DNA from: Salinibacter grassmerensis
Lineage (GTDB): Bacteria > Bacteroidota > Rhodothermia > Rhodothermales > Salinibacteraceae
Assembly: GCF_947077765.1 (NCBI RefSeq)
Contig: NZ_CAMTTF010000001.1
Location: forward strand, 1,028,818-1,092,817
Direction of reading: 5' to 3'
DNA length: 64,000 nucleotides
Shown: positions 1 to 64,000 of the stretch, one piece after another
Numbering within the stretch: position 1 is the stretch's first letter
How the letters are laid out: each line of letters starts with the position of its first letter
Notes under the pieces: generated by a model
Databases searched by the model: none
Seen by the model: the letters and a program-made list of their open reading frames with translations, nothing else
Told to the model about the DNA's origin: nothing
Program-made: the position numbers and the translations under genes

Positions 1-84
1 GAACAGAAGGCCGTACCAGCGCGGGGCGAGAACACCCCAACGAAAGATCGTCGGGTCGACGTCCCAGTGGATCTGCAGGAGCAT
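1..84 (-). CDS. lgt: prolipoprotein diacylglyceryl transferase, N-terminal part only
   Basis: The gene runs off the left edge of the window, so only the first 28 codons are visible. Reading leftward from the ATG at 84 gives MLLQIHWDVDPTIF followed by RWYGLLF. This is the characteristic opening of Lgt, with the I-x-W-D-x-x-P-x-I-F motif and the RWYG(L/I) entry to the first membrane helix. Lgt moves diacylglyceryl from phosphatidylglycerol to the lipobox cysteine of prolipoproteins in the inner membrane. Several predicted lipoproteins in this window would be its substrates. The identification is strong for so short a piece, because the motif is diagnostic. Confidence 0.85.
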   Translation of the reverse strand, partial: MLLQIHWDVDPTIFRWGVLAPRWYGLLF

Positions 85-199
85 GCGGGCGGCGGGGGAA
101 GTGAAAAAATTGACACTGTACCAAGCGATTCCGCCCCGTCGCGTTCAGGGCTTCGTCTAACCTTTACACGCACTCGCGCTGGATTCAGAAACCTCGATG

Positions 200-218
200 A
201 TTTAGATTCGATCTAAAT
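200..218. promoter_or_regulatory. perfect 8-bp inverted repeat, possible operator
   Basis: ATTTAGAT and ATCTAAAT are exact reverse complements separated by TCG. They lie in an AT-rich pocket between the divergent starts of lgt (84) and the small gene at 256. Position and symmetry fit a dimeric repressor site, or a small hairpin in the leader of the gene at 256. No regulator is identifiable. Confidence 0.35.
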
Positions 219-255
219 AGCCGGTAGTATCCTCAGCACCCTCAATCTACTCGTT

Positions 256-603
256 ATGGCTTCTTCCGTCCCGTCGGACACGTCCGTTCTTTTTGCGACC
301 GATCACGGCTCCGTGGAACGCACAACACAGGGCCGCGTCCGCCTGCGGTTCGGCGGTACGAGCTGGATTCTGGCGTCGTCGGACGTGCCAACCCTGCGCG
401 CCACCACGCGGTCGCTGGCGAGCGAGGTGTATCACTGTGAGCGCGACTGTCGATGGCAGCTTCGCGTGGATGGGCACCCGACGGTCGTGCTCGACTCCGA
501 CGAGGTGCTTCGGCTCGACGCGCTGCTCGACGGAGCAGTGACGATGCTCGAACTTGACACCATTCTGGACGACGCGTCTGTTACCCGACCGGTCGTGGCG
601 TAG
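256..603 (+). CDS. hypothetical protein, 115 aa
   Basis: A short soluble protein with no signal peptide or membrane segment and an acidic second half. The middle reads like a compact beta-alpha fold (GRVRLRFGGTSWIL, then a helix, then WQLRVDGHPTVVL). I do not recognise the family. It is transcribed divergently from lgt and convergently with argS. The opposite strand also has an open frame, but its protein is rich in Arg and His, unlike the acidic neighbours, so this strand is preferred. Confidence 0.6.
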   Translation: MASSVPSDTSVLFATDHGSVERTTQGRVRLRFGGTSWILASSDVPTLRATTRSLASEVYHCERDCRWQLRVDGHPTVVLDSDEVLRLDALLDGAVTMLELDTILDDASVTRPVVA

Positions 604-660
604 GAGGAGTCTGCGCCGGAGTGCCACGGTTGGTTCAATTCTCTTTGTCGCCTGCCCTGC

Positions 661-2349
661 TCACATTTGACGAGGGGCGGAAATGCCGAGCACGGTCAGG
701 CCGTTTTTGAGGACTGTCTTCGCGGCCAGTGCAAGTCGCATGCGAGCCGACGCCAACCTGTCCTCTTCGCCGATGATGCGGCAGTTGTCATAGAACTGCG
801 AGAAGGCAGTCGCCACGTCCCGAAGGTAGTTGGGGACGAAGTGCGGCGCCCGCGCATCCGCGGCGTTTTGCAGCTCTCTAGGGAAGCGGAGTAGTTCCTT
901 GATGAGGGCAATCTCGTCCTCATGAGTCAGTTGTGAGAGGTCGGCGTCCTCGTCGTGGGAGAAGCCGACCTCCTCGGCCTTGTCAAGCACGGAGCAGATG
1001 CGGGCGTGGGCGTACTGAAGGTAGAAGACGGGGTTCTTCTCGCTTTCCTCCTCCGCCAGCTCCAGATCAAAGTTTAGGTGCGTGTCGGGAGAGCGCATGA
1101 GGAAGAAGAAGCGCGTCACGTCCGCCCCCACCTGCTCGATGAGGTCGTCGAGTGTGACGTAGTTGGCGCGGCGTGTGCTCATCTTGACGGGCTCGTCGCC
1201 CCGCACGAGCGTGACGAACTGATAGAGAACCACGTCGACCCGGTCCGTCTCGTACCCGAGCACGTCCAGGGCGCTCAGCACGTCTGGGTAGGCGGCGTGG
1301 TGGTCGGCCCCGAAAACGTCGACCATGAGGTCGAAGCCGCGCTCGAACTTGGCGGCGTGGTAGGCGATGTCGGGGGTGCGGTACGTAGGCTCACCGGTCT
1401 GCTTTACGAGCACCGTGTCGTCCTCCTTGCCGAACTCGGTGGTTTTGAACCAGAGCGCCCCTTCCTCCTCGTAGGTGTAGCCGGCGTCGGCGAGGCCGTC
1501 GAGCACCGTTTCCACCCGCCCCTCGTCGTGGAGGGCCTGCTCGTTGGCGTAGCCGTCCATGTCAATGTTGAGGTCACGGAGGGTGGCCTCGATGTCGCCG
1601 AAAATAGCGTCCTCCGCGGCCGCCCGGAACGGCGCTAGGTCGTCGTTAGAGCGGAGGGCGTCCCCGTGCTCGTCGTACAGGGCCCGAGCGATCTCTACGA
1701 TGTAGGCCCCCAGGTAGCCGTCCTCGGGGAAGGTCTCAGGCACCTCCACGGTCGTGTCGTCGTCGAGCGTGAGGGTCGTGGTGGGGACGTCTCCCGTCAG
1801 CTCCTCGTAGCGGGCCCGCACCGACTGGGCGAGCACGCGCATCTGGCGCCCGGCGTCGTTGTAGTAATACTCGCGCGCGACGTCGTATCCAGTCCAGGTC
1901 AACAGGTTAGCGATCGTGTCCCCGAGCACGGCATTGCGGCCGTGTCCCACGTTGAGGGGACCGGTGGGATTGGCGCTCACGTACTCGACCAGTGCGCGCT
2001 GTCCAGCCCCCACGTCCGTCTGGCCGAACGTGTCGCCCTGCGCCAAGAGATCGGCGAGCCCGTCGAAGAGGTAGTCTTGGGCGAATCGGAAATTGACGAA
2101 GCCGGGCCCGGCCACCTCCACACCCTTGATGCGATCCGGGTCGACGCGCCCTCGCAGCCGTTCGGCCAGGGTCTCGGCGATGGACCGAGGGCTGTCCCCA
2201 AGCACACTCGCGAGGCGGAGGGCCGTGTTCGTGGCAAGGTCGCCGTGCTCCGGGCGGTCCGGTTCCTCAAGCTCAATGTCGAAGTCGTCCGGCACGTCGC
2301 CCAGGGCGTCGAGCACATGGCGGATCTGCGTTCGGAGGTAATCCTTCAT
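661..2349 (-). CDS. argS: arginyl-tRNA synthetase
   Basis: This class I synthetase attaches arginine to tRNA-Arg in the cytoplasm. The protein is 562 aa when started at the ATG at 2349 (MKDYLRTQIRHVL); E. coli ArgRS is 577 aa. The N-terminal Add1 domain is followed by the HIGH-equivalent NPTGPLNVGHGRNAVLG, the KMSK-equivalent KMSTRRANYVTLDDL and a C-terminal DALR anticodon-binding domain ending in GISAPRQM. A GTG at 2382 would add 11 residues, but the ATG fits the family N-terminus better. All catalytic signatures are intact. Confidence 0.97.
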   Translation of the reverse strand: MKDYLRTQIRHVLDALGDVPDDFDIELEEPDRPEHGDLATNTALRLASVLGDSPRSIAETLAERLRGRVDPDRIKGVEVAGPGFVNFRFAQDYLFDGLADLLAQGDTFGQTDVGAGQRALVEYVSANPTGPLNVGHGRNAVLGDTIANLLTWTGYDVAREYYYNDAGRQMRVLAQSVRARYEELTGDVPTTTLTLDDDTTVEVPETFPEDGYLGAYIVEIARALYDEHGDALRSNDDLAPFRAAAEDAIFGDIEATLRDLNIDMDGYANEQALHDEGRVETVLDGLADAGYTYEEEGALWFKTTEFGKEDDTVLVKQTGEPTYRTPDIAYHAAKFERGFDLMVDVFGADHHAAYPDVLSALDVLGYETDRVDVVLYQFVTLVRGDEPVKMSTRRANYVTLDDLIEQVGADVTRFFFLMRSPDTHLNFDLELAEEESEKNPVFYLQYAHARICSVLDKAEEVGFSHDEDADLSQLTHEDEIALIKELLRFPRELQNAADARAPHFVPNYLRDVATAFSQFYDNCRIIGEEDRLASARMRLALAAKTVLKNGLTVLGISAPRQM

Positions 2350-2390
2350 GAGAGCGGGGTGGCTGAGAAATCTCAATGACACAATCCAAC

Positions 2391-2531
2391 CTATGGAACC
2401 AGCGGGTGCTCCGAAATAACAGATACGGCGTTTCGACGGGTTTTTGCGTCGCTATGCGGTGTCATGGAAGAGGGGGCGAGCAGATGGCCGGGTGTGCGTC
2501 GCAATGACAGCACGGGGATTGTCTGAGCCAT
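2391..2531 (-). CDS. possible 46-aa leader peptide upstream of argS
   Basis: This small frame begins with ATG 6 nt after GAAAGGAGAGAGG, which is one of the few strong Shine-Dalgarno-like sequences in the window. It stops 41 nt before argS. The peptide (MAQTIPVLSLRRTPG...) carries two Arg-Arg pairs, which would suit an arginine-sensing leader in front of an arginyl-tRNA synthetase gene. There is no family match I recognise. Coding status is uncertain and rests only on the ribosome site and position. Confidence 0.25.
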   Translation of the reverse strand: MAQTIPVLSLRRTPGHLLAPSSMTPHSDAKTRRNAVSVISEHPLVP

Positions 2532-3197
2532 GTGCCTCTCTCCTTTCGTCACCACCGAGATGATGACCGCGAGCAATATTTCGCGTTGGATCGTCCAGGA
2601 ACGTGTGATCGGGGCGCGAGCGGAAAATCGTGGTACCATTCCTCGTCCGGCGACGCCATCCCTCTCGCTGTAACGTGCCGGAATAAACATGTGGAGCGTA
2701 GCTCTTTCGGTGGGGGGCTCCTCACTGAACCCGGAGTCTCAAAGACAAAGGACGAAGCGAGTTGAAAAGAGTAGTCTTCGGATCGGGGGACAGTGGAAAC
2801 GTCGATACACGTCGAACTAAAACCATCTCTTCGCGATGAGGAGCACAATCCCGACCACCCACTCGGCAAACGGCTTCGGGGACACGTCTCCACTGGTCGC
2901 CTGCACGAAGCGGCAGTGTCCACGGTCTTCTCCTGAGGTCGTGCCCAAAATTTCTTCAGGGCAGGGTGCCTTCCCCAGGGGGCAGTAGCTGCAGAAATCC
3001 GTCGGGGGAGGAGCCGTCCGGAGGGGCTTTTACCGCAGCCAATGGTGCCCAGATGTCCTCCGAGAGGCGGTCTCTAAAGCGGCTGAGATCGATTTAGGCA
3101 CCGTCCAGTCCTCAACGTGCCGATCGCGCGCAACGATTGAGCAGGCGGCGGGTTGAAGGAAAGTCCAACTCATGCTGCTCATTCTTGCCGCCTCTCC
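2532..3197. other. gene-poor stretch between argS leader and cupin gene
   Basis: Both strands have open frames, but their products are rich in Ser, Arg and Cys, unlike the acidic proteins around them. None resembles a known family. I see no tRNA, terminator or mobile-element remnant. It presumably holds the divergent promoters of argS and of the cupin gene. Confidence 0.5.
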
Positions 3198-3518
3198 ATG
3201 CCTGTCCATTCGTTTGATGCCCTCGACCGCTCCGAAAAGATGCCCGGATACCTGGGGGCGTTTCTGCACGGGGACAACATGACCGTCACGAACTGGGAGG
3301 TGGAGGCGGGGGCGTCGTTTCCCGAGCACGACCACCCACACGAGCAGATCTCGATCGTCGTGGAGGGCGAGTTCGAGCTCACGATCGACGGCACGCCCGA
3401 AACTTTGACGCCGGGGCGCGTTGCTGTCATTCCGCCTGACATGCCCCACTCGGGTCGGGCCGTCACCGCTTGCAGGATCATCGATGTGTTCAGCCCCGTC
3501 CGGGAGGACTACCAGTGA
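3198..3518 (+). CDS. small cupin-domain protein
   Basis: A single-domain cupin of 106 aa when started at the ATG at 3198 (MPVHSFDALDRSEKMPGYLG). Cupin motif 1 is visible as PEHDHPHEQISIVVEGEFEL, with the metal-binding His-x-His and the Glu. Motif 2 is PGRVAVIPPDMPHSGRAV, with the final metal-binding His. A typical role would be as a small metal-dependent beta-barrel enzyme or sugar/metabolite-binding protein. The substrate cannot be told. A frame extension to 3153 exists but adds a basic, unconserved-looking tail. Confidence 0.85.
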   Translation: MPVHSFDALDRSEKMPGYLGAFLHGDNMTVTNWEVEAGASFPEHDHPHEQISIVVEGEFELTIDGTPETLTPGRVAVIPPDMPHSGRAVTACRIIDVFSPVREDYQ

Positions 3519-3601
3519 GCCACTGGAAAACTCAGTCCGGCTCAGTGGGTTGAGCATGTCCCTGCGTTGCTCGTGTCAGAACGTACCCCCGTCGATCGCC
3601 C

Positions 3602-4972
3602 ATGCCTGATCTTTTCGACGAGCAGGCGGAGAAGGCCCGCCAGGAGCGTGCCCCCTTGGCCGACCGCATGCGCCCCCGCACGCTCGATGAGTTCGTGGGC
3701 CAGGAGCACTTCATTGGCGAGGGCAAGCTGCTGCGTCGTGCCATCGAGGCGGATCGGGTGACGTCCGTCCTCTTTTGTGGCCCCCCCGGCACGGGCAAGA
3801 CGACCCTCGCCCGCATCGTCGCCCGCACGACCGAGGCGCACTTCACCTCCCTCAACGCGGTGCTGAGTGGTGTCAACGACCTCCGCGAGGCCATTCAGAA
3901 GGCCAAAAACCGCCTGAAGCACCACCAGACGCGGACCATTCTCTTCGTCGACGAGGTCCATCGCTTTAACACAGCGCAGCAGGACGCGCTTCTGCCGCAC
4001 GTGGAGAACGGCACGGTGACCCTGATCGGCGCTACGACCGAGAATCCGTACTTCGAGGTGAACGACGCGCTGGTGAGCCGCTCACGCGTCTTTGAGCTGG
4101 AGCCGCTGGCGGAAGAGCACCTGCGGCAGGTGGCGGCCATGACGCTCACCGACGAGGAGCGCGGCTACGGCGGCCGCGACGTGGAGGTCACGGAGGCGGC
4201 ACTCGATCACCTGATCGGCACGGCCAACGGCGACGCCCGCTCGGTTCTCAACGCCCTGGAACTGGCCGTCGAAACCACCGCGCCGGACGCTGAAGGGACC
4301 GTCTACATTGACCTCGACGTGGCGGAGGACTCGATTCAGCAGCGGGCGGTGCTGTACGACAAGGAGGGCGATGCCCACTTCGACACCATCAGTGCCTTCA
4401 TCAAAAGCCTGCGCGGCTCGGACCCGGACGCGGCGCTCTACTGGCTCGCCCGCATGCTCTACGCTGGGGAGGGGCCCCGCTTCATCCTCCGCCGCCTGGT
4501 CATTTTCGCCGCTGAAGACGTGGGCCTGGCCGACCCGCGGGCCTTGCAGGTTGCCCAGAGTGCCGCCGAGGGGTTCGAGTACGTGGGCATGCCGGAGGGA
4601 CAGTTTCTCCTGGCGGAGTGCTGCCTCTACCTCGCCACCGCGCCGAAAAGCAACAGCACGTTCGCCTACTTCGACGCGCTCGATCATGTCCGCGAGGAGC
4701 AGACCGACGACATCCCGCAGCACCTGAAGGACCCGAGCCGCGACAAAGACGGCCTGGGGCACGGCGAGGGCTACAAGTACCCCCACGCCTACCGCGAGCA
4801 CTACACCCCACAGCAGTATCTCCCCAATGAGATGCAGGGGACTTACTTCTACGATCCCAGCGAGCAGGGCTACGAGGAGGCCATCGCTGAACGGCTGGAG
4901 CAGTGGCGGGAGCGGGACTTCGACGAGGACGTGGTGAAACGAGCGCACCAGTACGCCGACGACGAAGCGTAA
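3602..4972 (+). CDS. rarA: replication-associated recombination protein A (MgsA/WRNIP1 family AAA ATPase)
   Basis: A clamp-loader-like AAA+ ATPase of 456 aa that acts at stalled replication forks. It opens with a DnaN/SSB-interaction type tail (MPDLFDEQ) and the RP[11 protein letters not shown] signature. Walker A is GPPGTGKTT (residues 60-68) and Walker B is FVDEVHRF (115-122). The sensor segment is [19 protein letters not shown]. The C-terminal MgsA-type tetramerisation region (YTPQQYLP) is present. Length is normal. The gene stands alone between the cupin gene and a long intergenic region. Confidence 0.96.
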
Positions 4973-5520
4973 CGTCTTCGTGGAGCCGACGGGAACGCCC
5001 TGAGCGGGTCGGAGATGGTGGGAACCCATCATGCAGATTTGAATTATGGGACCTGAAACCAGTAGCCAGTCGCCCAGAGCGGCGGTGCTGGTCGTCTTTT
5101 GAACCACCCGCGCTCATGCACATGCGTCACGCCGACGTGCGCAGTTCTCATCTCTCGTCCTCTGTCTGGACCCTCACTGCGCCGGTGTGTCTCTGTTCGT
5201 GTTTGTGTGGCATGATTGCGTCCTGTCGCGGATAACGCCGGCTCGCCGGAGACCCTTTTTCCGGTCCTGATGCGAGTGCTTCGCACCGGGCATCCCCTTT
5301 TTAGGAGAGCTGGGCTGTGTCTCACGTGGACTGACCTGTGAGGTTGAGGCAGAGAGAGTGCAGTGCTCCTGCGTCCCACCTGGGCAGGGAGATTGCCCAT
5401 GGCCCCCCACGGTTGTGTCCCAAGGGACGAAGTGCCCTGTGCGTCTCCGCGGCCCCGTGTTTATCCCGGCTTCCGAACACCCCTTTGTTTTTGCTCAACA
5501 ACCCAACACTCCCCCTAACC
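4973..5520. other. intergenic region upstream of rhodanese gene
   Basis: About 550 bases without a convincing gene. In-frame sequence upstream of the rhodanese start can be read back to 5338 but is rich in Arg, Pro and Cys and unlike a protein N-terminus. The last 50 bases are relatively T- and A-rich and probably hold the promoter. No hairpin terminator for rarA is obvious. Confidence 0.5.
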
Positions 5521-6381
5521 ATGAGTACCTACGCGAATCCCGATGTTCTCGTCTCCACCGACTGGGCTGCCGATCGCCTCGATGACCCCGACGTGCAGTT
5601 TGTCGAGGTGGACGTCGACACCTCCGCCTACGAGGAGGGCCACGTCCCCGGCGCCGTCGGATGGAACTGGGAAACACAGTTGGCCGACACGCAGACGCGC
5701 GATCTGGCGTCGAAAGAAGACTTCCAGTCGCTCCTGCGCAGTTCGGGCATCGACGACGACACGACGATTGTTCTCTATGGCGACAACGACAACTGGTTTG
5801 CCGCCTGGGCCTTCTGGGAGCTCACGTACTACGGCCACGAGGACACGAAAGTCTTGGACGGCGGCCGCAAAAAGTGGCTCGCCGAGGACTACCCCCTGAG
5901 CACCGAGGCGCCGGACTATGAGGACGGCAACTGGACCGCCTCGGCCCCCGACAATTCCATTCGCGCCTTCTCCGGGTACGTTCAGCAGACGCTCGACCGC
6001 GACGACGTGGAGTTGGTCGACGTCCGCTCTCCAGAAGAGTTTAGCGGCGAAAAGCTGGGCCCAGACGGCCTGAACGAGGGTGCGCAGCGCGGCGGTCACA
6101 TTCCCGGCGCCCACAACATCAGCTGGAGCGAGGCCGTGAACGAGGACGGCACCTTCAAGAGCGCCGAGGAGCTCAGGGAGATCTACGAAGAGCGCGGCAT
6201 CACGCCCGACAAGGAGACCATCGCCTACTGCCGCATCGGCGAGCGGTCGAGCCATAGCTGGTTCGTTCTCTCGCAGCTGCTCGGGCACCCGCGCGTCCGG
6301 AACTACGACGGCTCGTGGACCGAGTGGGGCAGCCTCGTGGGCGTGCCCATCGAGACAGGGGCCGACCCTGTGGCGGCGTAG
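5521..6381 (+). CDS. thiosulfate sulfurtransferase, two-domain rhodanese (CysA type)
   Basis: This enzyme moves a sulfane sulfur from thiosulfate or a related donor to a thiophilic acceptor. The protein is 286 aa, the usual length for tandem rhodaneses. The inactive N-terminal domain (LVSTDWAADRLDDPDVQFVE) is followed by the catalytic C-terminal one. The active-site loop YCRIGERSSHSW carries the persulfide cysteine at residue 237. The CRIGER loop is typical of the actinobacterial CysA-like branch rather than of mercaptopyruvate sulfurtransferases. A strong terminator lies 33 nt after the stop, so the gene is monocistronic. Confidence 0.93.
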   Translation: MSTYANPDVLVSTDWAADRLDDPDVQFVEVDVDTSAYEEGHVPGAVGWNWETQLADTQTRDLASKEDFQSLLRSSGIDDDTTIVLYGDNDNWFAAWAFWELTYYGHEDTKVLDGGRKKWLAEDYPLSTEAPDYEDGNWTASAPDNSIRAFSGYVQQTLDRDDVELVDVRSPEEFSGEKLGPDGLNEGAQRGGHIPGAHNISWSEAVNEDGTFKSAEELREIYEERGITPDKETIAYCRIGERSSHSWFVLSQLLGHPRVRNYDGSWTEWGSLVGVPIETGADPVAA

Positions 6382-6414
6382 GACGCCTGCGTCCCTTTTC
6401 TGAGAACCGCTGTG

Positions 6415-6452
6415 GGCCGCTCCGATCCGTGGAGGATCGGGGCGGCCTTTTT
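6415..6452 (+). terminator. rho-independent terminator after the rhodanese gene
   Basis: A 14-bp GC-rich stem (GGCCGCTCCGATCC pairing with GGATCGGGGCGGCC, one G-U wobble) and a 5-nt loop are followed directly by TTTTT. This is the clearest intrinsic terminator in the window. Confidence 0.9.
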
Positions 6453-6555
6453 GTGTTGGGGGCAGAAAGGAGGCCTCCCGCTTGAGGATGCGGCGCCCAA
6501 CCGGTACCCTTGCTGTGCCCAACGCACTCCACGAACGACCAACGCCACCCGGCTT

Positions 6556-7119
6556 ATGGACCGCTGGCTCCGGTGGGCCCGCCGCATCGATCGCCTGAAC
6601 GACCGGATCGGCCGCCTGCTCTACTGGCTGACCCTGGCGATGGTGGGGGTCGGCGCGTTCAACGCTTTGGCCCGCTACCTCGACAAGTACACGGGGCTCG
6701 GGCTGAGCTCCAACATGTGGATTGAGATGCAGTGGTACCTCTTCAGCCTCGTCTTTCTGCTGGGGGCGGCCTACACGCTGGAGTACGACGACCACGTGCG
6801 GGTCGACGTGCTGTACAGTCGGCTCTCACGCAGGGGCCGGGCGTGGGTCGACATCTTGGGCACGCTGTGTTTTCTCCTGCCGTTCTGTGGGCTGGTGCTG
6901 TGGATGTCGATCCCGTTCGTGAGCAATTCCTGGGCCATCCTGGAGGGGTCGCCCGATCCTGGCGGCCTGCCCCGCTACCCGATCAAAACCGTCATCCCGC
7001 TGGCGCTCCTGCTGGTGATGGCGCAGGGCGTGGCCCTCGTGATCCGGAAGGTGGCCGTGCTCCGTGGATACGAGGTCACGAACCCGGTGGACCGCGAGTC
7101 TCAGCCCCGCGCAGGGTGA
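6556..7119 (+). CDS. TRAP transporter small permease (DctQ type)
   Basis: The small membrane subunit of a tripartite ATP-independent periplasmic transporter, which imports organic acids or related anions using the ion gradient. From the ATG at 6556 the protein is 187 aa with four hydrophobic helices (near residues 20-42, 55-80, 95-120 and 140-162), the DctQ topology. Between helices 2 and 3 sits the typical loop with DDHVRVDVLYSRLS. It precedes the large permease in the same direction. No DctP-type substrate-binding protein is encoded nearby, so the substrate is unknown. Confidence 0.88.
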   Translation: MDRWLRWARRIDRLNDRIGRLLYWLTLAMVGVGAFNALARYLDKYTGLGLSSNMWIEMQWYLFSLVFLLGAAYTLEYDDHVRVDVLYSRLSRRGRAWVDILGTLCFLLPFCGLVLWMSIPFVSNSWAILEGSPDPGGLPRYPIKTVIPLALLLVMAQGVALVIRKVAVLRGYEVTNPVDRESQPRAG

Positions 7120-7344
7120 GGGACCCCACGGCTCTCAAACGCAAGCCGGACACTGTTTCCCGGTTTCGTCTACTGCTCCTGAAAGAGAGTCGCGAACGAG
7201 ACGTGATGCCTACGGACTGGGACGAGGCGACCGTCGACGGGCCGTCTACGTTGTGGAGGCCGTTTTCCGAATTTCGCCTCGCGGCGACGGGCCGATCCCC
7301 GATCCGACACACCGTTCTGAGACGCTGACACGACGCAAGTTTCC

Positions 7345-8691
7345 ATGGGTGCCGATCTTCTCGCCCCGCTGATGTTTGCGGGGGCCCTCTTGCTGATCTT
7401 CTCCGGGTACCCCGTTGCGTTTTCCCTCGGGGGCACGGCGCTCGCCTTCATGTTCATCGGCGAGCAGGCGGGGCTTCTCAGCTGGGGCCTTCTCCAGGCG
7501 ATGCCGTCCCGGATCTTCGGGGTGATGTCGAACTTCATCCTCCTGGCGGTGCCCTTCTTCATCTTCATGGGTACCATGTTGGAGAAATCGCGCCTAGCCG
7601 AGGACCTGCTTACGACGATCGGGCAGCTGTTCGGGGTGGTACGCGGCGGCCTCGCGATCGCCGTCGTGTTCGTGGGGGCGTTGCTGGCCGCGGCCACGGG
7701 CGTGGTGGGGGCGTCGGTGGTGGCGATGGGGCTTATCTCGATGCCCGTCATGCTGCGGTACGGATACTCCAAAGAGCTGTCCTCCGGCGTCATCACGGCG
7801 GCGGGAACCCTCGGCCAGATCATCCCGCCGAGCATTGTGCTGATCGTGCTGGCCGATCAGCTCGGCATCAGCGTGGGGGACCTCTTCATCGGGGCGCTCG
7901 TGCCGGGCGTCGCCCTGGCGAGCCTCTACGCCCTGTACGCGGGCGGGGTGGCGCTCCTCTGGCCCGACGTGGCGCCGGCCCTGCCTGCGGACACCCGTGA
8001 CATTTCACCGGGACGGCTCGCCAAACGCGTGCTTCTCGTGATGCTGCCGCCGCTCGTCCTCATTCTGCTCGTTCTGGGCAGTATCTTCGCCGGGGTGGCG
8101 ACCCCTACCGAGGCCGGAGCGCTCGGGGCGGTGGGGGCCATGGCCCTCGCCGCGGCCAACGGGCGCCTGTCGATGGACGCCCTCCATGAGACCATGGACG
8201 AGACCATGCGGCTGACCTCCATGGTCATGTTTTTGCTCGTGGGCTCCACAGCCTTCTCGCTCGTGTTTCGGGGGCTGGGGGGCGACTTCTGGGTGGAGGG
8301 GCTGCTGACGAACCTCCCGGGTGGGGTGATCGGCTTCCTGATTGTGGCCAACCTGGTTATCTTTCTGCTCGGGTTCTTTATCGACTTCTTCGAGATTGCG
8401 TTCATCATCATTCCGCTGCTACAGGCGCCGGCCGCCCGGCTGCTGCCGCCGGAGTTTGGGGCGACGGCGGACGCCGCGCTCGTCTGGTTTGGCGTAATGG
8501 TGGGGATGAACCTGCAGACCTCGTTTCTGACGCCGCCCTTCGGGTTCGCGCTCTTCTACCTCCGTGGGGTAGCGCCCGATGAGGTCGACACCACCCAGAT
8601 CTATCGGGGGGCGGTCCCGTTCATCGTGATTCAGGTGCTCGGGCTGGTGGCATTGGCGCTCTATCCCGAAATGGTCACCTGGGCCCTGTGA
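7345..8691 (+). CDS. TRAP transporter large permease (DctM type)
   Basis: The ion-coupled transport subunit, 448 aa, with about 12 membrane helices. It shows the DctM/GntT-like pattern: an early FSGYPVAFSLGG motif, the repeated QIIPPSIVLIVLAD segment and GMNLQTSFLTPPFGFALFYL near the end, which is highly characteristic. The gap from the small permease is 225 bp, longer than in most TRAP operons; a 40-codon frame there is not convincing. It ends 19 bp before the convergent gene at 8711. Confidence 0.93.
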   Translation: MGADLLAPLMFAGALLLIFSGYPVAFSLGGTALAFMFIGEQAGLLSWGLLQAMPSRIFGVMSNFILLAVPFFIFMGTMLEKSRLAEDLLTTIGQLFGVVRGGLAIAVVFVGALLAAATGVVGASVVAMGLISMPVMLRYGYSKELSSGVITAAGTLGQIIPPSIVLIVLADQLGISVGDLFIGALVPGVALASLYALYAGGVALLWPDVAPALPADTRDISPGRLAKRVLLVMLPPLVLILLVLGSIFAGVATPTEAGALGAVGAMALAAANGRLSMDALHETMDETMRLTSMVMFLLVGSTAFSLVFRGLGGDFWVEGLLTNLPGGVIGFLIVANLVIFLLGFFIDFFEIAFIIIPLLQAPAARLLPPEFGATADAALVWFGVMVGMNLQTSFLTPPFGFALFYLRGVAPDEVDTTQIYRGAVPFIVIQVLGLVALALYPEMVTWAL

Positions 8692-8710
8692 CTGGTCCCG
8701 GGTCACGACG

Positions 8711-10402
8711 CTAGGTGTAGACGGCGAGGCGCCAGAGGAGAGAGAACGACACGCCGTACTGCCCCGCAACGAGCAGGGACGTGCCCACGAGGGCGAGTGG
8801 ACTCAGGGCGACGAGGGGGAAGGATGTCCAGGCTGGAGCATCGGTCACCTGCCAGTAGTCGAAGAGCACGCGGAGGGTAACAGAGATGAGGGCCAGGGTG
8901 CCGCCCCCGAGCAGAACGAGGCCGAAGAGCGACGGCGACAGTGGGGCGTGGGGGCCGGCGGCGAGTGCGATTGGCGAGGCCAGTAGGACCGGCCAGCAGG
9001 GCCATGTGACGAGCATGAGTCCCTGTGCCACCGTGAAGCGTGTACCGAGGCGGGCGGTTGCGACCAGCGCCCCCATCCAGAGCAGGAGCAGAGCGAGCGC
9101 CCCCCCACCCACGGCGAGGCCGGCCAGCACCGGGTGCTCGATGCCTGGCGCCAGCGCAGTTCCGACGATCCGGGGCAGGGCAGCGAGCACACGCTCGGTT
9201 TCGGGCTGGGCCGCGGCCAACTGGGCCGTACGGGCGGCTGCCACCCCTAAACTTCCCCCCACGAGACTCAGAAGCAGGCCGTTGGCCCCGGACGACACCT
9301 CCCGCCCGTCCTGCAGGGCATCCCGGTAGAAGCCCGGGGCCGTGAAGTACCGGACCGCCGTCTCGCGCACAAAGAGGCTTCCGGCATACAGCAGTCCGAG
9401 GACGGCCACGAGCCCCCAGCCCCCGAGGACGAGGCCGTACGTTCCCGTTGGGGCCGATCCGTCAGGAAACGCAAAGGTGCGCTGGGTGCCCGAATAAATC
9501 CCCCGAACCACCTTTGCTGCGGGCCGAGGCGTCCCGGCGGCGTCGTGCAGCCCGTAGCGCCGGGCGGGAAGGAGGGACGCATGGTCGTCTTGCCAGCGGG
9601 CCACGAACACGACGGGCGGGGCGGCACGGGTGGAGTCGAGGAGACGAGACAGAGTGGTTTCCAGGTACCGTGCCTGGCGTTCCGCGGAGTGTGGCACCCG
9701 GAGTCCCGCGGGGGCGTCCGGCCGGGTCCACGTTCCGAGGGCACCGATTCCGACCGAGGCCGTCTGTGCACGCCACGCGTGCCACCGGTCCGTGGGCCGC
9801 GGGTGGCCGCGGAGGTCGAGAAGAGGATGGTCCACGGCCCCCGCACATTGATCGGCGGAGGGGATGAACGGGGTTACGTAGTAGGTCTGCAGGGACGGGG
9901 ATTGGTCACGAATGCGGTCCGCCCAGCGACGCAGTCGGTCACAGGTTCGGGGCGCGGTTGTATTGACGCCCCGCGCGAGGCCGACATGTGTGATGGAAGC
10001 ATGACGGTTGGCCAACGAGAGCAGTCGATCCAGCGACGCGTCGGCCCGGGGCCGTGCTCCGTCGGACCACGACGCCGACACGGCCTCCACCGGCAGGTCG
10101 ACGTACAGGCGGAGGCCCAGCGAGTCGGCGCGAGCCGCAATCGGAGCGGAGGGAAGGCGCGTCAGCCGGACGGCCGTCGCGCCAGAGCGGTCGATGCGGT
10201 CCAGTTGGCGAAGGACCGAATCGGGACGAGATGGAGGCGTCCACACGATCCCGAGATCCTGGTTAAGAGTATCTTCAGGAGAGACGTTGGGGGAAAAGCC
10301 CTGTGATCTGGCGGGTCGCTGAGGGAGCATTCCCAACAAGAAGAGACTTGCCAGTAACAGAAAAGGAGACGAGAGCACGCGTGTGAGTCGAAAGCAACGC
10401 AT
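8711..10402 (-). CDS. membrane protein: glycosidase-like N-terminal domain plus six C-terminal helices
   Basis: 563 aa. A signal-type hydrophobic stretch (residues 10-25) is followed by a short linker. Residues about 45-310 read as a (beta/alpha) barrel of the GH2/beta-galactosidase kind: AVRLTRLPSAP, LRLYVDLPVEA, ITHVGLARGVN, VGIGALGTWTR and VVFVARWQDDHA in barrel-strand order, then YGLHDAAGTPRPAAKVV. Residues 320-563 hold six hydrophobic helices. I see no clear paired catalytic acids, so the barrel may be non-enzymatic. This is a surface or periplasmic domain anchored by a polytopic membrane domain. The function is unknown and the architecture is unusual. Confidence 0.7.
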   Translation of the reverse strand: MRCFRLTRVLSSPFLLLASLFLLGMLPQRPARSQGFSPNVSPEDTLNQDLGIVWTPPSRPDSVLRQLDRIDRSGATAVRLTRLPSAPIAARADSLGLRLYVDLPVEAVSASWSDGARPRADASLDRLLSLANRHASITHVGLARGVNTTAPRTCDRLRRWADRIRDQSPSLQTYYVTPFIPSADQCAGAVDHPLLDLRGHPRPTDRWHAWRAQTASVGIGALGTWTRPDAPAGLRVPHSAERQARYLETTLSRLLDSTRAAPPVVFVARWQDDHASLLPARRYGLHDAAGTPRPAAKVVRGIYSGTQRTFAFPDGSAPTGTYGLVLGGWGLVAVLGLLYAGSLFVRETAVRYFTAPGFYRDALQDGREVSSGANGLLLSLVGGSLGVAAARTAQLAAAQPETERVLAALPRIVGTALAPGIEHPVLAGLAVGGGALALLLLWMGALVATARLGTRFTVAQGLMLVTWPCWPVLLASPIALAAGPHAPLSPSLFGLVLLGGGTLALISVTLRVLFDYWQVTDAPAWTSFPLVALSPLALVGTSLLVAGQYGVSFSLLWRLAVYT

Positions 10403-10730
10403 TCAGTGGCAGGGCAGAAAAAAGACCGTGGAGAGTTTCGGTGTAGGGTCTCCAAGATGATCCTGTGAGGAGAATTTGGGCCTGGAGGAGATTGCGTCCT
10501 GGCTTCAGGACCCGCGGAATAAAAAGGATAGGAGGGAGTAGATCTTAACGATAATGAACCCGAATCCTTTTCCCCAATCTATGGCATATCCAAAATCCAA
10601 ATGTTGGGCTTAAAATGATCCGTTCCTGTCCAGGTCCTGACGACTCCAAAGTGTAGAATTTGTGCATCCAAATACGTCTCTATCTCTTACGGGACTTCAG
10701 TTGTCTTCCCTGCAAGGATTTCCAACTGGT
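10403..10730. promoter_or_regulatory. AT-rich divergent promoter region
   Basis: The stretch from about 10500 to 10660 is much richer in A and T than its surroundings and separates divergent genes. Candidate -10-like hexamers are GATAAT near 10549 and TAAAAT near 10612. The second is pointed towards the sigma-like gene. No operator symmetry is obvious. Promoter assignment is by composition and position only. Confidence 0.4.
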
Positions 10731-11822
10731 ATGGACATGGTTGCTACCGCAACAGGAAGCACGCTCACGCTGCCGCGCGCCCTCCGAGTTGCGACTGGGC
10801 CCAGTCCAACACAGCGAGCGACCCGGCGGGTGGTCCACCGTTGTCACCAGATCGCCCGGGTCACGCTCCGTCAACAAAAGCGGACCGGGTCTCTTCGAGA
10901 AGACGTGCTGGGGGAAGATGTGGAGGACTTGGCAATGGATGCGATTGCGGGGCTGTTTGAGCGAGACGACCGCGGTCGATTTTCCGAGCTGCGCCGGTAC
11001 TTTGAGGGACAGGTGTCGCCGGATCATTCGGAGGAGAAGCTAATCCGAGATCTACGTCGCCTTGTTCAGAGCACGGTCACCGACTGGCTCTTTGAAGCAT
11101 ACCGGGCCGCCGACCGGTCGCTTTCCAATCAGATTCGCTCCCTCAAACGAGCTGTGCGGCAACGCGAAGACCTATGCCTTCGACGTCGTGGGACGGTCCA
11201 GTGGATTGAGTTTGAAGGGCAGAGAGAACCGTCGCAGGGAAATGGAGGCATTGGTCGAGAAGATCGTCGTCCAGGCCGTCCAATGCCTCTGGAAGCCCTG
11301 GAGGCTCATTTGACTGGAGAGGTGGCAGAGGCCTCCTCGACTGGCGATCTGCTAGAAAAGGCAATCGAGACCCTCTGGACCCATCCGGAATTTGAGGCGG
11401 CGTACCCACTAACTCGTCTTGCTCAGGTCATGCGCGCAGCTCGCACGCGGGTCCAGTCTGTCACCGAGCACTCTGGTTCGGTGTCCCATCCGGATCAGCC
11501 GATTCTCCGGCCCGAGGAGACCCGGCGCTATATCCAAAATACCCTCTCATCACTGCGTGCCGAAAAGCGGCCGACGTATGTTGGGCAGGGAAAGGTCGAC
11601 GAACCGACGTATGAGGCCTACTTTGCGGCGCTTCGAGATCGTCTAGAAGCGCGGTTTGTACCTCCTGGCGATCCGGAGATGACCCATCATGAAGCCCTCA
11701 TGGAGCATCTTCCGGGCCTTACCAAAGAGACGTATCGAGATCAGCACCGTGCTCGGTTCGAGTACTTGGAGCAAAAGGCACGAGAGACGCTCGTCAGCCG
11801 TCTCCAAGATGTGATTCAGTGA
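10731..11822 (+). CDS. divergent sigma-70-like RNA polymerase factor (inferred)
   Basis: 363 aa from the ATG at 10731, which has AAGGA about 13 nt upstream; a GTG at 10662 would extend it by 23 residues. Residues about 25-95 resemble sigma region 2: an Arg-rich first helix (QIARVTLRQQKRTG), then DVEDLAMDAIAGLFERDDRG, which matches the ECF pattern EDL-x-(Q/M)-(D/E)-(A/V)-x-x-L. The C-terminus (HEALMEHLPGLTKETYRDQH, then RARFEYLEQKARETLVSRL) resembles the region 4 helix-turn-helix. A long middle segment is atypical. It is first in a same-strand set with an anti-sigma-like and a membrane Lon-like gene. The assignment is by pattern only. Confidence 0.5.
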   Translation: MDMVATATGSTLTLPRALRVATGPSPTQRATRRVVHRCHQIARVTLRQQKRTGSLREDVLGEDVEDLAMDAIAGLFERDDRGRFSELRRYFEGQVSPDHSEEKLIRDLRRLVQSTVTDWLFEAYRAADRSLSNQIRSLKRAVRQREDLCLRRRGTVQWIEFEGQREPSQGNGGIGREDRRPGRPMPLEALEAHLTGEVAEASSTGDLLEKAIETLWTHPEFEAAYPLTRLAQVMRAARTRVQSVTEHSGSVSHPDQPILRPEETRRYIQNTLSSLRAEKRPTYVGQGKVDEPTYEAYFAALRDRLEARFVPPGDPEMTHHEALMEHLPGLTKETYRDQHRARFEYLEQKARETLVSRLQDVIQ

Positions 11823-12031
11823 TTTAGAAGATCTGCAGATTCTACTCACAAGGCACACCATCCGTTCTTCTAAGACTAGGTGCATTGAATTCAGCAAGAA
11901 CCCCATTTGGGAAGGATAAGAGGCGACGTTTGCTCATGAGTGTTTGAGCCGAAAACTCTCCTGCGGTGCGTGAGTGTTACGGACGCAAGAGCATTCACAA
12001 TGCACACCTTCCGATAATTGGGTAGAAACCT

Positions 12032-12862
12032 GTGGACCCGGGCGACGAGCGACACATTGAGCGGTTTATACGAAACCCAGACAGCTTGTCCAACGATCAG
12101 CGGCGTGCCGTTGAGCGTCTGATCGAGAAAGATCCAGGGGCCCGGACCTATGCCGAGTTTTTGGAGGACTTCTATGGGCGACTCGACGATGAGCCCTTGA
12201 CCCCTTCAGGGGGGCATGTAGATGAGTTTGTTGGAGGCCTTTTTCAAGAGGAGGCAGTCGTCTCTCTCCGGCCCTTCCAGCCCCCTCGTGGCGCACGTCC
12301 GACCGTCTTAGCGGCAGACACTGACTCCACGCACACCGATGCCCCCACGGGCGAGCGCCGATTTACCGTTCTGACGACCCTGTCCGCCGAGGAAGAGAAT
12401 TTGCTCGTGCGTGTGATGAAAGATCGTGATACCGGGCGGGGACGCCTCTATGTTCTAGCGGATTCGTCTGAGCGACGGGCCCACGTTGTCGTCTCGTTTC
12501 CGGACCTCGGCTTCGACCTCATTGCCGACGAGGAAGGACGGACCACATTTGCAATACCGCCGGGAATTTCCTTGAAGCAGTGGGCTGAGGCACACGCGGT
12601 GGTGCGCCATCCGGTGGCGGCACGGGCCGTGGGGCCGGGAGAAGAGGTTGCGGTACACTTGCCGGATGGGGGGACGTTGCTCGGAGAACGAGAGGGAAGA
12701 GCCTTGACGGTCGCAGTGGAGCCCCACGGAGGTAACGTCCCCGCATACCTCACCGTGGTGCCTCGAGACGATTCCGCGCGTCTCTTCCGGCTGAGTACCT
12801 CGCCACCGCTGGAGTGTAACACGTCTCCTGAAGCTCCGCTCATGCTCCGCGTCTACGAGTAA
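12032..12862 (+). CDS. anti-sigma-like cytoplasmic protein, 276 aa
   Basis: GTG start. The first 50 residues (ERFIRNPDSLSNDQRRAVER, then LIEKDPGARTYAEFLEDFY) have the helical layout of anti-sigma N-terminal domains, in which a short gap of counted residues is followed by a DP-x-x-R-x-x-x-E-F helix. The zinc-binding His/Cys residues are missing. Residues 110-276 are beta-rich (RFTVLTTLSAEEE, RLYVLADSSERRAHVVVSF, PAYLTVVP). No signal peptide or membrane segment is visible. It ends 4 nt before the next gene, so the two are almost certainly cotranscribed. Function is inferred from position only. Confidence 0.5.
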   Translation: MDPGDERHIERFIRNPDSLSNDQRRAVERLIEKDPGARTYAEFLEDFYGRLDDEPLTPSGGHVDEFVGGLFQEEAVVSLRPFQPPRGARPTVLAADTDSTHTDAPTGERRFTVLTTLSAEEENLLVRVMKDRDTGRGRLYVLADSSERRAHVVVSFPDLGFDLIADEEGRTTFAIPPGISLKQWAEAHAVVRHPVAARAVGPGEEVAVHLPDGGTLLGEREGRALTVAVEPHGGNVPAYLTVVPRDDSARLFRLSTSPPLECNTSPEAPLMLRVYE

Positions 12863-12866
12863 GTGC

Positions 12867-15203
12867 GTGTGCTTCGTTCGTGATCACGTCTTATTTGTCG
12901 TGGCCGACTCTCTCCTTCCTTCTTCTCTCGAGACTCGCTACCGGCGTCTTCTTGATGTATTGAATGGGCCTGTGTCGGGCCGATGGGCGCTTCGACACGT
13001 TGACGAATTTCTCGGACAACTGGGACCGGAGACGCCAAAGGCTGAGTCTTACCTTCTGTCTTTGGCCGAGCCCGTGGCCGAGCAAGCCTCTGAACTAGAT
13101 CCCGTGGGGGCTCTCCCCAGCCGGCTTGTTAGCCTCGCAGACCGGCTTCGTAGGGCCCGGGACGCTCGTCCAGTCTTGAAGAAGTGTGAGGCACTTCGTC
13201 AGGCTGAACGGGACCTCCGGCGCCGAGCAGGACTGCTTTATGGCTATGCAGGGGCCCTCACGCGTATGGGGGAGTGCCTCCGCGTACCAGGCTCCTCAGA
13301 GATCAAGATTGGCAAAGTAGAAGAGCCCCCTCGGGTCCGGCTCCGCGGAGCGTTAGAGCACGCAGAAAGTGCCTCGCTCAGGGGAGAGATCGAGTGGATG
13401 CTTGGCCGCTGGGAGCGGACAGCCGACGAGGGAACGTGCGTGCCGGTGGTTGAGCGACTGCCCTCCTGGGTTCGTGCTGAATACGAGAACGATACAGACG
13501 TTGGAGCCCTGCGGCGACTCACTATCCAGCTCCACGGGCCCGCGGAGGCCGAAGATCAACTTCAGGCCGACGTGTCTACCCAGGAGGCCGAAGCTCCGTC
13601 GTTGACGGACGGACCGGTGGCCGCGACGCGTCGACTGCTTGCTGACCGGTGGCCGCGACTCGAGAACCGGTACGTAAAGGGACGGGTGTCCTTCAATCGG
13701 GCGGAGCTCAGTCATGGAGGGCGATCGGCCGGTCTAGCCATCTCGGCCTTCCTTTACGAAGCTATACTCAAGCGCGCGCGCTGCCGGGTGCGCGCCCACG
13801 TCCAGTCCGAGGTCCTCCTGACTGGGGGAGTATCGACCGATGGGACCATCCGTCCGGTGAATGAGGACAGCTTGCCGGTGAAGGTCCGTACGGCCTTCTT
13901 CTCATCGAAAGCGCGCCTCGTGGTGCCCGAGGGGCAGCTCGACACGGCCCAGTCGGCGCGTGACGCACTCCTTGAAAAATTTCCTCATGGACGACTGGAT
14001 GTCGTCGGCGTCGAGCGACTCGACGAACTGTTTTACGATCGTCGTCTCACAGAGCAGCAACGCATTGGGTGGAGCCGACACACGGCTGATCGTCTGCGAG
14101 ACCGAGGCAAGGACATAGTTTTAGGAACACTCGTTCTAGGGCTCCTGGTCGTGATTGGGGGCCTGCTATATGGCCCATTCGACCGAGATCCGGCTCTGGC
14201 ACAGTTTCAAGGGGCGACATTATTGGTTGAGAACGAGAGCGGTCGGGCCATTGAAGAGATCGAAGTCGGACGGAGACTCGTACGCAAGATTAAAAAGGGA
14301 TCGGCCAAAAGTCCGGTAGCCTTTGCCGACGTTGTGGAGGATGAGACGCGCGAACTGTTCTGGGGAGCGTCTCTGGGGGAGAATGCCCGCATGGACGTTC
14401 TCCGTGCCAAGACCGCAGAGGCAGATACGTTTCTGTGGGAGCGTCCCTTGCGCTTTGAAGTAGATTTTCCGAACAAGCCGGAGGTTGAGAATCCGGCGTT
14501 CGGGATCACGGACCTCGAAGCCGAAGACTTAAATCGGGACGGCGATCCTGAACTCTACGTCCTCGCCAATCACCGTCCCTACTTTCCCTCTCTCCTGCTT
14601 CAGCTTTGTCCCACTGACGGCTCAGTGCAGCAGCGCTACCTGCATCCCGGGCACCTCCGCAGCGGGATTGAGACGGCGGATCTGATGGGTGGTCCCGCCC
14701 CAGAACTCCTTGTTGGGGGACACAGCAACGCCCTCGAGGATCCGGTCCTGGCTGTGCTTGATCCCTCCAACATGGCGGGTCATGCCCCTACGCAAGAGGG
14801 GTACGGCGTGGGAGATGTTGGGCTCGCTTCGCACGTCGCCTACCTGCGCTTTCCAAGTACTGCGCTTCAAGAGCAGCGGCCCACCGACTACCCGATGGTG
14901 TGGCAAGTCCGCCCTGTCCCGACAGCGAACACGCTGGAGATCGTCACGCAGGACGGGCGAACGCCTGAGGGACGTACGGATCGACCACGGGTGATCTCGA
15001 CCCTCGGCTACGACCTCCGGCCCCGGTCGGTCGGGACCGATGGGCATTATGACCGGATGGCGGACTCACTCGTTAAGCGCGGCATCCTGGAGGGGGTGCC
15101 TGGGCCAGAGGACCTACAGCGCTATGGAGCACAGATTCAGTACTGGACGGAAAATGGCTGGTCGGCGATGCCGACCTTTGCCTCCCGACACGCTGCCCCC
15201 TGA
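12867..15203 (+). CDS. one-pass membrane protein with Lon-protease-like domain and FG-GAP-like exterior
   Basis: 778 aa, GTG start 4 nt after the previous stop. Residues 1-230 are helical and charged. Residues 265-395 look like the S16 (Lon) proteolytic fold: GGRSAGLAISAFLYEAI contains a Ser (S287) in the Lon G-x-SAG context. Downstream come VLLTGGVSTDGTIRPVNEDS and SKARLVVPEGQLD, which match the Lon strand order. A Lys (K339) lies near the expected dyad position, but it aligns one or two residues off. A single membrane helix follows at about 416-438. Beyond it, TDLEAEDLNRDGDPELYVL (about 548) is an FG-GAP/VCBS-type calcium loop. I infer a transmembrane sensor with a cytoplasmic Lon-like half; activity is uncertain. 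Confidence 0.6.
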   Translation: MCFVRDHVLFVVADSLLPSSLETRYRRLLDVLNGPVSGRWALRHVDEFLGQLGPETPKAESYLLSLAEPVAEQASELDPVGALPSRLVSLADRLRRARDARPVLKKCEALRQAERDLRRRAGLLYGYAGALTRMGECLRVPGSSEIKIGKVEEPPRVRLRGALEHAESASLRGEIEWMLGRWERTADEGTCVPVVERLPSWVRAEYENDTDVGALRRLTIQLHGPAEAEDQLQADVSTQEAEAPSLTDGPVAATRRLLADRWPRLENRYVKGRVSFNRAELSHGGRSAGLAISAFLYEAILKRARCRVRAHVQSEVLLTGGVSTDGTIRPVNEDSLPVKVRTAFFSSKARLVVPEGQLDTAQSARDALLEKFPHGRLDVVGVERLDELFYDRRLTEQQRIGWSRHTADRLRDRGKDIVLGTLVLGLLVVIGGLLYGPFDRDPALAQFQGATLLVENESGRAIEEIEVGRRLVRKIKKGSAKSPVAFADVVEDETRELFWGASLGENARMDVLRAKTAEADTFLWERPLRFEVDFPNKPEVENPAFGITDLEAEDLNRDGDPELYVLANHRPYFPSLLLQLCPTDGSVQQRYLHPGHLRSGIETADLMGGPAPELLVGGHSNALEDPVLAVLDPSNMAGHAPTQEGYGVGDVGLASHVAYLRFPSTALQEQRPTDYPMVWQVRPVPTANTLEIVTQDGRTPEGRTDRPRVISTLGYDLRPRSVGTDGHYDRMADSLVKRGILEGVPGPEDLQRYGAQIQYWTENGWSAMPTFASRHAAP

Positions 15204-15675
15204 AAACCAATCGGTTGGGAAGCTTTGCGGAAGTAATCACTCGAGCAAAACTGTGACCCATTATTAACCCTTTCTTTGCCTAAAGAGAGTCCGGGTGCTC
15301 AGCAGTCATAGGATGCCGTTAGGATAAGTTAGACGGATATTGTTGAGTAAAATTTGCGCTCAAACGACGCGTTTCCGAAGCCAAAAGGCCAAGCGCTTCC
15401 TTGCTGACTCTGACACCCCAAACCGTCATTTCTCCTTTGGTAGAGGAGTAGATAGTTGGTGTTTCGTAGGTGCTGTGTCTGGTGAGAAGACAGAGTTCTG
15501 CAAGCGATGCGCCGAATGAGATCGTCCCCCGATCCGCCTGGTCGACCGTGATTTTGCTAAGCGTCTCCGCAGTCGCGTCACGTGGCTCCTCGAAGACGCA
15601 TCAACTCTCGCTGTGTGGAAAAGGAGTCTCGAGCGCTCTTTGCTAACCTTCTTTATCTCAAACACTTAGCCGACT
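15204..15675. other. intergenic region, relatively AT-rich
   Basis: No gene, RNA or terminator recognised over 472 bases. Composition is lower in GC than the flanking genes. The last 40 bases (TTTGCTAACC then TTTATCTC) are the most promoter-like part and would serve the lipoprotein gene. Confidence 0.45.
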
Positions 15676-16785
15676 ATGCACACACTTGGACGACGCCTGC
15701 TCGTTCTCCTCTGTGTCGTTGGTCTCGGACTTGTTCTGGGGAGCTGTGACCAGAGTGGAGGAATGGACGAAGAGCTCGCCCCTGATGAGGCCGAAGAGCG
15801 CATTGATTCTGCCATCGATGGCCTCAGTGAGAGCGCAGGAACGCTGGAGGGAGGTGTCTTTTCTCGTTCTCTGAATGACTTTTTGGGCCTGGAAGATGGA
15901 AATGCCACCCGTGAGGAATGGGCTGAAGACCTCATCGGCGGGCTTGACACGGTGATTGAGACCTCCAGTGAGCGCTTCCGGTTTGACGCGAGCACGGGAA
16001 AGTATGTCTGGGACGCCGACTCCGAGCGATGGACGGAGAGCGGGTCTTCGGATGACATCATCCTGGAGTTCCCGGCCACTCGGGGCACGGTGGGCAACAA
16101 CGCGACGTTCGAGTTGAGTCGGTATTCAGATACTCCGCTTGATATTGACGGGCAAACGGTGTACCTGCCGACTTCGGGCACGGCGTCGATTCGCGTAGAC
16201 GAGGAGGAGGTGTTCGCGGTAGACCTAAATGGGGTTGATTATGCGACGGAGGAGGGCCTCGAAATTCCAATCCCACAGTCTTTCTCTCTTGAGATTTTGA
16301 CGGCCCCGCATACCCACACCTTCAGCCTGACTGAGAACTCAAGCACGAACTACGATTTCTCGTTCGATCTTGCGAATGAGGGGCAGCTTGTCACGGGCAT
16401 CTCGTTGGGAGCGCAACTAGCCACGGACAACTATGACGAGCTTCAGAGCACCGACGTAGAAGAACTCTCAGGCGAGCTCCGAATCGGTTCTGATTTGACG
16501 CTCTCTTACACGATCCAGGCTGGGGAGCTGGCCGAGTTTGACGATCCGACAGAGAGCCAGATCAATGATCGAATCGACGCGTCCATTCAGTCTCAGGGCC
16601 AGGAAATCGCCACACTCCGGTTCGATGAAGCAGCAGAACGCATCGAGGTCGTGTATTCTGACGAGTCTACCGATCCCGCTTCGGTGTTCTACGAAGACTT
16701 TCTCGATGAAGTGGAGGCGATCTGGTCCGATTACCTTGGGGACGATGACCTTGAGGCCGGCCTCGACGCTCTTAACCTTGAGTAG
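15676..16785 (+). CDS. lipoprotein of unknown function, 369 aa
   Basis: The N-terminus MHTLGRRLLVLLCVVGLG ends in a lipobox, LVLGSC, with the lipidated Cys at about residue 24. The mature protein is strongly acidic and rich in Asp, Glu, Ser and Thr. From residue 100 it looks like an all-beta protein (FRFDASTGKYVWDADSERW, TVYLPTSGTASIRV). I recognise no family. The next gene encodes a small outer-membrane-type protein in the same direction, so the pair may act together at the cell surface. Confidence 0.75.
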   Translation: MHTLGRRLLVLLCVVGLGLVLGSCDQSGGMDEELAPDEAEERIDSAIDGLSESAGTLEGGVFSRSLNDFLGLEDGNATREEWAEDLIGGLDTVIETSSERFRFDASTGKYVWDADSERWTESGSSDDIILEFPATRGTVGNNATFELSRYSDTPLDIDGQTVYLPTSGTASIRVDEEEVFAVDLNGVDYATEEGLEIPIPQSFSLEILTAPHTHTFSLTENSSTNYDFSFDLANEGQLVTGISLGAQLATDNYDELQSTDVEELSGELRIGSDLTLSYTIQAGELAEFDDPTESQINDRIDASIQSQGQEIATLRFDEAAERIEVVYSDESTDPASVFYEDFLDEVEAIWSDYLGDDDLEAGLDALNLE

Positions 16786-16812
16786 TCCCCCTTTCGTCTA
16801 CAGTTGCGTTTG

Positions 16813-17439
16813 ATGTTCGCTCATTTTCCCCGTTTCGGCCAGAGGCGAGGGTCCGCACTGAGGAGCCTTGGTTCTGACCTGGTAACGGTGACCCTGATCG
16901 TAGCAGCACTGATTTCGACCTCGGTGGCGAAGGGACAGGAGACGCCGGCCGACTCGATTCGCCATCAGCCGTACCAGGTCGGGGTCTCGGCGTCGTCGGT
17001 TTTTAAGCTTTTAGAAGAGGGAACGCCCGACCGTCAATATCAGGTGTATGGACGGTACTGGATGAGTTCTCGCCGCATGAGTCGGGTTGCCCTTCGATAC
17101 CGACAGGTCGTTGGTGGAAACGCGGAAGCTGACGTTGGCCTTCGAGGGGGACATGCTTGGGTGTTTCGTGGCGAAGATCGGTGGCGGTTTTATGGAGGGG
17201 GAGACCTGATTTTCGGATACCGACGGTTTGCGAATGGACGAGTGTCCTACCGTGGCGGTGTTTCTCCGCTGTTTGGTGCGCTCCTCTTCATTGGGACGCA
17301 CGTTTCCCTTTCTCTTGAACCCCGTCTTGTGGCCACCTACATACATTCGCGTGGAGGCGACTCTGGGCGGTCCAGTTCCAACGTGGTTTCGATTGAAATA
17401 CAAGAGGCAGCCCTCCTTATTCTTAGTGTGCATTTCTGA
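16813..17439 (+). CDS. small outer-membrane beta-barrel-like protein
   Basis: 208 aa from the ATG at 16813; a TTG at 16804 is the alternative. A signal peptide with the hydrophobic stretch VTVTLIVAALISTSVAKGQ ends near residue 45. The mature part alternates polar and hydrophobic residues in strand-sized pieces (YQVYGRYWM, RVALRYRQVVGG, WRFYGGGDLIFGYRRF, VSLSLEPRLVATYI) and terminates in a phenylalanine (LSVHF), the usual barrel-insertion signal. This supports an eight- to ten-stranded outer-membrane barrel. No specific function can be given. Confidence 0.65.
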   Translation: MFAHFPRFGQRRGSALRSLGSDLVTVTLIVAALISTSVAKGQETPADSIRHQPYQVGVSASSVFKLLEEGTPDRQYQVYGRYWMSSRRMSRVALRYRQVVGGNAEADVGLRGGHAWVFRGEDRWRFYGGGDLIFGYRRFANGRVSYRGGVSPLFGALLFIGTHVSLSLEPRLVATYIHSRGGDSGRSSSNVVSIEIQEAALLILSVHF

Positions 17440-17687
17440 GTTCGGACAGACGTGGCTTCGGAGGACTCATTGCGCGGACCTCGATCGGTGGCATTCTTCA
17501 GGAGGTGTTGTAGAGAGGGGCAGAGCCACAAATCCGAGCGTACGTTCTGGATGAACGCCCGACCGCGGAAAGAGCCGTCAAGTGTTAGGGGGACACGATC
17601 CCCCCCAATGCTGCAACATCACCCAAGGGCTTCGAATAAAGGGGAGCAGCATCACGGCTCTTTCGGCAATAGATCCCAAACTTTTAC

Positions 17688-18332
17688 ATGACTGTCGCAG
17701 TCATCGGTGCCCACGGCGGCATCGGCCGCCGCCTCCTCCCGCGCCTTGACGAGGCGGGCCACAATCCCATTGGCGTCGTTCGCTCCGAGAACCAGTTTGC
17801 GACGATCCGTGACCGCGGGGCCGAGCCGCGGCTTGGGGATCTGGAAGCGGAGTTTGGGCCGGCCCTAGATGGGGCCGACGCGGTCGTCTTTACGGCGGGC
17901 GCCGGCGGGAGTACGGGCTGGGACAAGACGATTCTGATTGATCTGTGGGGGGCGGAGCGGGCGGTGGCGGCCTGTGAAGAGCGCGGCATCGATCGGTTCG
18001 TCATGGTCAGCTCGCGGGGCGCGGGCGATCCGGAGTCGCGCCAGGGTCCCATCAAGCCCTACATCGTGGCCAAGCACGTCGCCGACCGTACGCTTCAGCG
18101 GTCGTTGCTTGACGAGACGATCCTCCGCCCCACCCGGCTTACAGACGAGGACGGCACCGGCCGCGTCGCGGCCCACGTCGACACAGACCCCGACACAGGC
18201 GACCCCATTCCGCGGGCCGATGTGGCACAGGCTGTGGTCGAGTGTCTCGATCAGGACATTACCATCGGGCACGCCATCACACTGTACGGCGGCGACACGC
18301 CGATTGCGGAGGCGTTTCAGGAGGCCCTCTGA
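17688..18332 (+). CDS. NAD(P)-binding atypical SDR (NmrA/YwnB-like)
   Basis: 214 aa with an N-terminal Rossmann nucleotide-binding motif GAHGGIGRRLLPRL (G-x-x-G-x-x-G) directly after the first beta strand. The second strand is followed by a conserved-type GVVRSENQ segment, and FVMVSSRGAGDPES marks the fourth strand. The YIVAKHVAD helix lies where the Tyr-x-x-x-Lys of classical SDRs would be. Related proteins are flavin reductases, redox sensors or nucleoside-diphosphate-sugar epimerase-like proteins; the substrate here is unknown. Confidence 0.85.
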   Translation: MTVAVIGAHGGIGRRLLPRLDEAGHNPIGVVRSENQFATIRDRGAEPRLGDLEAEFGPALDGADAVVFTAGAGGSTGWDKTILIDLWGAERAVAACEERGIDRFVMVSSRGAGDPESRQGPIKPYIVAKHVADRTLQRSLLDETILRPTRLTDEDGTGRVAAHVDTDPDTGDPIPRADVAQAVVECLDQDITIGHAITLYGGDTPIAEAFQEAL

Positions 18333-18617
18333 TCAAGGTGACGGGGGAGGGCAGGGGCCTCGTGTTTCGCGGTGAGAGGCCTCTCATAGCGAGAAGACGC
18401 TGTGCGTCTCTCCGCTTTCAGTCCACACTATTCCTGCTACGACTGCTTCTCGACACAGGCAAAACCCCTTCTGGAGACTGGGAGTGACACCGGAACTCTC
18501 AGGGACGAGGAAACTGAAGGACAACCAATGTATCTGGGCCAGCCTCGACAGAGAGATGGCCTGTGCTCAAGACTGTCACCGACTGCATTTTTTTCTTCTC
18601 CGAATCGCCTCCACGTG

Positions 18618-19466
18618 ATGGATAGGATGTACGACACCCTACGGACCGTAGCTAAAAGTGCAGTTCCGGACCGTGCACTTGCACTGGTGAACAGAGGGGT
18701 CGTCCAGTTCAACCGACTTGCAACCGAAAGCCCGTTTGGGGAAGACGGACCGGCCTTGCTCGTGCACTGCTGCCACCATCGGAGCGGTACCGTGTGGTTT
18801 ACCCGGGTGCTGTCAACGATTGCCCGGCAGTATGGTCTTCGCTTTCAAGAAGCAGAGCAAGCCGCATTGGAAGCGTCCACGGAGGTGTTTTTGCAGGATC
18901 ACAGCCGCATCGACCGGTCGGCCCTTCCGCCGTACCGTGGTTCTCATATGATCCGGGATCCTCGTGACATGGTCGTGTCCGGGTATCACTATCATCTTTG
19001 GACGGAGGAGGGGTGGGCTCACAAGCCCCGTGAGAAGTACGACGGAAAGAGTTTCCGGGAGGCCCTGAACAGCGTGGGGAAGAAGCGAGGGATGATTTTG
19101 GAAATGGAGCGCTTCTGTGAAGAAGACCTTCAGGACATGCTCCGCTGGAGGTATGGCGACCCGGCATTCCTAGAGCTGAAGTATGAAGACGTAATCGCCG
19201 ACGAGGCCTCTCATTTTCAAAACCTGTTCGAGCACTACGGCTTCCACGACGAGGCTTTGAAGGTCGGGTTGGATGTCGCTCGGTACTACAGCTTCCAGAA
19301 CCTTTCCGGTCGTAATTTTGGCGAGGTCGAAGAAGAGTCCCACCTCCGATCGGGGCGGACGAGTCAGTGGGAGGACCACTTCGACGACGAGTTGAAAGAT
19401 CGTTTTAAAGAGTTAGCCGGCAATGCGGTCGTTCAACTGGGCTACGAGGAGGACAATGACTGGTGA
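18618..19466 (+). CDS. P-loop sulfotransferase 1
   Basis: 282 aa from the ATG at 18618. The 5'-phosphosulfate loop is HHRSGTVWFTRVL (residues 53-65) and the 3'-phosphate site is MIRDPRDMVVSGYHYH (111-126), so PAPS binding is likely. The C-terminal part keeps a helix with YEDVIADEASHFQNLF and HLRSGRTSQWEDHF, which matches the eukaryotic-type RKG-x-x-x-W(K)-x-x-F end motif of sulfotransferases. It is probably a carbohydrate or lipid O-sulfotransferase. The gene begins the glycan island and is convergent with sulfotransferase 2. Confidence 0.88.
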   Translation: MDRMYDTLRTVAKSAVPDRALALVNRGVVQFNRLATESPFGEDGPALLVHCCHHRSGTVWFTRVLSTIARQYGLRFQEAEQAALEASTEVFLQDHSRIDRSALPPYRGSHMIRDPRDMVVSGYHYHLWTEEGWAHKPREKYDGKSFREALNSVGKKRGMILEMERFCEEDLQDMLRWRYGDPAFLELKYEDVIADEASHFQNLFEHYGFHDEALKVGLDVARYYSFQNLSGRNFGEVEEESHLRSGRTSQWEDHFDDELKDRFKELAGNAVVQLGYEEDNDW

Positions 19467-19516
19467 CGAAGTGCTCTGTCTCCTCACGAATGTGATTCAG
19501 TGCTTCGGAGCTACCT

Positions 19517-20383
19517 CTAGTCCCCCTTCCCTGCAGAAGCCCTGGCATACACCTCAAGCCCAAGGTCGTGTAGATAAGTGTAGGTTGGGGCAAACTCCTC
19601 CCGTAGCTGTGCCTCCATCTCAGGGGATAAGGCTTCCGTTTTGGCACTGGCTTTTCCCAGAAGACGAAGTAGCGCTAGCTTGGCCTGTCGGGCCACGGTG
19701 CTCCCCAGCAGCCAACGATAGGCCCATGGAAAACAGCGGCGCAGAGGCCGAACGGTAGAGCGATATACGGCGCGAAAGGCTGGGCTGCCCGTCGGATTCT
19801 CAGGCTGGTCGTCTGCCTCCGGGCGGGGGGCGTGTGGCAGGTCAAGGAAGTGCAGAAGCCCTGCCCAGAATGCACCCGGATCTGCTCGTCCCGCCTCCAG
19901 GCTCACGACCTTGAACTGATCCGCTCCGAATCGACCGGCGTATGCCGGAAGGGTCTCTTCGTAGTGACTGGTGTCGATGAGGTACCTGCGATTAGAGAGC
20001 GCCTCCGATAAAGAGGTGGCCTCGTCGATGAGGCCGAGCTGCTTATTGTACCGAAATTGGGACAGCAGGCGTTGAATCGGATCGCGGACGATCGCTAATA
20101 TCTTGGCATCCGGGTTGTAGTCCTGAATCTCGTCGGCCGTCGCTGCGCTTTTGTAGTACATCACCGTGGCGTCGCCGAAGTACCGATAGTTTTGATCGAA
20201 AGGAAAGTGACGGTGATACGCCTCCAGAGATTCGGGACGTTCCTCATTGGGCCCTTCATCGCCAAAGTAATAAAGCTCTTTCGCGTCCGCCATGAACACG
20301 TCAGGATGGTGGTTGAGCAGGTAGTAGAGCCAGCTCGTCCCGGCCTTGTTCACACCGATGATAAAGAGATTGACCCGGTTCAT
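19517..20383 (-). CDS. P-loop sulfotransferase 2 (heparan-type)
   Basis: 288 aa from the ATG at 20383. The N-terminus IIGVNKAGTSWLYYLLNHHP has the Lys-Ala-Gly-Thr 5'-phosphosulfate loop of the heparan/N-deacetylase-type sulfotransferases. ILAIVRDPIQRLLSQF (95-110) provides the 3'-phosphate Arg and Ser. The ELYYF segment after the first helix is also a hallmark of this branch. Substrates of this type are usually polysaccharide chains. The ATG at 20407 is possible but adds eight unremarkable residues. Confidence 0.9.
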   Translation of the reverse strand: MNRVNLFIIGVNKAGTSWLYYLLNHHPDVFMADAKELYYFGDEGPNEERPESLEAYHRHFPFDQNYRYFGDATVMYYKSAATADEIQDYNPDAKILAIVRDPIQRLLSQFRYNKQLGLIDEATSLSEALSNRRYLIDTSHYEETLPAYAGRFGADQFKVVSLEAGRADPGAFWAGLLHFLDLPHAPRPEADDQPENPTGSPAFRAVYRSTVRPLRRCFPWAYRWLLGSTVARQAKLALLRLLGKASAKTEALSPEMEAQLREEFAPTYTYLHDLGLEVYARASAGKGD

Positions 20384-20487
20384 AGAATTGAAAAGCGAAG
20401 TGTGCAATGAAGAAGTACCGGGGAGGAGAGGTTAGCGGGACGACCTGTCCCGGGATTGTGCGCTGAGCAGCGGCACGTAGAAGGCGT

Positions 20488-20960
20488 TCACGGACGCGCA
20501 GTTCGGTACGGCCAGGACCAGGGTACCAGTAGGGTGAAGAGGATCCGCCTCAGCTCTGCGATAATTTCGGATAGCTCCAGCACGTCCCAGAGTGTGATAA
20601 CGTCGAAGTGGCTGGACGACAGATCGTGGATGTGCTCTGGTGGCTCCACCGCAAGTCCGTGCGTTGCAGAAATCACTTCCTGCGCTCCCGCGTCGGGCTC
20701 AAGTCCGAGGGCCTCCTATCCGCGCGAGCGGTGGTGCGTCAGGACCTCCCCTGTTCCGCACTCAAAGTCGAGCAGGCAGCCAGTAGGCGTGTCGAACAAG
20801 ATGTCGACGAGTCCCTGACTGGTATCCCAGGGGAGGAGTCTTCACTTCCGTAGTACCGTGCAATTTCATAATTGCTGGACTGCGGGCTTGTGAAACGGAA
20901 CCCACGGGCGGCGCATTCCACAGGGTCGAGGGATCTCCCCGAAACGGTGTGATCTTGGCA
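20488..20960 (-). pseudogene. decayed class I SAM methyltransferase
   Basis: Reading leftward in three frames gives consecutive pieces of one methyltransferase. They are GFRFTSPQSSNYEIARYYGS, then (shifted) LVDILFDTPTGCLLDFECGT with GEVL, then after an in-frame stop EALGLEPDAGAQ, and finally HFDVITLWDVLELSEIIAEL. These match, in order, the pre-fold helix, SAM motif I (normally DxGCGTG; here one Gly is Glu), motif II and the FDVIT-x-x-(D/E)VLEH motif IV. At least one frameshift, one stop and a missing C-terminus make it non-functional. It was probably part of the glycan cluster. Confidence 0.8.
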
Positions 20961-21262
20961 CGTCTTGAACGGTCGATGGTGATCGCCATGACATGAAGAG
21001 ACAGTGATCGAGGCCGTCCACTGGGGCTGCGAGGAACGGATGTGGATGGAAAGGCGGAAGTATGAGAGCACTAGCAGATTGAGGCCAAGCAGGTTCCGGT
21101 ATGGAGACCCAACGCCACGACACGTCGACAGTCTTGTCCCCTTCCCCCGACCCGTCTTGCCGGAACAGCGAAATAGACCGACCGTTTTGAGACGGCTTGT
21201 CGAATTAAGTCGGGCCCCTCAGCCCACGGTCTCGCCTCGACTGCGTCAGCAGCCCATCTCAC

Positions 21263-23800
21263 ATGGCTTCCTCCGCCCAGACGCCCATCCCGCGCACCGC
21301 ACAGGCCGATACGTTCTGGACGCGGCTCTCACCGACGATACGACACGCGGGCTGCCTCGGAATTCTGCTGGTGGTGGCCCTCGCCTTCTACGCCCCCGCT
21401 GTCTTCGAGGGAAAAAACATTCAAGGCACCGACAGCATCACCTTTCGGGCCAACGCACAGGTGACGGTAGAGCATCACCAAAAGACGGGAGAGTGGGCCC
21501 GCTGGGCCCCCAACGTGTTCAGTGGGACGCCCTACATCAACGAGCAGATCTCTGTCCTACAGCTTGACGATGTGGTAAACCTGGTCCGCGGTGCTGTGTG
21601 GCCGGTGTCCTTCCTGTTTTTGCTTATGGCGGGTGTCTACCTGCTCGTCTTCTACCTAACACGGAACCATCTCTCAGGGCTCTTATCGGGGCTTGCCTTT
21701 GGGTTTACAACGTACATCCCCATCATCATTGGGGTGGGGCACGGGACCAAGTTCGTAGCACTGGCCTACGCGCCCTACGTTGTGCTGGCCTTCGTGTATA
21801 CTCTTCGGAATCCGTCGCTTCTGGGAGGGGGGCTGTTTGCGGGGGCGCTGGCCCTCCAGCTGCGGGCCAATCACCCGCAGATTGTGTTCTACACGGGAAT
21901 GCTCCTTCTCCTATGGTGGATTGTGGAAGCCATTGGGGCCTGGCGGGAGAATCGAGTGCCGGAGTTGGCCACATCCACCGGTTGGCTTGCGCTGGGGACC
22001 GTGCTGAGCCTCGCCATGGCCGCGGAGCCATACTTGGCCCGGTACCAGTACAAACAGTACTCGGTACGAGGGGCAGCGGCGGCTGTAAACGGCGGCGAAG
22101 CGGGTGGTGGGGGCATGGGCTGGACGGCGGCCATGCGGTGGAGTCACGGGCCGAAAGAACTGTTTACATTCGTGGTCGCGGATGCATTTGGCGGTGGCGG
22201 GCAAACGTACTGGGGTCCCAAGACCTTCACAGAGGGGCCGCATTACGTCGGCGGGGTCGTCATGGCTCTTGCGGGGCTTGCCGTGTGGCGGGTGCGCACC
22301 TGGCTGGTCTGGGGCCTTGGGTTCGGCGTGCTCGGCACGGCGCTCTTCGCACTGGGCAAGTACGCCGCGTGGCTCAACTGGCCGATGTTTCAGTACTTTC
22401 CGTTTTTCGATGCCTTTCGGGCACCAGAAATGTGGCTGAGCGTTACGGCCCTCACCTTAGTTGTCCTGGCTGGTATCGGTCTGGATTACGCGCTGCGCCG
22501 AGAAGAGCGGCAGGGACGACGAATGCAGTCCTCCGATCCCCGGCAGCGTCCCCTTCTCATCGCATTTGGGGCCGTGTTCGGGACCGTGGCATTGGTCTGG
22601 CTTGCCCCCAACACGTTCTTCGACTTCGAGAAGCCCAACGAGCAGCAACGCATTCGCCAGGCCCTGCTCCGCCAGAATCCGAATGTCTCGCCCCAAAATC
22701 CGCGTGTGCAGAAGGCGGTGCAGCAGCAGATGCAGAAGCTCAAAACGCAGCGACGTGACGCCTTCACGACCGATACGCAGCGGACGATGCTTTTCCTTGT
22801 TCTGGCCGCTGGGGTGCTCGTGCTGTACCGCCGCGAGACCCTTCCGGCGTGGGGAGCAGGTCTGGTGATCGTGGCGATCGTGGGCATCGACCTCTGGGGG
22901 GTCGACGCACGCTACATGGGGGACGAACGCTATTCGTCCCAAGACGTGAGGCAGTCCATTCCCACGTACCAGTTCGATCAGTTCATCAAGAAGAAGCAGC
23001 AGCAGGCTGGGGGACTGGGCCACTTCCGTGTCCTTTCTCTGGTGGAGGGAGACCCGACGAGCAAAGCACGTCCCTCCTACCACTATGAAAATGTAGGGGG
23101 ATACCACGGGGCCAAGCTGCAACGCTATCAACACTACCTCGATCACATCCTGCAGGTAAACGGCTCGGGCCCACCGAACGAGAACGCGCTCGATCTCATG
23201 AACACCCGTTATATCGTGGCCCGTCAGCAGATGCCGGGCACCGAGGTGGCCTACCGCAGTCCGAAGTCGGGTGTGCTGGTGCTCGAGAACAACGACGCCC
23301 TGCCGCGCGGATTCCTCGTGGGACAAACGGAGGTCGTTGACGCCCCGAAACAGACCTGGTCGCGGCTGCGCTCTCCGTCGTTCAACCCGCGTCAGACCGC
23401 CCTCCTCCCAGCCCCCCTCGACCAGCCGGTCAGGCCCATCGACAGCAACAGCACGGCCGAGGTGGTCGTAGAGAACTACGAGCCTGAAGAGATCCGGTGG
23501 ACCGTAGAGACGAATGCGCCCCGCTTCTTCGTGGCGAGCGAGGTATACTACCCGGCCGGCTGGAATGCGTACCTAGATGGAGAACAGGTGCCCATTCAGC
23601 GCACTAACTACCTGCTTCGCGGCGTGCACGTCCCGGAGGGGGAGCACACATTGGAGATGCGGTTTGAGCCGAAGGCGGATCGATATGGCACCCGGATCGC
23701 GTGGGCGAGCACGATCTTTGTCTACGGAGGGGTCTTTGCACTCGTCGGCTTGCGGGTGCGCCGGCAGAGACGCGCGGACGCCGACGATGAAGAGGCGTGA
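21263..23800 (+). CDS. YfhO-family polytopic membrane protein
   Basis: 845 aa. About twelve hydrophobic helices occupy residues 30-430 and 505-545, with a large first extracytoplasmic loop (KNIQGTDSITFRANAQVTVE, WAPNVFSGTPYINEQISVLQ). The C-terminal 300 residues form a beta-rich outside domain ending with one more helix (SEVYYPAGWNAYLDGEQVPI is the typical YfhO domain motif). YfhO proteins resemble GT-C glycosyltransferases and in Gram-positives help glycosylate lipoteichoic acid. Here a role in decorating a lipid-linked surface glycan fits the neighbours but is inferred. Confidence 0.88.
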   Translation: MASSAQTPIPRTAQADTFWTRLSPTIRHAGCLGILLVVALAFYAPAVFEGKNIQGTDSITFRANAQVTVEHHQKTGEWARWAPNVFSGTPYINEQISVLQLDDVVNLVRGAVWPVSFLFLLMAGVYLLVFYLTRNHLSGLLSGLAFGFTTYIPIIIGVGHGTKFVALAYAPYVVLAFVYTLRNPSLLGGGLFAGALALQLRANHPQIVFYTGMLLLLWWIVEAIGAWRENRVPELATSTGWLALGTVLSLAMAAEPYLARYQYKQYSVRGAAAAVNGGEAGGGGMGWTAAMRWSHGPKELFTFVVADAFGGGGQTYWGPKTFTEGPHYVGGVVMALAGLAVWRVRTWLVWGLGFGVLGTALFALGKYAAWLNWPMFQYFPFFDAFRAPEMWLSVTALTLVVLAGIGLDYALRREERQGRRMQSSDPRQRPLLIAFGAVFGTVALVWLAPNTFFDFEKPNEQQRIRQALLRQNPNVSPQNPRVQKAVQQQMQKLKTQRRDAFTTDTQRTMLFLVLAAGVLVLYRRETLPAWGAGLVIVAIVGIDLWGVDARYMGDERYSSQDVRQSIPTYQFDQFIKKKQQQAGGLGHFRVLSLVEGDPTSKARPSYHYENVGGYHGAKLQRYQHYLDHILQVNGSGPPNENALDLMNTRYIVARQQMPGTEVAYRSPKSGVLVLENNDALPRGFLVGQTEVVDAPKQTWSRLRSPSFNPRQTALLPAPLDQPVRPIDSNSTAEVVVENYEPEEIRWTVETNAPRFFVASEVYYPAGWNAYLDGEQVPIQRTNYLLRGVHVPEGEHTLEMRFEPKADRYGTRIAWASTIFVYGGVFALVGLRVRRQRRADADDEEA

Positions 23801-23826
23801 TGAGGTGCCGCAAGTGAGCTGGATGG

Positions 23827-24756
23827 CTATCTCGGGGTTGCGGGCTTGTCGTAGCCGCATTCCCGAAGCGTCGGAGCGATCGCCTCTTCGAGACGCTCAA
23901 TCTGCTCCGCCCCGAGCCGCGTCTGCCACGTCGTTTGGGGCGGGCGCACCTTGTTCAGATGTCTTCGATTTTCCCCCGCGAAGAAGTTCTCGGTGGGCAG
24001 AGAGGCGGTGGAAAACACGCGACGGAGTACTTGGCCTGGGGCATCAAGAAGAGACTCGTAGTGAACCTCCAGGTAGTGTTCCTCGGGAAAACGGCCGATG
24101 TCGGCTCGAATTTGACCAATGCACTGGTTCCACGTCCACGCAGCCTGTTCAATGGGGGGGGCCGACTGAACGGACTTCCAGCCAGGAGGGCGCACGCCCC
24201 ACCACTTGTGGAGTCCGCCGCTTTCCCGGCGCCGTTTGAGAATGGAGGCCGCAACGGCCCGGCCGTCCCGAATTAAGTGAATGATGTATGCTTGTGGAAA
24301 CAGGGCATGGAGAAATTGGAGACGAAAGGCATTTTTGGGAGTCTTCCATACGAGCTGAGGACGGTCGTGATACCTCCGATGCCAGTGCACGACATCGTGG
24401 AGGTACTCGCGAGTGGCGGAAGTCACGTTTTCCGCCGTGGCCCGGTGGTCCTCGGCGGGCGGGAGCGCCCGGTCCCAGATGGCGTGCCCCTCATGGGTCT
24501 CAAAGGTTGAGGATAGCCCAAGAGAGCCGTCGTATGGACCGCGCAAGAGTGGGGGCAAAACAGCATTGGGGAGGCGATGCAGGACCCATTCGATGGGCCA
24601 CGCAGCCGAAGGAGGGACGCGTCGGAACCACGGCTTGCCACACACCCCGTTGCTAAAAGGGGTGATCCAGGCTACCTGAGGGTGAAGCCGGACCAGCTGG
24701 TGTAGTATTCCCGTCCCCGATCGCGGACAGCCGACAATGAAAATGGGACGATCCAT
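23827..24756 (-). CDS. P-loop sulfotransferase 3
   Basis: 309 aa. The N-terminal loop FIVGCPRSGTGILHQLVRLH (residues 6-25) is the PAPS 5'-phosphosulfate site. IIHLIRDGRAVAASILKRR gives the 3'-phosphate Arg and Ser. LVWKTPKNAFRLQFLHALFP precedes it and is the usual active-site neighbourhood of the Sulfotransfer_3 family. It is convergent with the YfhO-type gene (26 bp gap). A long inverted repeat sits upstream of its start. Confidence 0.9.
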   Translation of the reverse strand: MDRPIFIVGCPRSGTGILHQLVRLHPQVAWITPFSNGVCGKPWFRRVPPSAAWPIEWVLHRLPNAVLPPLLRGPYDGSLGLSSTFETHEGHAIWDRALPPAEDHRATAENVTSATREYLHDVVHWHRRYHDRPQLVWKTPKNAFRLQFLHALFPQAYIIHLIRDGRAVAASILKRRRESGGLHKWWGVRPPGWKSVQSAPPIEQAAWTWNQCIGQIRADIGRFPEEHYLEVHYESLLDAPGQVLRRVFSTASLPTENFFAGENRRHLNKVRPPQTTWQTRLGAEQIERLEEAIAPTLRECGYDKPATPR

Positions 24757-24827
24757 GGACTAGCGCGGTGAGACGTCAGGATAACGCTCAGGACAGTACG
24801 AAAATGGGGGAGCTCTTCGCGCTACCA

Positions 24828-24866
24828 AAACAGTGCCCACGGCGGCCCGGCTCGGGGGCACTGTTT
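24828..24866. repeat. 11-bp perfect inverted repeat upstream of sulfotransferase 3
   Basis: AAACAGTGCCC pairs exactly with GGGCACTGTTT across a 17-nt GC-rich spacer. It lies 72 nt upstream of the start at 24756. On either strand it could be an operator or a leader hairpin. It is not followed by a proper T-run. The flanking 24885-24905 stretch is AT-rich. Confidence 0.5.
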
Positions 24867-25006
24867 GCGTAGAGCAGTTTTGCAACCTTTGTTTAAATTT
24901 ACTTACCCCCGGCCGATTCCCCGCCGAATGTTCGCCCCCACTTTGTTTTAGGAGACTTTAAACGAGTTGCTACTGATGTTCGGAGAGAGTAGCGGTCAGG
25001 AATCTA

Positions 25007-26053
25007 TTGGGGCTCTATCCAACGTTGGCATTTGGGACCGTGGTCCGGGCGGCTCCGATTGCCGAAGGGGAAGAGTTGGCACTCCTCGACTGGGATTCAA
25101 AAGCGGTGGAGACGACCGTTCCTATTCGCCCCCCCCCCCCCCCCATCGAGGAGGACCCGAATCCGCGAGGCCACGCGCGCGGATGCCGGGGCGTCCGGCA
25201 GGTAGATGGGCATCTGGTCGCGTCCACGTACCACACGCTCGAACTATACGACCACCACCTTAATCAGATGTGTGCCATCAATGGGGGGGCTGATGGCGGG
25301 CCTCCACGAGATCGTCTTGACCGACCACGAGACGGTATGGGTGACATCCAAAGCGATCGATGCGGCGGTGGAGTACAATCTGGAGACAGGGGATCGGATT
25401 CGTGCATACTGGCCCCGAGAGATGGATGGTCTTCAGTCCGCCCTCGGCCTGCGTCCCCTAGATATCGATAAAAGTGCCGACAATCGGCTTCGGTTTCTTG
25501 ACCCGGCCGCAACGGACGATGAGAGTTACCTACATCTCGGCGCCGTCGATGTCCACGACGGCTCCCTGTACGCGCTGTTGAACTCGTATGGCGTGGCGGC
25601 CAACTTGACGAAAGAAGAAGTAATGCTTCGGCACGAGCGACCCCAGGGAGAGCACAATCCTATCATTGGGAACGGCGGGATCGTAGTCGTCAATGATACA
25701 TTCGGCAAGACCGTTCGGTTCTACAATTTGGATACTGGGCAGCTTCGGCGAACGATCTTACGGACTACGAGTGGGTCCGCGATCTCATTCGCTGGGAAGT
25801 TCCCATGTGCTGGAGGAAGGAGGCCTTGTGGAAGGCTGGGGGCATCAAGGGCTCGGTCGCGGAGCCGCTCTTCGTGCGGGGGCTCGCTCGTCGGGAAGAC
25901 ACGCTGTTCATTGGCGTCTCGCCTGCGTCCATCCTGCAGGTCGATGTGAAAACGGGGGCGCTGGTGGACGCATACCAGTACTCATCGAACGTCCACGCCT
26001 GTATTCACGGCCTCGCGGCTTTGAATGGCGCTGCATTTCAGTCGGAGTCGTGA
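25007..26053 (+). pseudogene. frameshifted beta-propeller-like protein
   Basis: Three overlapping frames give one continuous protein. The first part runs from YPTLAFGTVVRAAPIAEGEE to YHTLELYDHHLNQMCAIN. The second starts after a seven-G run at 25282-25288 with LHEIVLTDHETVWVTSKAID and ends near GKTVRFYNLDTGQLRRTIL. The third covers DYEWVRDLIRWEVPMC to ACIHGLAALNGAAFQSES. Repeating blocks of short strands (VWVTSKAIDAAVEYNLETGD, LFIGVSPASILQVDVKTGAL) suggest a six- or seven-bladed propeller. The family is not identified. The tail overlaps the convergent sulfotransferase 4 by 16 bp. Sequencing error in the G-run cannot be excluded for the first shift. Confidence 0.65.
25129..25144. repeat. 16-base poly-C tract
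   Basis: An uninterrupted run of 16 C (preceded by ATTCG) lies inside the first third of the broken propeller gene, where it encodes five prolines in the intact frame. Runs this long are hypermutable by slippage. Confidence 0.9.
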
Positions 26054-26865
26054 TCCGATCCTTCGTCTTCGTTGAGATATTTGGCGTACGGGGTGCCGTC
26101 GAGTCGCCGCGCAAGTTCGTCGTAGTTGGCCACACGGTCGCGGAGGGTAGATGGCGCGACTTTGCGGTAGCTGCTTTCGACTGGCCCCGATGCAATCTCC
26201 AGAAAGTCACAGACCAGATCGACCGTCGTCTGGTGGTCGTCCGCGTGGCGGATGTGTTCTTCGTATGTCAATGAGAGGTGGGGCACATCGGTGAGCAGTA
26301 TCTCTTCGTACCTCCGAAGGGCTTGGCTGCTTCGCAGCCATTCCAACACACGGTTGGGGTTTACATAGATGGCCGTCGGCTCGCCGCCCAGGTCAGACTT
26401 TTTCCGGTGAAACGTCTCGCGTCGCGCCCGGATGTTCGAGAGCGCGTGGCGCACCAGGTTTTCCCGATGGAGGTACAGGATCTGGAAGCCGTGGCCGTAG
26501 TGGAGGGTGCGGAGAAAGTTTTTGCGCCGTCCAGGGGGGCGCTGCACGTCTTTAATCTGATAACTGAGAACCTTGCAGCCGTACGCCTCTGCCGAACAGC
26601 CAGCAGCGCGGCCCAGGATGTGCCGGTAGGGGAAGGGCACGTAGTTATGGAGCACCTCCCCCGCGCATCGCAGCCCCGGCACATCGTCAAGCATGCTCAC
26701 GAGTGCCGTGGTCCCTGAGCGTCCTCGCCCGAACAAGACGAATCGTGTCTCGGGGAGCGGTTGGCCGGAAAGATAGCTCACCCCGGCCTGCAGGTGGCGA
26801 AATTGCTGGCGGGCGAACAGATACCGTCTTTTCAGGACGGTTTGCGCCGCATCGAGGATCGACAT
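26038..26865 (-). CDS. P-loop sulfotransferase 4
   Basis: 275 aa from the ATG at 26865. FVLFGRGRSGTTALVSMLDD (residues 42-61) is the 5'-phosphosulfate loop. The 3'-phosphate region reads ILYLHRENLVRHALSNI, in which the usual RDP is RE-N and the conserved Ser is kept. The Arg-rich downstream segment and LSLTYEEHIRHADDHQTTVD resemble Stf0/Sulfotransfer_3 proteins of actinobacteria and cyanobacteria. The start lies 68 nt after the flippase stop on the same strand, so they probably share a transcript. Confidence 0.87.
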   Translation of the reverse strand: MSILDAAQTVLKRRYLFARQQFRHLQAGVSYLSGQPLPETRFVLFGRGRSGTTALVSMLDDVPGLRCAGEVLHNYVPFPYRHILGRAAGCSAEAYGCKVLSYQIKDVQRPPGRRKNFLRTLHYGHGFQILYLHRENLVRHALSNIRARRETFHRKKSDLGGEPTAIYVNPNRVLEWLRSSQALRRYEEILLTDVPHLSLTYEEHIRHADDHQTTVDLVCDFLEIASGPVESSYRKVAPSTLRDRVANYDELARRLDGTPYAKYLNEDEGSDHDSD

Positions 26866-26932
26866 GGAGAGGGAGCGCTCGGGAGAAGCCGCGTCGTGTC
26901 TTGGCGGGCATAGGGCCCGTGGAGGACAGGGC

Positions 26933-28489
26933 CTACGTGTCCAGACGTGTCTGCAGTTCCGCCCACAGGTCGTCCGTAATGGCCTGGTCGCGGGGGGAAA
27001 GGCCCAGCGCAAGCAGGACGGCGCCGTAGACGAGCAGGGCCGCGGGGATGCCGATCATCCAACGGCTTGGAGACGCGAGCTGGATGGAGAGAACCCACGC
27101 CATGACTCCTGATGCCCCCGCCGCGGCGAGGGGCTTCCACAGGTCCCACCGGAACGGCTGGATGTGGGTGAAATGATAAAGCCCCCACAACTGAAAGACA
27201 TTGCCCATAATGTGGGTCGCGCCCGTCGCAAGGGCTGCGCCCACGACCCCGTACCACTGGATGAAGATCCAGTTGAGACCCACATTCAACACGGCCATGC
27301 TGGTGTTTACCCAGAAGGCAAAGTCCTGATGGTCCGACATCTGCAGCATGTGGCCCACCGACCCGGACCCAGCGACGACAATGTAGGCGCCCGCCAACAA
27401 CCGAAGTAAAATGGCACCCTCTCGAAACTCCGCCCCAAAAAGGGCCATGATGTCTGGGGCGAACACGATCAAGATCACCGCTAACGGAAGTGTACCCAAG
27501 GCGATCCACCGAACGGTGTCGGCGTACAGCTGAGCCAGCTCGTCGGTCCGTCCGCTGTGGTACAGTTCGGAGATGACCGGGGAAAACGCGGCCGTGAGTG
27601 CGAATAGGACAAACCGGAGCTGGGCCGACATCTTGGACGCGGCGGTGTAGATCCCCACGGCCTCTTCCCCAGCGAGAGGACCAAGCATGATCCGATCAGC
27701 TTGGGCGAGGCCTATGCTGGCGAGACTCACCCCCACGATGGGGAGGGAAAAGCGCAGAAGGGTCCGAAGGTCGATCGTTGGGGCTAAGGATGAAAAGAGT
27801 GGAGGAAATAGCCGGTAGATCGTGTATGCCGATGCTCCGCCGGCCAGCACAGTGGAGGCTACGAAGGCGTACAAGGCCATCGTGAATCCCTGTCCCAATA
27901 GTAGGATGATGCCCGTGAGCAGCAAAAAGAGAGCTGGCTGAAGAATCGAGTCGAGAAGTACGTCCATCCGCATTTGGCCAAGGGCGCGGGCCATGCGTGA
28001 GCCGAGGTAGGTGAGGACGTAAAAGGGCAGCCCGAGCGCTAAGAGCTGAAAGACCAGCGGATCGTTCGTGCTTTTGAGAGCGATCTCGGCCAGCCATGGA
28101 GCTGCCAGGTAAAGCGCCACGCCCATGAGAGCTCCGGCTCCGGTCCCGAGTCCGCCAACCGCCAGGAACGTCCCCTTCAGCGCAGCCTCATTTCCGTCTT
28201 CGCTGTGCTCGGCTCCAAAACGGACCACGCCGTTTTGAAGTCCGAGCGTACTCAGCTCGCGGACGATCCGAAGAACAGAAAGCCCGTAGCTGTAGAGGCC
28301 GTAAAGAGTTTTACCAAATCCCCGGCCGAGAACGATCTGCAAAGCAAACCCAACAGCCTTTGCAACGAGGGATCCGGAAAAGACCGAGCTCCCTCCCTTC
28401 AAAATGCGGTCGGCATAGTTAGGCGCCTCGTCAGCTTCCTCCGTACTGGTGTTGGGAGACGAGGCGTTGTGCTCCGACGAATGGCTCAT
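26933..28489 (-). CDS. oligosaccharide flippase, MOP/Wzx superfamily
   Basis: 518 aa with about 14 membrane helices after a soluble acidic N-terminus of 25 residues. The opening ADRILKGGSSVFSGSLVAKA with GFALQIVLGRGFG is the standard first-helix pattern of polysaccharide flippases. LGPLAGEEAVGIYTAASKM, found at the start of the second half, is also typical. It would turn lipid-linked oligosaccharides across the inner membrane. Its position among sulfotransferases and a glycosyltransferase suggests that the cargo is the sulfated glycan or its precursor. Confidence 0.92.
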   Translation of the reverse strand: MSHSSEHNASSPNTSTEEADEAPNYADRILKGGSSVFSGSLVAKAVGFALQIVLGRGFGKTLYGLYSYGLSVLRIVRELSTLGLQNGVVRFGAEHSEDGNEAALKGTFLAVGGLGTGAGALMGVALYLAAPWLAEIALKSTNDPLVFQLLALGLPFYVLTYLGSRMARALGQMRMDVLLDSILQPALFLLLTGIILLLGQGFTMALYAFVASTVLAGGASAYTIYRLFPPLFSSLAPTIDLRTLLRFSLPIVGVSLASIGLAQADRIMLGPLAGEEAVGIYTAASKMSAQLRFVLFALTAAFSPVISELYHSGRTDELAQLYADTVRWIALGTLPLAVILIVFAPDIMALFGAEFREGAILLRLLAGAYIVVAGSGSVGHMLQMSDHQDFAFWVNTSMAVLNVGLNWIFIQWYGVVGAALATGATHIMGNVFQLWGLYHFTHIQPFRWDLWKPLAAAGASGVMAWVLSIQLASPSRWMIGIPAALLVYGAVLLALGLSPRDQAITDDLWAELQTRLDT

Positions 28490-29020
28490 GTGGAAATGTA
28501 GAAAGAGAAGGCGTCAACGTATCGGGGGATGCCTCCGATTCTGTCGCTGTTGAGAAGTCGACCCCCCAAGAAATCAGTAAATCCTGACTGTATCGAGGGA
28601 AGGGGTAGGTTTTGGTCGAGGATTGACGCGGGACATCCTGCTACTCCCGGTCGTACATTCATCAGGTCTCATTCCCTCAATCCATCATCAACGTAGGTCA
28701 CGCGGGGATCATCTGATCCTTCTTCAAGTTGCCCGCTGTGCCGTTGCTTCCTAGGGAATAAGAAAGTCATCAATAACCGTAGTTTCGGGTCTTCTCGGTC
28801 CCAACTGCATCCTCGACGCGTCGTAGACTGACCCCAGTTGTCCAGACCTAAACTCCTTTGTCTCCAGGGCCTCTCACTCGTGCGGTTCCAGACCGACGGG
28901 GCCGTATGGGGCTGGTTTCCGACATATCCGCCTGTTCCCTGTAGGCCCTGGAAAGTGATGAAAGGGGAGTCCGTGCGCGCCGAACCACACACTCGACTCT
29001 CGCAATTCTGGGACGTATCG
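28490..29020. other. divergent intergenic region, flippase / sulfotransferase 5
   Basis: About 530 bases with no supported gene. Frames on both strands give Arg/Ser/Cys-rich proteins without family features. It should contain the promoters of two divergent transcripts. Composition is lower in GC than the neighbouring genes, and it may include decayed coding sequence too eroded to identify. Confidence 0.45.
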
Positions 29021-29962
29021 ATGGCGGCGATGCCGAACACATTCGTCATTGGGGCGGCCAAGTCGGGCACGACCTCGCTGTACGACTACCTACGGCAGCA
29101 CCCGGACGTGTTCATGAGTCCGGTGAAGGAGCCGTGCTACTTTGCGTACGCGGAGAATCCCCCCGAGATGGCCGGACCAGGGGATCGAGAGGCGAACCGC
29201 GAGTCTGGAGTCGTCTACACGATGAACGAGTATAAGTCCTTGTTTTCAGACGCGACGAGGGAGGCCATTGTGGGGGAAGCCTCGCCCGTGTACCTCTACG
29301 ACCAGGATGCGCCGCGTCTCCTATACGAGCAGTGTCCGGACGCCTCGCTTATCGCGATCCTCCGCAATCCCATCGTGCGGGCCCACTCGCACTACCTCCA
29401 GTTGGTCCAGAGCGGTCGTGAGCCCCTGGAGAGCTTCGAGGCGGCCCTTGAAGCTGAGGACGAGCGGGTGGCTGCAGGATGGGAGTGGTCGTGGCACTAC
29501 CGGCGCATGGGGTTCTACGGCCGGCAACTGGCGCGGTACCTGGATTACTTCGACCGTGACCAGCTGTACATTTATCGCTTCAACGAACTAACGACGAATC
29601 CCGCCGGCTTCGCCAAGACCGTGTACCGGTCGCTTGGGGTGGACCCGTCCTTCACGCCCGACACCGGGGTTCGTCGCCGCGCCACGGGGGTGCCTCAGGT
29701 TGACTGGTTGCACCGGTTTATCGGGACTCCAGATCACTTCTTGCGGCGGTGGTCCCGGCTGGTGATTCCGGAGGCCGTGCGCGAACGGATCCTCATGATG
29801 GTACGGAACGCGAACCTGCAGAAGCCGCCGTTGCCGGACGCGGCTCGGGCCCGACTGACAGATGAATACAAGGAGGACGTACACCGGCTGGAAGCACTGC
29901 TCGATCGTTCCTTTTCTGATTGGCTGACTACGGACGAACCCCGAATCGCTGATGACGGATGA
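29021..29962 (+). CDS. P-loop sulfotransferase 5 (heparan-type)
   Basis: 313 aa from the ATG at 29021 (a second ATG at 29030 is equally good). FVIGAAKSGTTSLYDYLRQH (residues 8-27) is the Lys-Ser-Gly-Thr PAPS loop. MSPVKEPCYFAY follows, with the Lys-Glu-x-x-(Y/F)F mark of heparan-type sulfotransferases. LIAILRNPIVRAHSHYLQLV carries the 3'-phosphate Arg and Ser, with RNP in place of RDP. It overlaps the glycosyltransferase start by 11 bp, which means translational coupling. Confidence 0.9.
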   Translation: MAAMPNTFVIGAAKSGTTSLYDYLRQHPDVFMSPVKEPCYFAYAENPPEMAGPGDREANRESGVVYTMNEYKSLFSDATREAIVGEASPVYLYDQDAPRLLYEQCPDASLIAILRNPIVRAHSHYLQLVQSGREPLESFEAALEAEDERVAAGWEWSWHYRRMGFYGRQLARYLDYFDRDQLYIYRFNELTTNPAGFAKTVYRSLGVDPSFTPDTGVRRRATGVPQVDWLHRFIGTPDHFLRRWSRLVIPEAVRERILMMVRNANLQKPPLPDAARARLTDEYKEDVHRLEALLDRSFSDWLTTDEPRIADDG

Positions 29963-31052
29963 TGGACCGGAAAAGCCTCCTGGCGCTGATTCCGGGCGAC
30001 CGCTGAAGGTACTCGGCTGGCCGGGATTTTCGAGCGAAAATGGCAATCCGTATACCCGCCTGCTTTATGAGGCGATGGAAATGAAGGGAAACGTGGAGGT
30101 GGACGGGTTTACGATGTTTGAGCCCTTCCAACGCCGCTACGATGTCTGGCACGTCCACTGGCCGGAGGACTTTTTGAGCTACCGATCACCAGTGGCGGCC
30201 TACTTCTACGTCGCGGCTGAGCTGTTCCTCTTTGCCTGGGCGCGGCTCTCGGGGACCCGGCTCGTGTGGACGGTCCACGATCTGGGGCCGCACGAGTCGT
30301 ATCATCCTCAACTGGAGCGGCTTTTCTGGCCGCTCTTTCTTCCGATGGTGGATGGAATCATCAGCCTCAGTGAGACAGCCCGAGAGGAGGCTTACGACCG
30401 CTTCCCTGTGTTGCGGTCGGTCCCAAGCGCGATTGTGCCACACGGCCACTATCGCACGGCCTATCCGGAATCCGTTTCGAAAGGGGAGTCTCGGCGCCAG
30501 TCTGGCCTTGACCCGGAGGCCCCGGTGATGCTGTTCGTGGGGCGCATCCGGCCGTACAAGAACGTCGTGCCCCTCGTCCAAACCTTTCGGCAGTGGGAGA
30601 AGCCAGAGGCGCGTCTCGTCGTGGCCGGGAATCCCGTCTCCGACGATCTGGGTGGGCGCGTCCAGGCGACGGCCGAGGGGGACGCCCGTGTCCGCACGGC
30701 CCTCCGGTTCATTGAAGAAGACGAGATGCCGGCCCTCATCGCAGGCGCCGATCTCGTCGTGCTCCCCTACGAGTCCATCATGCACTCGGGCTCGGCGCTG
30801 CTTGCCTTGTCGTACGACCGACCAATCCTTGTGCCAGACCGCGGTGCCATGACGGAACTCCAAGGGCGAGTGGGGCGGGACTGGGTCCGTACCTACACGG
30901 GCGAGCTCACCCCGTCGGTGCTGGCTGATGGTATGGAGTGGGCGCGGACGACCGACCGGGCGGCACAAGCGCCCGTGGACGACCTCGACTGGCCCCGACT
31001 GGCTCGTCAGACCGTCGCGCTCTACCGTCGTGTTCTTGAAGCCCATGACTAA
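29952..31052 (+). CDS. glycosyltransferase, GT4-like (GT-B fold)
   Basis: 366 aa. The first half binds the acceptor (YDVWHVHWPEDFL, then LVWTVHDLGPHESYHP, the pattern seen in GDP-mannose-dependent and similar inverting or retaining GT-B enzymes). MLFVGRIRPYKNVVPLVQTF opens the nucleotide-sugar half. MPALIAGADLVVLPYESIMH with SGSALLALSYDRPIL is the donor-binding E-x7-E-like region, although the second Glu is not evident. It overlaps sulfotransferases on both sides (11 bp upstream, 8 bp downstream), so sugar transfer and sulfation are encoded as one unit. Confidence 0.87.
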   Translation: MTDDGPEKPPGADSGRPLKVLGWPGFSSENGNPYTRLLYEAMEMKGNVEVDGFTMFEPFQRRYDVWHVHWPEDFLSYRSPVAAYFYVAAELFLFAWARLSGTRLVWTVHDLGPHESYHPQLERLFWPLFLPMVDGIISLSETAREEAYDRFPVLRSVPSAIVPHGHYRTAYPESVSKGESRRQSGLDPEAPVMLFVGRIRPYKNVVPLVQTFRQWEKPEARLVVAGNPVSDDLGGRVQATAEGDARVRTALRFIEEDEMPALIAGADLVVLPYESIMHSGSALLALSYDRPILVPDRGAMTELQGRVGRDWVRTYTGELTPSVLADGMEWARTTDRAAQAPVDDLDWPRLARQTVALYRRVLEAHD

Positions 31053-32034
31053 GTCGCGCGTCCCTCGGCATCCGGTATTCGTGGTCGGCATGCCGCGCTC
31101 GGGCACCACGCTACTCAGCAGCCTGCTCGACGCACATCCCGACCTCGTGATCGCCCCGGAGACGCACTACTTTACGCGGTGCTGGCCCGGAGGGACGATT
31201 GATAGCTGGGCCGACGTTGAGCAGATGTTGGCTCGGCTTGATCAGCAGCCCGGCGTGCACGACATGGCACTTTCCGATGCGGAGTGGGATGCTATTCGCG
31301 ATCAGCTCCGTGTCCTCGAGGTCCCTACTCACGGGGATATTCTCCGTGTCCTGATTGAGACGTACGCTGCGCGCTCAGGGGTCCCGGCGTGGGGGGAGAA
31401 GACCCCGGATCATCTTCGGAAAGTCCCTGAAATGGCGCGCCAATTCCCCAACGCTGTCTTCTTGGCCATCATTCGCGATCCGCGAGACGTGGTGCTCTCA
31501 CTGCAGAATCTACCGTGGAGCCGACGCAGGACGCCGGAGCAGGCGTGGACGTGGCGCACCTACGCGGCCCTCGTGGACCGCTATCGGACCAACTACAAGA
31601 GACGATTCTTCGCGCTTCGGTACGAAGACCTGATCGAGACGCCTAAGGCGTGCCTCCAAGATGTGTGTGCTTTCTTGGAAACCCCGTTCTACGAGGCGAT
31701 GCTCCAACCCCGACAGCGAGAGGACCAGCACTTTGATGCTGATCGAGAGCCTTGGAAACGAAAAAGTGCCCGCGAGATCGATGCCTCCAACCGAGAAAAA
31801 TGGCGCGCGCAGATGCCGGAAGCGGAGCGGGTGGTCGTAGACGTTATTACGGGACGGTGGCTCTCCGCTTACGAATACCCCCGCCCCAGCATCAGGTGGC
31901 GGCCCGCCCTGATTGGACGAATCTTGCAGCGCCTCGGCACGGCGACGCTCCAGAGGGCACGTCGCACCCTCCGCAAGATCCGCTCGGGCCGGGCGTTTAG
32001 CAACGACGCAGCGCCGCGGTGGACGGAGGAGTAG
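31045..32034 (+). CDS. P-loop sulfotransferase 6
   Basis: 329 aa from the ATG at 31045, inside the ATGACTAA overlap with the glycosyltransferase stop. VFVVGMPRSGTTLLSSLLDA (residues 11-30) is the 5'-phosphosulfate loop. WGEKTPDHLRKVPEMARQFP and FLAIIRDPRDVVLSL provide the Sulfotransfer_3 active-site and 3'-phosphate motifs. The C-terminal 40 residues are very basic (ending near RRTLRKIRSGRAF), possibly for binding a polyanionic product or the membrane surface. It is the last intact gene of the island. Confidence 0.9.
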   Translation: MTKSRVPRHPVFVVGMPRSGTTLLSSLLDAHPDLVIAPETHYFTRCWPGGTIDSWADVEQMLARLDQQPGVHDMALSDAEWDAIRDQLRVLEVPTHGDILRVLIETYAARSGVPAWGEKTPDHLRKVPEMARQFPNAVFLAIIRDPRDVVLSLQNLPWSRRRTPEQAWTWRTYAALVDRYRTNYKRRFFALRYEDLIETPKACLQDVCAFLETPFYEAMLQPRQREDQHFDADREPWKRKSAREIDASNREKWRAQMPEAERVVVDVITGRWLSAYEYPRPSIRWRPALIGRILQRLGTATLQRARRTLRKIRSGRAFSNDAAPRWTEE

Positions 32035-32589
32035 ACAGGACAATCACACACAGGAGCGTCATTACCGGTCTCCTGCCTTCTGAAGAGCGCCTTTGTCTTG
32101 GCTATGCTTGAGCAGGCCTCAGAATGCTGTAGGCAAGTTTTCGTCTACTCTCTTTGGAGCGAAGACCAACTGAGGCTGGGGAAGGGTCTACATTGGAGAC
32201 GCAAAATTACGAGGGAAGCGTTTCGCTCTTGTCCCCCGTGGCATGGCTCACCTCAGAGGCGTGGTGGGGGCAGTTCCTCCAGTGCTCCCTCGAATCTCCA
32301 CGGTCATTCCTCAGTGCATCCGGAATGCCGTTCTATCCGCTGCGGGACGACATCACCAATCACTGTCGTCGAGTCCCTCCGTGCCGCTTTTTGCGGTGAA
32401 GCTTATGGTCCGAAATGGGATGGGAGGACCGATCCATAAAGAGGTGAGCGAGTCGGGATGGCTGGAAAAGTGGTGCAAAAGCCCACGCCGGTAGACGGTG
32501 CGGCAGTACTCCCGTCCGCTGTGGTGTCCACGGCAACCTCGGGCGCAGACTGCCCTCCACAATCGTCTTCGTCTGATGGATGTTCTTCG
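32035..32589. other. non-coding or fully eroded stretch
   Basis: No frame gives a recognisable protein. The stretch connects the end of the sulfotransferase transcript to a clearly decayed ABC transporter gene, so part of it may be that gene's lost upstream region. Confidence 0.45.
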
Positions 32590-33704
32590 AGCGCCATTTT
32601 TCTGTTGACCCGGCGGGTGCGGCACAGCCTGTGCATCCTCTTCGTGCCCGTCTTGGTGATGTGGCATCCATCATGCCTGGCCTCCCTGTCGCCTCGCACA
32701 CGTCGATTATCCAGAAAAATGGGTCTACCGGATTAGGGGGCTTCGACGATGATCGGTCCTTTCTCACTGCACTGGAGGTTGCCGCCCTCGTCGTTCCCGT
32801 CTTGAGCAACGCGTTCATCGTTCTCACGCGCTGGGCGATGGAGTGGTACTCGTGGGGGCCAAACCACGGTCTGTCCTGTCGGCTTCTGCAAAGCTACCTG
32901 TACTGGCCGTACGAGCACTTTCTGACGCGAAACAGCGCGGAACTCGGAAAGAACCTCCTCAAAGAAGTCAGAGAGGTTACTGACCAGATGCTAAGCCACC
33001 TCTCCGCAGGGCGGCGAAGGGCATCATGGCGCTCTTCATCGTGGGCTTTCTGCGTTTTCGTCCGAGGGCAATTGGACGTGCGTGGCGAGGCTCAGGTAGA
33101 GGCCAATACGAAACGGTATTATGGGGGAGGCTTTCGGTAGAATTAAGGAGGTGAAGATTCAGGAGAAAGAAGACGAGTTTCTGGACCTGTACCCTGATCC
33201 GTCCAAGCGATACACCCGGAATCAGGTGCTGTAATCGGGTGATCAAAAAGGTACCACGGCGTGTGATTGAGGGGGGCTCCGACGGCATCATTCTGATTGC
33301 GATCTACCTCGTTGCGATTCGGGAGTACATTCAGCAGGCGGTGCCGATGATAGACTGTACGCATTACATTGAGGACCGCCTCATACCCGCCTTGCAGCAG
33401 GCCGTCCACGGACTGGCCAGCGCTCACTTCAACGTTTCGGCCCTAGACAAACTGCACCGGGAACTCCAAGACTAGATGGAGTCCGATTTGCGAGTCCGGT
33501 CCGAATGGGCTGGGAAGGCAGCGACTCCTCGCTCGTTTTGGATCAACGTTTTGAACTGCATTTACCCATACTACCTATCCGGACGCCCAGCAACTGGCCA
33601 TCACGGATTTGTCGCTCATCATTCCTCCCCGGACGGTTGAGGCGAGAACCTACAACGAACTCATTGAAGAGCACCCCCAATTCTGGTCCATGTCTCTCTC
33701 GTAG
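32590..33704 (+). pseudogene. decayed PglK-like ABC exporter lacking its ATPase core
   Basis: Pieces of one gene appear in order across several frames: FLLTRRVRHSLCILFVPVLV, then GDVASIMPGLPVAS, FLTALEVAALVVPVLSNAFI, FLTRNSAELGKNLLKEVREV, VKIQEKEDEFLDLYPDPSKR and FNVSALDKLHRELQD. This is the membrane domain of the PglK/WlaB-type flippase ABC family. In the last frame, YPDAQQLAITDLSLIIPPRT (start of the nucleotide-binding domain) runs straight into TYNELIEEHPQFWSMS (normally its extreme C-terminus). The Walker A, signature and Walker B motifs are therefore removed by one in-frame deletion of roughly 190 codons. Confidence 0.85.
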
Positions 33705-33966
33705 GCCAACCGCCCAGCGGCTGCCCGTTCAGGCATTTCTCCTGTGGTCCAATGAGACCGGTCATCCGTGCCTCAACGCTGCATGGCGAGAGGGGCGGAT
33801 ATGCCTGTTGGGACGAAAAGGCCCTCATCTGAATGAGGCGTGCCCGTGGCCCCTCCAGTGGATGTAGAGAAGCGCATACACGAATGGCCCGAACCCTTCG
33901 TGGGAGCCCTTCGTTGGTTATAAGCTGTTCACGCCATCTCACCCATGGGAGCCCTGGAGGCGCCGC

Positions 33967-35040
33967 ATGCTCGACGACGTACTTGCGCTGATCCGAGAGC
34001 ACGATCGGTTTTTCATCACGACTCACCTCGGCCCGGACGGAGACGCCGTCGGGTCGCAGTTGGCCCTCGGGCGCTTTCTGGAGAAAATGGGGAAGTCCGT
34101 CGCGATGGTGAACGCCGACGAGGTAGACTACAACCTCGACTGGATGCCCGGCGCGGGGGACATCGCCGTCTTCGATGGATCGCTGGGGCAGCATGAGGCA
34201 CTGGCGGAAGCAGGGGTGGCCTTCGTGCTCGACACCAACGACGAGGAGCGGATCGGCAAGGTGGGCTCCCTCGTGCGGGACGCCACCGCGACGACGGTCC
34301 TCGTTGACCACCACCTGGAGCCGGAGCACTGGTTCGACGTTTCGTTTGTTCGCGAGGAGGCCGCCGCCACCGGCGAGCTGGTCTACGAGATCATTGACGG
34401 TCTCGCCCCGGATCTGATCGATGAGGGAATCGCCACGGCCCTCTACACGGCCATCATGACGGACACCGGCTCCTTCCGCTACAGCAGCGTAACGCCGGAG
34501 CTGCACCGGAGCGTGGCGGACATCCTGGAGCGGGGGGGCATCGGGCCCGCGCCGATCCACGAAACCATCTACGACCGAAAATCGATGCCCGGACTCCGTC
34601 TGCTCGGGCGCATGCTGAACCGCATCCGCCTCCGTTACAACGGGCAGCTCGGCTACTCGGTGGTCACGCAGCGAATGGTCGAAGACACGGGGGCGAGCTG
34701 GGACGACAAGCAGGGCTTCGTCAATTACGTCCTGTCGATTGAAGGGGTGAAAACTGCGCTGCTCTTCTCGGAAACGGACGACGGGTCCAAAATCAGCTTT
34801 CGGTCGGAGGCAGACGTGCGTGTCGACCAGTGGGCGCGTCACTTCGGCGGCGGTGGTCACCGCAACGCGGCCGGGGCGTACGTCAAGCGCCCGACCTTCA
34901 AGAAAACCATTGAGGCGGTCATCGACGCGGCGTCGGACTACATTGCCTTCGACGCACGTCATGATCCAGACGACGACTTATCTCCCGAAGATCAGTCCTA
35001 TCTGGAAACCCTCCTGGATGGAACCTCCGACTCGCCGTGA
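33967..35040 (+). CDS. nrnA: DHH-family phosphoesterase (NrnA-type oligoribonuclease / pAp phosphatase)
   Basis: 357 aa. The N-terminal DHH domain shows THLGPDGDAVGSQLALGRFL (motif I), DTNDEERIG (motif II), VDHHLEPEHWFDVSFVREEA (the DHH triad) and MTDTGSFRYSSVTPELH (motif IV). The C-terminal DHHA1 domain has HFGGGGHRNAAGAYVK. NrnA-type enzymes degrade short RNA and dephosphorylate 3'-phosphoadenosine 5'-phosphate. The second activity would clear the by-product of the six sulfotransferases encoded just upstream. That functional link is inference; the family assignment is secure. Confidence 0.9.
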   Translation: MLDDVLALIREHDRFFITTHLGPDGDAVGSQLALGRFLEKMGKSVAMVNADEVDYNLDWMPGAGDIAVFDGSLGQHEALAEAGVAFVLDTNDEERIGKVGSLVRDATATTVLVDHHLEPEHWFDVSFVREEAAATGELVYEIIDGLAPDLIDEGIATALYTAIMTDTGSFRYSSVTPELHRSVADILERGGIGPAPIHETIYDRKSMPGLRLLGRMLNRIRLRYNGQLGYSVVTQRMVEDTGASWDDKQGFVNYVLSIEGVKTALLFSETDDGSKISFRSEADVRVDQWARHFGGGGHRNAAGAYVKRPTFKKTIEAVIDAASDYIAFDARHDPDDDLSPEDQSYLETLLDGTSDSP

Positions 35041-35274
35041 TGCGTCGGGGGCAGTTGGCACTTTGAATCGTACGGGAGCACCCTTCTCCGGCGGTTGACG
35101 TTGACCGCGGATGACGGTTAACGTATCGATGGCGGCCACCGTGAAGCGGGGCTCATGCCTGCACATGACCCATCGCCCCGTCGCTTGCGCGCGAGAGACG
35201 GACCCGCAGGCCCGTCCGCCCTTGGCCGCCGCCACTGTGTTCAACGTGTCCTTTCGAACCGACTCCACCCCCTG

Positions 35275-36345
35275 ATGCACATTCAGCGCCCCACCTTCCA
35301 ACGCCCCGAACCGCCGGCGCCGAACGGTGCCCCCACGCGTCTCGCCATCACCCTGGGCGACCCGAACGGAATTGGGCCCGAGGTGGTGCTGAAGAGCCTG
35401 CACGACCCCAGCCTAATGCCGTCGATGACTCCGGTCCTGATTGGGTCGGCGCATGTGCTCCGGGTGCACGCCGACGTGCTGGGCTTCTCGGACCTCGACA
35501 TCCACGTCGTGGACGAGGTGCCGGAGGAGGTGCCGCACGGGGACGTAGCCGTGCTCGACGTGGCCGAGGACCCGGAGCCCCCCGTCATGTTTGGCTCTAC
35601 CACGGCGGAGGGGGGGCGCCTGGCGATGCGCGCGGTGGAGCGGGCCGTGGAGGCGTGCAAGGCGGGCACTGTTGACGCGATGGTCACCGCGCCCATTTCG
35701 AAGGACGCGGTGCGGCAGGCCGGGTACGACGTGCCGGGCCACACTGAATTTCTGGCGGAGAAGACGAACAGCCCGCAGCCGACGATGATGATGGTGGCCG
35801 GGGGACTGCGGGTTGGGCTCGTGACGGGGCACATTGCGCTGTCGAGGGTCCCCGCGGCCGTTACCGAAGAGGCCATCCTCGAAAAGCTGCGTGTCATCGA
35901 CGCGTCCCTGCGCGACGACTTTGCAATCGAACAGCCCAAGATTGCAGTCTTCGGGATGAACCCCCACGCGGGGGAGGCCGGCGCCTTCGGTCGAAAAGAA
36001 GAGGAGGTCATCACCCCGGCCCTGCAGGCCGCGCGCCAGGAGGGATTTCGGGTGGACGGGCCCATCGCGGCGGACGGGTTCTTTGGGACTCAACTCGACG
36101 CCGGCTACGACGCGGCGCTGGCAATGTACCACGACCAGGGGCTCGTGCCCTTCAAGGCCCTCGCGTTCGATCACGGCGTCAACTACACGGCGGGACTGCC
36201 CATCGTGCGGACCTCGCCGGACCACGGGACGGCCTTCGGCATCGCGGGCAAGGGAATGGCCCTGCCGGGCAGCATGCGAAACTCCATGGAGTTGGCCGTA
36301 GCCGTTGCCCGCCACCGCCACCAGCAGGCCACGCCCGCGACGTAA
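35275..36345 (+). CDS. pdxA: 4-hydroxythreonine-4-phosphate dehydrogenase
   Basis: This enzyme oxidises 4-phosphohydroxy-L-threonine in the DXP-dependent pyridoxal 5'-phosphate pathway. It is 356 aa from the ATG at 35275; in-frame sequence back to 35155 is Arg-rich and unlikely. Diagnostic segments are ITLGDPNGIGPEVVLKSL, TAPISKDAVRQAGYDVPGHT (substrate and metal His), GMNPHAGEAGAFG and MYHDQGLVPFKALAFDHGVN, with RTSPDHGTAFGIAGKG near the end. All metal-binding histidines expected for the family can be seen. Confidence 0.96.
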   Translation: MHIQRPTFQRPEPPAPNGAPTRLAITLGDPNGIGPEVVLKSLHDPSLMPSMTPVLIGSAHVLRVHADVLGFSDLDIHVVDEVPEEVPHGDVAVLDVAEDPEPPVMFGSTTAEGGRLAMRAVERAVEACKAGTVDAMVTAPISKDAVRQAGYDVPGHTEFLAEKTNSPQPTMMMVAGGLRVGLVTGHIALSRVPAAVTEEAILEKLRVIDASLRDDFAIEQPKIAVFGMNPHAGEAGAFGRKEEEVITPALQAARQEGFRVDGPIAADGFFGTQLDAGYDAALAMYHDQGLVPFKALAFDHGVNYTAGLPIVRTSPDHGTAFGIAGKGMALPGSMRNSMELAVAVARHRHQQATPAT

Positions 36346-36497
36346 TCCCCCAATCCTGTTGGGCGTCCCTTGCGGTCGTGCGTCCGGTCTGCTGGCCTCT
36401 GAAGGCGCCTCTGCCTCAAAGGAGAAGATGGGGGTTGACCCTTCCCGCCTGGACCCCGATCCTATAGGCTGCTCTGCTCGGCCTGACCTCTCTGTTC

Positions 36498-37181
36498 GTG
36501 ATCGACTTCCGCGACGTTTCCATCTCGTTCCCCCTCCCGAGCGGTGACCAGCGTTCGGTCCTGGACGACGTCTCCTTCCACATCGACCAGTCGCAGAAGA
36601 CCTATCTGGTGGGCCCCACGGGCAGCGGCAAGAGCACAATCCTGCGCCTGCTCTACATGGACCTACGCCCCGACTCGGGGGTGGTCCAAATTGGCGACTA
36701 CCGATCCGACCAGGTTGAACGAGAGGACATTCCGCACCTCCGTCGCTCGATCGGGGTGGTTTTCCAGGACTTCCAGCTCCTCCCGGACCGTACGGCGTAC
36801 GAGAATGTCGCCTTCGCCCTCCACGCCACCGGCACGTCCGCTCAAAAGGTGCAAAGCCGGGTGACGAAGGTCCTGGGCCGGGTGGGCCTGAGCCACAAGC
36901 ACCGGAGCTACCCCCACGAGCTGTCGGGGGGGGAGCAGCAACGCGTCGTCATCGCGCGAGCGATCGCCAATGACCCGTGGGTTCTCCTGGCCGACGAGCC
37001 CACGGGGAACCTGGACCCGTCCGTGGCCGATGAGATCCACGAGTTGTTGCTGGACCTGCACAAGCAGGGGATGACGCTCTTCGTGGCCACCCACGACCAC
37101 CGGCTCGTGAAATCGTATTCGGCGCGAACCCTCGCGATGATGAACCGGCAAGTGGTGGAGATTGACCCGGAGACGCTCTAG
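36498..37181 (+). CDS. ftsE: FtsE-like cell-division ABC ATPase
   Basis: 227 aa from a GTG. Walker A is GPTGSGKST (residues 39-47). The Q-loop segment [20 protein letters not shown] carries the FQDFxLLPDRT(A/V)xENV motif typical of FtsE. The signature is [15 protein letters not shown], Walker B is [12 protein letters not shown], and the H-loop is VATHDHRLV. FtsE normally pairs with the FtsX permease to activate septal peptidoglycan hydrolases. No FtsX-like gene follows: the next gene encodes a different multispanning protein. Confidence 0.82.
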
Positions 37182-37320
37182 CCCGTCCCAGGTCCCCCGT
37201 TGCGCGGTAGAACGCCGCACGTGTCACAGCATTGAAATACTCGTGTGCGCTGGCCCTCCGTTCCGGTGCGTGAATGGGGCCCAATTCAACGTCCGCCCTC
37301 ACGGTGTTCTCTGCGTTCCC

Positions 37321-38307
37321 ATGCCCATGAGTGCCGTCTCTGCACTTCTTCGCTTCAACAGCCGTGTCTTTGATGTCTTCGAGGAGTGGTGGGAGGGCCA
37401 AGGGGCCCGCCGCATGGTGGCGGGGGTGCTCGTCGGGGGCTTTGTGGTCTCCCTCGTGGCAATTGAACTCAGCCGGATGGGTTGGTTGCCCGAAGCGGTG
37501 GGGAGTTCGGTGTCCACAAATCACTTCAGGGCCATCGACGTTGCGTTCACCCTTTTCCTCGTGGTGGAGCTCGTCGGGCTCGTTGTTGGCCTCGCCACGA
37601 GCGTGGCCGATACGGCGGGGAAGCAGTTTGAGGTGTTCTCGCTCATCCTGCTCCGACGCTCCTTCAAGGAGCTCGTGAAATTCGAGGAAGAGCCCATCCG
37701 GTGGAGCATGGAGGCAGGGCGGGAGGCGGTGCAGTACCTCGTGGTGGATGCCACGGCGGCCCTGCTCATCTTCGTCATCCTCGGCGTCTTCTACAAGGTG
37801 CAGGTGCACCAGCCGATCACCGAGTCGGAAGGGGAAGAGCAGTTCTTCGTCCGACAGAAGAAGCTGGTGGCGAATGGGCTGCTCCTCATCTTGTCCGGCC
37901 TCTCCGTGTACGCCGTGGCGGCACCGCTCTTCGGAGGAGAGGCCATTCCCTTCTTCAACACGTTCTACACGGTACTCATCTTCAGCGACATCCTCATTGT
38001 CCTGATGTCGCTGCGGCACAGCGTGACGTACCACGTGGTGTTTCGCAATTCCGGGTTCGCCGCGGCGACGGTCATGATTCGTCTCGCCCTGTCGGGGCCC
38101 CGCTACCTGGGGGCAGCACTGGGCGTAGGCGCGGCCCTCTTCAATCTGGGGGTTGCCGCGGCGTACTACTATGTGACACCGGCGGCGCAGGCCTCGACAG
38201 AACGCAACCGGGAGCAGAAAGCCTTCGATGACGCCTCGGCGACGGAGCCGGCCGATACAGGAGAGCGGTCCGCGGCGGCCGACCCCCAATCCACACCGGG
38301 CGTGTAA
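37321..38307 (+). CDS. polytopic membrane protein of unknown function
   Basis: 328 aa from the ATG at 37321. About seven hydrophobic helices are visible, at roughly residues 31-50, 68-95, 140-165, 185-208, 215-238, 240-262 and 265-285. The spans are separated by charged loops, including a long cytoplasmic-type one with FEVFSLILLRRSFKELVKFE. The tail is acidic and rich in Ala, Ser and Asp. It does not have the FtsX layout (four helices and a large periplasmic loop). It begins 139 bp after the FtsE-like gene and may be cotranscribed. No family is recognised. Confidence 0.75.
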   Translation: MPMSAVSALLRFNSRVFDVFEEWWEGQGARRMVAGVLVGGFVVSLVAIELSRMGWLPEAVGSSVSTNHFRAIDVAFTLFLVVELVGLVVGLATSVADTAGKQFEVFSLILLRRSFKELVKFEEEPIRWSMEAGREAVQYLVVDATAALLIFVILGVFYKVQVHQPITESEGEEQFFVRQKKLVANGLLLILSGLSVYAVAAPLFGGEAIPFFNTFYTVLIFSDILIVLMSLRHSVTYHVVFRNSGFAAATVMIRLALSGPRYLGAALGVGAALFNLGVAAAYYYVTPAAQASTERNREQKAFDDASATEPADTGERSAAADPQSTPGV

Positions 38308-38364
38308 GGCGTCATGCCATTCTCGGAGGGGGGAATCCCCGACCGCACAGGTTCCCGGCGACCG

Positions 38365-38844
38365 TCAGTTTGTATTCAGAAGCCACCGACGAAGTCCCTC
38401 GGGGCCGACCCGGTCGTACATGGTTTGAATCCGGGCCACGCCATCGTCTGTAATTTTTGGGCGGATGATCTTCTCAATCATCGCCGCCAGCGCGGGCGGC
38501 AGGTCCTGTTCCACCTCGACCTCCAGGGTCCGCTCCCCCCGGTTCAAATTGCGGAAGGCAAGCGGGCCCGCGGCCGCCCTGGCGATCTCAGGAGACAAAT
38601 AATCCGTCAGAATCTCTTCCACCACTGCCGCTGGAGAGCGAGCGCTCTCGTCTCGTGCCGTCCCCAGCACCGCCTCCAGTTTCGATCGGACCTCGTCGGA
38701 CAGCCGCAGGTCCTGGAGCCCTCTCATTTCCAGGTGGCTGTGAAGGCGTTGCGCCAGCCGTTCCGCCTCCTTTTCGTTCGGGATGTACGTTAATGTCCAA
38801 CCGCGCAGCCATTCCTGCGCGGTCGAAGTACTGGGGGGCTCCAT
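38365..38844 (-). CDS. hypothetical acidic protein, 159 aa
   Basis: From the ATG at 38844 the product is soluble, helical and acidic (EKEAERLAQRLHSHLEMRGL, LSDEVRSKLEAVLGTARDES). A central beta segment with NLNRGERTLEVEVEQDLPPA follows. It looks like a genuine cytoplasmic protein. The family is unknown. A frame extension to 38922 would add 26 basic residues and is less likely. Confidence 0.6.
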   Translation of the reverse strand: MEPPSTSTAQEWLRGWTLTYIPNEKEAERLAQRLHSHLEMRGLQDLRLSDEVRSKLEAVLGTARDESARSPAAVVEEILTDYLSPEIARAAAGPLAFRNLNRGERTLEVEVEQDLPPALAAMIEKIIRPKITDDGVARIQTMYDRVGPEGLRRWLLNTN

Positions 38845-39570
38845 ATCGGTACGTGTTTGGCTGATCGAAGAAGACGCGGCCCGCTTCTGAGTGCACCCTT
38901 GCTGGTCTAATCTCCTCTTCACGACGGAGAATCTATGGGCAAGGTGTTCAACGCTCGAGTTTCATGGAGATCGGTACCGAACACCTCGACCCCGTCTCCA
39001 AAACGGGTGTGGAACAGCGACAAAGATTATTCCATGCGGAACGGGACGCATCGGCGAGATCGCCCGCGGCCATTTCCTTCCGGGGCAGGAGTGCAACAGT
39101 CGCCGTGAACATAGAGAAACGCACCCGGGTGGGGGAACGCAATCTCCAGGCGATACGGGCAGAGAGGTCGGTAGTGTTAATAAAACATGAACTAAGTATA
39201 ATAGATCGTAGAATTATTGCGAGGAGTGTTCCCGCCGCGTATAATTAACGTCCACACGTTGCTGCTGAGCAACGGCTCTCATTACGGTGATCTGGTAAAA
39301 ACGACGCGTTCTGGGAGAGAGACTCCGAGGGAGATGCAGCGCACGTCGAGAATGGATGCGGACGGTGTCTTTCCCCGTCTTGGGGCATGTGCTGTGCAAC
39401 ATGGCTCGTCGCAGAGGCCGTGTGGTGCGTTTACTTACACTGCAGGAACGCTGCGTCCTTGAGAGCTACCCTGGGGTTCCTGCTCTCCAGTTCCTGTTCC
39501 TTGCCCTGGGTCAGTCGTCCGCGTCCCCATACCATTCCGCAATGCTGGCGAGACAAATGCAGACTCGATT
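38845..39570. other. 726-bp intergenic region upstream of the prodomain/subtilase pair
   Basis: No gene or structured RNA recognised. A conspicuously AT-rich pocket at about 39175-39245 includes TATAAT at 39197-39202. It lacks a convincing -35 partner and is 370 bp from the nearest start. Short frames here have no family features. Confidence 0.45.
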
Positions 39571-39942
39571 ATGCCCGACACCGTGGTTGCCCAGGTCATT
39601 CTCCGTTCCCCTGACGGCTCCTCTCTACTGGACCCGGACGAGCCCATTACGTCGGAAAATGTGGACGCCCATGGGATCGGGAAGGACGTAATTGAGAGAG
39701 CCGAAAAGACCCTCCGGGACCTCGGGTTTGAGGTTCTCCAGTCCAGTGAGGTGAGCCTCTCGGTGTCGGGTGACAAAGAACGGTTTGAAGACGTATTTGA
39801 CACCACGCTGAAGGTGCGCTCTAAGGGCCCCGGTACGGGCGCAGATGCGGCGTATGAGGCGACAGAGCCGGTTCAAATCCCGGAAGCGCTTTCGTCGATT
39901 GTGGATGAGGTCGCGTTTCCGGTGCCTCCTGAGTTTCACTAG
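39571..39942 (+). CDS. free-standing subtilase prodomain paralogue
   Basis: 123 aa, no signal peptide, acidic. It lines up along its whole length with residues 1-130 of the protease encoded 63 bp downstream. Shared landmarks are the (D/E)EPIT(S/G)-x-NVDA motif, (D/E)LGF(E/R)(V/I)L, SVSG/SVGG followed by E(R/Q)F(E/Q)DVF, and the terminal PVPPEFH / VVPPEFH, after which this protein simply stops where the protease continues. Subtilase prodomains fold the protease and inhibit it tightly, so a separate copy may act as an intermolecular chaperone or as an inhibitor protecting the producer. The role is inferred; the homology is directly visible. Confidence 0.8.
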   Translation: MPDTVVAQVILRSPDGSSLLDPDEPITSENVDAHGIGKDVIERAEKTLRDLGFEVLQSSEVSLSVSGDKERFEDVFDTTLKVRSKGPGTGADAAYEATEPVQIPEALSSIVDEVAFPVPPEFH

Positions 39943-40005
39943 CTGTTTCATCGCAGTCTCAGCACCTACCCTGAATGATCTTTTTCATCACAGACCCGAA
40001 AAACC

Positions 40006-41562
40006 ATGTCTGACGCGCAAGAAGGCCAGGAAATCGTCACCATCATCTCAACCAAATCCAAGGGGGGACTTTCCCTTTTTGAAACTGAAGAGCCCATCAC
40101 AGGGACAAATGTAGACGCGTACAACTCAGACCCGGATGTTACGGACGAGGCCGAGCGTGAGCTCCGAGAACTGGGATTTCGCATTTTGGACGTGAATCCA
40201 GCAACCATCTCGGTCGGGGGGTCGGCCGAGCAGTTCCAAGACGTGTTTGGCGTGGCCCTCGAGGGCCGAAAGAAAGAAGTGTTTGACGGAGAAGAAGCGG
40301 AGTACTTCGATGTCGAGGAGGACGGCGAAGAAATGGCCGGGGCGCTGGGAGACTGGGCGGAAGGCGTCACCCCGGTCGTTCCCCCCGAGTTTCACACGGA
40401 GAGCCCAATTTCCCCCATTGCGGAGCCGCACTCGGACGCGTATCACTACTTCACGGTGCCCGACGAGGTCGCTACGATCCTCCGCGCCACCCGGGTGCAC
40501 CGCAATGGAATTACCGGGTCGAATGTGAAAGTGGCCATGCCGGACACGGGGTTCTACGAGCACGAATTTTACGAGCGGCGAGGCTACCGCACACGCTCGA
40601 CGATTCTTGGGCCCGGCGCCAGCAATCCGTCCCAGGACAACTACGGGCATGGCACCGGAGAGGCGGCTAATATTTTTGCGGCTGCTCCAGACGCCCAGTT
40701 GATCCCGGTAAAAATGGGAAACGACGCGGTTGGGGCGTTCAACAAGGCCCGCAATCAAAATCCAGACATCATCACGAACAGCTGGGGCTGGTCTGTCGAC
40801 CGGCCGGGCACGTCCTGGAGAGACATCCGCAACCGAAGCCGCTCCCTGTACAACACGCTCAAGGCGATGGAGGCCGCGATCGCCAACGCCGTAAACAACG
40901 GCATTGTCGTGTGCTTCTCGGCGGGGAATGGAGCAGGCGGGTACGGGTTTCCGGCGAGCCACCCCGACGTCATCGCCGTAGGGGGGGTCCACGTGAACTA
41001 CCCGGACCTGGACCTTGAGGCCTCCAGCTACGCGGCCAGCTTCGACAGCAGCCTGTATTCGGGGCGACAGGTCCCGGACCTCTGCGGGATGGTCGGCGAC
41101 GACACATCGTCTCTTCCCGCGCCGCTCCTGATGCTTCCCGTGCCGCCCGGAAGCCGGCTTGATACCTCATCGACCGGGGCCGCAGACGACAGCTGGGGCC
41201 TCTTCAGTGGAACGTCCGCCGCGGCTCCGCAGGTGGCGGGGGTTGTGGCCCTGATGCTGGAGAAGAACAACTCCCTCAGCCCCTCCGACGTGAAGAAGAA
41301 ACTCGTCAATCAGGCCGCCAAGGACGTAACCAAAGGCCAGAGTGCAATGGGCGACTCGGCGGGACCGGGAGATGACGCGGCAACCGGGGCGGGAATGGTG
41401 GACGCAAAGTGGGCCTGGGTCGTGTCCATGGGCGATACGATGGCCCGCTTCTTCGAGGCGACCCCGGAGAGACGAGAGCAGCTCATCAACGAAGAGGCCG
41501 TCCCGGAGATTGACGGGGAGTTTGTGGAGGACATGATGCAGACGCTTCGTTCGCGATCATAG
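40006..41562 (+). CDS. S8 subtilisin-like serine protease with N-terminal prodomain
   Basis: 518 aa. Residues 1-130 are the prodomain ending at PPEFH. The catalytic domain has Asp180 in VKVAMPDTGFYEHEFY, His215 in YGHGTGEAANIFAAAPDAQL, the oxyanion Asn308 in FSAGNGAGGYGFPASHPDVI and Ser404 in FSGTSAAAPQVAGVVALM, so it should be active. There is no signal peptide, and the N-terminus MSDAQEGQEIVTI is charged. The enzyme is therefore either cytoplasmic or exported by an unknown route. The first gene of the pair encodes a loose copy of the prodomain. Confidence 0.9.
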   Translation: MSDAQEGQEIVTIISTKSKGGLSLFETEEPITGTNVDAYNSDPDVTDEAERELRELGFRILDVNPATISVGGSAEQFQDVFGVALEGRKKEVFDGEEAEYFDVEEDGEEMAGALGDWAEGVTPVVPPEFHTESPISPIAEPHSDAYHYFTVPDEVATILRATRVHRNGITGSNVKVAMPDTGFYEHEFYERRGYRTRSTILGPGASNPSQDNYGHGTGEAANIFAAAPDAQLIPVKMGNDAVGAFNKARNQNPDIITNSWGWSVDRPGTSWRDIRNRSRSLYNTLKAMEAAIANAVNNGIVVCFSAGNGAGGYGFPASHPDVIAVGGVHVNYPDLDLEASSYAASFDSSLYSGRQVPDLCGMVGDDTSSLPAPLLMLPVPPGSRLDTSSTGAADDSWGLFSGTSAAAPQVAGVVALMLEKNNSLSPSDVKKKLVNQAAKDVTKGQSAMGDSAGPGDDAATGAGMVDAKWAWVVSMGDTMARFFEATPERREQLINEEAVPEIDGEFVEDMMQTLRSRS

Positions 41563-41648
41563 CGGTCCGCCGCTAATCGACGTCGACGCTGCCGGGCGCG
41601 GAGGTCACTTCTAGGCCTCCGCTGCTCGCAGTGCGTCTGTAGTGCCCG

Positions 41649-41747
41649 AGAGGGGGCCCGTGCCGCGCAGGGGACAGCCAGCCGACGAAGCCGAAGACCG
41701 GCGTTCGTCCGTTGGCTGTATTTCCTGCACGTGCAAGGGCCCCCTCT
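41649..41747. repeat. long imperfect inverted repeat (arms about 38 nt)
   Basis: AGAGGGGGCCC at 41649-41659 pairs perfectly with GGGCCCCCTCT at 41737-41747. The pairing continues inward through GTGCCGCGCAGG against CCTGCACGTGCAA and through CAGCCAGCCGACG against CGTTGGCTG with few mismatches, leaving a loop of about 22 nt. It lies between the convergent subtilase and HhH genes. It could be a large bidirectional transcript end or a structured RNA; there is no T-run. Confidence 0.75.
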
Positions 41748-41912
41748 GGCATGTCAGGTGCCGTTTCTCATGCCCGTGACCTCGTGTCCGTATTCACCAT
41801 CGGCGTCTCGACGTGCCAAAGACGAGAAAGGATTCGCGGCCGAGAGGGCATCGGGAAAAGCGATTCCCACGTGCCCGCATGCGCCTGGTGAATCCGGCCC
41901 GACTGCCTCTTC

Positions 41913-42431
41913 CTACGCCTCCTCCGAGAAGTCGCGGTACCCGAAGTAGTGAAGGACGTACTTGATCTTCGACGCCTTCGCCGGGCCGAAGCCGGGCAGG
42001 TCCTGCAGCCGCTTCTCGATCGTGTCCAGGTCGGCGCCGTCGTTCCACAGGTTCGCCGCGGTGCCGTCGTACTCGTCCGCGATGTGGCCGGCCACCTTCT
42101 GGGTATTTTCCGCCATCTTGTTGACGAAACGATGGACGGCGGGAGACTCGGAAAAGTGCTCCTGGAACGGCTCGAAGTCCATCTCGGCGATCTTCGCCAT
42201 GTCGAGGTGGCCGAGGCGGTCCTTGAGGCGGAGCGGTCCGGTAAAGGCCGACTCGGCGCGGACGCGCTGGTCGTAGAGTAGACCGAGGAGGGCCGCGTTC
42301 GGGTCGTCGCGCAGGCGGTCGTCGTCCTCAATTTCGCCGGTGAGGGTGCCCTCCTCCTTGAACCGGTCCATCATGCGGACCAGGCCGCCAGAGAGGTGGC
42401 TGTAGTCGATGTGGGTAATCTCAACTGCCAT
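41913..42431 (-). CDS. small helix-hairpin-helix protein, possible DNA-repair factor
   Basis: 172 aa from the ATG at 42431 (MAVEITHIDYSHLSGGLVRM). The C-terminus has one clear HhH motif, LQDLPGFGPAKASKIKYVLH, followed by YFGYRDF. The helical N-terminal two thirds (DQRVRAESAFTGPLRLKDRL, HRFVNKMAENTQKVAGHIAD) resemble the HhH-GPD-type proteins annotated as putative base-excision glycosylases. I do not see the catalytic Lys/Asp pair of active glycosylases after the hairpin, since the protein ends there. DNA binding is likely; enzymatic activity is unproven. Confidence 0.65.
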   Translation of the reverse strand: MAVEITHIDYSHLSGGLVRMMDRFKEEGTLTGEIEDDDRLRDDPNAALLGLLYDQRVRAESAFTGPLRLKDRLGHLDMAKIAEMDFEPFQEHFSESPAVHRFVNKMAENTQKVAGHIADEYDGTAANLWNDGADLDTIEKRLQDLPGFGPAKASKIKYVLHYFGYRDFSEEA

Positions 42432-42524
42432 TTTCAACGTATGGGTGTCGAGGATAGGGGGATGAGAGTGCAGGTTGAACGTACACAAGGGGGCGACGAA
42501 TTCGAAGGGCCCCCTTGAAATTCG

Positions 42525-43550
42525 TTATTGCGCCAGCCAGCGAGCAGCGTCTTCCGCGAAGTAGGTAAGAATGACGTCGGCCCCGGCGCGGCGGATGCCG
42601 GTGAGGGCCTCTAGGGCACAGGCCTTCTCGTCGAGCCAGCCGTTCTGGGCAGCGGCCTTGATCATGGCGTACTCGCCGCTCACGTTGTAGGCGGCCACGG
42701 GCACGTCGCTGTGCTGCTGCACGCGGTGGATGACGTCGAGGTAGGGAAGCGCCGGCTTCACCATCACCATGTCGGCCCCTTCGTCGAGGTCGAGCAGGAG
42801 CTCGCGGACGGCCTCCTCGCCGTTGGCCGGGTCCATCTGGTAGGTGTCCTTGTCCTTGGGAATGTCCTTGGTGGGGGCCTCCGCCTTGTCCTCAGGCGCC
42901 GAGTCAAGGGCGTCGCGGAACGGACCGTAGTAGTTCGACGAGTACTTGGCGGTGTAGGACAAAATCGCGGCGTCGGTGTGGCCGGCATCGTCGAGGGCAG
43001 TGCGGATGGCGCCCACACGCCCGTCCATCATGTCGGAGGGGGCGATGATGTCGGCCCCGGCCTCGGCGTGGAGCACCGCCATCTCGCGCATCACGTCGAT
43101 CGTAGCGTCGTTCTGGATCTCGCCGTCGCGCACGATTCCGTCGTGCCCGTCGCTGTTGTACGGATCGAGGGCCGTGTCGGTGATCACCATCAGGTCCGGC
43201 ACGGCGTCCTTGAGGGCCCGGATCGCGTTTGGGTAGAGGTGGTCGGGGTTGAGGGCGTGCTCCGCGTCCGGTGTTTTCAACTGGTCGGGGATGGCCGGGA
43301 ACAGGGCGATCGCTGGAATGCCGAGGTCGTGCAGCGTCTCTGCGTGGTCGACGAGCCGGTCGATCGTGTGTCGGTACGTGTCCGGCATCGACGGGACCTC
43401 TTCCCGCTCGCCTTCCCCGGCCATCACGAACTGAGGGGCAATGAGGTGGTCGGTCGACAACCGCGTCTCCCGCGCCATGCGGCGGATGTTGCGAGTTTTG
43501 CGCAGTCGGCGGGGGCGGGTGGGAAAGTTGTAGTCGGTAGAGGAAGCCAT
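42525..43550 (-). CDS. hemB: porphobilinogen synthase (delta-aminolevulinate dehydratase)
   Basis: This enzyme condenses two 5-aminolevulinate molecules in haem biosynthesis. It is 341 aa from the ATG at 43550. The two Schiff-base lysines lie in SYTAKYSSNYYGPFRDAL and MVMVKPALPYLDVI. PSDMMDGRVGAIR and YNVSGEYAMIKAA are family constants. The metal loop reads TDTALDPYNSDGHDG, with Asp/Ala where zinc enzymes have three Cys, so this is the Mg-type rather than the Zn-type enzyme. Confidence 0.96.
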   Translation of the reverse strand: MASSTDYNFPTRPRRLRKTRNIRRMARETRLSTDHLIAPQFVMAGEGEREEVPSMPDTYRHTIDRLVDHAETLHDLGIPAIALFPAIPDQLKTPDAEHALNPDHLYPNAIRALKDAVPDLMVITDTALDPYNSDGHDGIVRDGEIQNDATIDVMREMAVLHAEAGADIIAPSDMMDGRVGAIRTALDDAGHTDAAILSYTAKYSSNYYGPFRDALDSAPEDKAEAPTKDIPKDKDTYQMDPANGEEAVRELLLDLDEGADMVMVKPALPYLDVIHRVQQHSDVPVAAYNVSGEYAMIKAAAQNGWLDEKACALEALTGIRRAGADVILTYFAEDAARWLAQ

Positions 43551-43670
43551 AGACGCCTCAATCGATGGGTTGACAATTGGAAAAGTTGATGCGGGATGCG
43601 CCGGATGGGCATGTCCCCACGGGAGGATACGCCCACGAACTCCTGTCAAGCGTCACGAGGCACGGACCAT

Positions 43671-45221
43671 TCACCCCAACTGCCCCCGCCGTTCCCATTC
43701 GGTGCCGTCGGGCGTGTCCATGACCTCGATGCCCAGCGCTTCCAGCGTGTCGCGGATGGCATCGGCGCGGGCGTATTCCCCGTCGGCCCGTGCGGCCTCC
43801 CGGTCCTCCAGAAGCGTATTGATGGAGTCGGAGAGGTGATCGAGGGCTAGGCCGTTCTCGGAGCCCTTGTCGGTGTGCTGCTCTGCCTCGTGGTCGGGCT
43901 CGACGATGCCGAGAAGGGCATTTGTGCGGTCGAGCCAACTGCGCGCACTCCGGGCTGTCGCCCCGCTCAGGCGGTCCGTCTGCTCGATGGCCTTGACGCC
44001 GTCCAGGGCAGCGGCCGTGGCGGCGGGGGTGTTGAGGTCGTCGCACATGGCCTCAAGGGTGCGGCCGTAAACGGACCCGAGTCGGCTGCCCAGTTCGTCG
44101 GGGCCGTCGGCATCCGCCTCCAGTGCCTCGTCGACGCGCTCCGCCGCGTCTTGATACCGGCGGACGTGACGGGCCGCAGTGTGGAGGGTATCGAGCGTGA
44201 AGTTGAACGGCTTGCGGTACTGGCCCTGCATCAGGGCGTAGCGGAGGGCCAATGGGTCGACGCCTCCCTGTTCCCGAACCGAGTCCGGAACGTGGTCGTC
44301 GTCCGGGCCGGGGTGGATGAGGTCGCGGACGGTGTAAAAATTGCCCTTCGACTTCGACATCTTCTCGCCCTCCACCTGCAAGAAGCGGGTGTGCACCCAG
44401 TAGTTGACGACCTGGTGCCCGGCGAGGGACTGGTTCTGGGCGATCTCGCACTCGTGATGCGGAAAGATGAGGTCTTCGCCGCCGGTGTGGAGATCGAAGC
44501 GGTCGCCGAGGTACTGCATGCCCATTACCGAGCACTCGATGTGCCAGCCGGGATAGCCCCAGCCCCAGGGGCTATGCCAGTGCATGAGGTGCTGCGGATC
44601 GTGCTTCCACAGGGCAAAGTCGCGCGGGTCCTGCTTCCCGGGGTCCTCCACCACATCGCGCTCGGTGGCCTCCAGTTGTTGCGCCTCCGTGTTGCCGCTG
44701 AGGTGACCGTAGTCCTCGACGCTCTCGACGGAAAAGTAGACGCCCTGATCGGTCGTGTAGGCATGCTCCTTCTCGACGAGCTCAATGACCGCCTCCAGCT
44801 GATCCGTGACGTGCTCGGTGGCACGGGGCCGCACCTCCGGCTCGCGCAGGTTCAGTGCCCCCCAGTCCTCCAGGAACGCCTCCGTGTAATGGCGGGCGAG
44901 GTCGTAGATGTTGGCAAAGCGTTCGCCCTCCCGCTCCAGGGCTCGTTGCATCTTGTCCTCGCCCCCGGGGTCCACCAGGTCGTCCTGCGTGAGATGGCCG
45001 ACGTCCGTGATGTTGCTCACGTTGGTCACGTCCCAGCCAATGGCCTCGGCGGTGCGTCGGATGAGGTCGGCCGTCAGGAACGACCGGAAGTTGCCGATGT
45101 GGGCGTACATGTACACCGTGGGCCCGCAGCTGTAGAAGCGGAGGTGCTCCTCTTCGATCGGCTCGACCGGTTCGGTCTCGTGCGTAAGCGTGTTGTAAAG
45201 ACGGAGCGTGGGCGACGACAT
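43671..45221 (-). CDS. cysS: cysteinyl-tRNA synthetase
   Basis: 516 aa from the ATG at 45221; many bacterial CysRS are about 460-480 aa. [20 protein letters not shown] has the first zinc Cys and the HIGH-equivalent [17 protein letters not shown] and [20 protein letters not shown] supply the other zinc ligands. [16 protein letters not shown] is the KMSKS loop. Some extra length is in an acidic insert between the zinc site and the anticodon-binding DALR domain and in a C-terminal tail ending [15 protein letters not shown], which is typical of the family. Confidence 0.97.
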
Positions 45222-45392
45222 GTGCGAGTGTCCGGGCGGCAACCTGGGGAAAATCAGCGACAAAGCACACCGTAGCGCTGTACCCTGTGCACCACAGATT
45301 GTGCCGTGACTTCCGCGTGGATCAGGGACAGGAGCCGGGCGTGGGGAATTGAGAAAGTGGAAACTGAGAAGCGGGGAACTGAACGGGGCCGA

Positions 45393-45749
45393 TCAGTCCG
45401 ATGAATCCATGTCGTCGGCCTCCCACCGATTGGCCTCGTCGCGGAGCGCCTGCAGGTCGTCCCAGTAGCGGGCGATCGTACGACGTCCCTCCTCGCTCAA
45501 CGACACGGTAGTGACCGGTGTCTTGTCCTCGAACGACTTGTCCACGTCCACCAGCCCCGCCTCTTTGAGCCGCGACAGGTGGCTCGAGAGGTTGCCCCGC
45601 GTGAGGCCTGTCAGGCGCCGCAGGAACGTGAAATCGGCCTGTCCGCACGACGAGAGGGCCGTCAGGATCGACAGCCGTGCGGGCTCATGGATCAGCTTAT
45701 CCAGTTCGGCGAGACGCTCAAAAGGCACGTCAGAATCTGGGTCACTCAC
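45393..45749 (-). CDS. winged-helix transcriptional regulator (ArsR/MarR-like)
   Basis: 118 aa. A short N-terminal helix is followed by DKLIHEPARLSILTALSSCG, FTFLRRLTGLTRGNLSSHLS and RLKEAGLVDVDKSFEDKTPV, then a wing with TTVSLSEEGRRTIARYWDDL. This is the HTH_34/PadR-ArsR-like single-domain layout. Overlap of 8 bp with the stop side of the upstream membrane-protein gene means they are expressed together, so it may control that transcript. Confidence 0.88.
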   Translation of the reverse strand: MSDPDSDVPFERLAELDKLIHEPARLSILTALSSCGQADFTFLRRLTGLTRGNLSSHLSRLKEAGLVDVDKSFEDKTPVTTVSLSEEGRRTIARYWDDLQALRDEANRWEADDMDSSD

Positions 45750-46413
45750 CGGCGCTCACCTCCGGATCGTCCATCGGGCCGAGGGTGCTGACGAGGAGGC
45801 GATGGTTGTAGAGTCCAACGCCGAGAGTGACGGCCCCGAGGAGCCCGTAGTTCACGGCTTGCACCAAGACCAGATTGGTCGTGATCAAAGGGAGGAGGGG
45901 TACCAAGAAGAGGAGAACGCCCGTTGTCGCGTACGTCCACCGGAGCCGGGGGAGTGGAGCCGGCAGGCTCGCAACAATTAGCAACCACCCCGAGAAGAAC
46001 ACGAGGAAATGATTATCGTCGAGGGGGGTGTGCAGCGGAATGTAAAATGTGACGAGGGCAATCCAGCAGAGAACCCCCGTCAAGAGGGGAATAAAAGTCC
46101 ACGACGAAAACACATCCGAGGTCAAAGGGGTCCCGTACCCTCCCTCCCAGACCTGCCCGCACGCGCTCTCGTAGCGTCGGTGCATGTACCACGCCCACGG
46201 GGACGCGAGAATGAGGAGCGCCCATGTCCCGAGGGGCGCCCCGTGAATCAGCATCTGGGGGCGCACCAGCACGCCTCCGAGCACGCCGAGAAGAAGTAGT
46301 CCCCCTACGGGCGCGTAGCAGAGCCCCTTCAAATGATGGTAGAACTGGGTGAAGAACTGGACCTGGGCTGGAGAGCGCGGCGGGTCCGACACATGTGTTT
46401 CTGCGGAAGGCAT
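45742..46413 (-). CDS. polytopic membrane protein paired with a winged-helix regulator
   Basis: 223 aa with about six hydrophobic spans (around residues 35-52, 62-78, 100-122, 128-146, 150-170 and 178-195). No catalytic motif is visible. The last codons overlap the start of the regulator gene (ATGAGTGA-type junction). Such two-gene units, a small HTH protein plus a multispanning protein, are common in Bacteroidota, but their function is mostly unknown. Confidence 0.75.
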   Translation of the reverse strand: MPSAETHVSDPPRSPAQVQFFTQFYHHLKGLCYAPVGGLLLLGVLGGVLVRPQMLIHGAPLGTWALLILASPWAWYMHRRYESACGQVWEGGYGTPLTSDVFSSWTFIPLLTGVLCWIALVTFYIPLHTPLDDNHFLVFFSGWLLIVASLPAPLPRLRWTYATTGVLLFLVPLLPLITTNLVLVQAVNYGLLGAVTLGVGLYNHRLLVSTLGPMDDPEVSAGE

Positions 46414-46576
46414 CGGTCGAAAGAGGGTCCGTTGAGGAGGCCGACCTGTTTGTGTTGCAAACTGTCGCCCAATTGGAATGCGTCCAGGTGAGTCGGTGTT
46501 TCAGGGAAACCTGTTTGCGCTACAAACTCAGCGCGGTCACCGGAGGGGCTTTGCCCACCTGAAGATGCAAGCGGCT

Positions 46577-46900
46577 TCACCGACGTTCTTCTGCGGCCTG
46601 TGCTCGGCCGTCTGCCGCCGGGGGCTCCTTCCCGAACCACCGCGGGGGGTCGTAGCCGTGCCCGCCCCACGGATGACAGCGGAACAGACGGTGGACCGTG
46701 AGCAAAAAGCCCTTGACTGCGCCGTACTCCCGAAACGCCTGAATCGCGTAGGTCGAGCACGTTGGGTGAAAGCGGCAGGTGCGCCCCAGGTGTGGGGAGA
46801 GCACAAGCTGGTACAGGCGCACGAGCCCGATCAGGAGTAGGCGCGGAAGACGGGCCAAGAGGGAAAGGGCACGGCGCATCAAAGGAGGAAAGTTGTTCAT
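46577..46900 (-). CDS. yidD: membrane protein insertion efficiency factor YidD
   Basis: 107 aa from the ATG at 46900. The N-terminal amphipathic helix ([17 protein letters not shown]) runs into the diagnostic block [19 protein letters not shown] and [14 protein letters not shown], with all three conserved Cys. YidD helps YidC/Sec insert membrane proteins. It usually sits between rnpA and yidC near oriC; here those neighbours are absent. It is divergent from hisI. Confidence 0.95.
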
Positions 46901-46984
46901 GCCGCTGATAAAACAGCAGGCCTGCAGACAGGTTCGAAGTGCCAACTTCGCGTTGCCCTCTCCTCAAATCTGCCGTTCCCCCCA

Positions 46985-47368
46985 ATGGACGACCCGCTTC
47001 TCGACGCTGTCGACTTCACCGACGACGGCCTGATCCCCGCCATCGTGCAGGACGCCGAGACCGACCAGGTGCTCATGATGGCGTACATGACGGCCGAGAC
47101 CCTTCAGGAGACCCTCGACTCGGGCCGGATGGTGTACTGGAGCCGCTCGCGACAAGAGCGATGGGTGAAGGGTCAAACGAGTGGCCACACCCAGACGGTC
47201 GAAGAGGTCCGGCTTGACTGCGACGGCGATACACTGCTCTGCAGGGTGCACCAGGAGGGCGGGGCCTGTCACACCGGCTTCCATTCGTGTTTCCACCGCC
47301 GGGCCGACGAAGACGAGTGGGCGGTCGACGGCGAGAAGGTGTTCGATCCGGACGCGGTGTACGAATAG
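46985..47368 (+). CDS. hisI: phosphoribosyl-AMP cyclohydrolase
   Basis: 127 aa. It opens the adenine ring of PR-AMP in histidine biosynthesis. The motif set [60 protein letters not shown] and TGFHSCFHR is canonical, including the zinc-binding Cys residues and the Mg-binding DCDGD. It is the stand-alone HisI form, without a fused HisE domain. It stops 2 bp before the convergent symporter gene's stop. Confidence 0.96.
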
Positions 47369-47370
47369 AC

Positions 47371-48819
47371 CTACGGGGACGAAGCCGCGGGGGACGAAGC
47401 CGCGGGGGACGGGCGGGAGGTGGCGTAGCTCGTGCCCAGAAACGCCGTCAGGGTGATGGGCCACACTAGGATGGGAAATGTGGCGGGCGAGAGGTACAGG
47501 TTGCCGACGGCGCTCACCAGGCCCGCGGCCACAGCCGCAAACACGCCGGCCCCCGTCGTGCGGGGCCACAGGACCAGGAAGGCGAGGGGCAGCCCCAGTG
47601 TCGCCCCGAGCCCCACGAAGGCAAACTCGATAATGTCGAAGATCGTCCCGGGCCGCCAGTAGGCCAGGGCGACCCCGAGCAGGGCCATCACGCCCACGAT
47701 CCCACGCCCGAGGCGGATCATGCGGGCCGGACGGACACGGTCGGCGAACTGCGTTTTGTAAAGGCGCGTTAGGTCCGCCGAGGTGACGAGCATCATCGAG
47801 TCGGAGGTGGACAGGACGGCCCCGATGATGCCGGCCAGCAGCAGGCCCGCGAACCAGTCGGGAAAGAGTTGAACCATCATTTCCATCGCCGCCGCCTCGG
47901 GATTGTCGATTGAGCCGTAGAGCACTCGGCCCGCCATCCCGATGAAGAGCGGAACCGTGAGGCGAAGGGCCTGAAAGGCCAGCGCGATGACCGACGCCCG
48001 GCTCAGCAGGCGTTCGGACCGGATGGCCTGGAACCGCATAAGCCCGTGCGGCTGGCCGAGGGCCCCCAGCGCGAATGCCAGCCAGGAGCCAATCGAGAGT
48101 GCGAGGGCCGTGCCGGTCTGTCCCGCCGTCATCGACAGGAGCGTCGGGTCCGTGGCCGTCACCTCCGCCACGAACGCGCCCCAGCCGCCAATTTCCGCGA
48201 TGGCGACGATCGGAAGCGCGAGGGCCGCCAAAATTACGAGCAGCCCCTGCACAAAGTCGGTCCAGACCGACGCGTCGAAGCCGCCGAGCGTCGTGTAGAG
48301 GGCGACGGCCAAGCCGCCCGCCCCCACCGACACCGCGTAGTTGAGGCCGAGACCCGTCTCCATGGCCTCCCCCACCGCGATGATCTGTGCACCGATGTAC
48401 GACGCCATGAATACCACCACCGCGAGTGTGGCCGTCCACCGGATCCACGCGCCCCAAGGGGAGTCCCGAAAGACGAGTGCCAGGTGGTCGACCACCGTCT
48501 GGCTGTCAAGCACCTCCGATTGCCGCCGAAAGGTCGGGGCCACGTAGCGGTACAGGAAGAGAACGACCCCGAGCATCGCCATCGAGAACCAGAGCCCGTG
48601 GAGGCCCGTCGTGAACCCGACCCCGACCCACGCGAAAAACGTCCAGCCGCTCGCCACCGAGGCCACTTCCGAGAAGGCCAGGGGCCAGGTGCCCACGTCG
48701 CGGCCCGCGAGCATGTAGTCGGTGAGGCGTTGGGTGTCGGTGCGGAGGAAGAAGTAGACCCCGATCCCCACAAGGACGAGGAGGTAGAGCCCGAATGTCA
48801 GTGAGAGACCGATCGACAT
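47371..48819 (-). CDS. sodium:solute symporter, SSS family (PutP/PanF-like)
   Basis: 482 aa with about 13 helices. DYMLAGRDVGTWPLAFSEVA with SVASGWTFFAWVG is the N-terminal sodium-site signature of the SSS family (typically ASxxSGWxFLG). GGFDASVWTDFVQGLLVILA and IIGAVLSTSDSMMLVTSADL are the other family marks, the latter holding the second sodium-site Ser. These are typical of proline/pantothenate transporters; the solute here is unknown. The C-terminus carries a Pro-Ala-Ala-Ser-Ser repeat encoded by a 15-bp tandem repeat. A 49-codon gene lies 6 nt upstream. Confidence 0.92.
   Translation of the reverse strand: MSIGLSLTFGLYLLVLVGIGVYFFLRTDTQRLTDYMLAGRDVGTWPLAFSEVASVASGWTFFAWVGVGFTTGLHGLWFSMAMLGVVLFLYRYVAPTFRRQSEVLDSQTVVDHLALVFRDSPWGAWIRWTATLAVVVFMASYIGAQIIAVGEAMETGLGLNYAVSVGAGGLAVALYTTLGGFDASVWTDFVQGLLVILAALALPIVAIAEIGGWGAFVAEVTATDPTLLSMTAGQTGTALALSIGSWLAFALGALGQPHGLMRFQAIRSERLLSRASVIALAFQALRLTVPLFIGMAGRVLYGSIDNPEAAAMEMMVQLFPDWFAGLLLAGIIGAVLSTSDSMMLVTSADLTRLYKTQFADRVRPARMIRLGRGIVGVMALLGVALAYWRPGTIFDIIEFAFVGLGATLGLPLAFLVLWPRTTGAGVFAAVAAGLVSAVGNLYLSPATFPILVWPITLTAFLGTSYATSRPSPAASSPAASSP
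47375..47410. repeat. 15-bp tandem repeat, 2.4 copies
   Basis: GGGGACGAAGCCGCG is repeated without change at 47375-47389 and 47390-47404, followed by a partial third copy. It encodes the last residues (PAASS repeat) of the symporter, so copy-number change would only lengthen the tail. Confidence 0.9.
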
Positions 48820-48825
48820 GGGGGG

Positions 48826-48975
48826 TCAGGAGTCTGAGGGGCGATGACCAAGAACCGTCACGTGCCCATCAGCCCCCCTCGCATCGATGCGGTACAGGAC
48901 GTAGGCGAGAAGGGGAAGGCTCCCAACGACCGCGAGGGCCGCGGCCGTTCCCAGTGGAAGGCCGAACAGGGTCAT
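48826..48975 (-). CDS. 49-aa membrane protein, symporter companion
   Basis: An ATG frame that stops 6 nt before the symporter start on the same strand. The product begins MTLFGLPLGTAAALAVVGSL and continues with a second part of the same hydrophobic run ending in YVLYRIDARG, followed by a short polar tail. It has one membrane helix with the basic/polar side after it. Many sodium:solute symporters are preceded by a tiny one-helix protein of this kind, so a stabilising or assembly partner is likely. Spacing and hydrophobicity are the evidence. Confidence 0.7.
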   Translation of the reverse strand: MTLFGLPLGTAAALAVVGSLPLLAYVLYRIDARGADGHVTVLGHRPSDS

Positions 48976-49059
48976 ACGATGAGCTGTCTTCAAGGGCGTG
49001 GGCGGGAGTGGCCGTGCAGTGTCCGGAGGAAACTACTCTTGCAGGTCCTCGGGGATCTC

Positions 49060-49653
49060 CTACGGGATGGTCCAGCGGTACACGGTATCGCCCTCCAGGT
49101 CGACTGTCCGGTCCGGAGCCCACCGGCCCATGTCAAAGTCGTGGGACACCACCGGCGTGCCGGGGGAGAGCTGGTCAAAAAGGATGGGGCGGAGCTTCTG
49201 GTTGACCGAGGGGAGCAGATACAGCGTCACCACCGTTGCCTCGCTGATATCGGCCGCGAACAGGTCCCCCTGCTGGAATTCAACGAGGTCGGCCACGCCG
49301 GCCTCCTCGGCGTTTTTGCGGGCCTCCTCGACGAGGTCGGGGTCGATTTCAATGCCGACCCCCCGCGCTCCGTACTTCCGCGCCGCGCGGATTACGATGC
49401 GTCCGTCTCCACTTCCGAGGTCGTAGATGACATCCGTCTCGTCCACGTCGGCCAGCTCCAGCATGCGGTCGACGACCGGCTCGGGCGTCGGCACGTAGGG
49501 CACGTCCGACTCCTGCTCGAGCGGCATCTTGATGCCCGGAATCGTCGTGTCCTCAGTGGTGTCCGTTTGCTGGGCGTATCCGGACCGAATGCCGCCGCCC
49601 AGCAGCAGGCCGAGGGCGAGCAAGGTGAGCGAAAGGGATTGTAGGCGAGACAT
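49060..49653 (-). CDS. exported DOT1-like class I SAM methyltransferase
   Basis: 197 aa from the ATG at 49653. The first 28 residues, MSRLQSLSLTLLALGLLLGG followed by a polar stretch to YAQQ, form a plausible Sec signal peptide. The rest is a small class I methyltransferase: VIYDLGSGDGRIVIRAARKY (motif I), GVGIEIDPDLVEEARKNAEE (motif II), VEFQQGDLFAADISEATVV and VTLYLLPSVNQKLRPIL, PGTPVVSHDFDMGRW. Motifs match the bacterial DOT1-like group. A SAM enzyme outside the cytoplasm is paradoxical; the leader may be a membrane anchor or the protein may bind a ligand other than SAM. Confidence 0.85.
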   Translation of the reverse strand: MSRLQSLSLTLLALGLLLGGGIRSGYAQQTDTTEDTTIPGIKMPLEQESDVPYVPTPEPVVDRMLELADVDETDVIYDLGSGDGRIVIRAARKYGARGVGIEIDPDLVEEARKNAEEAGVADLVEFQQGDLFAADISEATVVTLYLLPSVNQKLRPILFDQLSPGTPVVSHDFDMGRWAPDRTVDLEGDTVYRWTIP

Positions 49654-49705
49654 GGGGCGTGGGAGTGTGGGATCGAAAACGAACGAGGGCAAGAATTGAG
49701 GGGGG

Positions 49706-51052
49706 TCAAGAAGAGGCGTCGAGAGAGCGGGTCGTCCGCAGGGCCAGCAGTGGAACCCCGGTCACCAGCACGCCGACGCCCAGCAGGGCCCCCATGCCGG
49801 CGTAGGCCACGCTGGACCAGAACATGTACAGGCAGGCCGCGCAGAAGAGTAGCGGAACCGCGGGGTACAACGGAACCCGGAAGGGACGTTTCCTCCCGGG
49901 CTCTGTTCGGCGGAGAACAAAGAGCGCCGCGCCGGCCAGCCCAAAGAACAGCCAGAACACCGGCGCCGTGTAGTCCACCATCGCCTCAAAGCCCTGCCGA
50001 GTCCAGGCGCCCACGCCCACCAGCCCAAGCGCAATGGCCCCCTGGACGAGGAGGGCATTGGCGGGGGTTTCGGCATCCTCGTCCCAGCGGCCCAGGAAGC
50101 GGAAAAAGCGAACGTCCTGGCCGAGTGCGAAACTGGTTCGGGCCCCGGTGAAGATGGTCGCATTCGTGGAGCTGAGGGCCGCGGCCACCACCAGCAGGCT
50201 AATAACCTTTGCCCCCGGAGGACCAAAGGCCGCGCGCATCAGGTCCGCTGCGATGACCTCCGAGCCTGCCATGCCGGCGAGCCCGAGCCCCTGCAGGTAG
50301 GCCCAGTTCACCAGCAGGTAGAGCCCGGCGATCAGGCCGAGGCTTGCGAACAGCCCCCGCGTCATGTTGCGTCGGAGGTCACGGACCTCGGCGGAGAGGT
50401 AGGCCGCCTCGTTCCACCCTCCGTACGTCAAGAGCACAAAGACCATGGCCATCCCGAAGCTTCCGGCTCCGTCCCCCGAGGATCCGGGATCCGCGGCCTG
50501 AGCGGCCGACTCGGGCACGAGGAAAAGGCCCGCCCCGATGATAACGAACAGACCAATGACCGTCGCGATGGTGAGGCCGCGCTGCACGTGTTTTCCCTGC
50601 CGCACCCCAAGCGCGTTGAGCAGGGTGAGCCCGGCGACGGCCAGCGCGGCGTAGATGGATGGCGAGTACTGCGCGGCGATCGGCCACAGCTCCGTGGCGT
50701 AGTCGCCAAACACAAACGCCAGCAGGGCGATGGAGCCGGTCTGGATTACCACCAGGCGGGCCCAGGCAAACAGGAACGCCAGCCAGTCCCCGAAGGCGCG
50801 CTGGAAATAAAAGTAGTCCCCGCCCGCATGGGGGTACGCCGTGGTCAGCTCGGCGTAACAGAGCGCCCCCACGATCGACACGCCGCCGCCTAGCGCCCAG
50901 GCAAGCAGCATGGACCAGCTGCTGCCGGTATTCCCGGCCACGAGAGCGGGGGTCTCGAAGACGCTGGCCCCAATCACCACCCCGACGGTCAGGGCCACGA
51001 CGTCAACAGTCGAAAGGCTGGCGGCCAGCCGCGTCTGGGAGGAGTCGTCCAT
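49706..51052 (-). CDS. APC-family amino acid permease
   Basis: 448 aa from the ATG at 51052. Twelve helices. VDVVALTVGVVIGASVFETP is the APC first-helix unwound Gly-x-Gly region. AGGDYFYFQRAFGDWLAFLF and LTYGGWNEAAYLSAEVRDLR are typical of the LAT-type APC transporters. Substrate is probably an amino acid, but it cannot be specified. The start is divergent from tspO. Confidence 0.9.
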   Translation of the reverse strand: MDDSSQTRLAASLSTVDVVALTVGVVIGASVFETPALVAGNTGSSWSMLLAWALGGGVSIVGALCYAELTTAYPHAGGDYFYFQRAFGDWLAFLFAWARLVVIQTGSIALLAFVFGDYATELWPIAAQYSPSIYAALAVAGLTLLNALGVRQGKHVQRGLTIATVIGLFVIIGAGLFLVPESAAQAADPGSSGDGAGSFGMAMVFVLLTYGGWNEAAYLSAEVRDLRRNMTRGLFASLGLIAGLYLLVNWAYLQGLGLAGMAGSEVIAADLMRAAFGPPGAKVISLLVVAAALSSTNATIFTGARTSFALGQDVRFFRFLGRWDEDAETPANALLVQGAIALGLVGVGAWTRQGFEAMVDYTAPVFWLFFGLAGAALFVLRRTEPGRKRPFRVPLYPAVPLLFCAACLYMFWSSVAYAGMGALLGVGVLVTGVPLLALRTTRSLDASS

Positions 51053-51325
51053 GTGGCAGGTGAAGGCCCGAGCGGGGATCGAGAACGCCGACATGCCTCC
51101 GGAGACTCCCGTCGAACGATCGGTGGGGATCGGTGGAAAATGGGGCACCGAAGCCCTGAGGCGTTCGGAGGCAAAATCTGCGGCCTCTACGGACGCGGCC
51201 GAGGGACGTTCGCCATGAGGTGCGTCCCGGTCTGTACGCCTCCAAACGAGCAGGCGGCGGTGAAAAAGTCCGACGGGACTTTTATCTTACCTGTCCGCAG
51301 TCTCTTGTCTCTACCCAGCCGAGCA

Positions 51326-51820
51326 ATGTTTAACGACTGGCGCCACGTACTCTCGCTCTCGGGAAAGGCCCTCGGGGCCATTCTATTCTGCGAGGCCGTG
51401 GGGCTCGTGGCCGCGTGGGTCACTCAGACCTCCGTCACCACCTGGTACCCGACCCTCGCCAAGCCGAGCTTCACCCCGCCCAACTGGGTATTTGCCCCGG
51501 CGTGGACGACGCTGTACGCCCTCATGGGCGTCGCCGCGTTCCTGGTGTGGCGCTGCGGTCCGGATCGGACCCGGGTACGAACGGCCCTCGTGGCGTTCGG
51601 CCTTCAGCTTGCCGCCAACGCGGGATGGTCGTTTGCCTTCTTCGGGGCCCGGTCGCCCGCCCTTGGGCTCGTCGTGATTGTGGGCCTGTGGGGACTGCTG
51701 GCCTGGACGATGGACCGCTTCTTCCGCGTTCGACCCGTGGCGGGGTGGCTTCTCGTGCCGTATCTCGCGTGGGTCACGTACGCCCTTGCGCTCAACGCAG
51801 CCATCTGGAGCATGAACTGA
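51326..51820 (+). CDS. tspO: TspO/MBR family tryptophan-rich sensory protein
   Basis: 164 aa from the ATG at 51326. Five membrane helices. The first loop WYPTLAKPSFTPPNWVFAPA with WTTLYALMGVAAFLVW is the TspO hallmark, followed by QLAANAGWSFAFFGARSPAL and PYLAWVTYALALNAAIW. TspO proteins bind porphyrins and other hydrophobic ligands in the membrane and often respond to stress or light. The gene is close to hemB in the same window, but not linked in an operon. Confidence 0.95.
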   Translation: MFNDWRHVLSLSGKALGAILFCEAVGLVAAWVTQTSVTTWYPTLAKPSFTPPNWVFAPAWTTLYALMGVAAFLVWRCGPDRTRVRTALVAFGLQLAANAGWSFAFFGARSPALGLVVIVGLWGLLAWTMDRFFRVRPVAGWLLVPYLAWVTYALALNAAIWSMN

Positions 51821-51840
51821 CAAGATCGCGGCGGTGGCGT

Positions 51841-53370
51841 CTACACGGAGGTGGGCACGCTTCTCGCCGGCGAGGCCTGCGGAGAATCGTCCCCGTCGGC
51901 GGTGCGGTCCTCGGCCCAGTCGGCCAGGGCGCGGAGCTGTCCGGCAAACAAGGGACCGTGTACCCACCGGGCCAGGGACCAGTACAGCGTCCCGCTCAGC
52001 CCCTTGGGTTCGAAGAAGAGGGTCTGCGTGATGCGGCTGCGACTGTCGGTGTCCTCGTGGGGGGAGACCTTGAACTGCAGCCAAGCGCGGCCCGGAAGCC
52101 GCATCTCCGCCCGCAGGCGGAGCAGCTGGTTTTCTTCGCGGGTCTCCACCCGCCAAAAGTCGACCGTGTCGCCGACGCGAAGGGCATCAGGGTCTCGCCG
52201 TCCGTAGCGGAAGCCCACCCCACCGACGAGCTGGTCGATCCAGCCGCGCAGGCGCCACAGGGCGTTCCCGTAAAGCCATCCGGTGTCGCCCCCCAGCTGT
52301 TCGATCGTGTCAAAGACGAGGGCGGGAGAGGCGTCCACGTCCATGGCGCGCTCCTCGCGGTACAGGCCCTCACTAACTTCCAGTCGCGTCGACGGGGCCT
52401 TGTCGGGCACCGAAGAGACGGCGCTGTTCCAGACGGTCGGGATGGTCCCGCTCTCCGCCCGCCGCAGAGCGAGTCGCAGTGCTGCCTCGAACGAGATGGG
52501 CTCGATGTCCGGGAAGAGGGAGCGGGCCTTTTCGGGGTCTTCTACGACCACCTCGTTGTCGAGACCCTCGATGAGCGGACGGGCAATGCGATTCGAGACC
52601 GGGGTGACGAACCCAATCCAGTGCGAAGAGAGCCGAGGGGTCAAGAATGGCACGTTGACCACCCACCGGTTGAGGCCGCGCACGTCGGCGTAGATCTTGA
52701 ACATCTCGGCGTAGGTGAACACGTCGGAGCCCCCAATCTCGACGATCTCCCCGGCGCTGTCTGGCCGCTGAAGGGCCGCCACCAGGTACTGCAGCACGTT
52801 CCGGACGGCGATTGGCTGGGTTGGGGTGTGCACCCACCGTGGGCAGATCATGAGGGGCACCCGTTCGGTCAGGTACCGCACCAGCTCGAACGACAGGCTT
52901 CCCGACCCGACAATCTGGGCAGCCCGAAACTCCGTGACGGGCACCGTGCCGTCCCGCAGCACCTTGCCCGTCTCGATGCGGCTCTGGAGGTGCTTCGACT
53001 GTCGCTCTCCCTTCGGCCGCATGCCGCCGAGGTAGACGATCCGCTGCACGCCGGCCTCCTCAGCGGCCTGGCGGATATTGGTGGCGGCCCGCCGGTCCCG
53101 GTCCTCGAACGCATCCTCCCCGGCCCCGAGCGAGTGGATGAGGTAGTAGACGGCGTCCACATCCTCCATGGCGGGGGGCACAGTGTCGGCCTCCAGGGCG
53201 TCGCCCACCGCCACCTCCACGTCGTCACTCCAAGGCTGGGCCTGAAGTCGCTCGGCGCTTCGCACGAAGCACCGCACCGAGTATCCTTCACGAAGGAGGC
53301 AAGGAACGAGGCGGCCGCCTACGTAGCCGGTGGCGCCGGTAACAAGTATGGTCGAAGAGGAGGGGGACAT
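51841..53370 (-). CDS. NAD(P)-binding SDR fused to DUF2867 (SRPBCC-like) domain
   Basis: 509 aa from the ATG at 53370. Residues 5-300 are an extended/atypical SDR with TILVTGATGYVGGRLVPCLL (G-x-x-G-x-x-G), AVYYLIHSLGAGEDAFEDRD and RIVYLGGMRPKGERQSKHLQ. Residues 340-490 form the DUF2867 domain (EERAMDVDASPALVFDTIEQ, GWLYGNALWRLRGWIDQLVG, LFFEPKGLSGTLYWSLARWV). This fused architecture is known in bacteria; the substrate is unknown. It converges on tspO with a 20 bp gap. Confidence 0.9.
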   Translation of the reverse strand: MSPSSSTILVTGATGYVGGRLVPCLLREGYSVRCFVRSAERLQAQPWSDDVEVAVGDALEADTVPPAMEDVDAVYYLIHSLGAGEDAFEDRDRRAATNIRQAAEEAGVQRIVYLGGMRPKGERQSKHLQSRIETGKVLRDGTVPVTEFRAAQIVGSGSLSFELVRYLTERVPLMICPRWVHTPTQPIAVRNVLQYLVAALQRPDSAGEIVEIGGSDVFTYAEMFKIYADVRGLNRWVVNVPFLTPRLSSHWIGFVTPVSNRIARPLIEGLDNEVVVEDPEKARSLFPDIEPISFEAALRLALRRAESGTIPTVWNSAVSSVPDKAPSTRLEVSEGLYREERAMDVDASPALVFDTIEQLGGDTGWLYGNALWRLRGWIDQLVGGVGFRYGRRDPDALRVGDTVDFWRVETREENQLLRLRAEMRLPGRAWLQFKVSPHEDTDSRSRITQTLFFEPKGLSGTLYWSLARWVHGPLFAGQLRALADWAEDRTADGDDSPQASPARSVPTSV

Positions 53371-53605
53371 GGAAGAGACAGGGTATGGTGTCCGTAGAGT
53401 GACTCCGTATACGCACCAAAAGGAAAATAGATTGCTAGCACGCGCGAGGCGGGGGTGCCGCAGCGGGGTTCCCATTACGAGAATGTTTCACCTCAGAGCG
53501 GAAACCAGAGGCCCCTTGTGGACTTCCATGTGGATGAACCTCGAATAGGGGCGAGCCCTGAGGTCAGTTTCTTCCACACATCCCAAAACGAACCAGCACG
53601 CAGTT

Positions 53606-53809
53606 ATGGCTGAAGTAGATGATACCAAAACATGGCCGGAACTTGCTATCGGCCTGTACGACAAGCTCACCGGCCGCGGCGCCCAAATCACCTACGAGTT
53701 TGAGGACTTTGATCTTCAGGTGCCCAGCAAGGTCGGGGGGGACGCCCGGCACGCTCATTGGAATATGGACGGGACCATAAAGATTCGGACGAAAGACAAC
53801 GAATCATAA
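53606..53809 (+). CDS. small conserved-looking protein, 67 aa
   Basis: Soluble, acidic: it opens TWPELAIGLYDKLTGRGAQI and continues TYEFEDFDLQVPSKVG, then HAHWNMDGTIKIRTKDNES. The alternation of strand-like segments and the lack of low-complexity sequence argue for a real protein. The family is not recognised. It starts in an ordinary ATG context and stands alone between longer genes. Confidence 0.7.
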   Translation: MAEVDDTKTWPELAIGLYDKLTGRGAQITYEFEDFDLQVPSKVGGDARHAHWNMDGTIKIRTKDNES

Positions 53810-54111
53810 ACCAGTCCCGAGCGCGTTCTCACTTCCATGTCGGCGCGACGGGGGCGTGCATGCGCCTCTGTTAACGTCACTGGCCCCCGTCGGTGTCGAC
53901 CTTTGTACGTCAGAGCTTCTGCACCCCTGCGTGTATTCTGAAGGGTACGACCACGCCGAACGCCCAGCAGGGCTTGCCTGCCCGGATGCGTACCGGCTGT
54001 GGTGTCCTCACTACGAGAAGCTCCCTCAACTTTTCACCTCCAGCCTGTGTCTCGTCCGGTCGCTCATCCGGTCCACTACGAGCAGGTGCTGATCAAACCC
54101 CCGCGCCCGAC

Positions 54112-54537
54112 ATGGCACTTCCCCTCGAAGTTCTTGCCGATCTCCAGTTGGTCGTCGACGGAGAAGACATCGACATTCGGGGGACCGGAGACCGAATCGT
54201 CGTCGACCTTTCGAGCCTCCGAGCCGGGCGTCGTCTGCTCGCCTCGGGTCCGTTTGCGTCGGGCCAGCGAGCACGAACGACCGGTCGCATCCACGAGGCC
54301 CTGGACATTTCGGGGCTCACCGTCGAGGTTCGGCTTCGAGGAGATCCGGTTGCGCGCCTTGGGGCCGAAGCACAGCCCGGGACGGTTGGGCGCCTGCTGA
54401 ATCTCAACGGCATTGAGGTGCACCCCGTACGGCCTCTCCAGGCCGTCCTGCGCCGCCGGCCCGTCCTTACGACGACCGTCGCGATTGGGCTGCTCGTTGG
54501 GCTGGGATGGTGGCTGTTCCGGCGTGGAGACACGTAA
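54112..54537 (+). CDS. hypothetical protein with C-terminal membrane anchor, 141 aa
   Basis: From the ATG at 54112 (MALPLEVLADLQLVVDGEDI) residues 1-105 are soluble and beta-rich (RGTGDRIVVDLSSLRAGRRL, GLTVEVRLRGDPVARLG). Residues 118-136 form one helix, VLTTTVAIGLLVGLGWWLF, followed by RRGDT. This predicts a tail-anchored inner-membrane protein with the main domain in the cytoplasm. Family unknown. The lipoprotein gene starts 69 bp downstream. Confidence 0.65.
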   Translation: MALPLEVLADLQLVVDGEDIDIRGTGDRIVVDLSSLRAGRRLLASGPFASGQRARTTGRIHEALDISGLTVEVRLRGDPVARLGAEAQPGTVGRLLNLNGIEVHPVRPLQAVLRRRPVLTTTVAIGLLVGLGWWLFRRGDT

Positions 54538-54606
54538 CGAAGACCAGGGGAGGCCAACGAAAGAGAATGCCACCCGATGTGATCGTCTACCCACCCGTCC
54601 CCGCCC

Positions 54607-55533
54607 ATGTGGTCTCGTGCCCTCGTGCTTGGGTCAATTGGCCCTCTTCTTCTCGGGCTTGTCCTTGGATGTAGTCGTCCTCCCACCTCGTCGGAGACCG
54701 ACGCAGATCCCGTTGTGGACACCCGCTACCTTACGGCGGATGTCTGGAACGACGGTCAGGCAGAGGTGGCGTTCTATCGGGTCGACCGGACTCGCAACCA
54801 GTACGGCCGGGCGGAAGAGCAAGAGTTTATTGTGGGGACGTACCTCGTCAAGCATCGGTTCAGCCCGACCGACATGACGAAAGTGACGGACGGCACGGGC
54901 GTCTCCTCCTTCAAATACGCCGCATTCTACGAGCTCGAGAGCGGCTCGTATCAGTACAAGCGCAACTGGGTGGTGAACGCACGGCAGAAGGACCTCCGGC
55001 CCTTCAAGCAATCGTTCACGAGCTTCGACTGGTGTTCGAACCTCTATCGCGAAGTGGCCTTCCCGACGGACGGATCCGTGGAAGTGCGCACGCGGAGTGA
55101 TGACTACGGCAACCGCCGCGCATCCTTCGCCCAGCGCCCGAATGCGTATCCGCCTGCCCAGCTCCCCCTCCTGATTCGAGCCCTGGACTTCGAGGCTGCC
55201 GACACGCTTTCCTTTTCTGTCCCCGTCGCGGACAGCAGCGCGCACGTCTCGGCCCGGGCGGTCCGTGCGGGGACGGAAACGATAGAGACTGAGGCGGGCG
55301 CACATGACACGGAGCGCATCGTCGTGCACTACGAGACGCCGGTGCCATCCCCGGTTGGGGAGACAAGCGACAGGACGGAAATCTACTGGCGCGGCACCGG
55401 GCCCGAGCGGCGCCTCGTCCGTATGGAGGCGGAGGGGGGGCGATACCAAATGGCACTCGTCGAGCACCTCCGTACCCCGTACTGGCAGGAAAACCTGTGG
55501 CCGAAGTTGGACCGCATTGAAGAACGTCCCTGA
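54607..55533 (+). CDS. lipoprotein, 308 aa
   Basis: The signal MWSRALVLGSIGPLLLGLVL ends in the lipobox LVLGC with Cys at residue 22. The mature protein is all-beta in appearance (TAEVWNDGQ-like strands; EFIVGTYLVKHRFSPTDMTK, EIYWRGTGPERRLVRMEAEG), which recalls DUF3108-type periplasmic proteins that sense or bind lipid-linked material. The match is too weak to name. It probably forms an operon with the anchored protein upstream. Confidence 0.75.
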   Translation: MWSRALVLGSIGPLLLGLVLGCSRPPTSSETDADPVVDTRYLTADVWNDGQAEVAFYRVDRTRNQYGRAEEQEFIVGTYLVKHRFSPTDMTKVTDGTGVSSFKYAAFYELESGSYQYKRNWVVNARQKDLRPFKQSFTSFDWCSNLYREVAFPTDGSVEVRTRSDDYGNRRASFAQRPNAYPPAQLPLLIRALDFEAADTLSFSVPVADSSAHVSARAVRAGTETIETEAGAHDTERIVVHYETPVPSPVGETSDRTEIYWRGTGPERRLVRMEAEGGRYQMALVEHLRTPYWQENLWPKLDRIEERP

Positions 55534-55849
55534 ACAATCGGTCTTTTTCGGGGCGTTCCTCCTCCTTGATTGCTCGTGACAGTAATTACTCGCGACAGGA
55601 GGACTCCGGGCGGTCTGAGGGGGTGCTTCTCTCGCCGTTCCGTTCTGCACAAGGTTCTCCTACGCTCTGGCTTTTTCTTCTGAGCCGTGAGGACGGTCGT
55701 GCGTGGGGGACAGGCGGCACTTCCTCTCCTGCGCTTGATGGAGCGAACGAGGGCGGTGCGCCCACGTCGCCGGTCGGGTCCGGCGGAACCATGGCCCAAC
55801 GCATCGCCGTTCGCAGAAACCAAGCCTGAGGAGCAACTCACACAAGCGC
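55534..55849. other. intergenic region before the site-2 protease gene
   Basis: 316 bases with no supported gene. Frames are present but poor in protein-like sequence. It likely contains the promoter of the site-2 protease gene. Confidence 0.45.
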
Positions 55850-57028
55850 ATGAAGCGTTCACTCCGTGTCGGGTCCGTGGCGGGAATTGGGATTTTTCTG
55901 CACTGGACCTTCCTGCTGCTCGTCGCGGCAATCTTCGCCTACTACTACGTCCAGAGCCAGAGCCTGGGCGCAGCCCTCTCGGGGGTGGGCCTCATTCTCG
56001 GGGTCTTCGTGTGCGTGATTCTCCACGAACTGGGGCACGCCCTGACCGCCCGTCGCTTCGGGGTCCCCACGCGGAGCATTACCCTCTATCCAATTGGGGG
56101 ACTGGCGCGGCTGGAGCGTATTCCCTCCGAGCCGATGAAGGAGTTCTGGATTGCCATCGGCGGCCCGGCCGTGAACGTGGTGATTGCCTTTGCCCTCGCC
56201 CTTGTGCTGCTGGTGACCGGGGGCACCCTCGCCCCGGAGGTGCTGGAAGCGCCGGGCAGCCACGCCCTGGCGTCTCTGATGTGGATTAACGCCGTACTCG
56301 CGATCTTTAACATGCTGCCCGCTTTTCCGATGGACGGCGGGCGCGTGCTCCGGGCACTCCTGGCGCTCCGCTGGGACTACGCCCAGGCCACCCAGACGGC
56401 CGCCAACGTGGGACAGGGCATGGCGGTCCTGTTCGGGCTGTTCGGGATCATGACATGGAATCCTGTTCTCCTGTTTATCGCCCTGTTCGTGTACGTCGGG
56501 GCTCAGCAGGAGTCAAAGCAGGCCATGTACCGCGCCTTCACCGAGGGAACGCCGGTGCGGGAGGCGATGGTGACGCGGTTCGCGACCCTGATGGTCGACG
56601 ATACCCTCGACGACGCCGTGGACGCGCTTCTGGCCGGCACTGACCACGATTTTCCGGTGCTGGAGGAGGGGGCCGTCGTGGGCCTGCTTCGGCGCAAGCA
56701 GCTTATTCAAGCCCTGTCCGAGCGCGGCCGCGACACCCCGGTCGGGGAGGCGGCCGACGCGGACTGCTTCACCACGGCCCCGAGCGCCCCCCTCGACGAG
56801 GTGTTCCAGCAGATGAACGCGCGGAGTTGCTCGACCGTGCCGGTCGTGGAGGGGGGGCAGCTCGTCGGCCTGCTGACCCTCGAGAACGTGGGTGAGCTGA
56901 TCATGGTGTCGAGTGCCCTGGAGACGCGATCGCACTCGCGGGTCCCTCGTGACCAACTCTCCGAGGTGCCGTTGAGAGAGCGCCCGGACGGGGCGTCCTC
57001 GTCTTCCGGGGCTCCGCCCGTCCCGTGA
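55850..57028 (+). CDS. site-2 protease (M50) with two CBS domains
   Basis: 392 aa. The membrane half has HELGH at residues 59-63 in ILHELGHALTARRFG and the second zinc ligand in NMLPAFPMDGGRVLRALLAL, so it should be an active intramembrane zinc protease. The C-terminal half, after residue 220, holds two CBS domains (MVTRFATLMVDDTLDDAVDA and APLDEVFQQMNARSCSTVPV), which bind adenosyl ligands and may gate cleavage. The best-known relatives are SpoIVFB and archaeal CBS-fused S2Ps. The substrate is unknown. Confidence 0.93.
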   Translation: MKRSLRVGSVAGIGIFLHWTFLLLVAAIFAYYYVQSQSLGAALSGVGLILGVFVCVILHELGHALTARRFGVPTRSITLYPIGGLARLERIPSEPMKEFWIAIGGPAVNVVIAFALALVLLVTGGTLAPEVLEAPGSHALASLMWINAVLAIFNMLPAFPMDGGRVLRALLALRWDYAQATQTAANVGQGMAVLFGLFGIMTWNPVLLFIALFVYVGAQQESKQAMYRAFTEGTPVREAMVTRFATLMVDDTLDDAVDALLAGTDHDFPVLEEGAVVGLLRRKQLIQALSERGRDTPVGEAADADCFTTAPSAPLDEVFQQMNARSCSTVPVVEGGQLVGLLTLENVGELIMVSSALETRSHSRVPRDQLSEVPLRERPDGASSSSGAPPVP

Positions 57029-57172
57029 AGACTTCCGGGGAAATCCGGCGGCTGCGGCTCCTGCCGTGCATTTCTACGCGGGCTCTTCTAGATTTGGGGC
57101 GGTTTGCGTCACAGAGCCCCCAAGGCGCAGGCCTTTTCTCACGCGTACTGTCTCCCCACCCTCTTCGGAAGC

Positions 57173-58603
57173 ATGGACCGCCGAACAAAAATCGTCTGCA
57201 CGTTGGGCCCCGCCACCACGGATCCGGAAACGCTCCGTCGTCTGGTAGCGGCCGGAATGGACGTCGCCCGCATGAACTTCTCGCACGGCACCCACGAAGA
57301 ACACCGGGAGCGCGTGAAGACCGTTCGGGAGGTGGCTGAAGCGGAGGGGAAGGGGATAACCGTGTTGCAGGACCTGCAGGGCCCCAAAATTCGGGTAGGG
57401 GCGGTACAGAACGACTCGGTCATGCTAGCGGAGGGGGACGAAGTGAGAGTGACCACCGACACCCCGCGGGAAAGCACGAACGAGCACATCTTCATCGACT
57501 ACGAGGCCCTCGCCCGGGATGCTCGAGAGGGAGAGCGCATCCTGATCGACGACGGCCTGCTCGAGCTTCGGGTCATCGAGACGAACGGCTCGCAGCTCCG
57601 AGCGACGGTTGTGGAGGGCGGCCCGCTGCGGTCCCGCAAGGGCGTGAATCTGCCCGACCTCCAGGCCTCCACGCCCCCGATGACGGAGAAGGACCTGAAA
57701 GACCTTGAGCTGGGCCTCGAATTGGAGGTCGATGTCGTGGCCCTCTCGTTTGTGCAGGAGCGCTCTGACGTGGAGGCGCTGGTCCACCGCATCAAAGAGA
57801 CAGGGAAGAAGACCAGCGTCATTGCTAAGATCGAGAAGCCCCAGGCCGTCCACAACATCGACGAGATTCTGGAGGTTGTGGATGGTATCATGGTGGCGCG
57901 GGGGGACCTGGGCATCGAGATGCCGATGGAGGAGGTGCCCGGCACCCAGAAGCGTCTTATCCGCAAGAGCATGGAGGCGGCCAAGCCCGTCATCACGGCC
58001 ACGCAGATGCTTGAAAGCATGGTGGAAGACCCGCGCCCGACCCGCGCCGAGGCGAGCGACGTGGCCAACGCGGTCCTTGATGGCAGCGACGCGGTGATGC
58101 TTTCGGCGGAGACGGCGGTTGGGGATCACCCGGTCCGCGTGGTGGAGGCAATGAACCAGATCATTCGGCAGGCCGAGTCCTACTGGCAGGAGGAGCGCCG
58201 GGCCCTCACCATGACGCCCGATCACTTTGAGCAGGGGGCGAACGTAACGAACAGCGTTAGCTTCACGGCCTGTCGCCTTGCCGAACAGGTGGGCGCGGAG
58301 GCCATCTGCTGCCTCACCAATTCGGGATCGACCGCTCGCTCCATCGCCCGACACCGGCCCAGCATGCCCATTTATGCCTTCACCGATAACAAACGGGTGG
58401 TTGCGCAGCTCGGGAGCCTCTGGGGCACCGAGGCCTTCTACATTCCCTTCCAGCAAGACACCGACCAAGGCATGGCGCGTGTGCACAGCGTCCTCCACGA
58501 CTACGACCTGGTGACGTCGGGCGGCCACGTGGTGCTGACCGTTGGGATGCCGCTGCCGGCCCGGGGACGTACCAACACCGTCCATGTGAGTACTGTGCAG
58601 TAG
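57173..58603 (+). CDS. pyk: pyruvate kinase
   Basis: 476 aa from the ATG at 57173. It turns phosphoenolpyruvate and ADP into pyruvate and ATP. Diagnostic segments are KIVCTLGPAT, DVARMNFSHG, DLQGPKIRVG, the catalytic-Lys block SVIAKIEKPQAVHNIDEILE, MVARGDLGIEMPMEEVPGTQ, and ITATQMLESMVEDPRPTRAE followed by DVANAVLDGSDAVMLSAETA. The C-domain is complete. Confidence 0.97.
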   Translation: MDRRTKIVCTLGPATTDPETLRRLVAAGMDVARMNFSHGTHEEHRERVKTVREVAEAEGKGITVLQDLQGPKIRVGAVQNDSVMLAEGDEVRVTTDTPRESTNEHIFIDYEALARDAREGERILIDDGLLELRVIETNGSQLRATVVEGGPLRSRKGVNLPDLQASTPPMTEKDLKDLELGLELEVDVVALSFVQERSDVEALVHRIKETGKKTSVIAKIEKPQAVHNIDEILEVVDGIMVARGDLGIEMPMEEVPGTQKRLIRKSMEAAKPVITATQMLESMVEDPRPTRAEASDVANAVLDGSDAVMLSAETAVGDHPVRVVEAMNQIIRQAESYWQEERRALTMTPDHFEQGANVTNSVSFTACRLAEQVGAEAICCLTNSGSTARSIARHRPSMPIYAFTDNKRVVAQLGSLWGTEAFYIPFQQDTDQGMARVHSVLHDYDLVTSGGHVVLTVGMPLPARGRTNTVHVSTVQ

Positions 58604-58622
58604 GGAGGTCCCGGCGCGCTGG

Positions 58623-58649
58623 GCCGTCACGGACGGATCCCGTGGCGGC
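58623..58649 (+). terminator. weak hairpin after pyk
   Basis: GCCGTCACGG pairs with CCGTGGCGGC (one G-U) across a 7-nt loop. It is followed by TCGCTTTCATT, an imperfect T-run, so termination would be partial. Confidence 0.4.
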
Positions 58650-58711
58650 TCGCTTTCATTACAGGGGCCGCATGTGGTTTTCCTCCTTCCCGACGTGACT
58701 GGCGTGTCGAC

Positions 58712-61700
58712 ATGGGTTGCTTCTCTCCTCGGGGACGGGCACAGGTCCGTACGGCGTGCGGCCTCATTCTTCTCCTTGCCGGGGCCGGACTGATGATGAG
58801 CTGTGGACGTGGCTCGTTCATCGGCCGCCAGTACGACGACCTCACGGCCTACTACAATACTTTTCACAACGCCACCCGGGCCTTCGAGTCCGGACTCGAG
58901 TCGGTGAGTGAGTCGGGCGGGGACATCGATCGGACCCGCTACCTCTCTGTGTTTCCGCCGCCTCGGGGGGGAGCCGGCCAGTCGGCTTTCGAGAAAGCAA
59001 TTCAGAAGAGCGCAGATCTGCTGCGCGAGCACCCCAACTCGAAGTGGGTCGACGACGCGCTGCTCCTCATCGGACGCTCCCGGTACTATCAACAAAACTA
59101 TGTGGGAGCGGCCCAGAAATTTCGGGAGGTGATTGCCCTCGGCGCGGAGCGAGAAGGAGAGGCCCGTTTCCGGCTCGCTCAGACGCTTGTGGCGGCCGAT
59201 CGGTACCCGGAGGCCGCCGAGGCACTTCGGACGGGACTCGGCCAGGAAGAGGGGTATGGCAGCTGGACGGCCCGAATGCGAGTGGTGCAGGGGGAGCTGT
59301 TCGTGCGGCAGCAGAACTGGGGAGAGGCCGAGCAGGCCCTCGCTCAGGGACTGAACGGCGAGGTGCCCGACGGCATGGGGGCGCGGGCGGCGTTTCTGCT
59401 GGGACAAGTGCGCGAGACGCTCGATGATCCCGACGGGGCCCGGGCGGCCTACCGACGGGCACTGGAGTATGACCCTCCGTACCCGCTGGCGTTCGCCGCC
59501 GAGCTGACGGCCATTGAAATGGATGGGGGGGACGGCAATCCCGAGCAGGCCCTGGAACGGCTGGCGGACTTGGAGCGGGACGACAACACTCGTGAGATGC
59601 GGGCGGAGATTGCCCGGGTTCGCGCCCGTCTGTATCGGGCACAGGGACGTCCCGACCGGGCGCGAGCGGTGCTCACGGATGCCTTGCGGGGCGACGAGGC
59701 GCCGCGAGGGAGCGGAAAAGGCCGGACCCACTACGAACTGGCGACCCTCTACCGGGACACGTACGAGGACTTCACCCGGGCCGCGGCTCATTTCGACACG
59801 GCATCGACGACCCTTTCGTCGGGTCCGGGCCGGGGTGCGGATGAGAACGAAGAGGCCCAGACGCTTCCGCAGGCTCCATCGGACGCGGCGGCACAGGCAG
59901 ACCGCTTTCGAAGGCTGGCGGATCGCTCCCAGGCTGTGGCCCGGATGGATTCTCTTCTGCGCCTTGGCCGCATGCCCCCCGCCGAGTTCCAGTCCGTCGT
60001 AGAGAAGATCCGCCAGCGCCGATTGGACGAACAGCAGGCGCGCGCCCAGCGGTCGAGTCGGCAGCCGCAATTTCGGAGAGGGAGACGTCCTGGGGAACGA
60101 GATGCCTCTGCGCCCTCGTCCGGACAGACCGCCGCGCAGACGCAAGGGTCCGACGCTGGGTTCCTATTTCACCGCGACCCGGCCCTCGTGCAGCAGGGCC
60201 GCCGCCAGTTTGAGCAGACGTGGGGCGACCGTCCTCTCACGGACAACTGGCGCCGCACGGAGGCCATCCGCGGACGTCCAGACGGCCGCCCGAGTGCCGA
60301 ACAAACCGAAGAACAGGTGGACCCGCAGTCGTCCACGGGCCCGTCTGCAACGGCCGGCGTCATCGATGTATCGGCCGTGCCGCGTGACTCGGCCAGTCGA
60401 GCGGAGATGAGAGCCCAGCGGGCCGTTGGGCGGTACGAGTTGGCCAACGCGCTCTTCCGGGCCGCGGGCCGTCCCGACTCGGCGCAGACCTGGTTCCGTC
60501 GGGTGCTCGACGAGACGCCGGAGCATCCGGTGGCGCCCCAGGCCCTCTACGGGCTGGCCCAGGCGTACCGGGCGCAGGGCGACACGGCCGCCGGAGACGA
60601 TGTGTACCGGCGCCTCGTCGAAGAACATCCCGAGACGCCCATCGCGAAGCGTGCTCGTGAACAGCTGGGACTGACGACGACCGATGAAGAGCCGGACCGG
60701 ACGGCGAGCCGGGCAGACTCGGCGTATGCCAGGGCCTACGAGGCGTGGCGGAGTGGGAGCCCCGACGCGGCCCTCGAGGCGTTCTTAAAAGTGGCCGATG
60801 CGCATCGCGAAACGAGTGTGGCGCCCCGTGCGCTACTGGCCGCTGGGGTGGTGTATCACCGAACGGCCCGCCACGATTCCACCGGGGTCGGGCGGGCCCG
60901 CTTTGAGCGCTACGTGGATTCATTGGCGCAGGCCGACGCCTATGGTCGTCCACCCGACACAACGGGCAACTCGTCGCGGAACGCGACGGCCTCTGTACGG
61001 CAATCGCCGGACTCTGCCACTTCGGCCCGGGCACGTCCCGCCGACACGACCGGCGAGACGGGAGCTCGACCTGCCGCCGACCCGGCGGTCCTCGACACAT
61101 CGGACGCCGACCGCCCGGAAGGGCCTCCCCGCCGGATGCTTGACTCGACAGCCGTGACGACCCGAGGGGGGACGGACTCAGCGTCGGACCGTGACGCGAC
61201 GCTGGGGCCTGCTGCCAAAGACACAACTGTCTCCCCGGATCGGCCTGGGCCACCAGACACCACCACGTCCGCCCTGGCTGAGGAGAAGGCGGCGTCGGAT
61301 TCCGTGAGTGCCGCGCCCCAGCCGCGGGATGAGCCAATCGCTCCGTTTGAAGTCCTCCTGTCCCACCTCATGGCCCGTTATCCCGAAACAGCCGAGGCGG
61401 AGCGAGCACAGGTCCTTCTCGCCCAACTGCGCGAACAGCGTGCTGTCCAGAGGGGCGCTACGGAGGATTCGACCGGAGCGGAGACGCCGGGGAGGCCCGC
61501 AGCAAGCGGGGACCCAGGGGCTGCCGCTCCGAACGCAGATACGACCACCGCTGAAGACCGCTCGCGGGCCCTTGATGGGGCGGCAGGCTCGCTCGCACGA
61601 CCTCGGCGCAGGCCCGCCGACACGACTCAACCCAAACGGGAAGGGACCGGGTCCTCTCAGCGCCGTGATTCCTCCGCGACGACGCCAGCCCGGGATGCGT

Positions 61701-61741
61701 CTCCCGTTCGGGCGGATACGTCTCGACGTCCCCCGATATGA
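58712..61741 (+). CDS. large TPR-type lipoprotein, SprE/PorW-like
   Basis: 1009 aa. The leader LILLLAGAGLMMSC resembles a lipobox (Cys at about 31, imperfect). RQYDDLTAYYNTFHNATRAF matches the N-terminal signature of SprE/PorW-like periplasmic lipoproteins of the type IX secretion/gliding apparatus. Several TPR-like helix pairs follow: YYQQNYVGAAQKFREVIALG, LFVRQQNWGEAEQALAQGL and GDTAAGDDVYRRLVEEHPET. The last 250 residues are low-complexity (Asp, Thr, Ser, Pro, Arg). Its stop overlaps an ATG of the ftsH frame by 4 bp (ATGA), so translation is likely coupled. Confidence 0.7.
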   Translation: MGCFSPRGRAQVRTACGLILLLAGAGLMMSCGRGSFIGRQYDDLTAYYNTFHNATRAFESGLESVSESGGDIDRTRYLSVFPPPRGGAGQSAFEKAIQKSADLLREHPNSKWVDDALLLIGRSRYYQQNYVGAAQKFREVIALGAEREGEARFRLAQTLVAADRYPEAAEALRTGLGQEEGYGSWTARMRVVQGELFVRQQNWGEAEQALAQGLNGEVPDGMGARAAFLLGQVRETLDDPDGARAAYRRALEYDPPYPLAFAAELTAIEMDGGDGNPEQALERLADLERDDNTREMRAEIARVRARLYRAQGRPDRARAVLTDALRGDEAPRGSGKGRTHYELATLYRDTYEDFTRAAAHFDTASTTLSSGPGRGADENEEAQTLPQAPSDAAAQADRFRRLADRSQAVARMDSLLRLGRMPPAEFQSVVEKIRQRRLDEQQARAQRSSRQPQFRRGRRPGERDASAPSSGQTAAQTQGSDAGFLFHRDPALVQQGRRQFEQTWGDRPLTDNWRRTEAIRGRPDGRPSAEQTEEQVDPQSSTGPSATAGVIDVSAVPRDSASRAEMRAQRAVGRYELANALFRAAGRPDSAQTWFRRVLDETPEHPVAPQALYGLAQAYRAQGDTAAGDDVYRRLVEEHPETPIAKRAREQLGLTTTDEEPDRTASRADSAYARAYEAWRSGSPDAALEAFLKVADAHRETSVAPRALLAAGVVYHRTARHDSTGVGRARFERYVDSLAQADAYGRPPDTTGNSSRNATASVRQSPDSATSARARPADTTGETGARPAADPAVLDTSDADRPEGPPRRMLDSTAVTTRGGTDSASDRDATLGPAAKDTTVSPDRPGPPDTTTSALAEEKAASDSVSAAPQPRDEPIAPFEVLLSHLMARYPETAEAERAQVLLAQLREQRAVQRGATEDSTGAETPGRPAASGDPGAAAPNADTTTAEDRSRALDGAAGSLARPRRRPADTTQPKREGTGSSQRRDSSATTPARDASPVRADTSRRPPI

Positions 61742-61806
61742 GCCGGGGGAAGAATTTCCTTCCTCGTTTTCGTTCGTACCACTGCATCGTGTCTTCGCTT
61801 GAGGCC

Positions 61807-63852
61807 ATGTCATCCAATCCTGGTCCATCATCGAGTGACCCTGGCCCGCAGCAGGTGTGGACCATCATGCGCTCTCCATACGCGCTCTGGATCGGGGGTG
61901 CCATCGTCCTGGCTCTTCTCGTGCATTTCGGGATCAAGTGGCAGCAGGCGAGCGCCCCTGTGCGCATCGAGTATAGCACGTTTCTCGAGCATGTGGAGTC
62001 GGGCCATGTCGAGCGGGTCGAGATCGTCGATGGCGAGCGCATCGAAGGCACCTACACGGCCGCGGCGGTGCAGGGCGACCGGGTCGAGGCCCGTCCGCCC
62101 CCGTCCGGCCCGATGGGCGCCGTCGTCGATCGTTCTCGGCGTGCCTTTATGGTCCACAAACCCGCTGCCCACGAACTGACGGCCTTCCTGCGACGTCACA
62201 ACGAGGCCGCGATGGAGGCGGGGACCGCGCCCGTCACGTTTGCGGCCACGCAGGAAACCGACTGGGTCGGCACCCTTCTCCTATGGGGGCTGCCACTGGG
62301 ACTCATCGTGGGCATCTGGCTCTTCTTCATGCGACAGATGGCGACGGGAGGGCGCAGAGAGCAACTCGACGGCGACGCAGCGGCGCTCTTCGAAGAGGCG
62401 GACGAGGGGCGCGTAACCTTCGGCGACGTGGCCGGACTCGCCGGGCCGAAAGAAGAGGTCGCGGAGATCGTCGAGTTCCTACGACGCCCCCAGAAGTTCA
62501 CCCGTCTGGGGGGCGCCCTTCCCACCGGCGTTCTGCTCGTGGGGCCGCCTGGCACTGGGAAGACCCTCATGGCGAAGGCCGTTGCGGGTGAGGCCGGAGT
62601 GCCCTTCGTTTCCATCTCCGGATCGGACTTCATGGAGATGTTCGTAGGCGTGGGGGCGAGCCGGGTTCGGGACCTCTTCGAACGAGCAAAAGAGCGGGCC
62701 CCCTGCATCATCTTTATCGACGAGGTGGACGCCATCGGGCGCACCCGGGGCGGGCACGGAGGCGCAGGCACCGGGGAGCGCGACAATACCCTGAATCAGT
62801 TGCTCGTCGAGATGGACGGGTTTGACTCCGACGAGGGAGTCGTCATCATGGCGGCCACCAATCGGCCCGACGTGCTGGACTCTGCCCTCCTGCGTCCGGG
62901 GCGCTTCGATCGGCAGATCTCCATCCATAAGCCTGATCGGCTCGAGCGGGCGGACATCTTTCGGGTACACGTCGACCCCCTGCGCCTGGACGAATCGGTC
63001 GATCCCGAGGCGCTGGCGCGTCAGACACCCGGCTTTGCCGGCGCCGAGATTGCGAATGTCTGCAACGAGGCGGCCCTTCTGGCGGCGCGGCAGGGCAGGA
63101 GCGCGATCCAGATGGAGGACTTTGGTCAGGCCCTCGACCGCGTCATTGCGGGGCTGGAGAGAAGCAACAAGCTGATTTCGCCGGAGGAACGACGCGTTAT
63201 CGCCCATCACGAGTCGGGACACGCCATCGTCGGGTGGTTCCTCGAACACACCGATCCGGTCGTGAAGGTCTCCGTCGTGCCCCGGGGCATGTCTGCGCTC
63301 GGTCACGCGCAGCACCTCCCCAAAGAACGAGACCTCTATTCGAGAGGGGCACTCATGGACCGCATGACGATGGCCCTCGGAGGACGAGTGGCCGAAGAGC
63401 TTGTCTTCGGGCGGGCGACGACCGGAGCGAAAGATGACCTCGAACGAGTTACGAAGACGGCCTACGCCATGGTGGTGGACTACGGGATGAGCGACCGAAT
63501 CGGCCTCCTCAGCTACAACCAGGCCGAACGCCGCGACGACGGTCCCCTGTTCGAGAAGCCCTACTCCGACGCCATGGCCGAGGCCATCGACGAGGAGGTA
63601 GCCAAAATTGTCGCGGAAGCGCGGACGCGGGCAGACGATCTTCTTCGAGAGAAGCGGTCGCTGCTCGACGAGATGGCCGAGCGACTCCTCCGGGAAGAGG
63701 TGCTCGGAACGGAGGCCCTCGTGTCCCTCTTGGGAGACCCGCCGCATGGAAAGTACGCACGGCTGGAAACGCACGACGAGACTTCTCGCGGACCCGCCTC
63801 TGCTCGTGGGCACGCCCCCCCGGATGAGGCGTCGCCACCGTCACAGGAATAA
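61807..63852 (+). CDS. ftsH: ATP-dependent zinc metalloprotease FtsH
   Basis: 681 aa from the ATG at 61807; an ATG at 61738, overlapping the previous stop, would add 23 basic residues. Two membrane helices (near residues 24-42 and 158-178) flank a periplasmic domain. The AAA+ part has [20 protein letters not shown] (Walker A), [14 protein letters not shown] (Walker B) and the [23 protein letters not shown]. The zinc site is [15 protein letters not shown] (HExxH). It degrades misfolded membrane proteins and regulatory substrates. All key motifs are intact. Confidence 0.95.
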
Positions 63853-63970
63853 GATGGAAGTTCGTCTGAATCCGACGAAGTGTCGCGACGCATGGAAACC
63901 CCACCGAATGCCGTCCCGTAGAGCCCTTCTGCAGAGAAGAAAAGAAGACATCCGACACGCCACAGCAAAG

Positions 63971-64000
63971 AAGGCAAGCGCAGTTCTAGCTTGCCTTTTT
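63971..64000 (+). terminator. rho-independent terminator, right edge of window
   Basis: AAGGCAAGC pairs with GCTTGCCTT across a 9-nt loop and continues into TTT at the window end. The left side of the stem is preceded by an A-rich stretch, so it may work in both directions. It lies about 120 bp after ftsH. Confidence 0.8.

Follow-up and report, generated by a model that had tools for sequence, protein, structure and literature searches.

A signaling chain, in which a membrane receptor destroys an inhibitor with its protein-cutting inner half and thereby frees a gene-switching protein, is probably encoded by three neighboring genes of the salt-loving bacterium Salinibacter grassmerensis. On balance, we favor the view that these genes form a signal cascade, in which activated G3 would cut G2 at a VLAA motif, ClpXP would remove the resulting anti-sigma fragment, and G1, likely a divergent sigma factor, would be freed. 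The window, which is the whole stretch of 64,000 nt that was analysed, carries the three genes as open ORFs on the forward strand, to which all coordinates below refer. G1 (10731..11822, 363 aa) is a putative sigma-like regulator with its own homologue family. G2 (12032..12862, 276 aa) is an anti-sigma-like protein, predicted to be cytoplasmic and to lack a membrane helix. G3 (12867..15203, 778 aa) is predicted to cross the membrane once, with a Lon-like domain on the inside and an FG-GAP-type domain on the outside. The spacers are 209 nt between G1 and G2 and 4 nt between G2 and G3, the latter as given by a sequence-only reading of this DNA. A GTG at 10662 is a possible upstream start of the G1 ORF; the ATG at 10731 suits the homologues.

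The inner half of G3 is, as judged from its sequence, an S16 Lon-type domain (residues 204-395; 13476..14051) with a Ser-Lys dyad and without an ATPase, and it is a predicted protease. When PDB sequences were searched with a profile of 14 G3 proteins, 21 fell under 1e-3, all of which were Lon/La (best 1.8e-5), including solved Lon proteases. The LonB model spore_lonB matched G3 at E 0.0063, far below its cut-off, and Lon_C matched five of the 14 G3 members at E <= 1 (best 0.0074, also below cut-off). The G3 Lon profile also retrieved ordinary Lon genes in the genomes. In PADLOC, the three proteins yielded a single weak match, which placed CARF-Lon (E 0.011) on the Lon region of G3. The candidate catalytic serine, Ser287 (codon at 13725..13727), had been singled out earlier by its Lon-type context, and the profile matches bear this out. 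Together with the candidate catalytic lysine, Lys339 (codon at 13881..13883), which aligns with the Lon lysine motif, it was invariant in the 14 aligned G3 homologues. No AAA family was found in G3 among the 14 Pfam families matched at E <= 1 by any of the 14 members. The N-terminal part of G3 (residues about 15-175; 12909..13391) is predicted to be a helical domain from the model helices, whose pLDDT is about 55-89.

Serine and lysine were each retained in 45 of the 46 Lon domains although many members of the G3 family share less than 35 percent identity with the G3 of the window, and the linker alanine of G2 described below is conserved and was lost together with the Lon gene. Both observations argue against a Lon-like half that no longer cuts, with G3 acting as an allosteric receptor that titrates G2 through a shape change. 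We regard that reading as unlikely, while several points speak for it: an ATPase domain is absent from the Pfam matches of the 14 G3 members, the fused two-gene form described below works without any Lon domain, and one protein that lost both dyad residues (L094:12519-14756) is nevertheless kept beside an intact tandem copy. S16 domains are normally paired with an unfoldase, which likewise counts against cutting by G3. A cutting Lon-type domain is the reading that we retain.

The single membrane pass that had been proposed for G3 agrees with the one hydrophobic segment of the protein, residues 417-435 (14115..14171). A membrane helix lies between the Lon and outer domains in all 41 Lon-ectodomain proteins, and Lys and Arg were commoner on the Lon side of the helix in 38 of 41 relatives. 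The outer FG-GAP-type domain, a putative sensor (residues 440-772; 14184..15182), was assigned from homologues, 10 of 14 of which matched Pfam FG-GAP_3 at E <= 1 (best 1.9e-6); the match on the G3 of the window was weak (residues 542-565, E 0.051, below cut-off). The FG-GAP-type loop noticed in the sequence is present as DLNRDGDPE, at about D554-E562 (14526..14552). The AlphaFold2 model of G3, built with five sequences, was of low confidence (pLDDT 47.5), and the geometry of the dyad therefore cannot be judged from it. In VIA-align searches, this low-confidence model ranked the propeller 2yms at Z 8.3 and E. coli Lon 3wu3 at Z 7.0 over 74 residues, which hints that part of G3 may resemble beta-propellers.

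G2 starts with a predicted anti-sigma domain (residues 1-72; 12032..12247), and the zinc signature of class I was found at the level of the family. HX3CX2C was present in 23 of 50 anti-sigma-domain proteins, namely in 15 of 16 fused and 8 of 34 separate ones, and in only 1 of 1,245 other ORFs of at least 150 aa. The G2 of the window lacks the zinc ligands, as had been noticed earlier, and HX3CX2C is absent from all 15 founding sequences. The earlier description of an anti-sigma-like N-terminus is upheld by its relatives and by the fusion of this domain to the outer domain, since it also heads fused membrane proteins. Weak Pfam zf-HC2 matches were obtained for 5 of 10 proteins, none of them reaching the cut-off (best E 0.0064), and RskA_N, used as a route to anti-sigma genes, matched in 1 of 31 genomes, below cut-off. 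Several of the anti-sigma matches in fused proteins were weak (E 5e-4 to 1e-2), and the anti-sigma protein of locus L168 was assigned via the motif rather than a profile. Labels were assigned manually to the anti-sigma proteins of L155, L165, and L168 and to nine short proteins of family f44.

The linker motif V92-L-A-A-D-T97 (12305..12322) is a candidate cleavage site. Ala95 of VLAA was the best conserved residue besides Met1 in the separate G2 proteins (37 of 38), the linker around it was otherwise variable, and the sole exception came from a genome where a Lon-bearing G3 was not found. Without alignment, xLAA was counted in 29 of the 38 separate proteins, where shuffling gave a mean of 2.5 and at most 8, and in 3 of 16 fused ones. 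The ssrA tag of this genome itself ends in AMAA. In Clostridium thermocellum, XAA-ended anti-sigma fragments are ClpXP substrates (PMC12203970). VLAA may instead be a structural strand. The C-terminal domain of G2 (residues 105-276; 12344..12859), a candidate docking part for G3, has a weakly related counterpart in proteins of 175-183 aa (hhalign probability 96 percent). Since G2 has its C-terminal part and its linker motif where the Lon gene is present, G2 is the likely substrate. This association stands against the idea that G3 acts on G1 or other proteins, or that the ligand turns G3 off, which would make the cascade a negative control; neither the substrate nor the sign of the signal is fixed by computation, which leaves that idea a small share of our belief, and we continue with G2 as the substrate. 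A motif HVDEF(V/L)G, which G2 and G3 share and which had been put forward as a docking element, was confined to the two proteins of the window when the 41 Lon-ectodomain proteins and 29 separate anti-sigma proteins were scanned, and was dismissed as chance.

G1 would be the held regulator, most likely a very divergent sigma factor. The pattern DVEDLAMDAIAGLF, one of the features behind its description as sigma-like, is present, but the searches did not add a significant sigma match. In Pfam, none was obtained with 24 G1 members (Sigma70_r2 in one of the 24, E 0.14) or, in the best 25 of 47 families, with 61 members. The NCBIfam model TIGR02937 (sigma70-ECF) was matched by 1 of 61 members at E 0.021, which is not significant. 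The G1 profile retrieved no sigma factor from the PDB sequences, the best rows being yeast ORC1 and a designed/nanobody-like chain, and our own sigma profiles gave no significant similarity to G1. An hhalign comparison of G1 with sigma reached a probability of 3.5 percent and a score of 25.3 (shuffled maximum 20.2, reversed 19.1); with 40 shuffles, the N part scored 24.6 against a shuffled maximum of 20.4 and the C part 19.3 against 17.0. These slightly raised scores were not counted because the alignments were out of register with regions 2 and 4. The genome of the window has 12 Sigma70_r2 genes, and the G1 profile finds G1 alone there.

The AlphaFold2 model of G1 had a pLDDT of 78.5 and a pTM of 0.45. 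Foldseek returned 44 rows with this model, none of which was a sigma factor, and no match under 1e-3. In VIA-align, S. aureus SigB ranked first (Z 6.9, rmsd 21.3 with 156 aligned) and E. coli sigma32 third (Z 5.5), in a weak ranking in which every Z was <8 and whose best rows also included cyclins, TFIIB, and, at Z 6.7, the lambda Q antiterminator. These rows, together with the sequence searches, would also suit a different kind of regulator, one that binds DNA or RNA polymerase and is kept in check by the anti-sigma-like domain, with the cascade otherwise the same, a reading that we take seriously while thinking it somewhat improbable. It is opposed by the zinc anti-sigma signature in the partner family of G1, by the rows covering the whole model, which were mostly sigma factors (7 of 50 rows), and by the single TIGR02937 match. 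The support for a putative sigma factor lies in the weak structural ranking and in the partner with an anti-sigma domain; no sequence match is significant.

The order G1, G2-type anti-sigma gene, Lon-bearing G3 was found in 26 runs among 81 annotated loci, a recurrence that is more than chance, and the triplet is therefore conserved in relatives, as the neighborhood check proposed in the sequence-only reading had asked. An anti-sigma-type gene lies directly downstream of G1 in 53 of 68 G1-containing runs (26 in triplets, 14 in fused form, 9 of the 175-183 aa type, whole or truncated, and 4 others). G1 stood alone in the other 15 runs, some of them at contig ends, and no anti-sigma domain was detected beside G1 in family f9 within the annotated loci. 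Ten Lon-ectodomain genes stood alone in the 81 loci, and one genome (G226) has Lon genes without G1. A subtilase adjoins G1 in L069 and L071, two loci of one family. In 14 of the 81 loci, G1 is followed by a single Lon-free protein composed of the anti-sigma domain, a membrane helix, and the same outer domain as in G3, which is the classical anti-sigma layout. Because this fused form joins the anti-sigma domain to a G3-type outer domain, it ties G2 to G3.

The G1 family was present in 37 of 296 genomes of a phylum sample in which at most three candidates per genome were scored for Lon-bearing G3 and at most six for G1, so that absence from a genome is no proof. Of the 27 genomes in which a Lon-bearing G3 was found, 26 had G1, versus 11 of the 269 others (Fisher p 1.5e-27, which overstates independence because the genomes are related); the 27 genomes were taken from the profile list of the phylum sample and then checked on loci. 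The linker motif was lost in one genome (G159, locus L174), and only a 74-aa anti-sigma domain was left in another (G189, L187); in both, ordinary Lon alone was detected among the at most three candidates scored per genome. Both informative losses fall within Lon-bearing clades of the G1 tree. A G3 search of plasmids gave no match. For the counts, set A1 was used without L074, L083, L093, and both L094 proteins, set A2 without L073 and L094:1197-2111, and set A3 without L072; set A8 comprised 61 of the 66 G1 sequences of at least 300 aa, without L072, L075, L082, L092, and L094:1197-2111.

The claim that no system of this composition has been described stands for the arrangement, which our literature searches did not find described by title; subscription papers were mostly outside their scope, and a description may exist. 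The claim had left unnamed a close functional parallel, CalpL/CalpT/CalpS. There, a CRISPR Lon-type protease with a sensor cuts a soluble anti-sigma factor and the sigma factor is freed, CalpL senses cA4 via its SAVED domain in type III CRISPR loci, and removal of the anti-sigma fragment by ClpXP is proposed as well (PMC11417357, PMC12751052, PMC11229360). Both systems comprise a sensor-bearing Lon-type protein, a soluble anti-sigma protein, and a sigma factor, putative here, as the cutting would be; unlike CalpL with its SAVED domain, G3 has a membrane helix and, outside, an FG-GAP-type domain. No SAVED domain appeared in the 14 G3 members among the 14 Pfam families matched at E <= 1, and Pfam presumably includes a SAVED model. 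CalpL was absent from the 55 PDB sequences found with the G3 profile.

RseA is a membrane-bound anti-sigma factor released by regulated proteolysis. RsgI-type membrane anti-sigma factors are released in the same way and their XAA-ended fragments go to ClpXP (PMC12203970). The fused two-gene form resembles RsgI and RseA in pairing an outer sensor, across a membrane helix, with an inner anti-sigma domain. In the triplet, receptor and protease domain are parts of one protein and the anti-sigma protein is a soluble one, unlike RsgI and RseA with their separate site-1 and site-2 proteases. In Craspase Csx29-Csx30, a protease reportedly cleaves a partner protein through which a sigma factor is controlled, and this protease is said to be a CHAT enzyme, RNA-guided and not membrane-bound. 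The proposed order of protease, partner, and sigma control would be alike, whereas G3 is Lon-type and membrane-bound. G3 shares the S16 domain and Ser-Lys dyad with LonA and LonB; unlike them, an AAA+ module was not found in the 14 G3 members, and a membrane helix and outer domain are fused instead.

In the proposed mechanism, G3 would sit in the membrane with its beta-propeller-like FG-GAP sensor outside and its Lon-type protease domain inside, and a ligand or stress from outside would cluster or reshape it. The Ser-Lys protease domain would then cut G2 at VLAA, the anti-sigma fragment with its ssrA-like LAA end would be destroyed by ClpXP, and the released G1 would direct transcription. A wider picture, which we offer tentatively and hold as possible rather than probable, is a widespread one-protein transmembrane signaling protease, whose outer propeller would switch the inner Lon-type domain and whose cut at VLAA would turn the soluble anti-sigma protein into a ready ClpXP degron, freeing a sigma factor of a family unrecognisable by sequence. 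The same lineage would interconvert this layout with the classical fused one by swaps of modules (anti-sigma domain, outer domain, Lon) and would place the outer domain on a Ser/Thr kinase too.

To our knowledge, outside signals reach sigma factors in one of two ways: separate proteases cut an anti-sigma receptor, or, in CRISPR defense, a cytoplasmic Lon-SAVED protease is used. If the cascade is true, the receptor itself would be the Lon-type protease, with Ser287 and Lys339 of G3 and Ala95 of G2 pinpointed as candidate key residues. If G1 is confirmed, it would represent a sigma family missed by current profiles. Because relatives exist in split and fused form, the family would offer a natural experiment on the switch between signaling layouts.

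The three genes lie on the forward strand: G1, the putative sigma-like regulator (10731-11822, 363 aa); G2, the anti-sigma-like protein (12032-12862, 276 aa); and G3, the membrane Lon-like protein with an FG-GAP-type outer domain (12867-15203, 778 aa). G1 and G2 are separated by 209 nt, and G2 and G3 by 4 nt. Among 60 genomes, including the window's own, 15 had a match to G3, 15 to G2 and 19 to G1; the relatives G001 and G006 share the GTDB genus of the window's genome. Profiles of G1, of the anti-sigma domain and remainder of G2, and of the three parts of G3 were used to annotate 81 loci, a run being defined as genes on the same strand with gaps of <700 nt. Because the loci were picked for holding one of the genes, and some share a genome, the runs are not independent draws. 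In 26 runs, G1 was accompanied by an anti-sigma gene and one or more Lon-bearing G3 copies, indicating that the triplet noticed in the sequence-only reading is conserved in relatives. The other runs consisted of G1 with a fused protein behind it (14 runs), G1 with a short G2 relative of 175-183 aa (9 runs, one relative being truncated to 74 aa), G1 and an anti-sigma protein with no Lon (4 runs), solitary G1 (15 runs, several at contig ends), an anti-sigma and a Lon gene with G1 on a different contig (3 runs), and solitary Lon-ectodomain genes (10). Two of the nine short-relative runs lie directly behind a Lon-bearing gene. In loci of family f44 (L157, L162, L166, L183, L184, L189, L190, L191), where G1 precedes a 175-183 aa G2 relative, a Lon-ectodomain gene adjoins in L157 and L166; other members have it at a different place in the genome. 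Tandem G3 copies with outer domains were present in two of the 26 triplet runs: three consecutive Lon-ectodomain genes follow one G1-G2 pair in locus L146 (5598-12688, minus strand), as if several receptors shared one regulator, and two are present in L149.

The Lon-type domain proposed for G3 was borne out. A profile of 14 G3 sequences gave 21 matches below 1e-3 to PDB sequences, every one Lon/La, and through its positions 190-400 weakly found ordinary Lon genes (ORFs of ~800-900 aa) in 296 genomes. Of 46 Lon domains, 45 retain the dyad residue Ser287 and 45 retain Lys339. The sole protein lacking both (12519-14756) belongs to a tandem pair of Lon-type proteins on the minus strand of L094 (genome G054); the outer part of its intact partner (10654-13077) is a DUF5122 beta-propeller. 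The helix between the inner Lon half and the outer half holds its position in 41/41 proteins, with Lys/Arg richer on the Lon side in 38/41; by a crude measure, 15/41 have one or two extra hydrophobic segments. FG-GAP_3 matched 10/14 G3 members at E <= 1, and the AlphaFold2 model of G3 was poor. The parts also occur in other arrangements. A Lon-type protein of L165 (6749-8248, minus strand) ends shortly past the membrane helix without an outer domain, its gene overlapping the anti-sigma gene. In genome G045, a Ser/Thr kinase (Pkinase E 4.3e-47) takes the place of Lon in a protein with the G3-type outer domain and membrane helix (L093, 2756-5134, minus strand), and an outer domain is found in a 1068-aa protein without a Lon or anti-sigma domain (L074, 4630-7836, minus strand).

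In the phylum sample of 296 genomes, G1 was present in 37 and Lon-bearing G3 in 27. G1 was detected in 26 of the 27 genomes with Lon-bearing G3 (the exception being G226) and in 11 of the 269 without it (Fisher p 1.5e-27, kinship ignored). Eight of these 11 have the fused form (G062, G075, G089, G101, G171, G233, G243, G297). Among the others, the anti-sigma protein of G159 is a separate one, G189 has a bare anti-sigma domain, and a search of G034 found no anti-sigma partner. The Lon and fused forms occur together in G070, G108, G148 and G293.

Its relatives mark G2 as an anti-sigma protein. Taken by itself, the copy in the window has no good match (NCBIfam anti-sigma E 0.16), and Pfam RskA_N matched 1/15 G2 relatives (E 0.43). 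The motif HX3CX2C is an established mark of zinc anti-sigma factors and goes by the Pfam name zf-HC2, a family that weakly matched 5/10 tested proteins. None of the 15 sequences in the starting G2 alignment carries it. Nevertheless, it was found in 23/50 proteins with the N-terminal domain of G2, in most cases 25-29 residues past the start of the domain, supporting the anti-sigma-like N-terminus read earlier. It was present in 15/16 fused and 8/34 separate proteins. When the first 100 residues of the 1,245 other ORFs of >=150 aa from these loci were considered, the motif occurred in only one.

The conserved G1 family gave no significant sigma match in Pfam, NCBIfam or PDB. A five-sequence model (pLDDT 78.5, pTM 0.45) consists of helical N- and C-terminal parts and a middle part. 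Foldseek returned no match below 1e-3 with this model; VIA re-ranking of its 182 candidates put SigB at the top (Z 6.9) and sigma32 in third place (Z 5.5), with seven sigma factors among the best 50 of the 182 rows, although VIA itself warns that Z <8 may reflect merely a common arrangement. The sigma identity therefore leans mainly on the anti-sigma partner, and we consider G1 rather likely to be a sigma factor. In L069 (6823-8361) and L071 (8829-10397), both on the plus strand, a membrane protein that carries a subtilase (Peptidase_S8) domain, possibly another protease partner, is encoded 375 and 330 nt after G1, respectively. In L067, what by eye is an ordinary ECF-type sigma gene (1567-2175, plus strand), followed by an 853-aa ORF, adjoins a G1 gene.

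The linker of G2 was compared among 38 separate anti-sigma proteins; eight of them are short, and their kinship to G2 is at the profile level only (hhalign probability 96 percent, E 2.3e-9). Ala95 was kept in 37/38, the top column besides Met1 in an otherwise variable linker, and is mostly embedded in V/I-L-A-A followed by D/A/Q/M and then S/T. Without alignment, xLAA was found in 29/38 linker stretches, as against 2.5 (maximum 8) when shuffled, and in 3/16 fused proteins. The motif may have a structural role. The one exception at Ala95, L174, comes from G159, a genome in which the sole Lon detected was an ordinary one, and its G1 sits within a clade of triplet genes. In G189, which has no Lon-bearing G3 match, G2 is reduced to a 74-aa anti-sigma domain inside the short-form clade of the G1 tree. 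These two cases, few as they are, point the same way: the linker motif and the C-terminal part of G2 are retained together with the Lon protein. Most simply, the motif would be the cut site and the C-terminal part the docking site, by analogy with CalpT, which CalpL cuts into 23 and 10 kDa pieces (PMC11417357, PMC12751052). Cleavage after Ala95 would give a fragment end resembling the genome's own ssrA tag (ADDYSYAMAA); in Clostridium thermocellum, XAA ends of anti-sigma fragments are ClpXP signals, as PMC12203970 describes.

The proposed triplet shares its logic, an anti-sigma protein cut by a protease to free a sigma factor, with the CalpL/CalpT/CalpS cascade and with regulated intramembrane proteolysis. 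This logic is already known. Our literature searches found no description of a receptor that joins an outer propeller-type sensor, a membrane helix and a Lon-type domain and whose anti-sigma substrate is soluble.

In the 14 fused runs, the gene after G1 encodes a protein of ~440-500 aa in which a membrane helix links an anti-sigma domain to the FG-GAP-type outer domain seen in G3, without Lon, the layout of classical membrane anti-sigma factors; some of these anti-sigma assignments rest on weak matches (E 5e-4 to 1e-2), and L168 was assigned by motif. One fused protein bears two tandem outer domains (L169, 1549-4140, minus strand, G243). Since the fused form joins the G3 outer domain to the G2 anti-sigma domain, both serve one pathway. 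By this comparison, the anti-sigma domain of the triplet has lost its tether, and a Lon domain now stands at the place where it had been attached.
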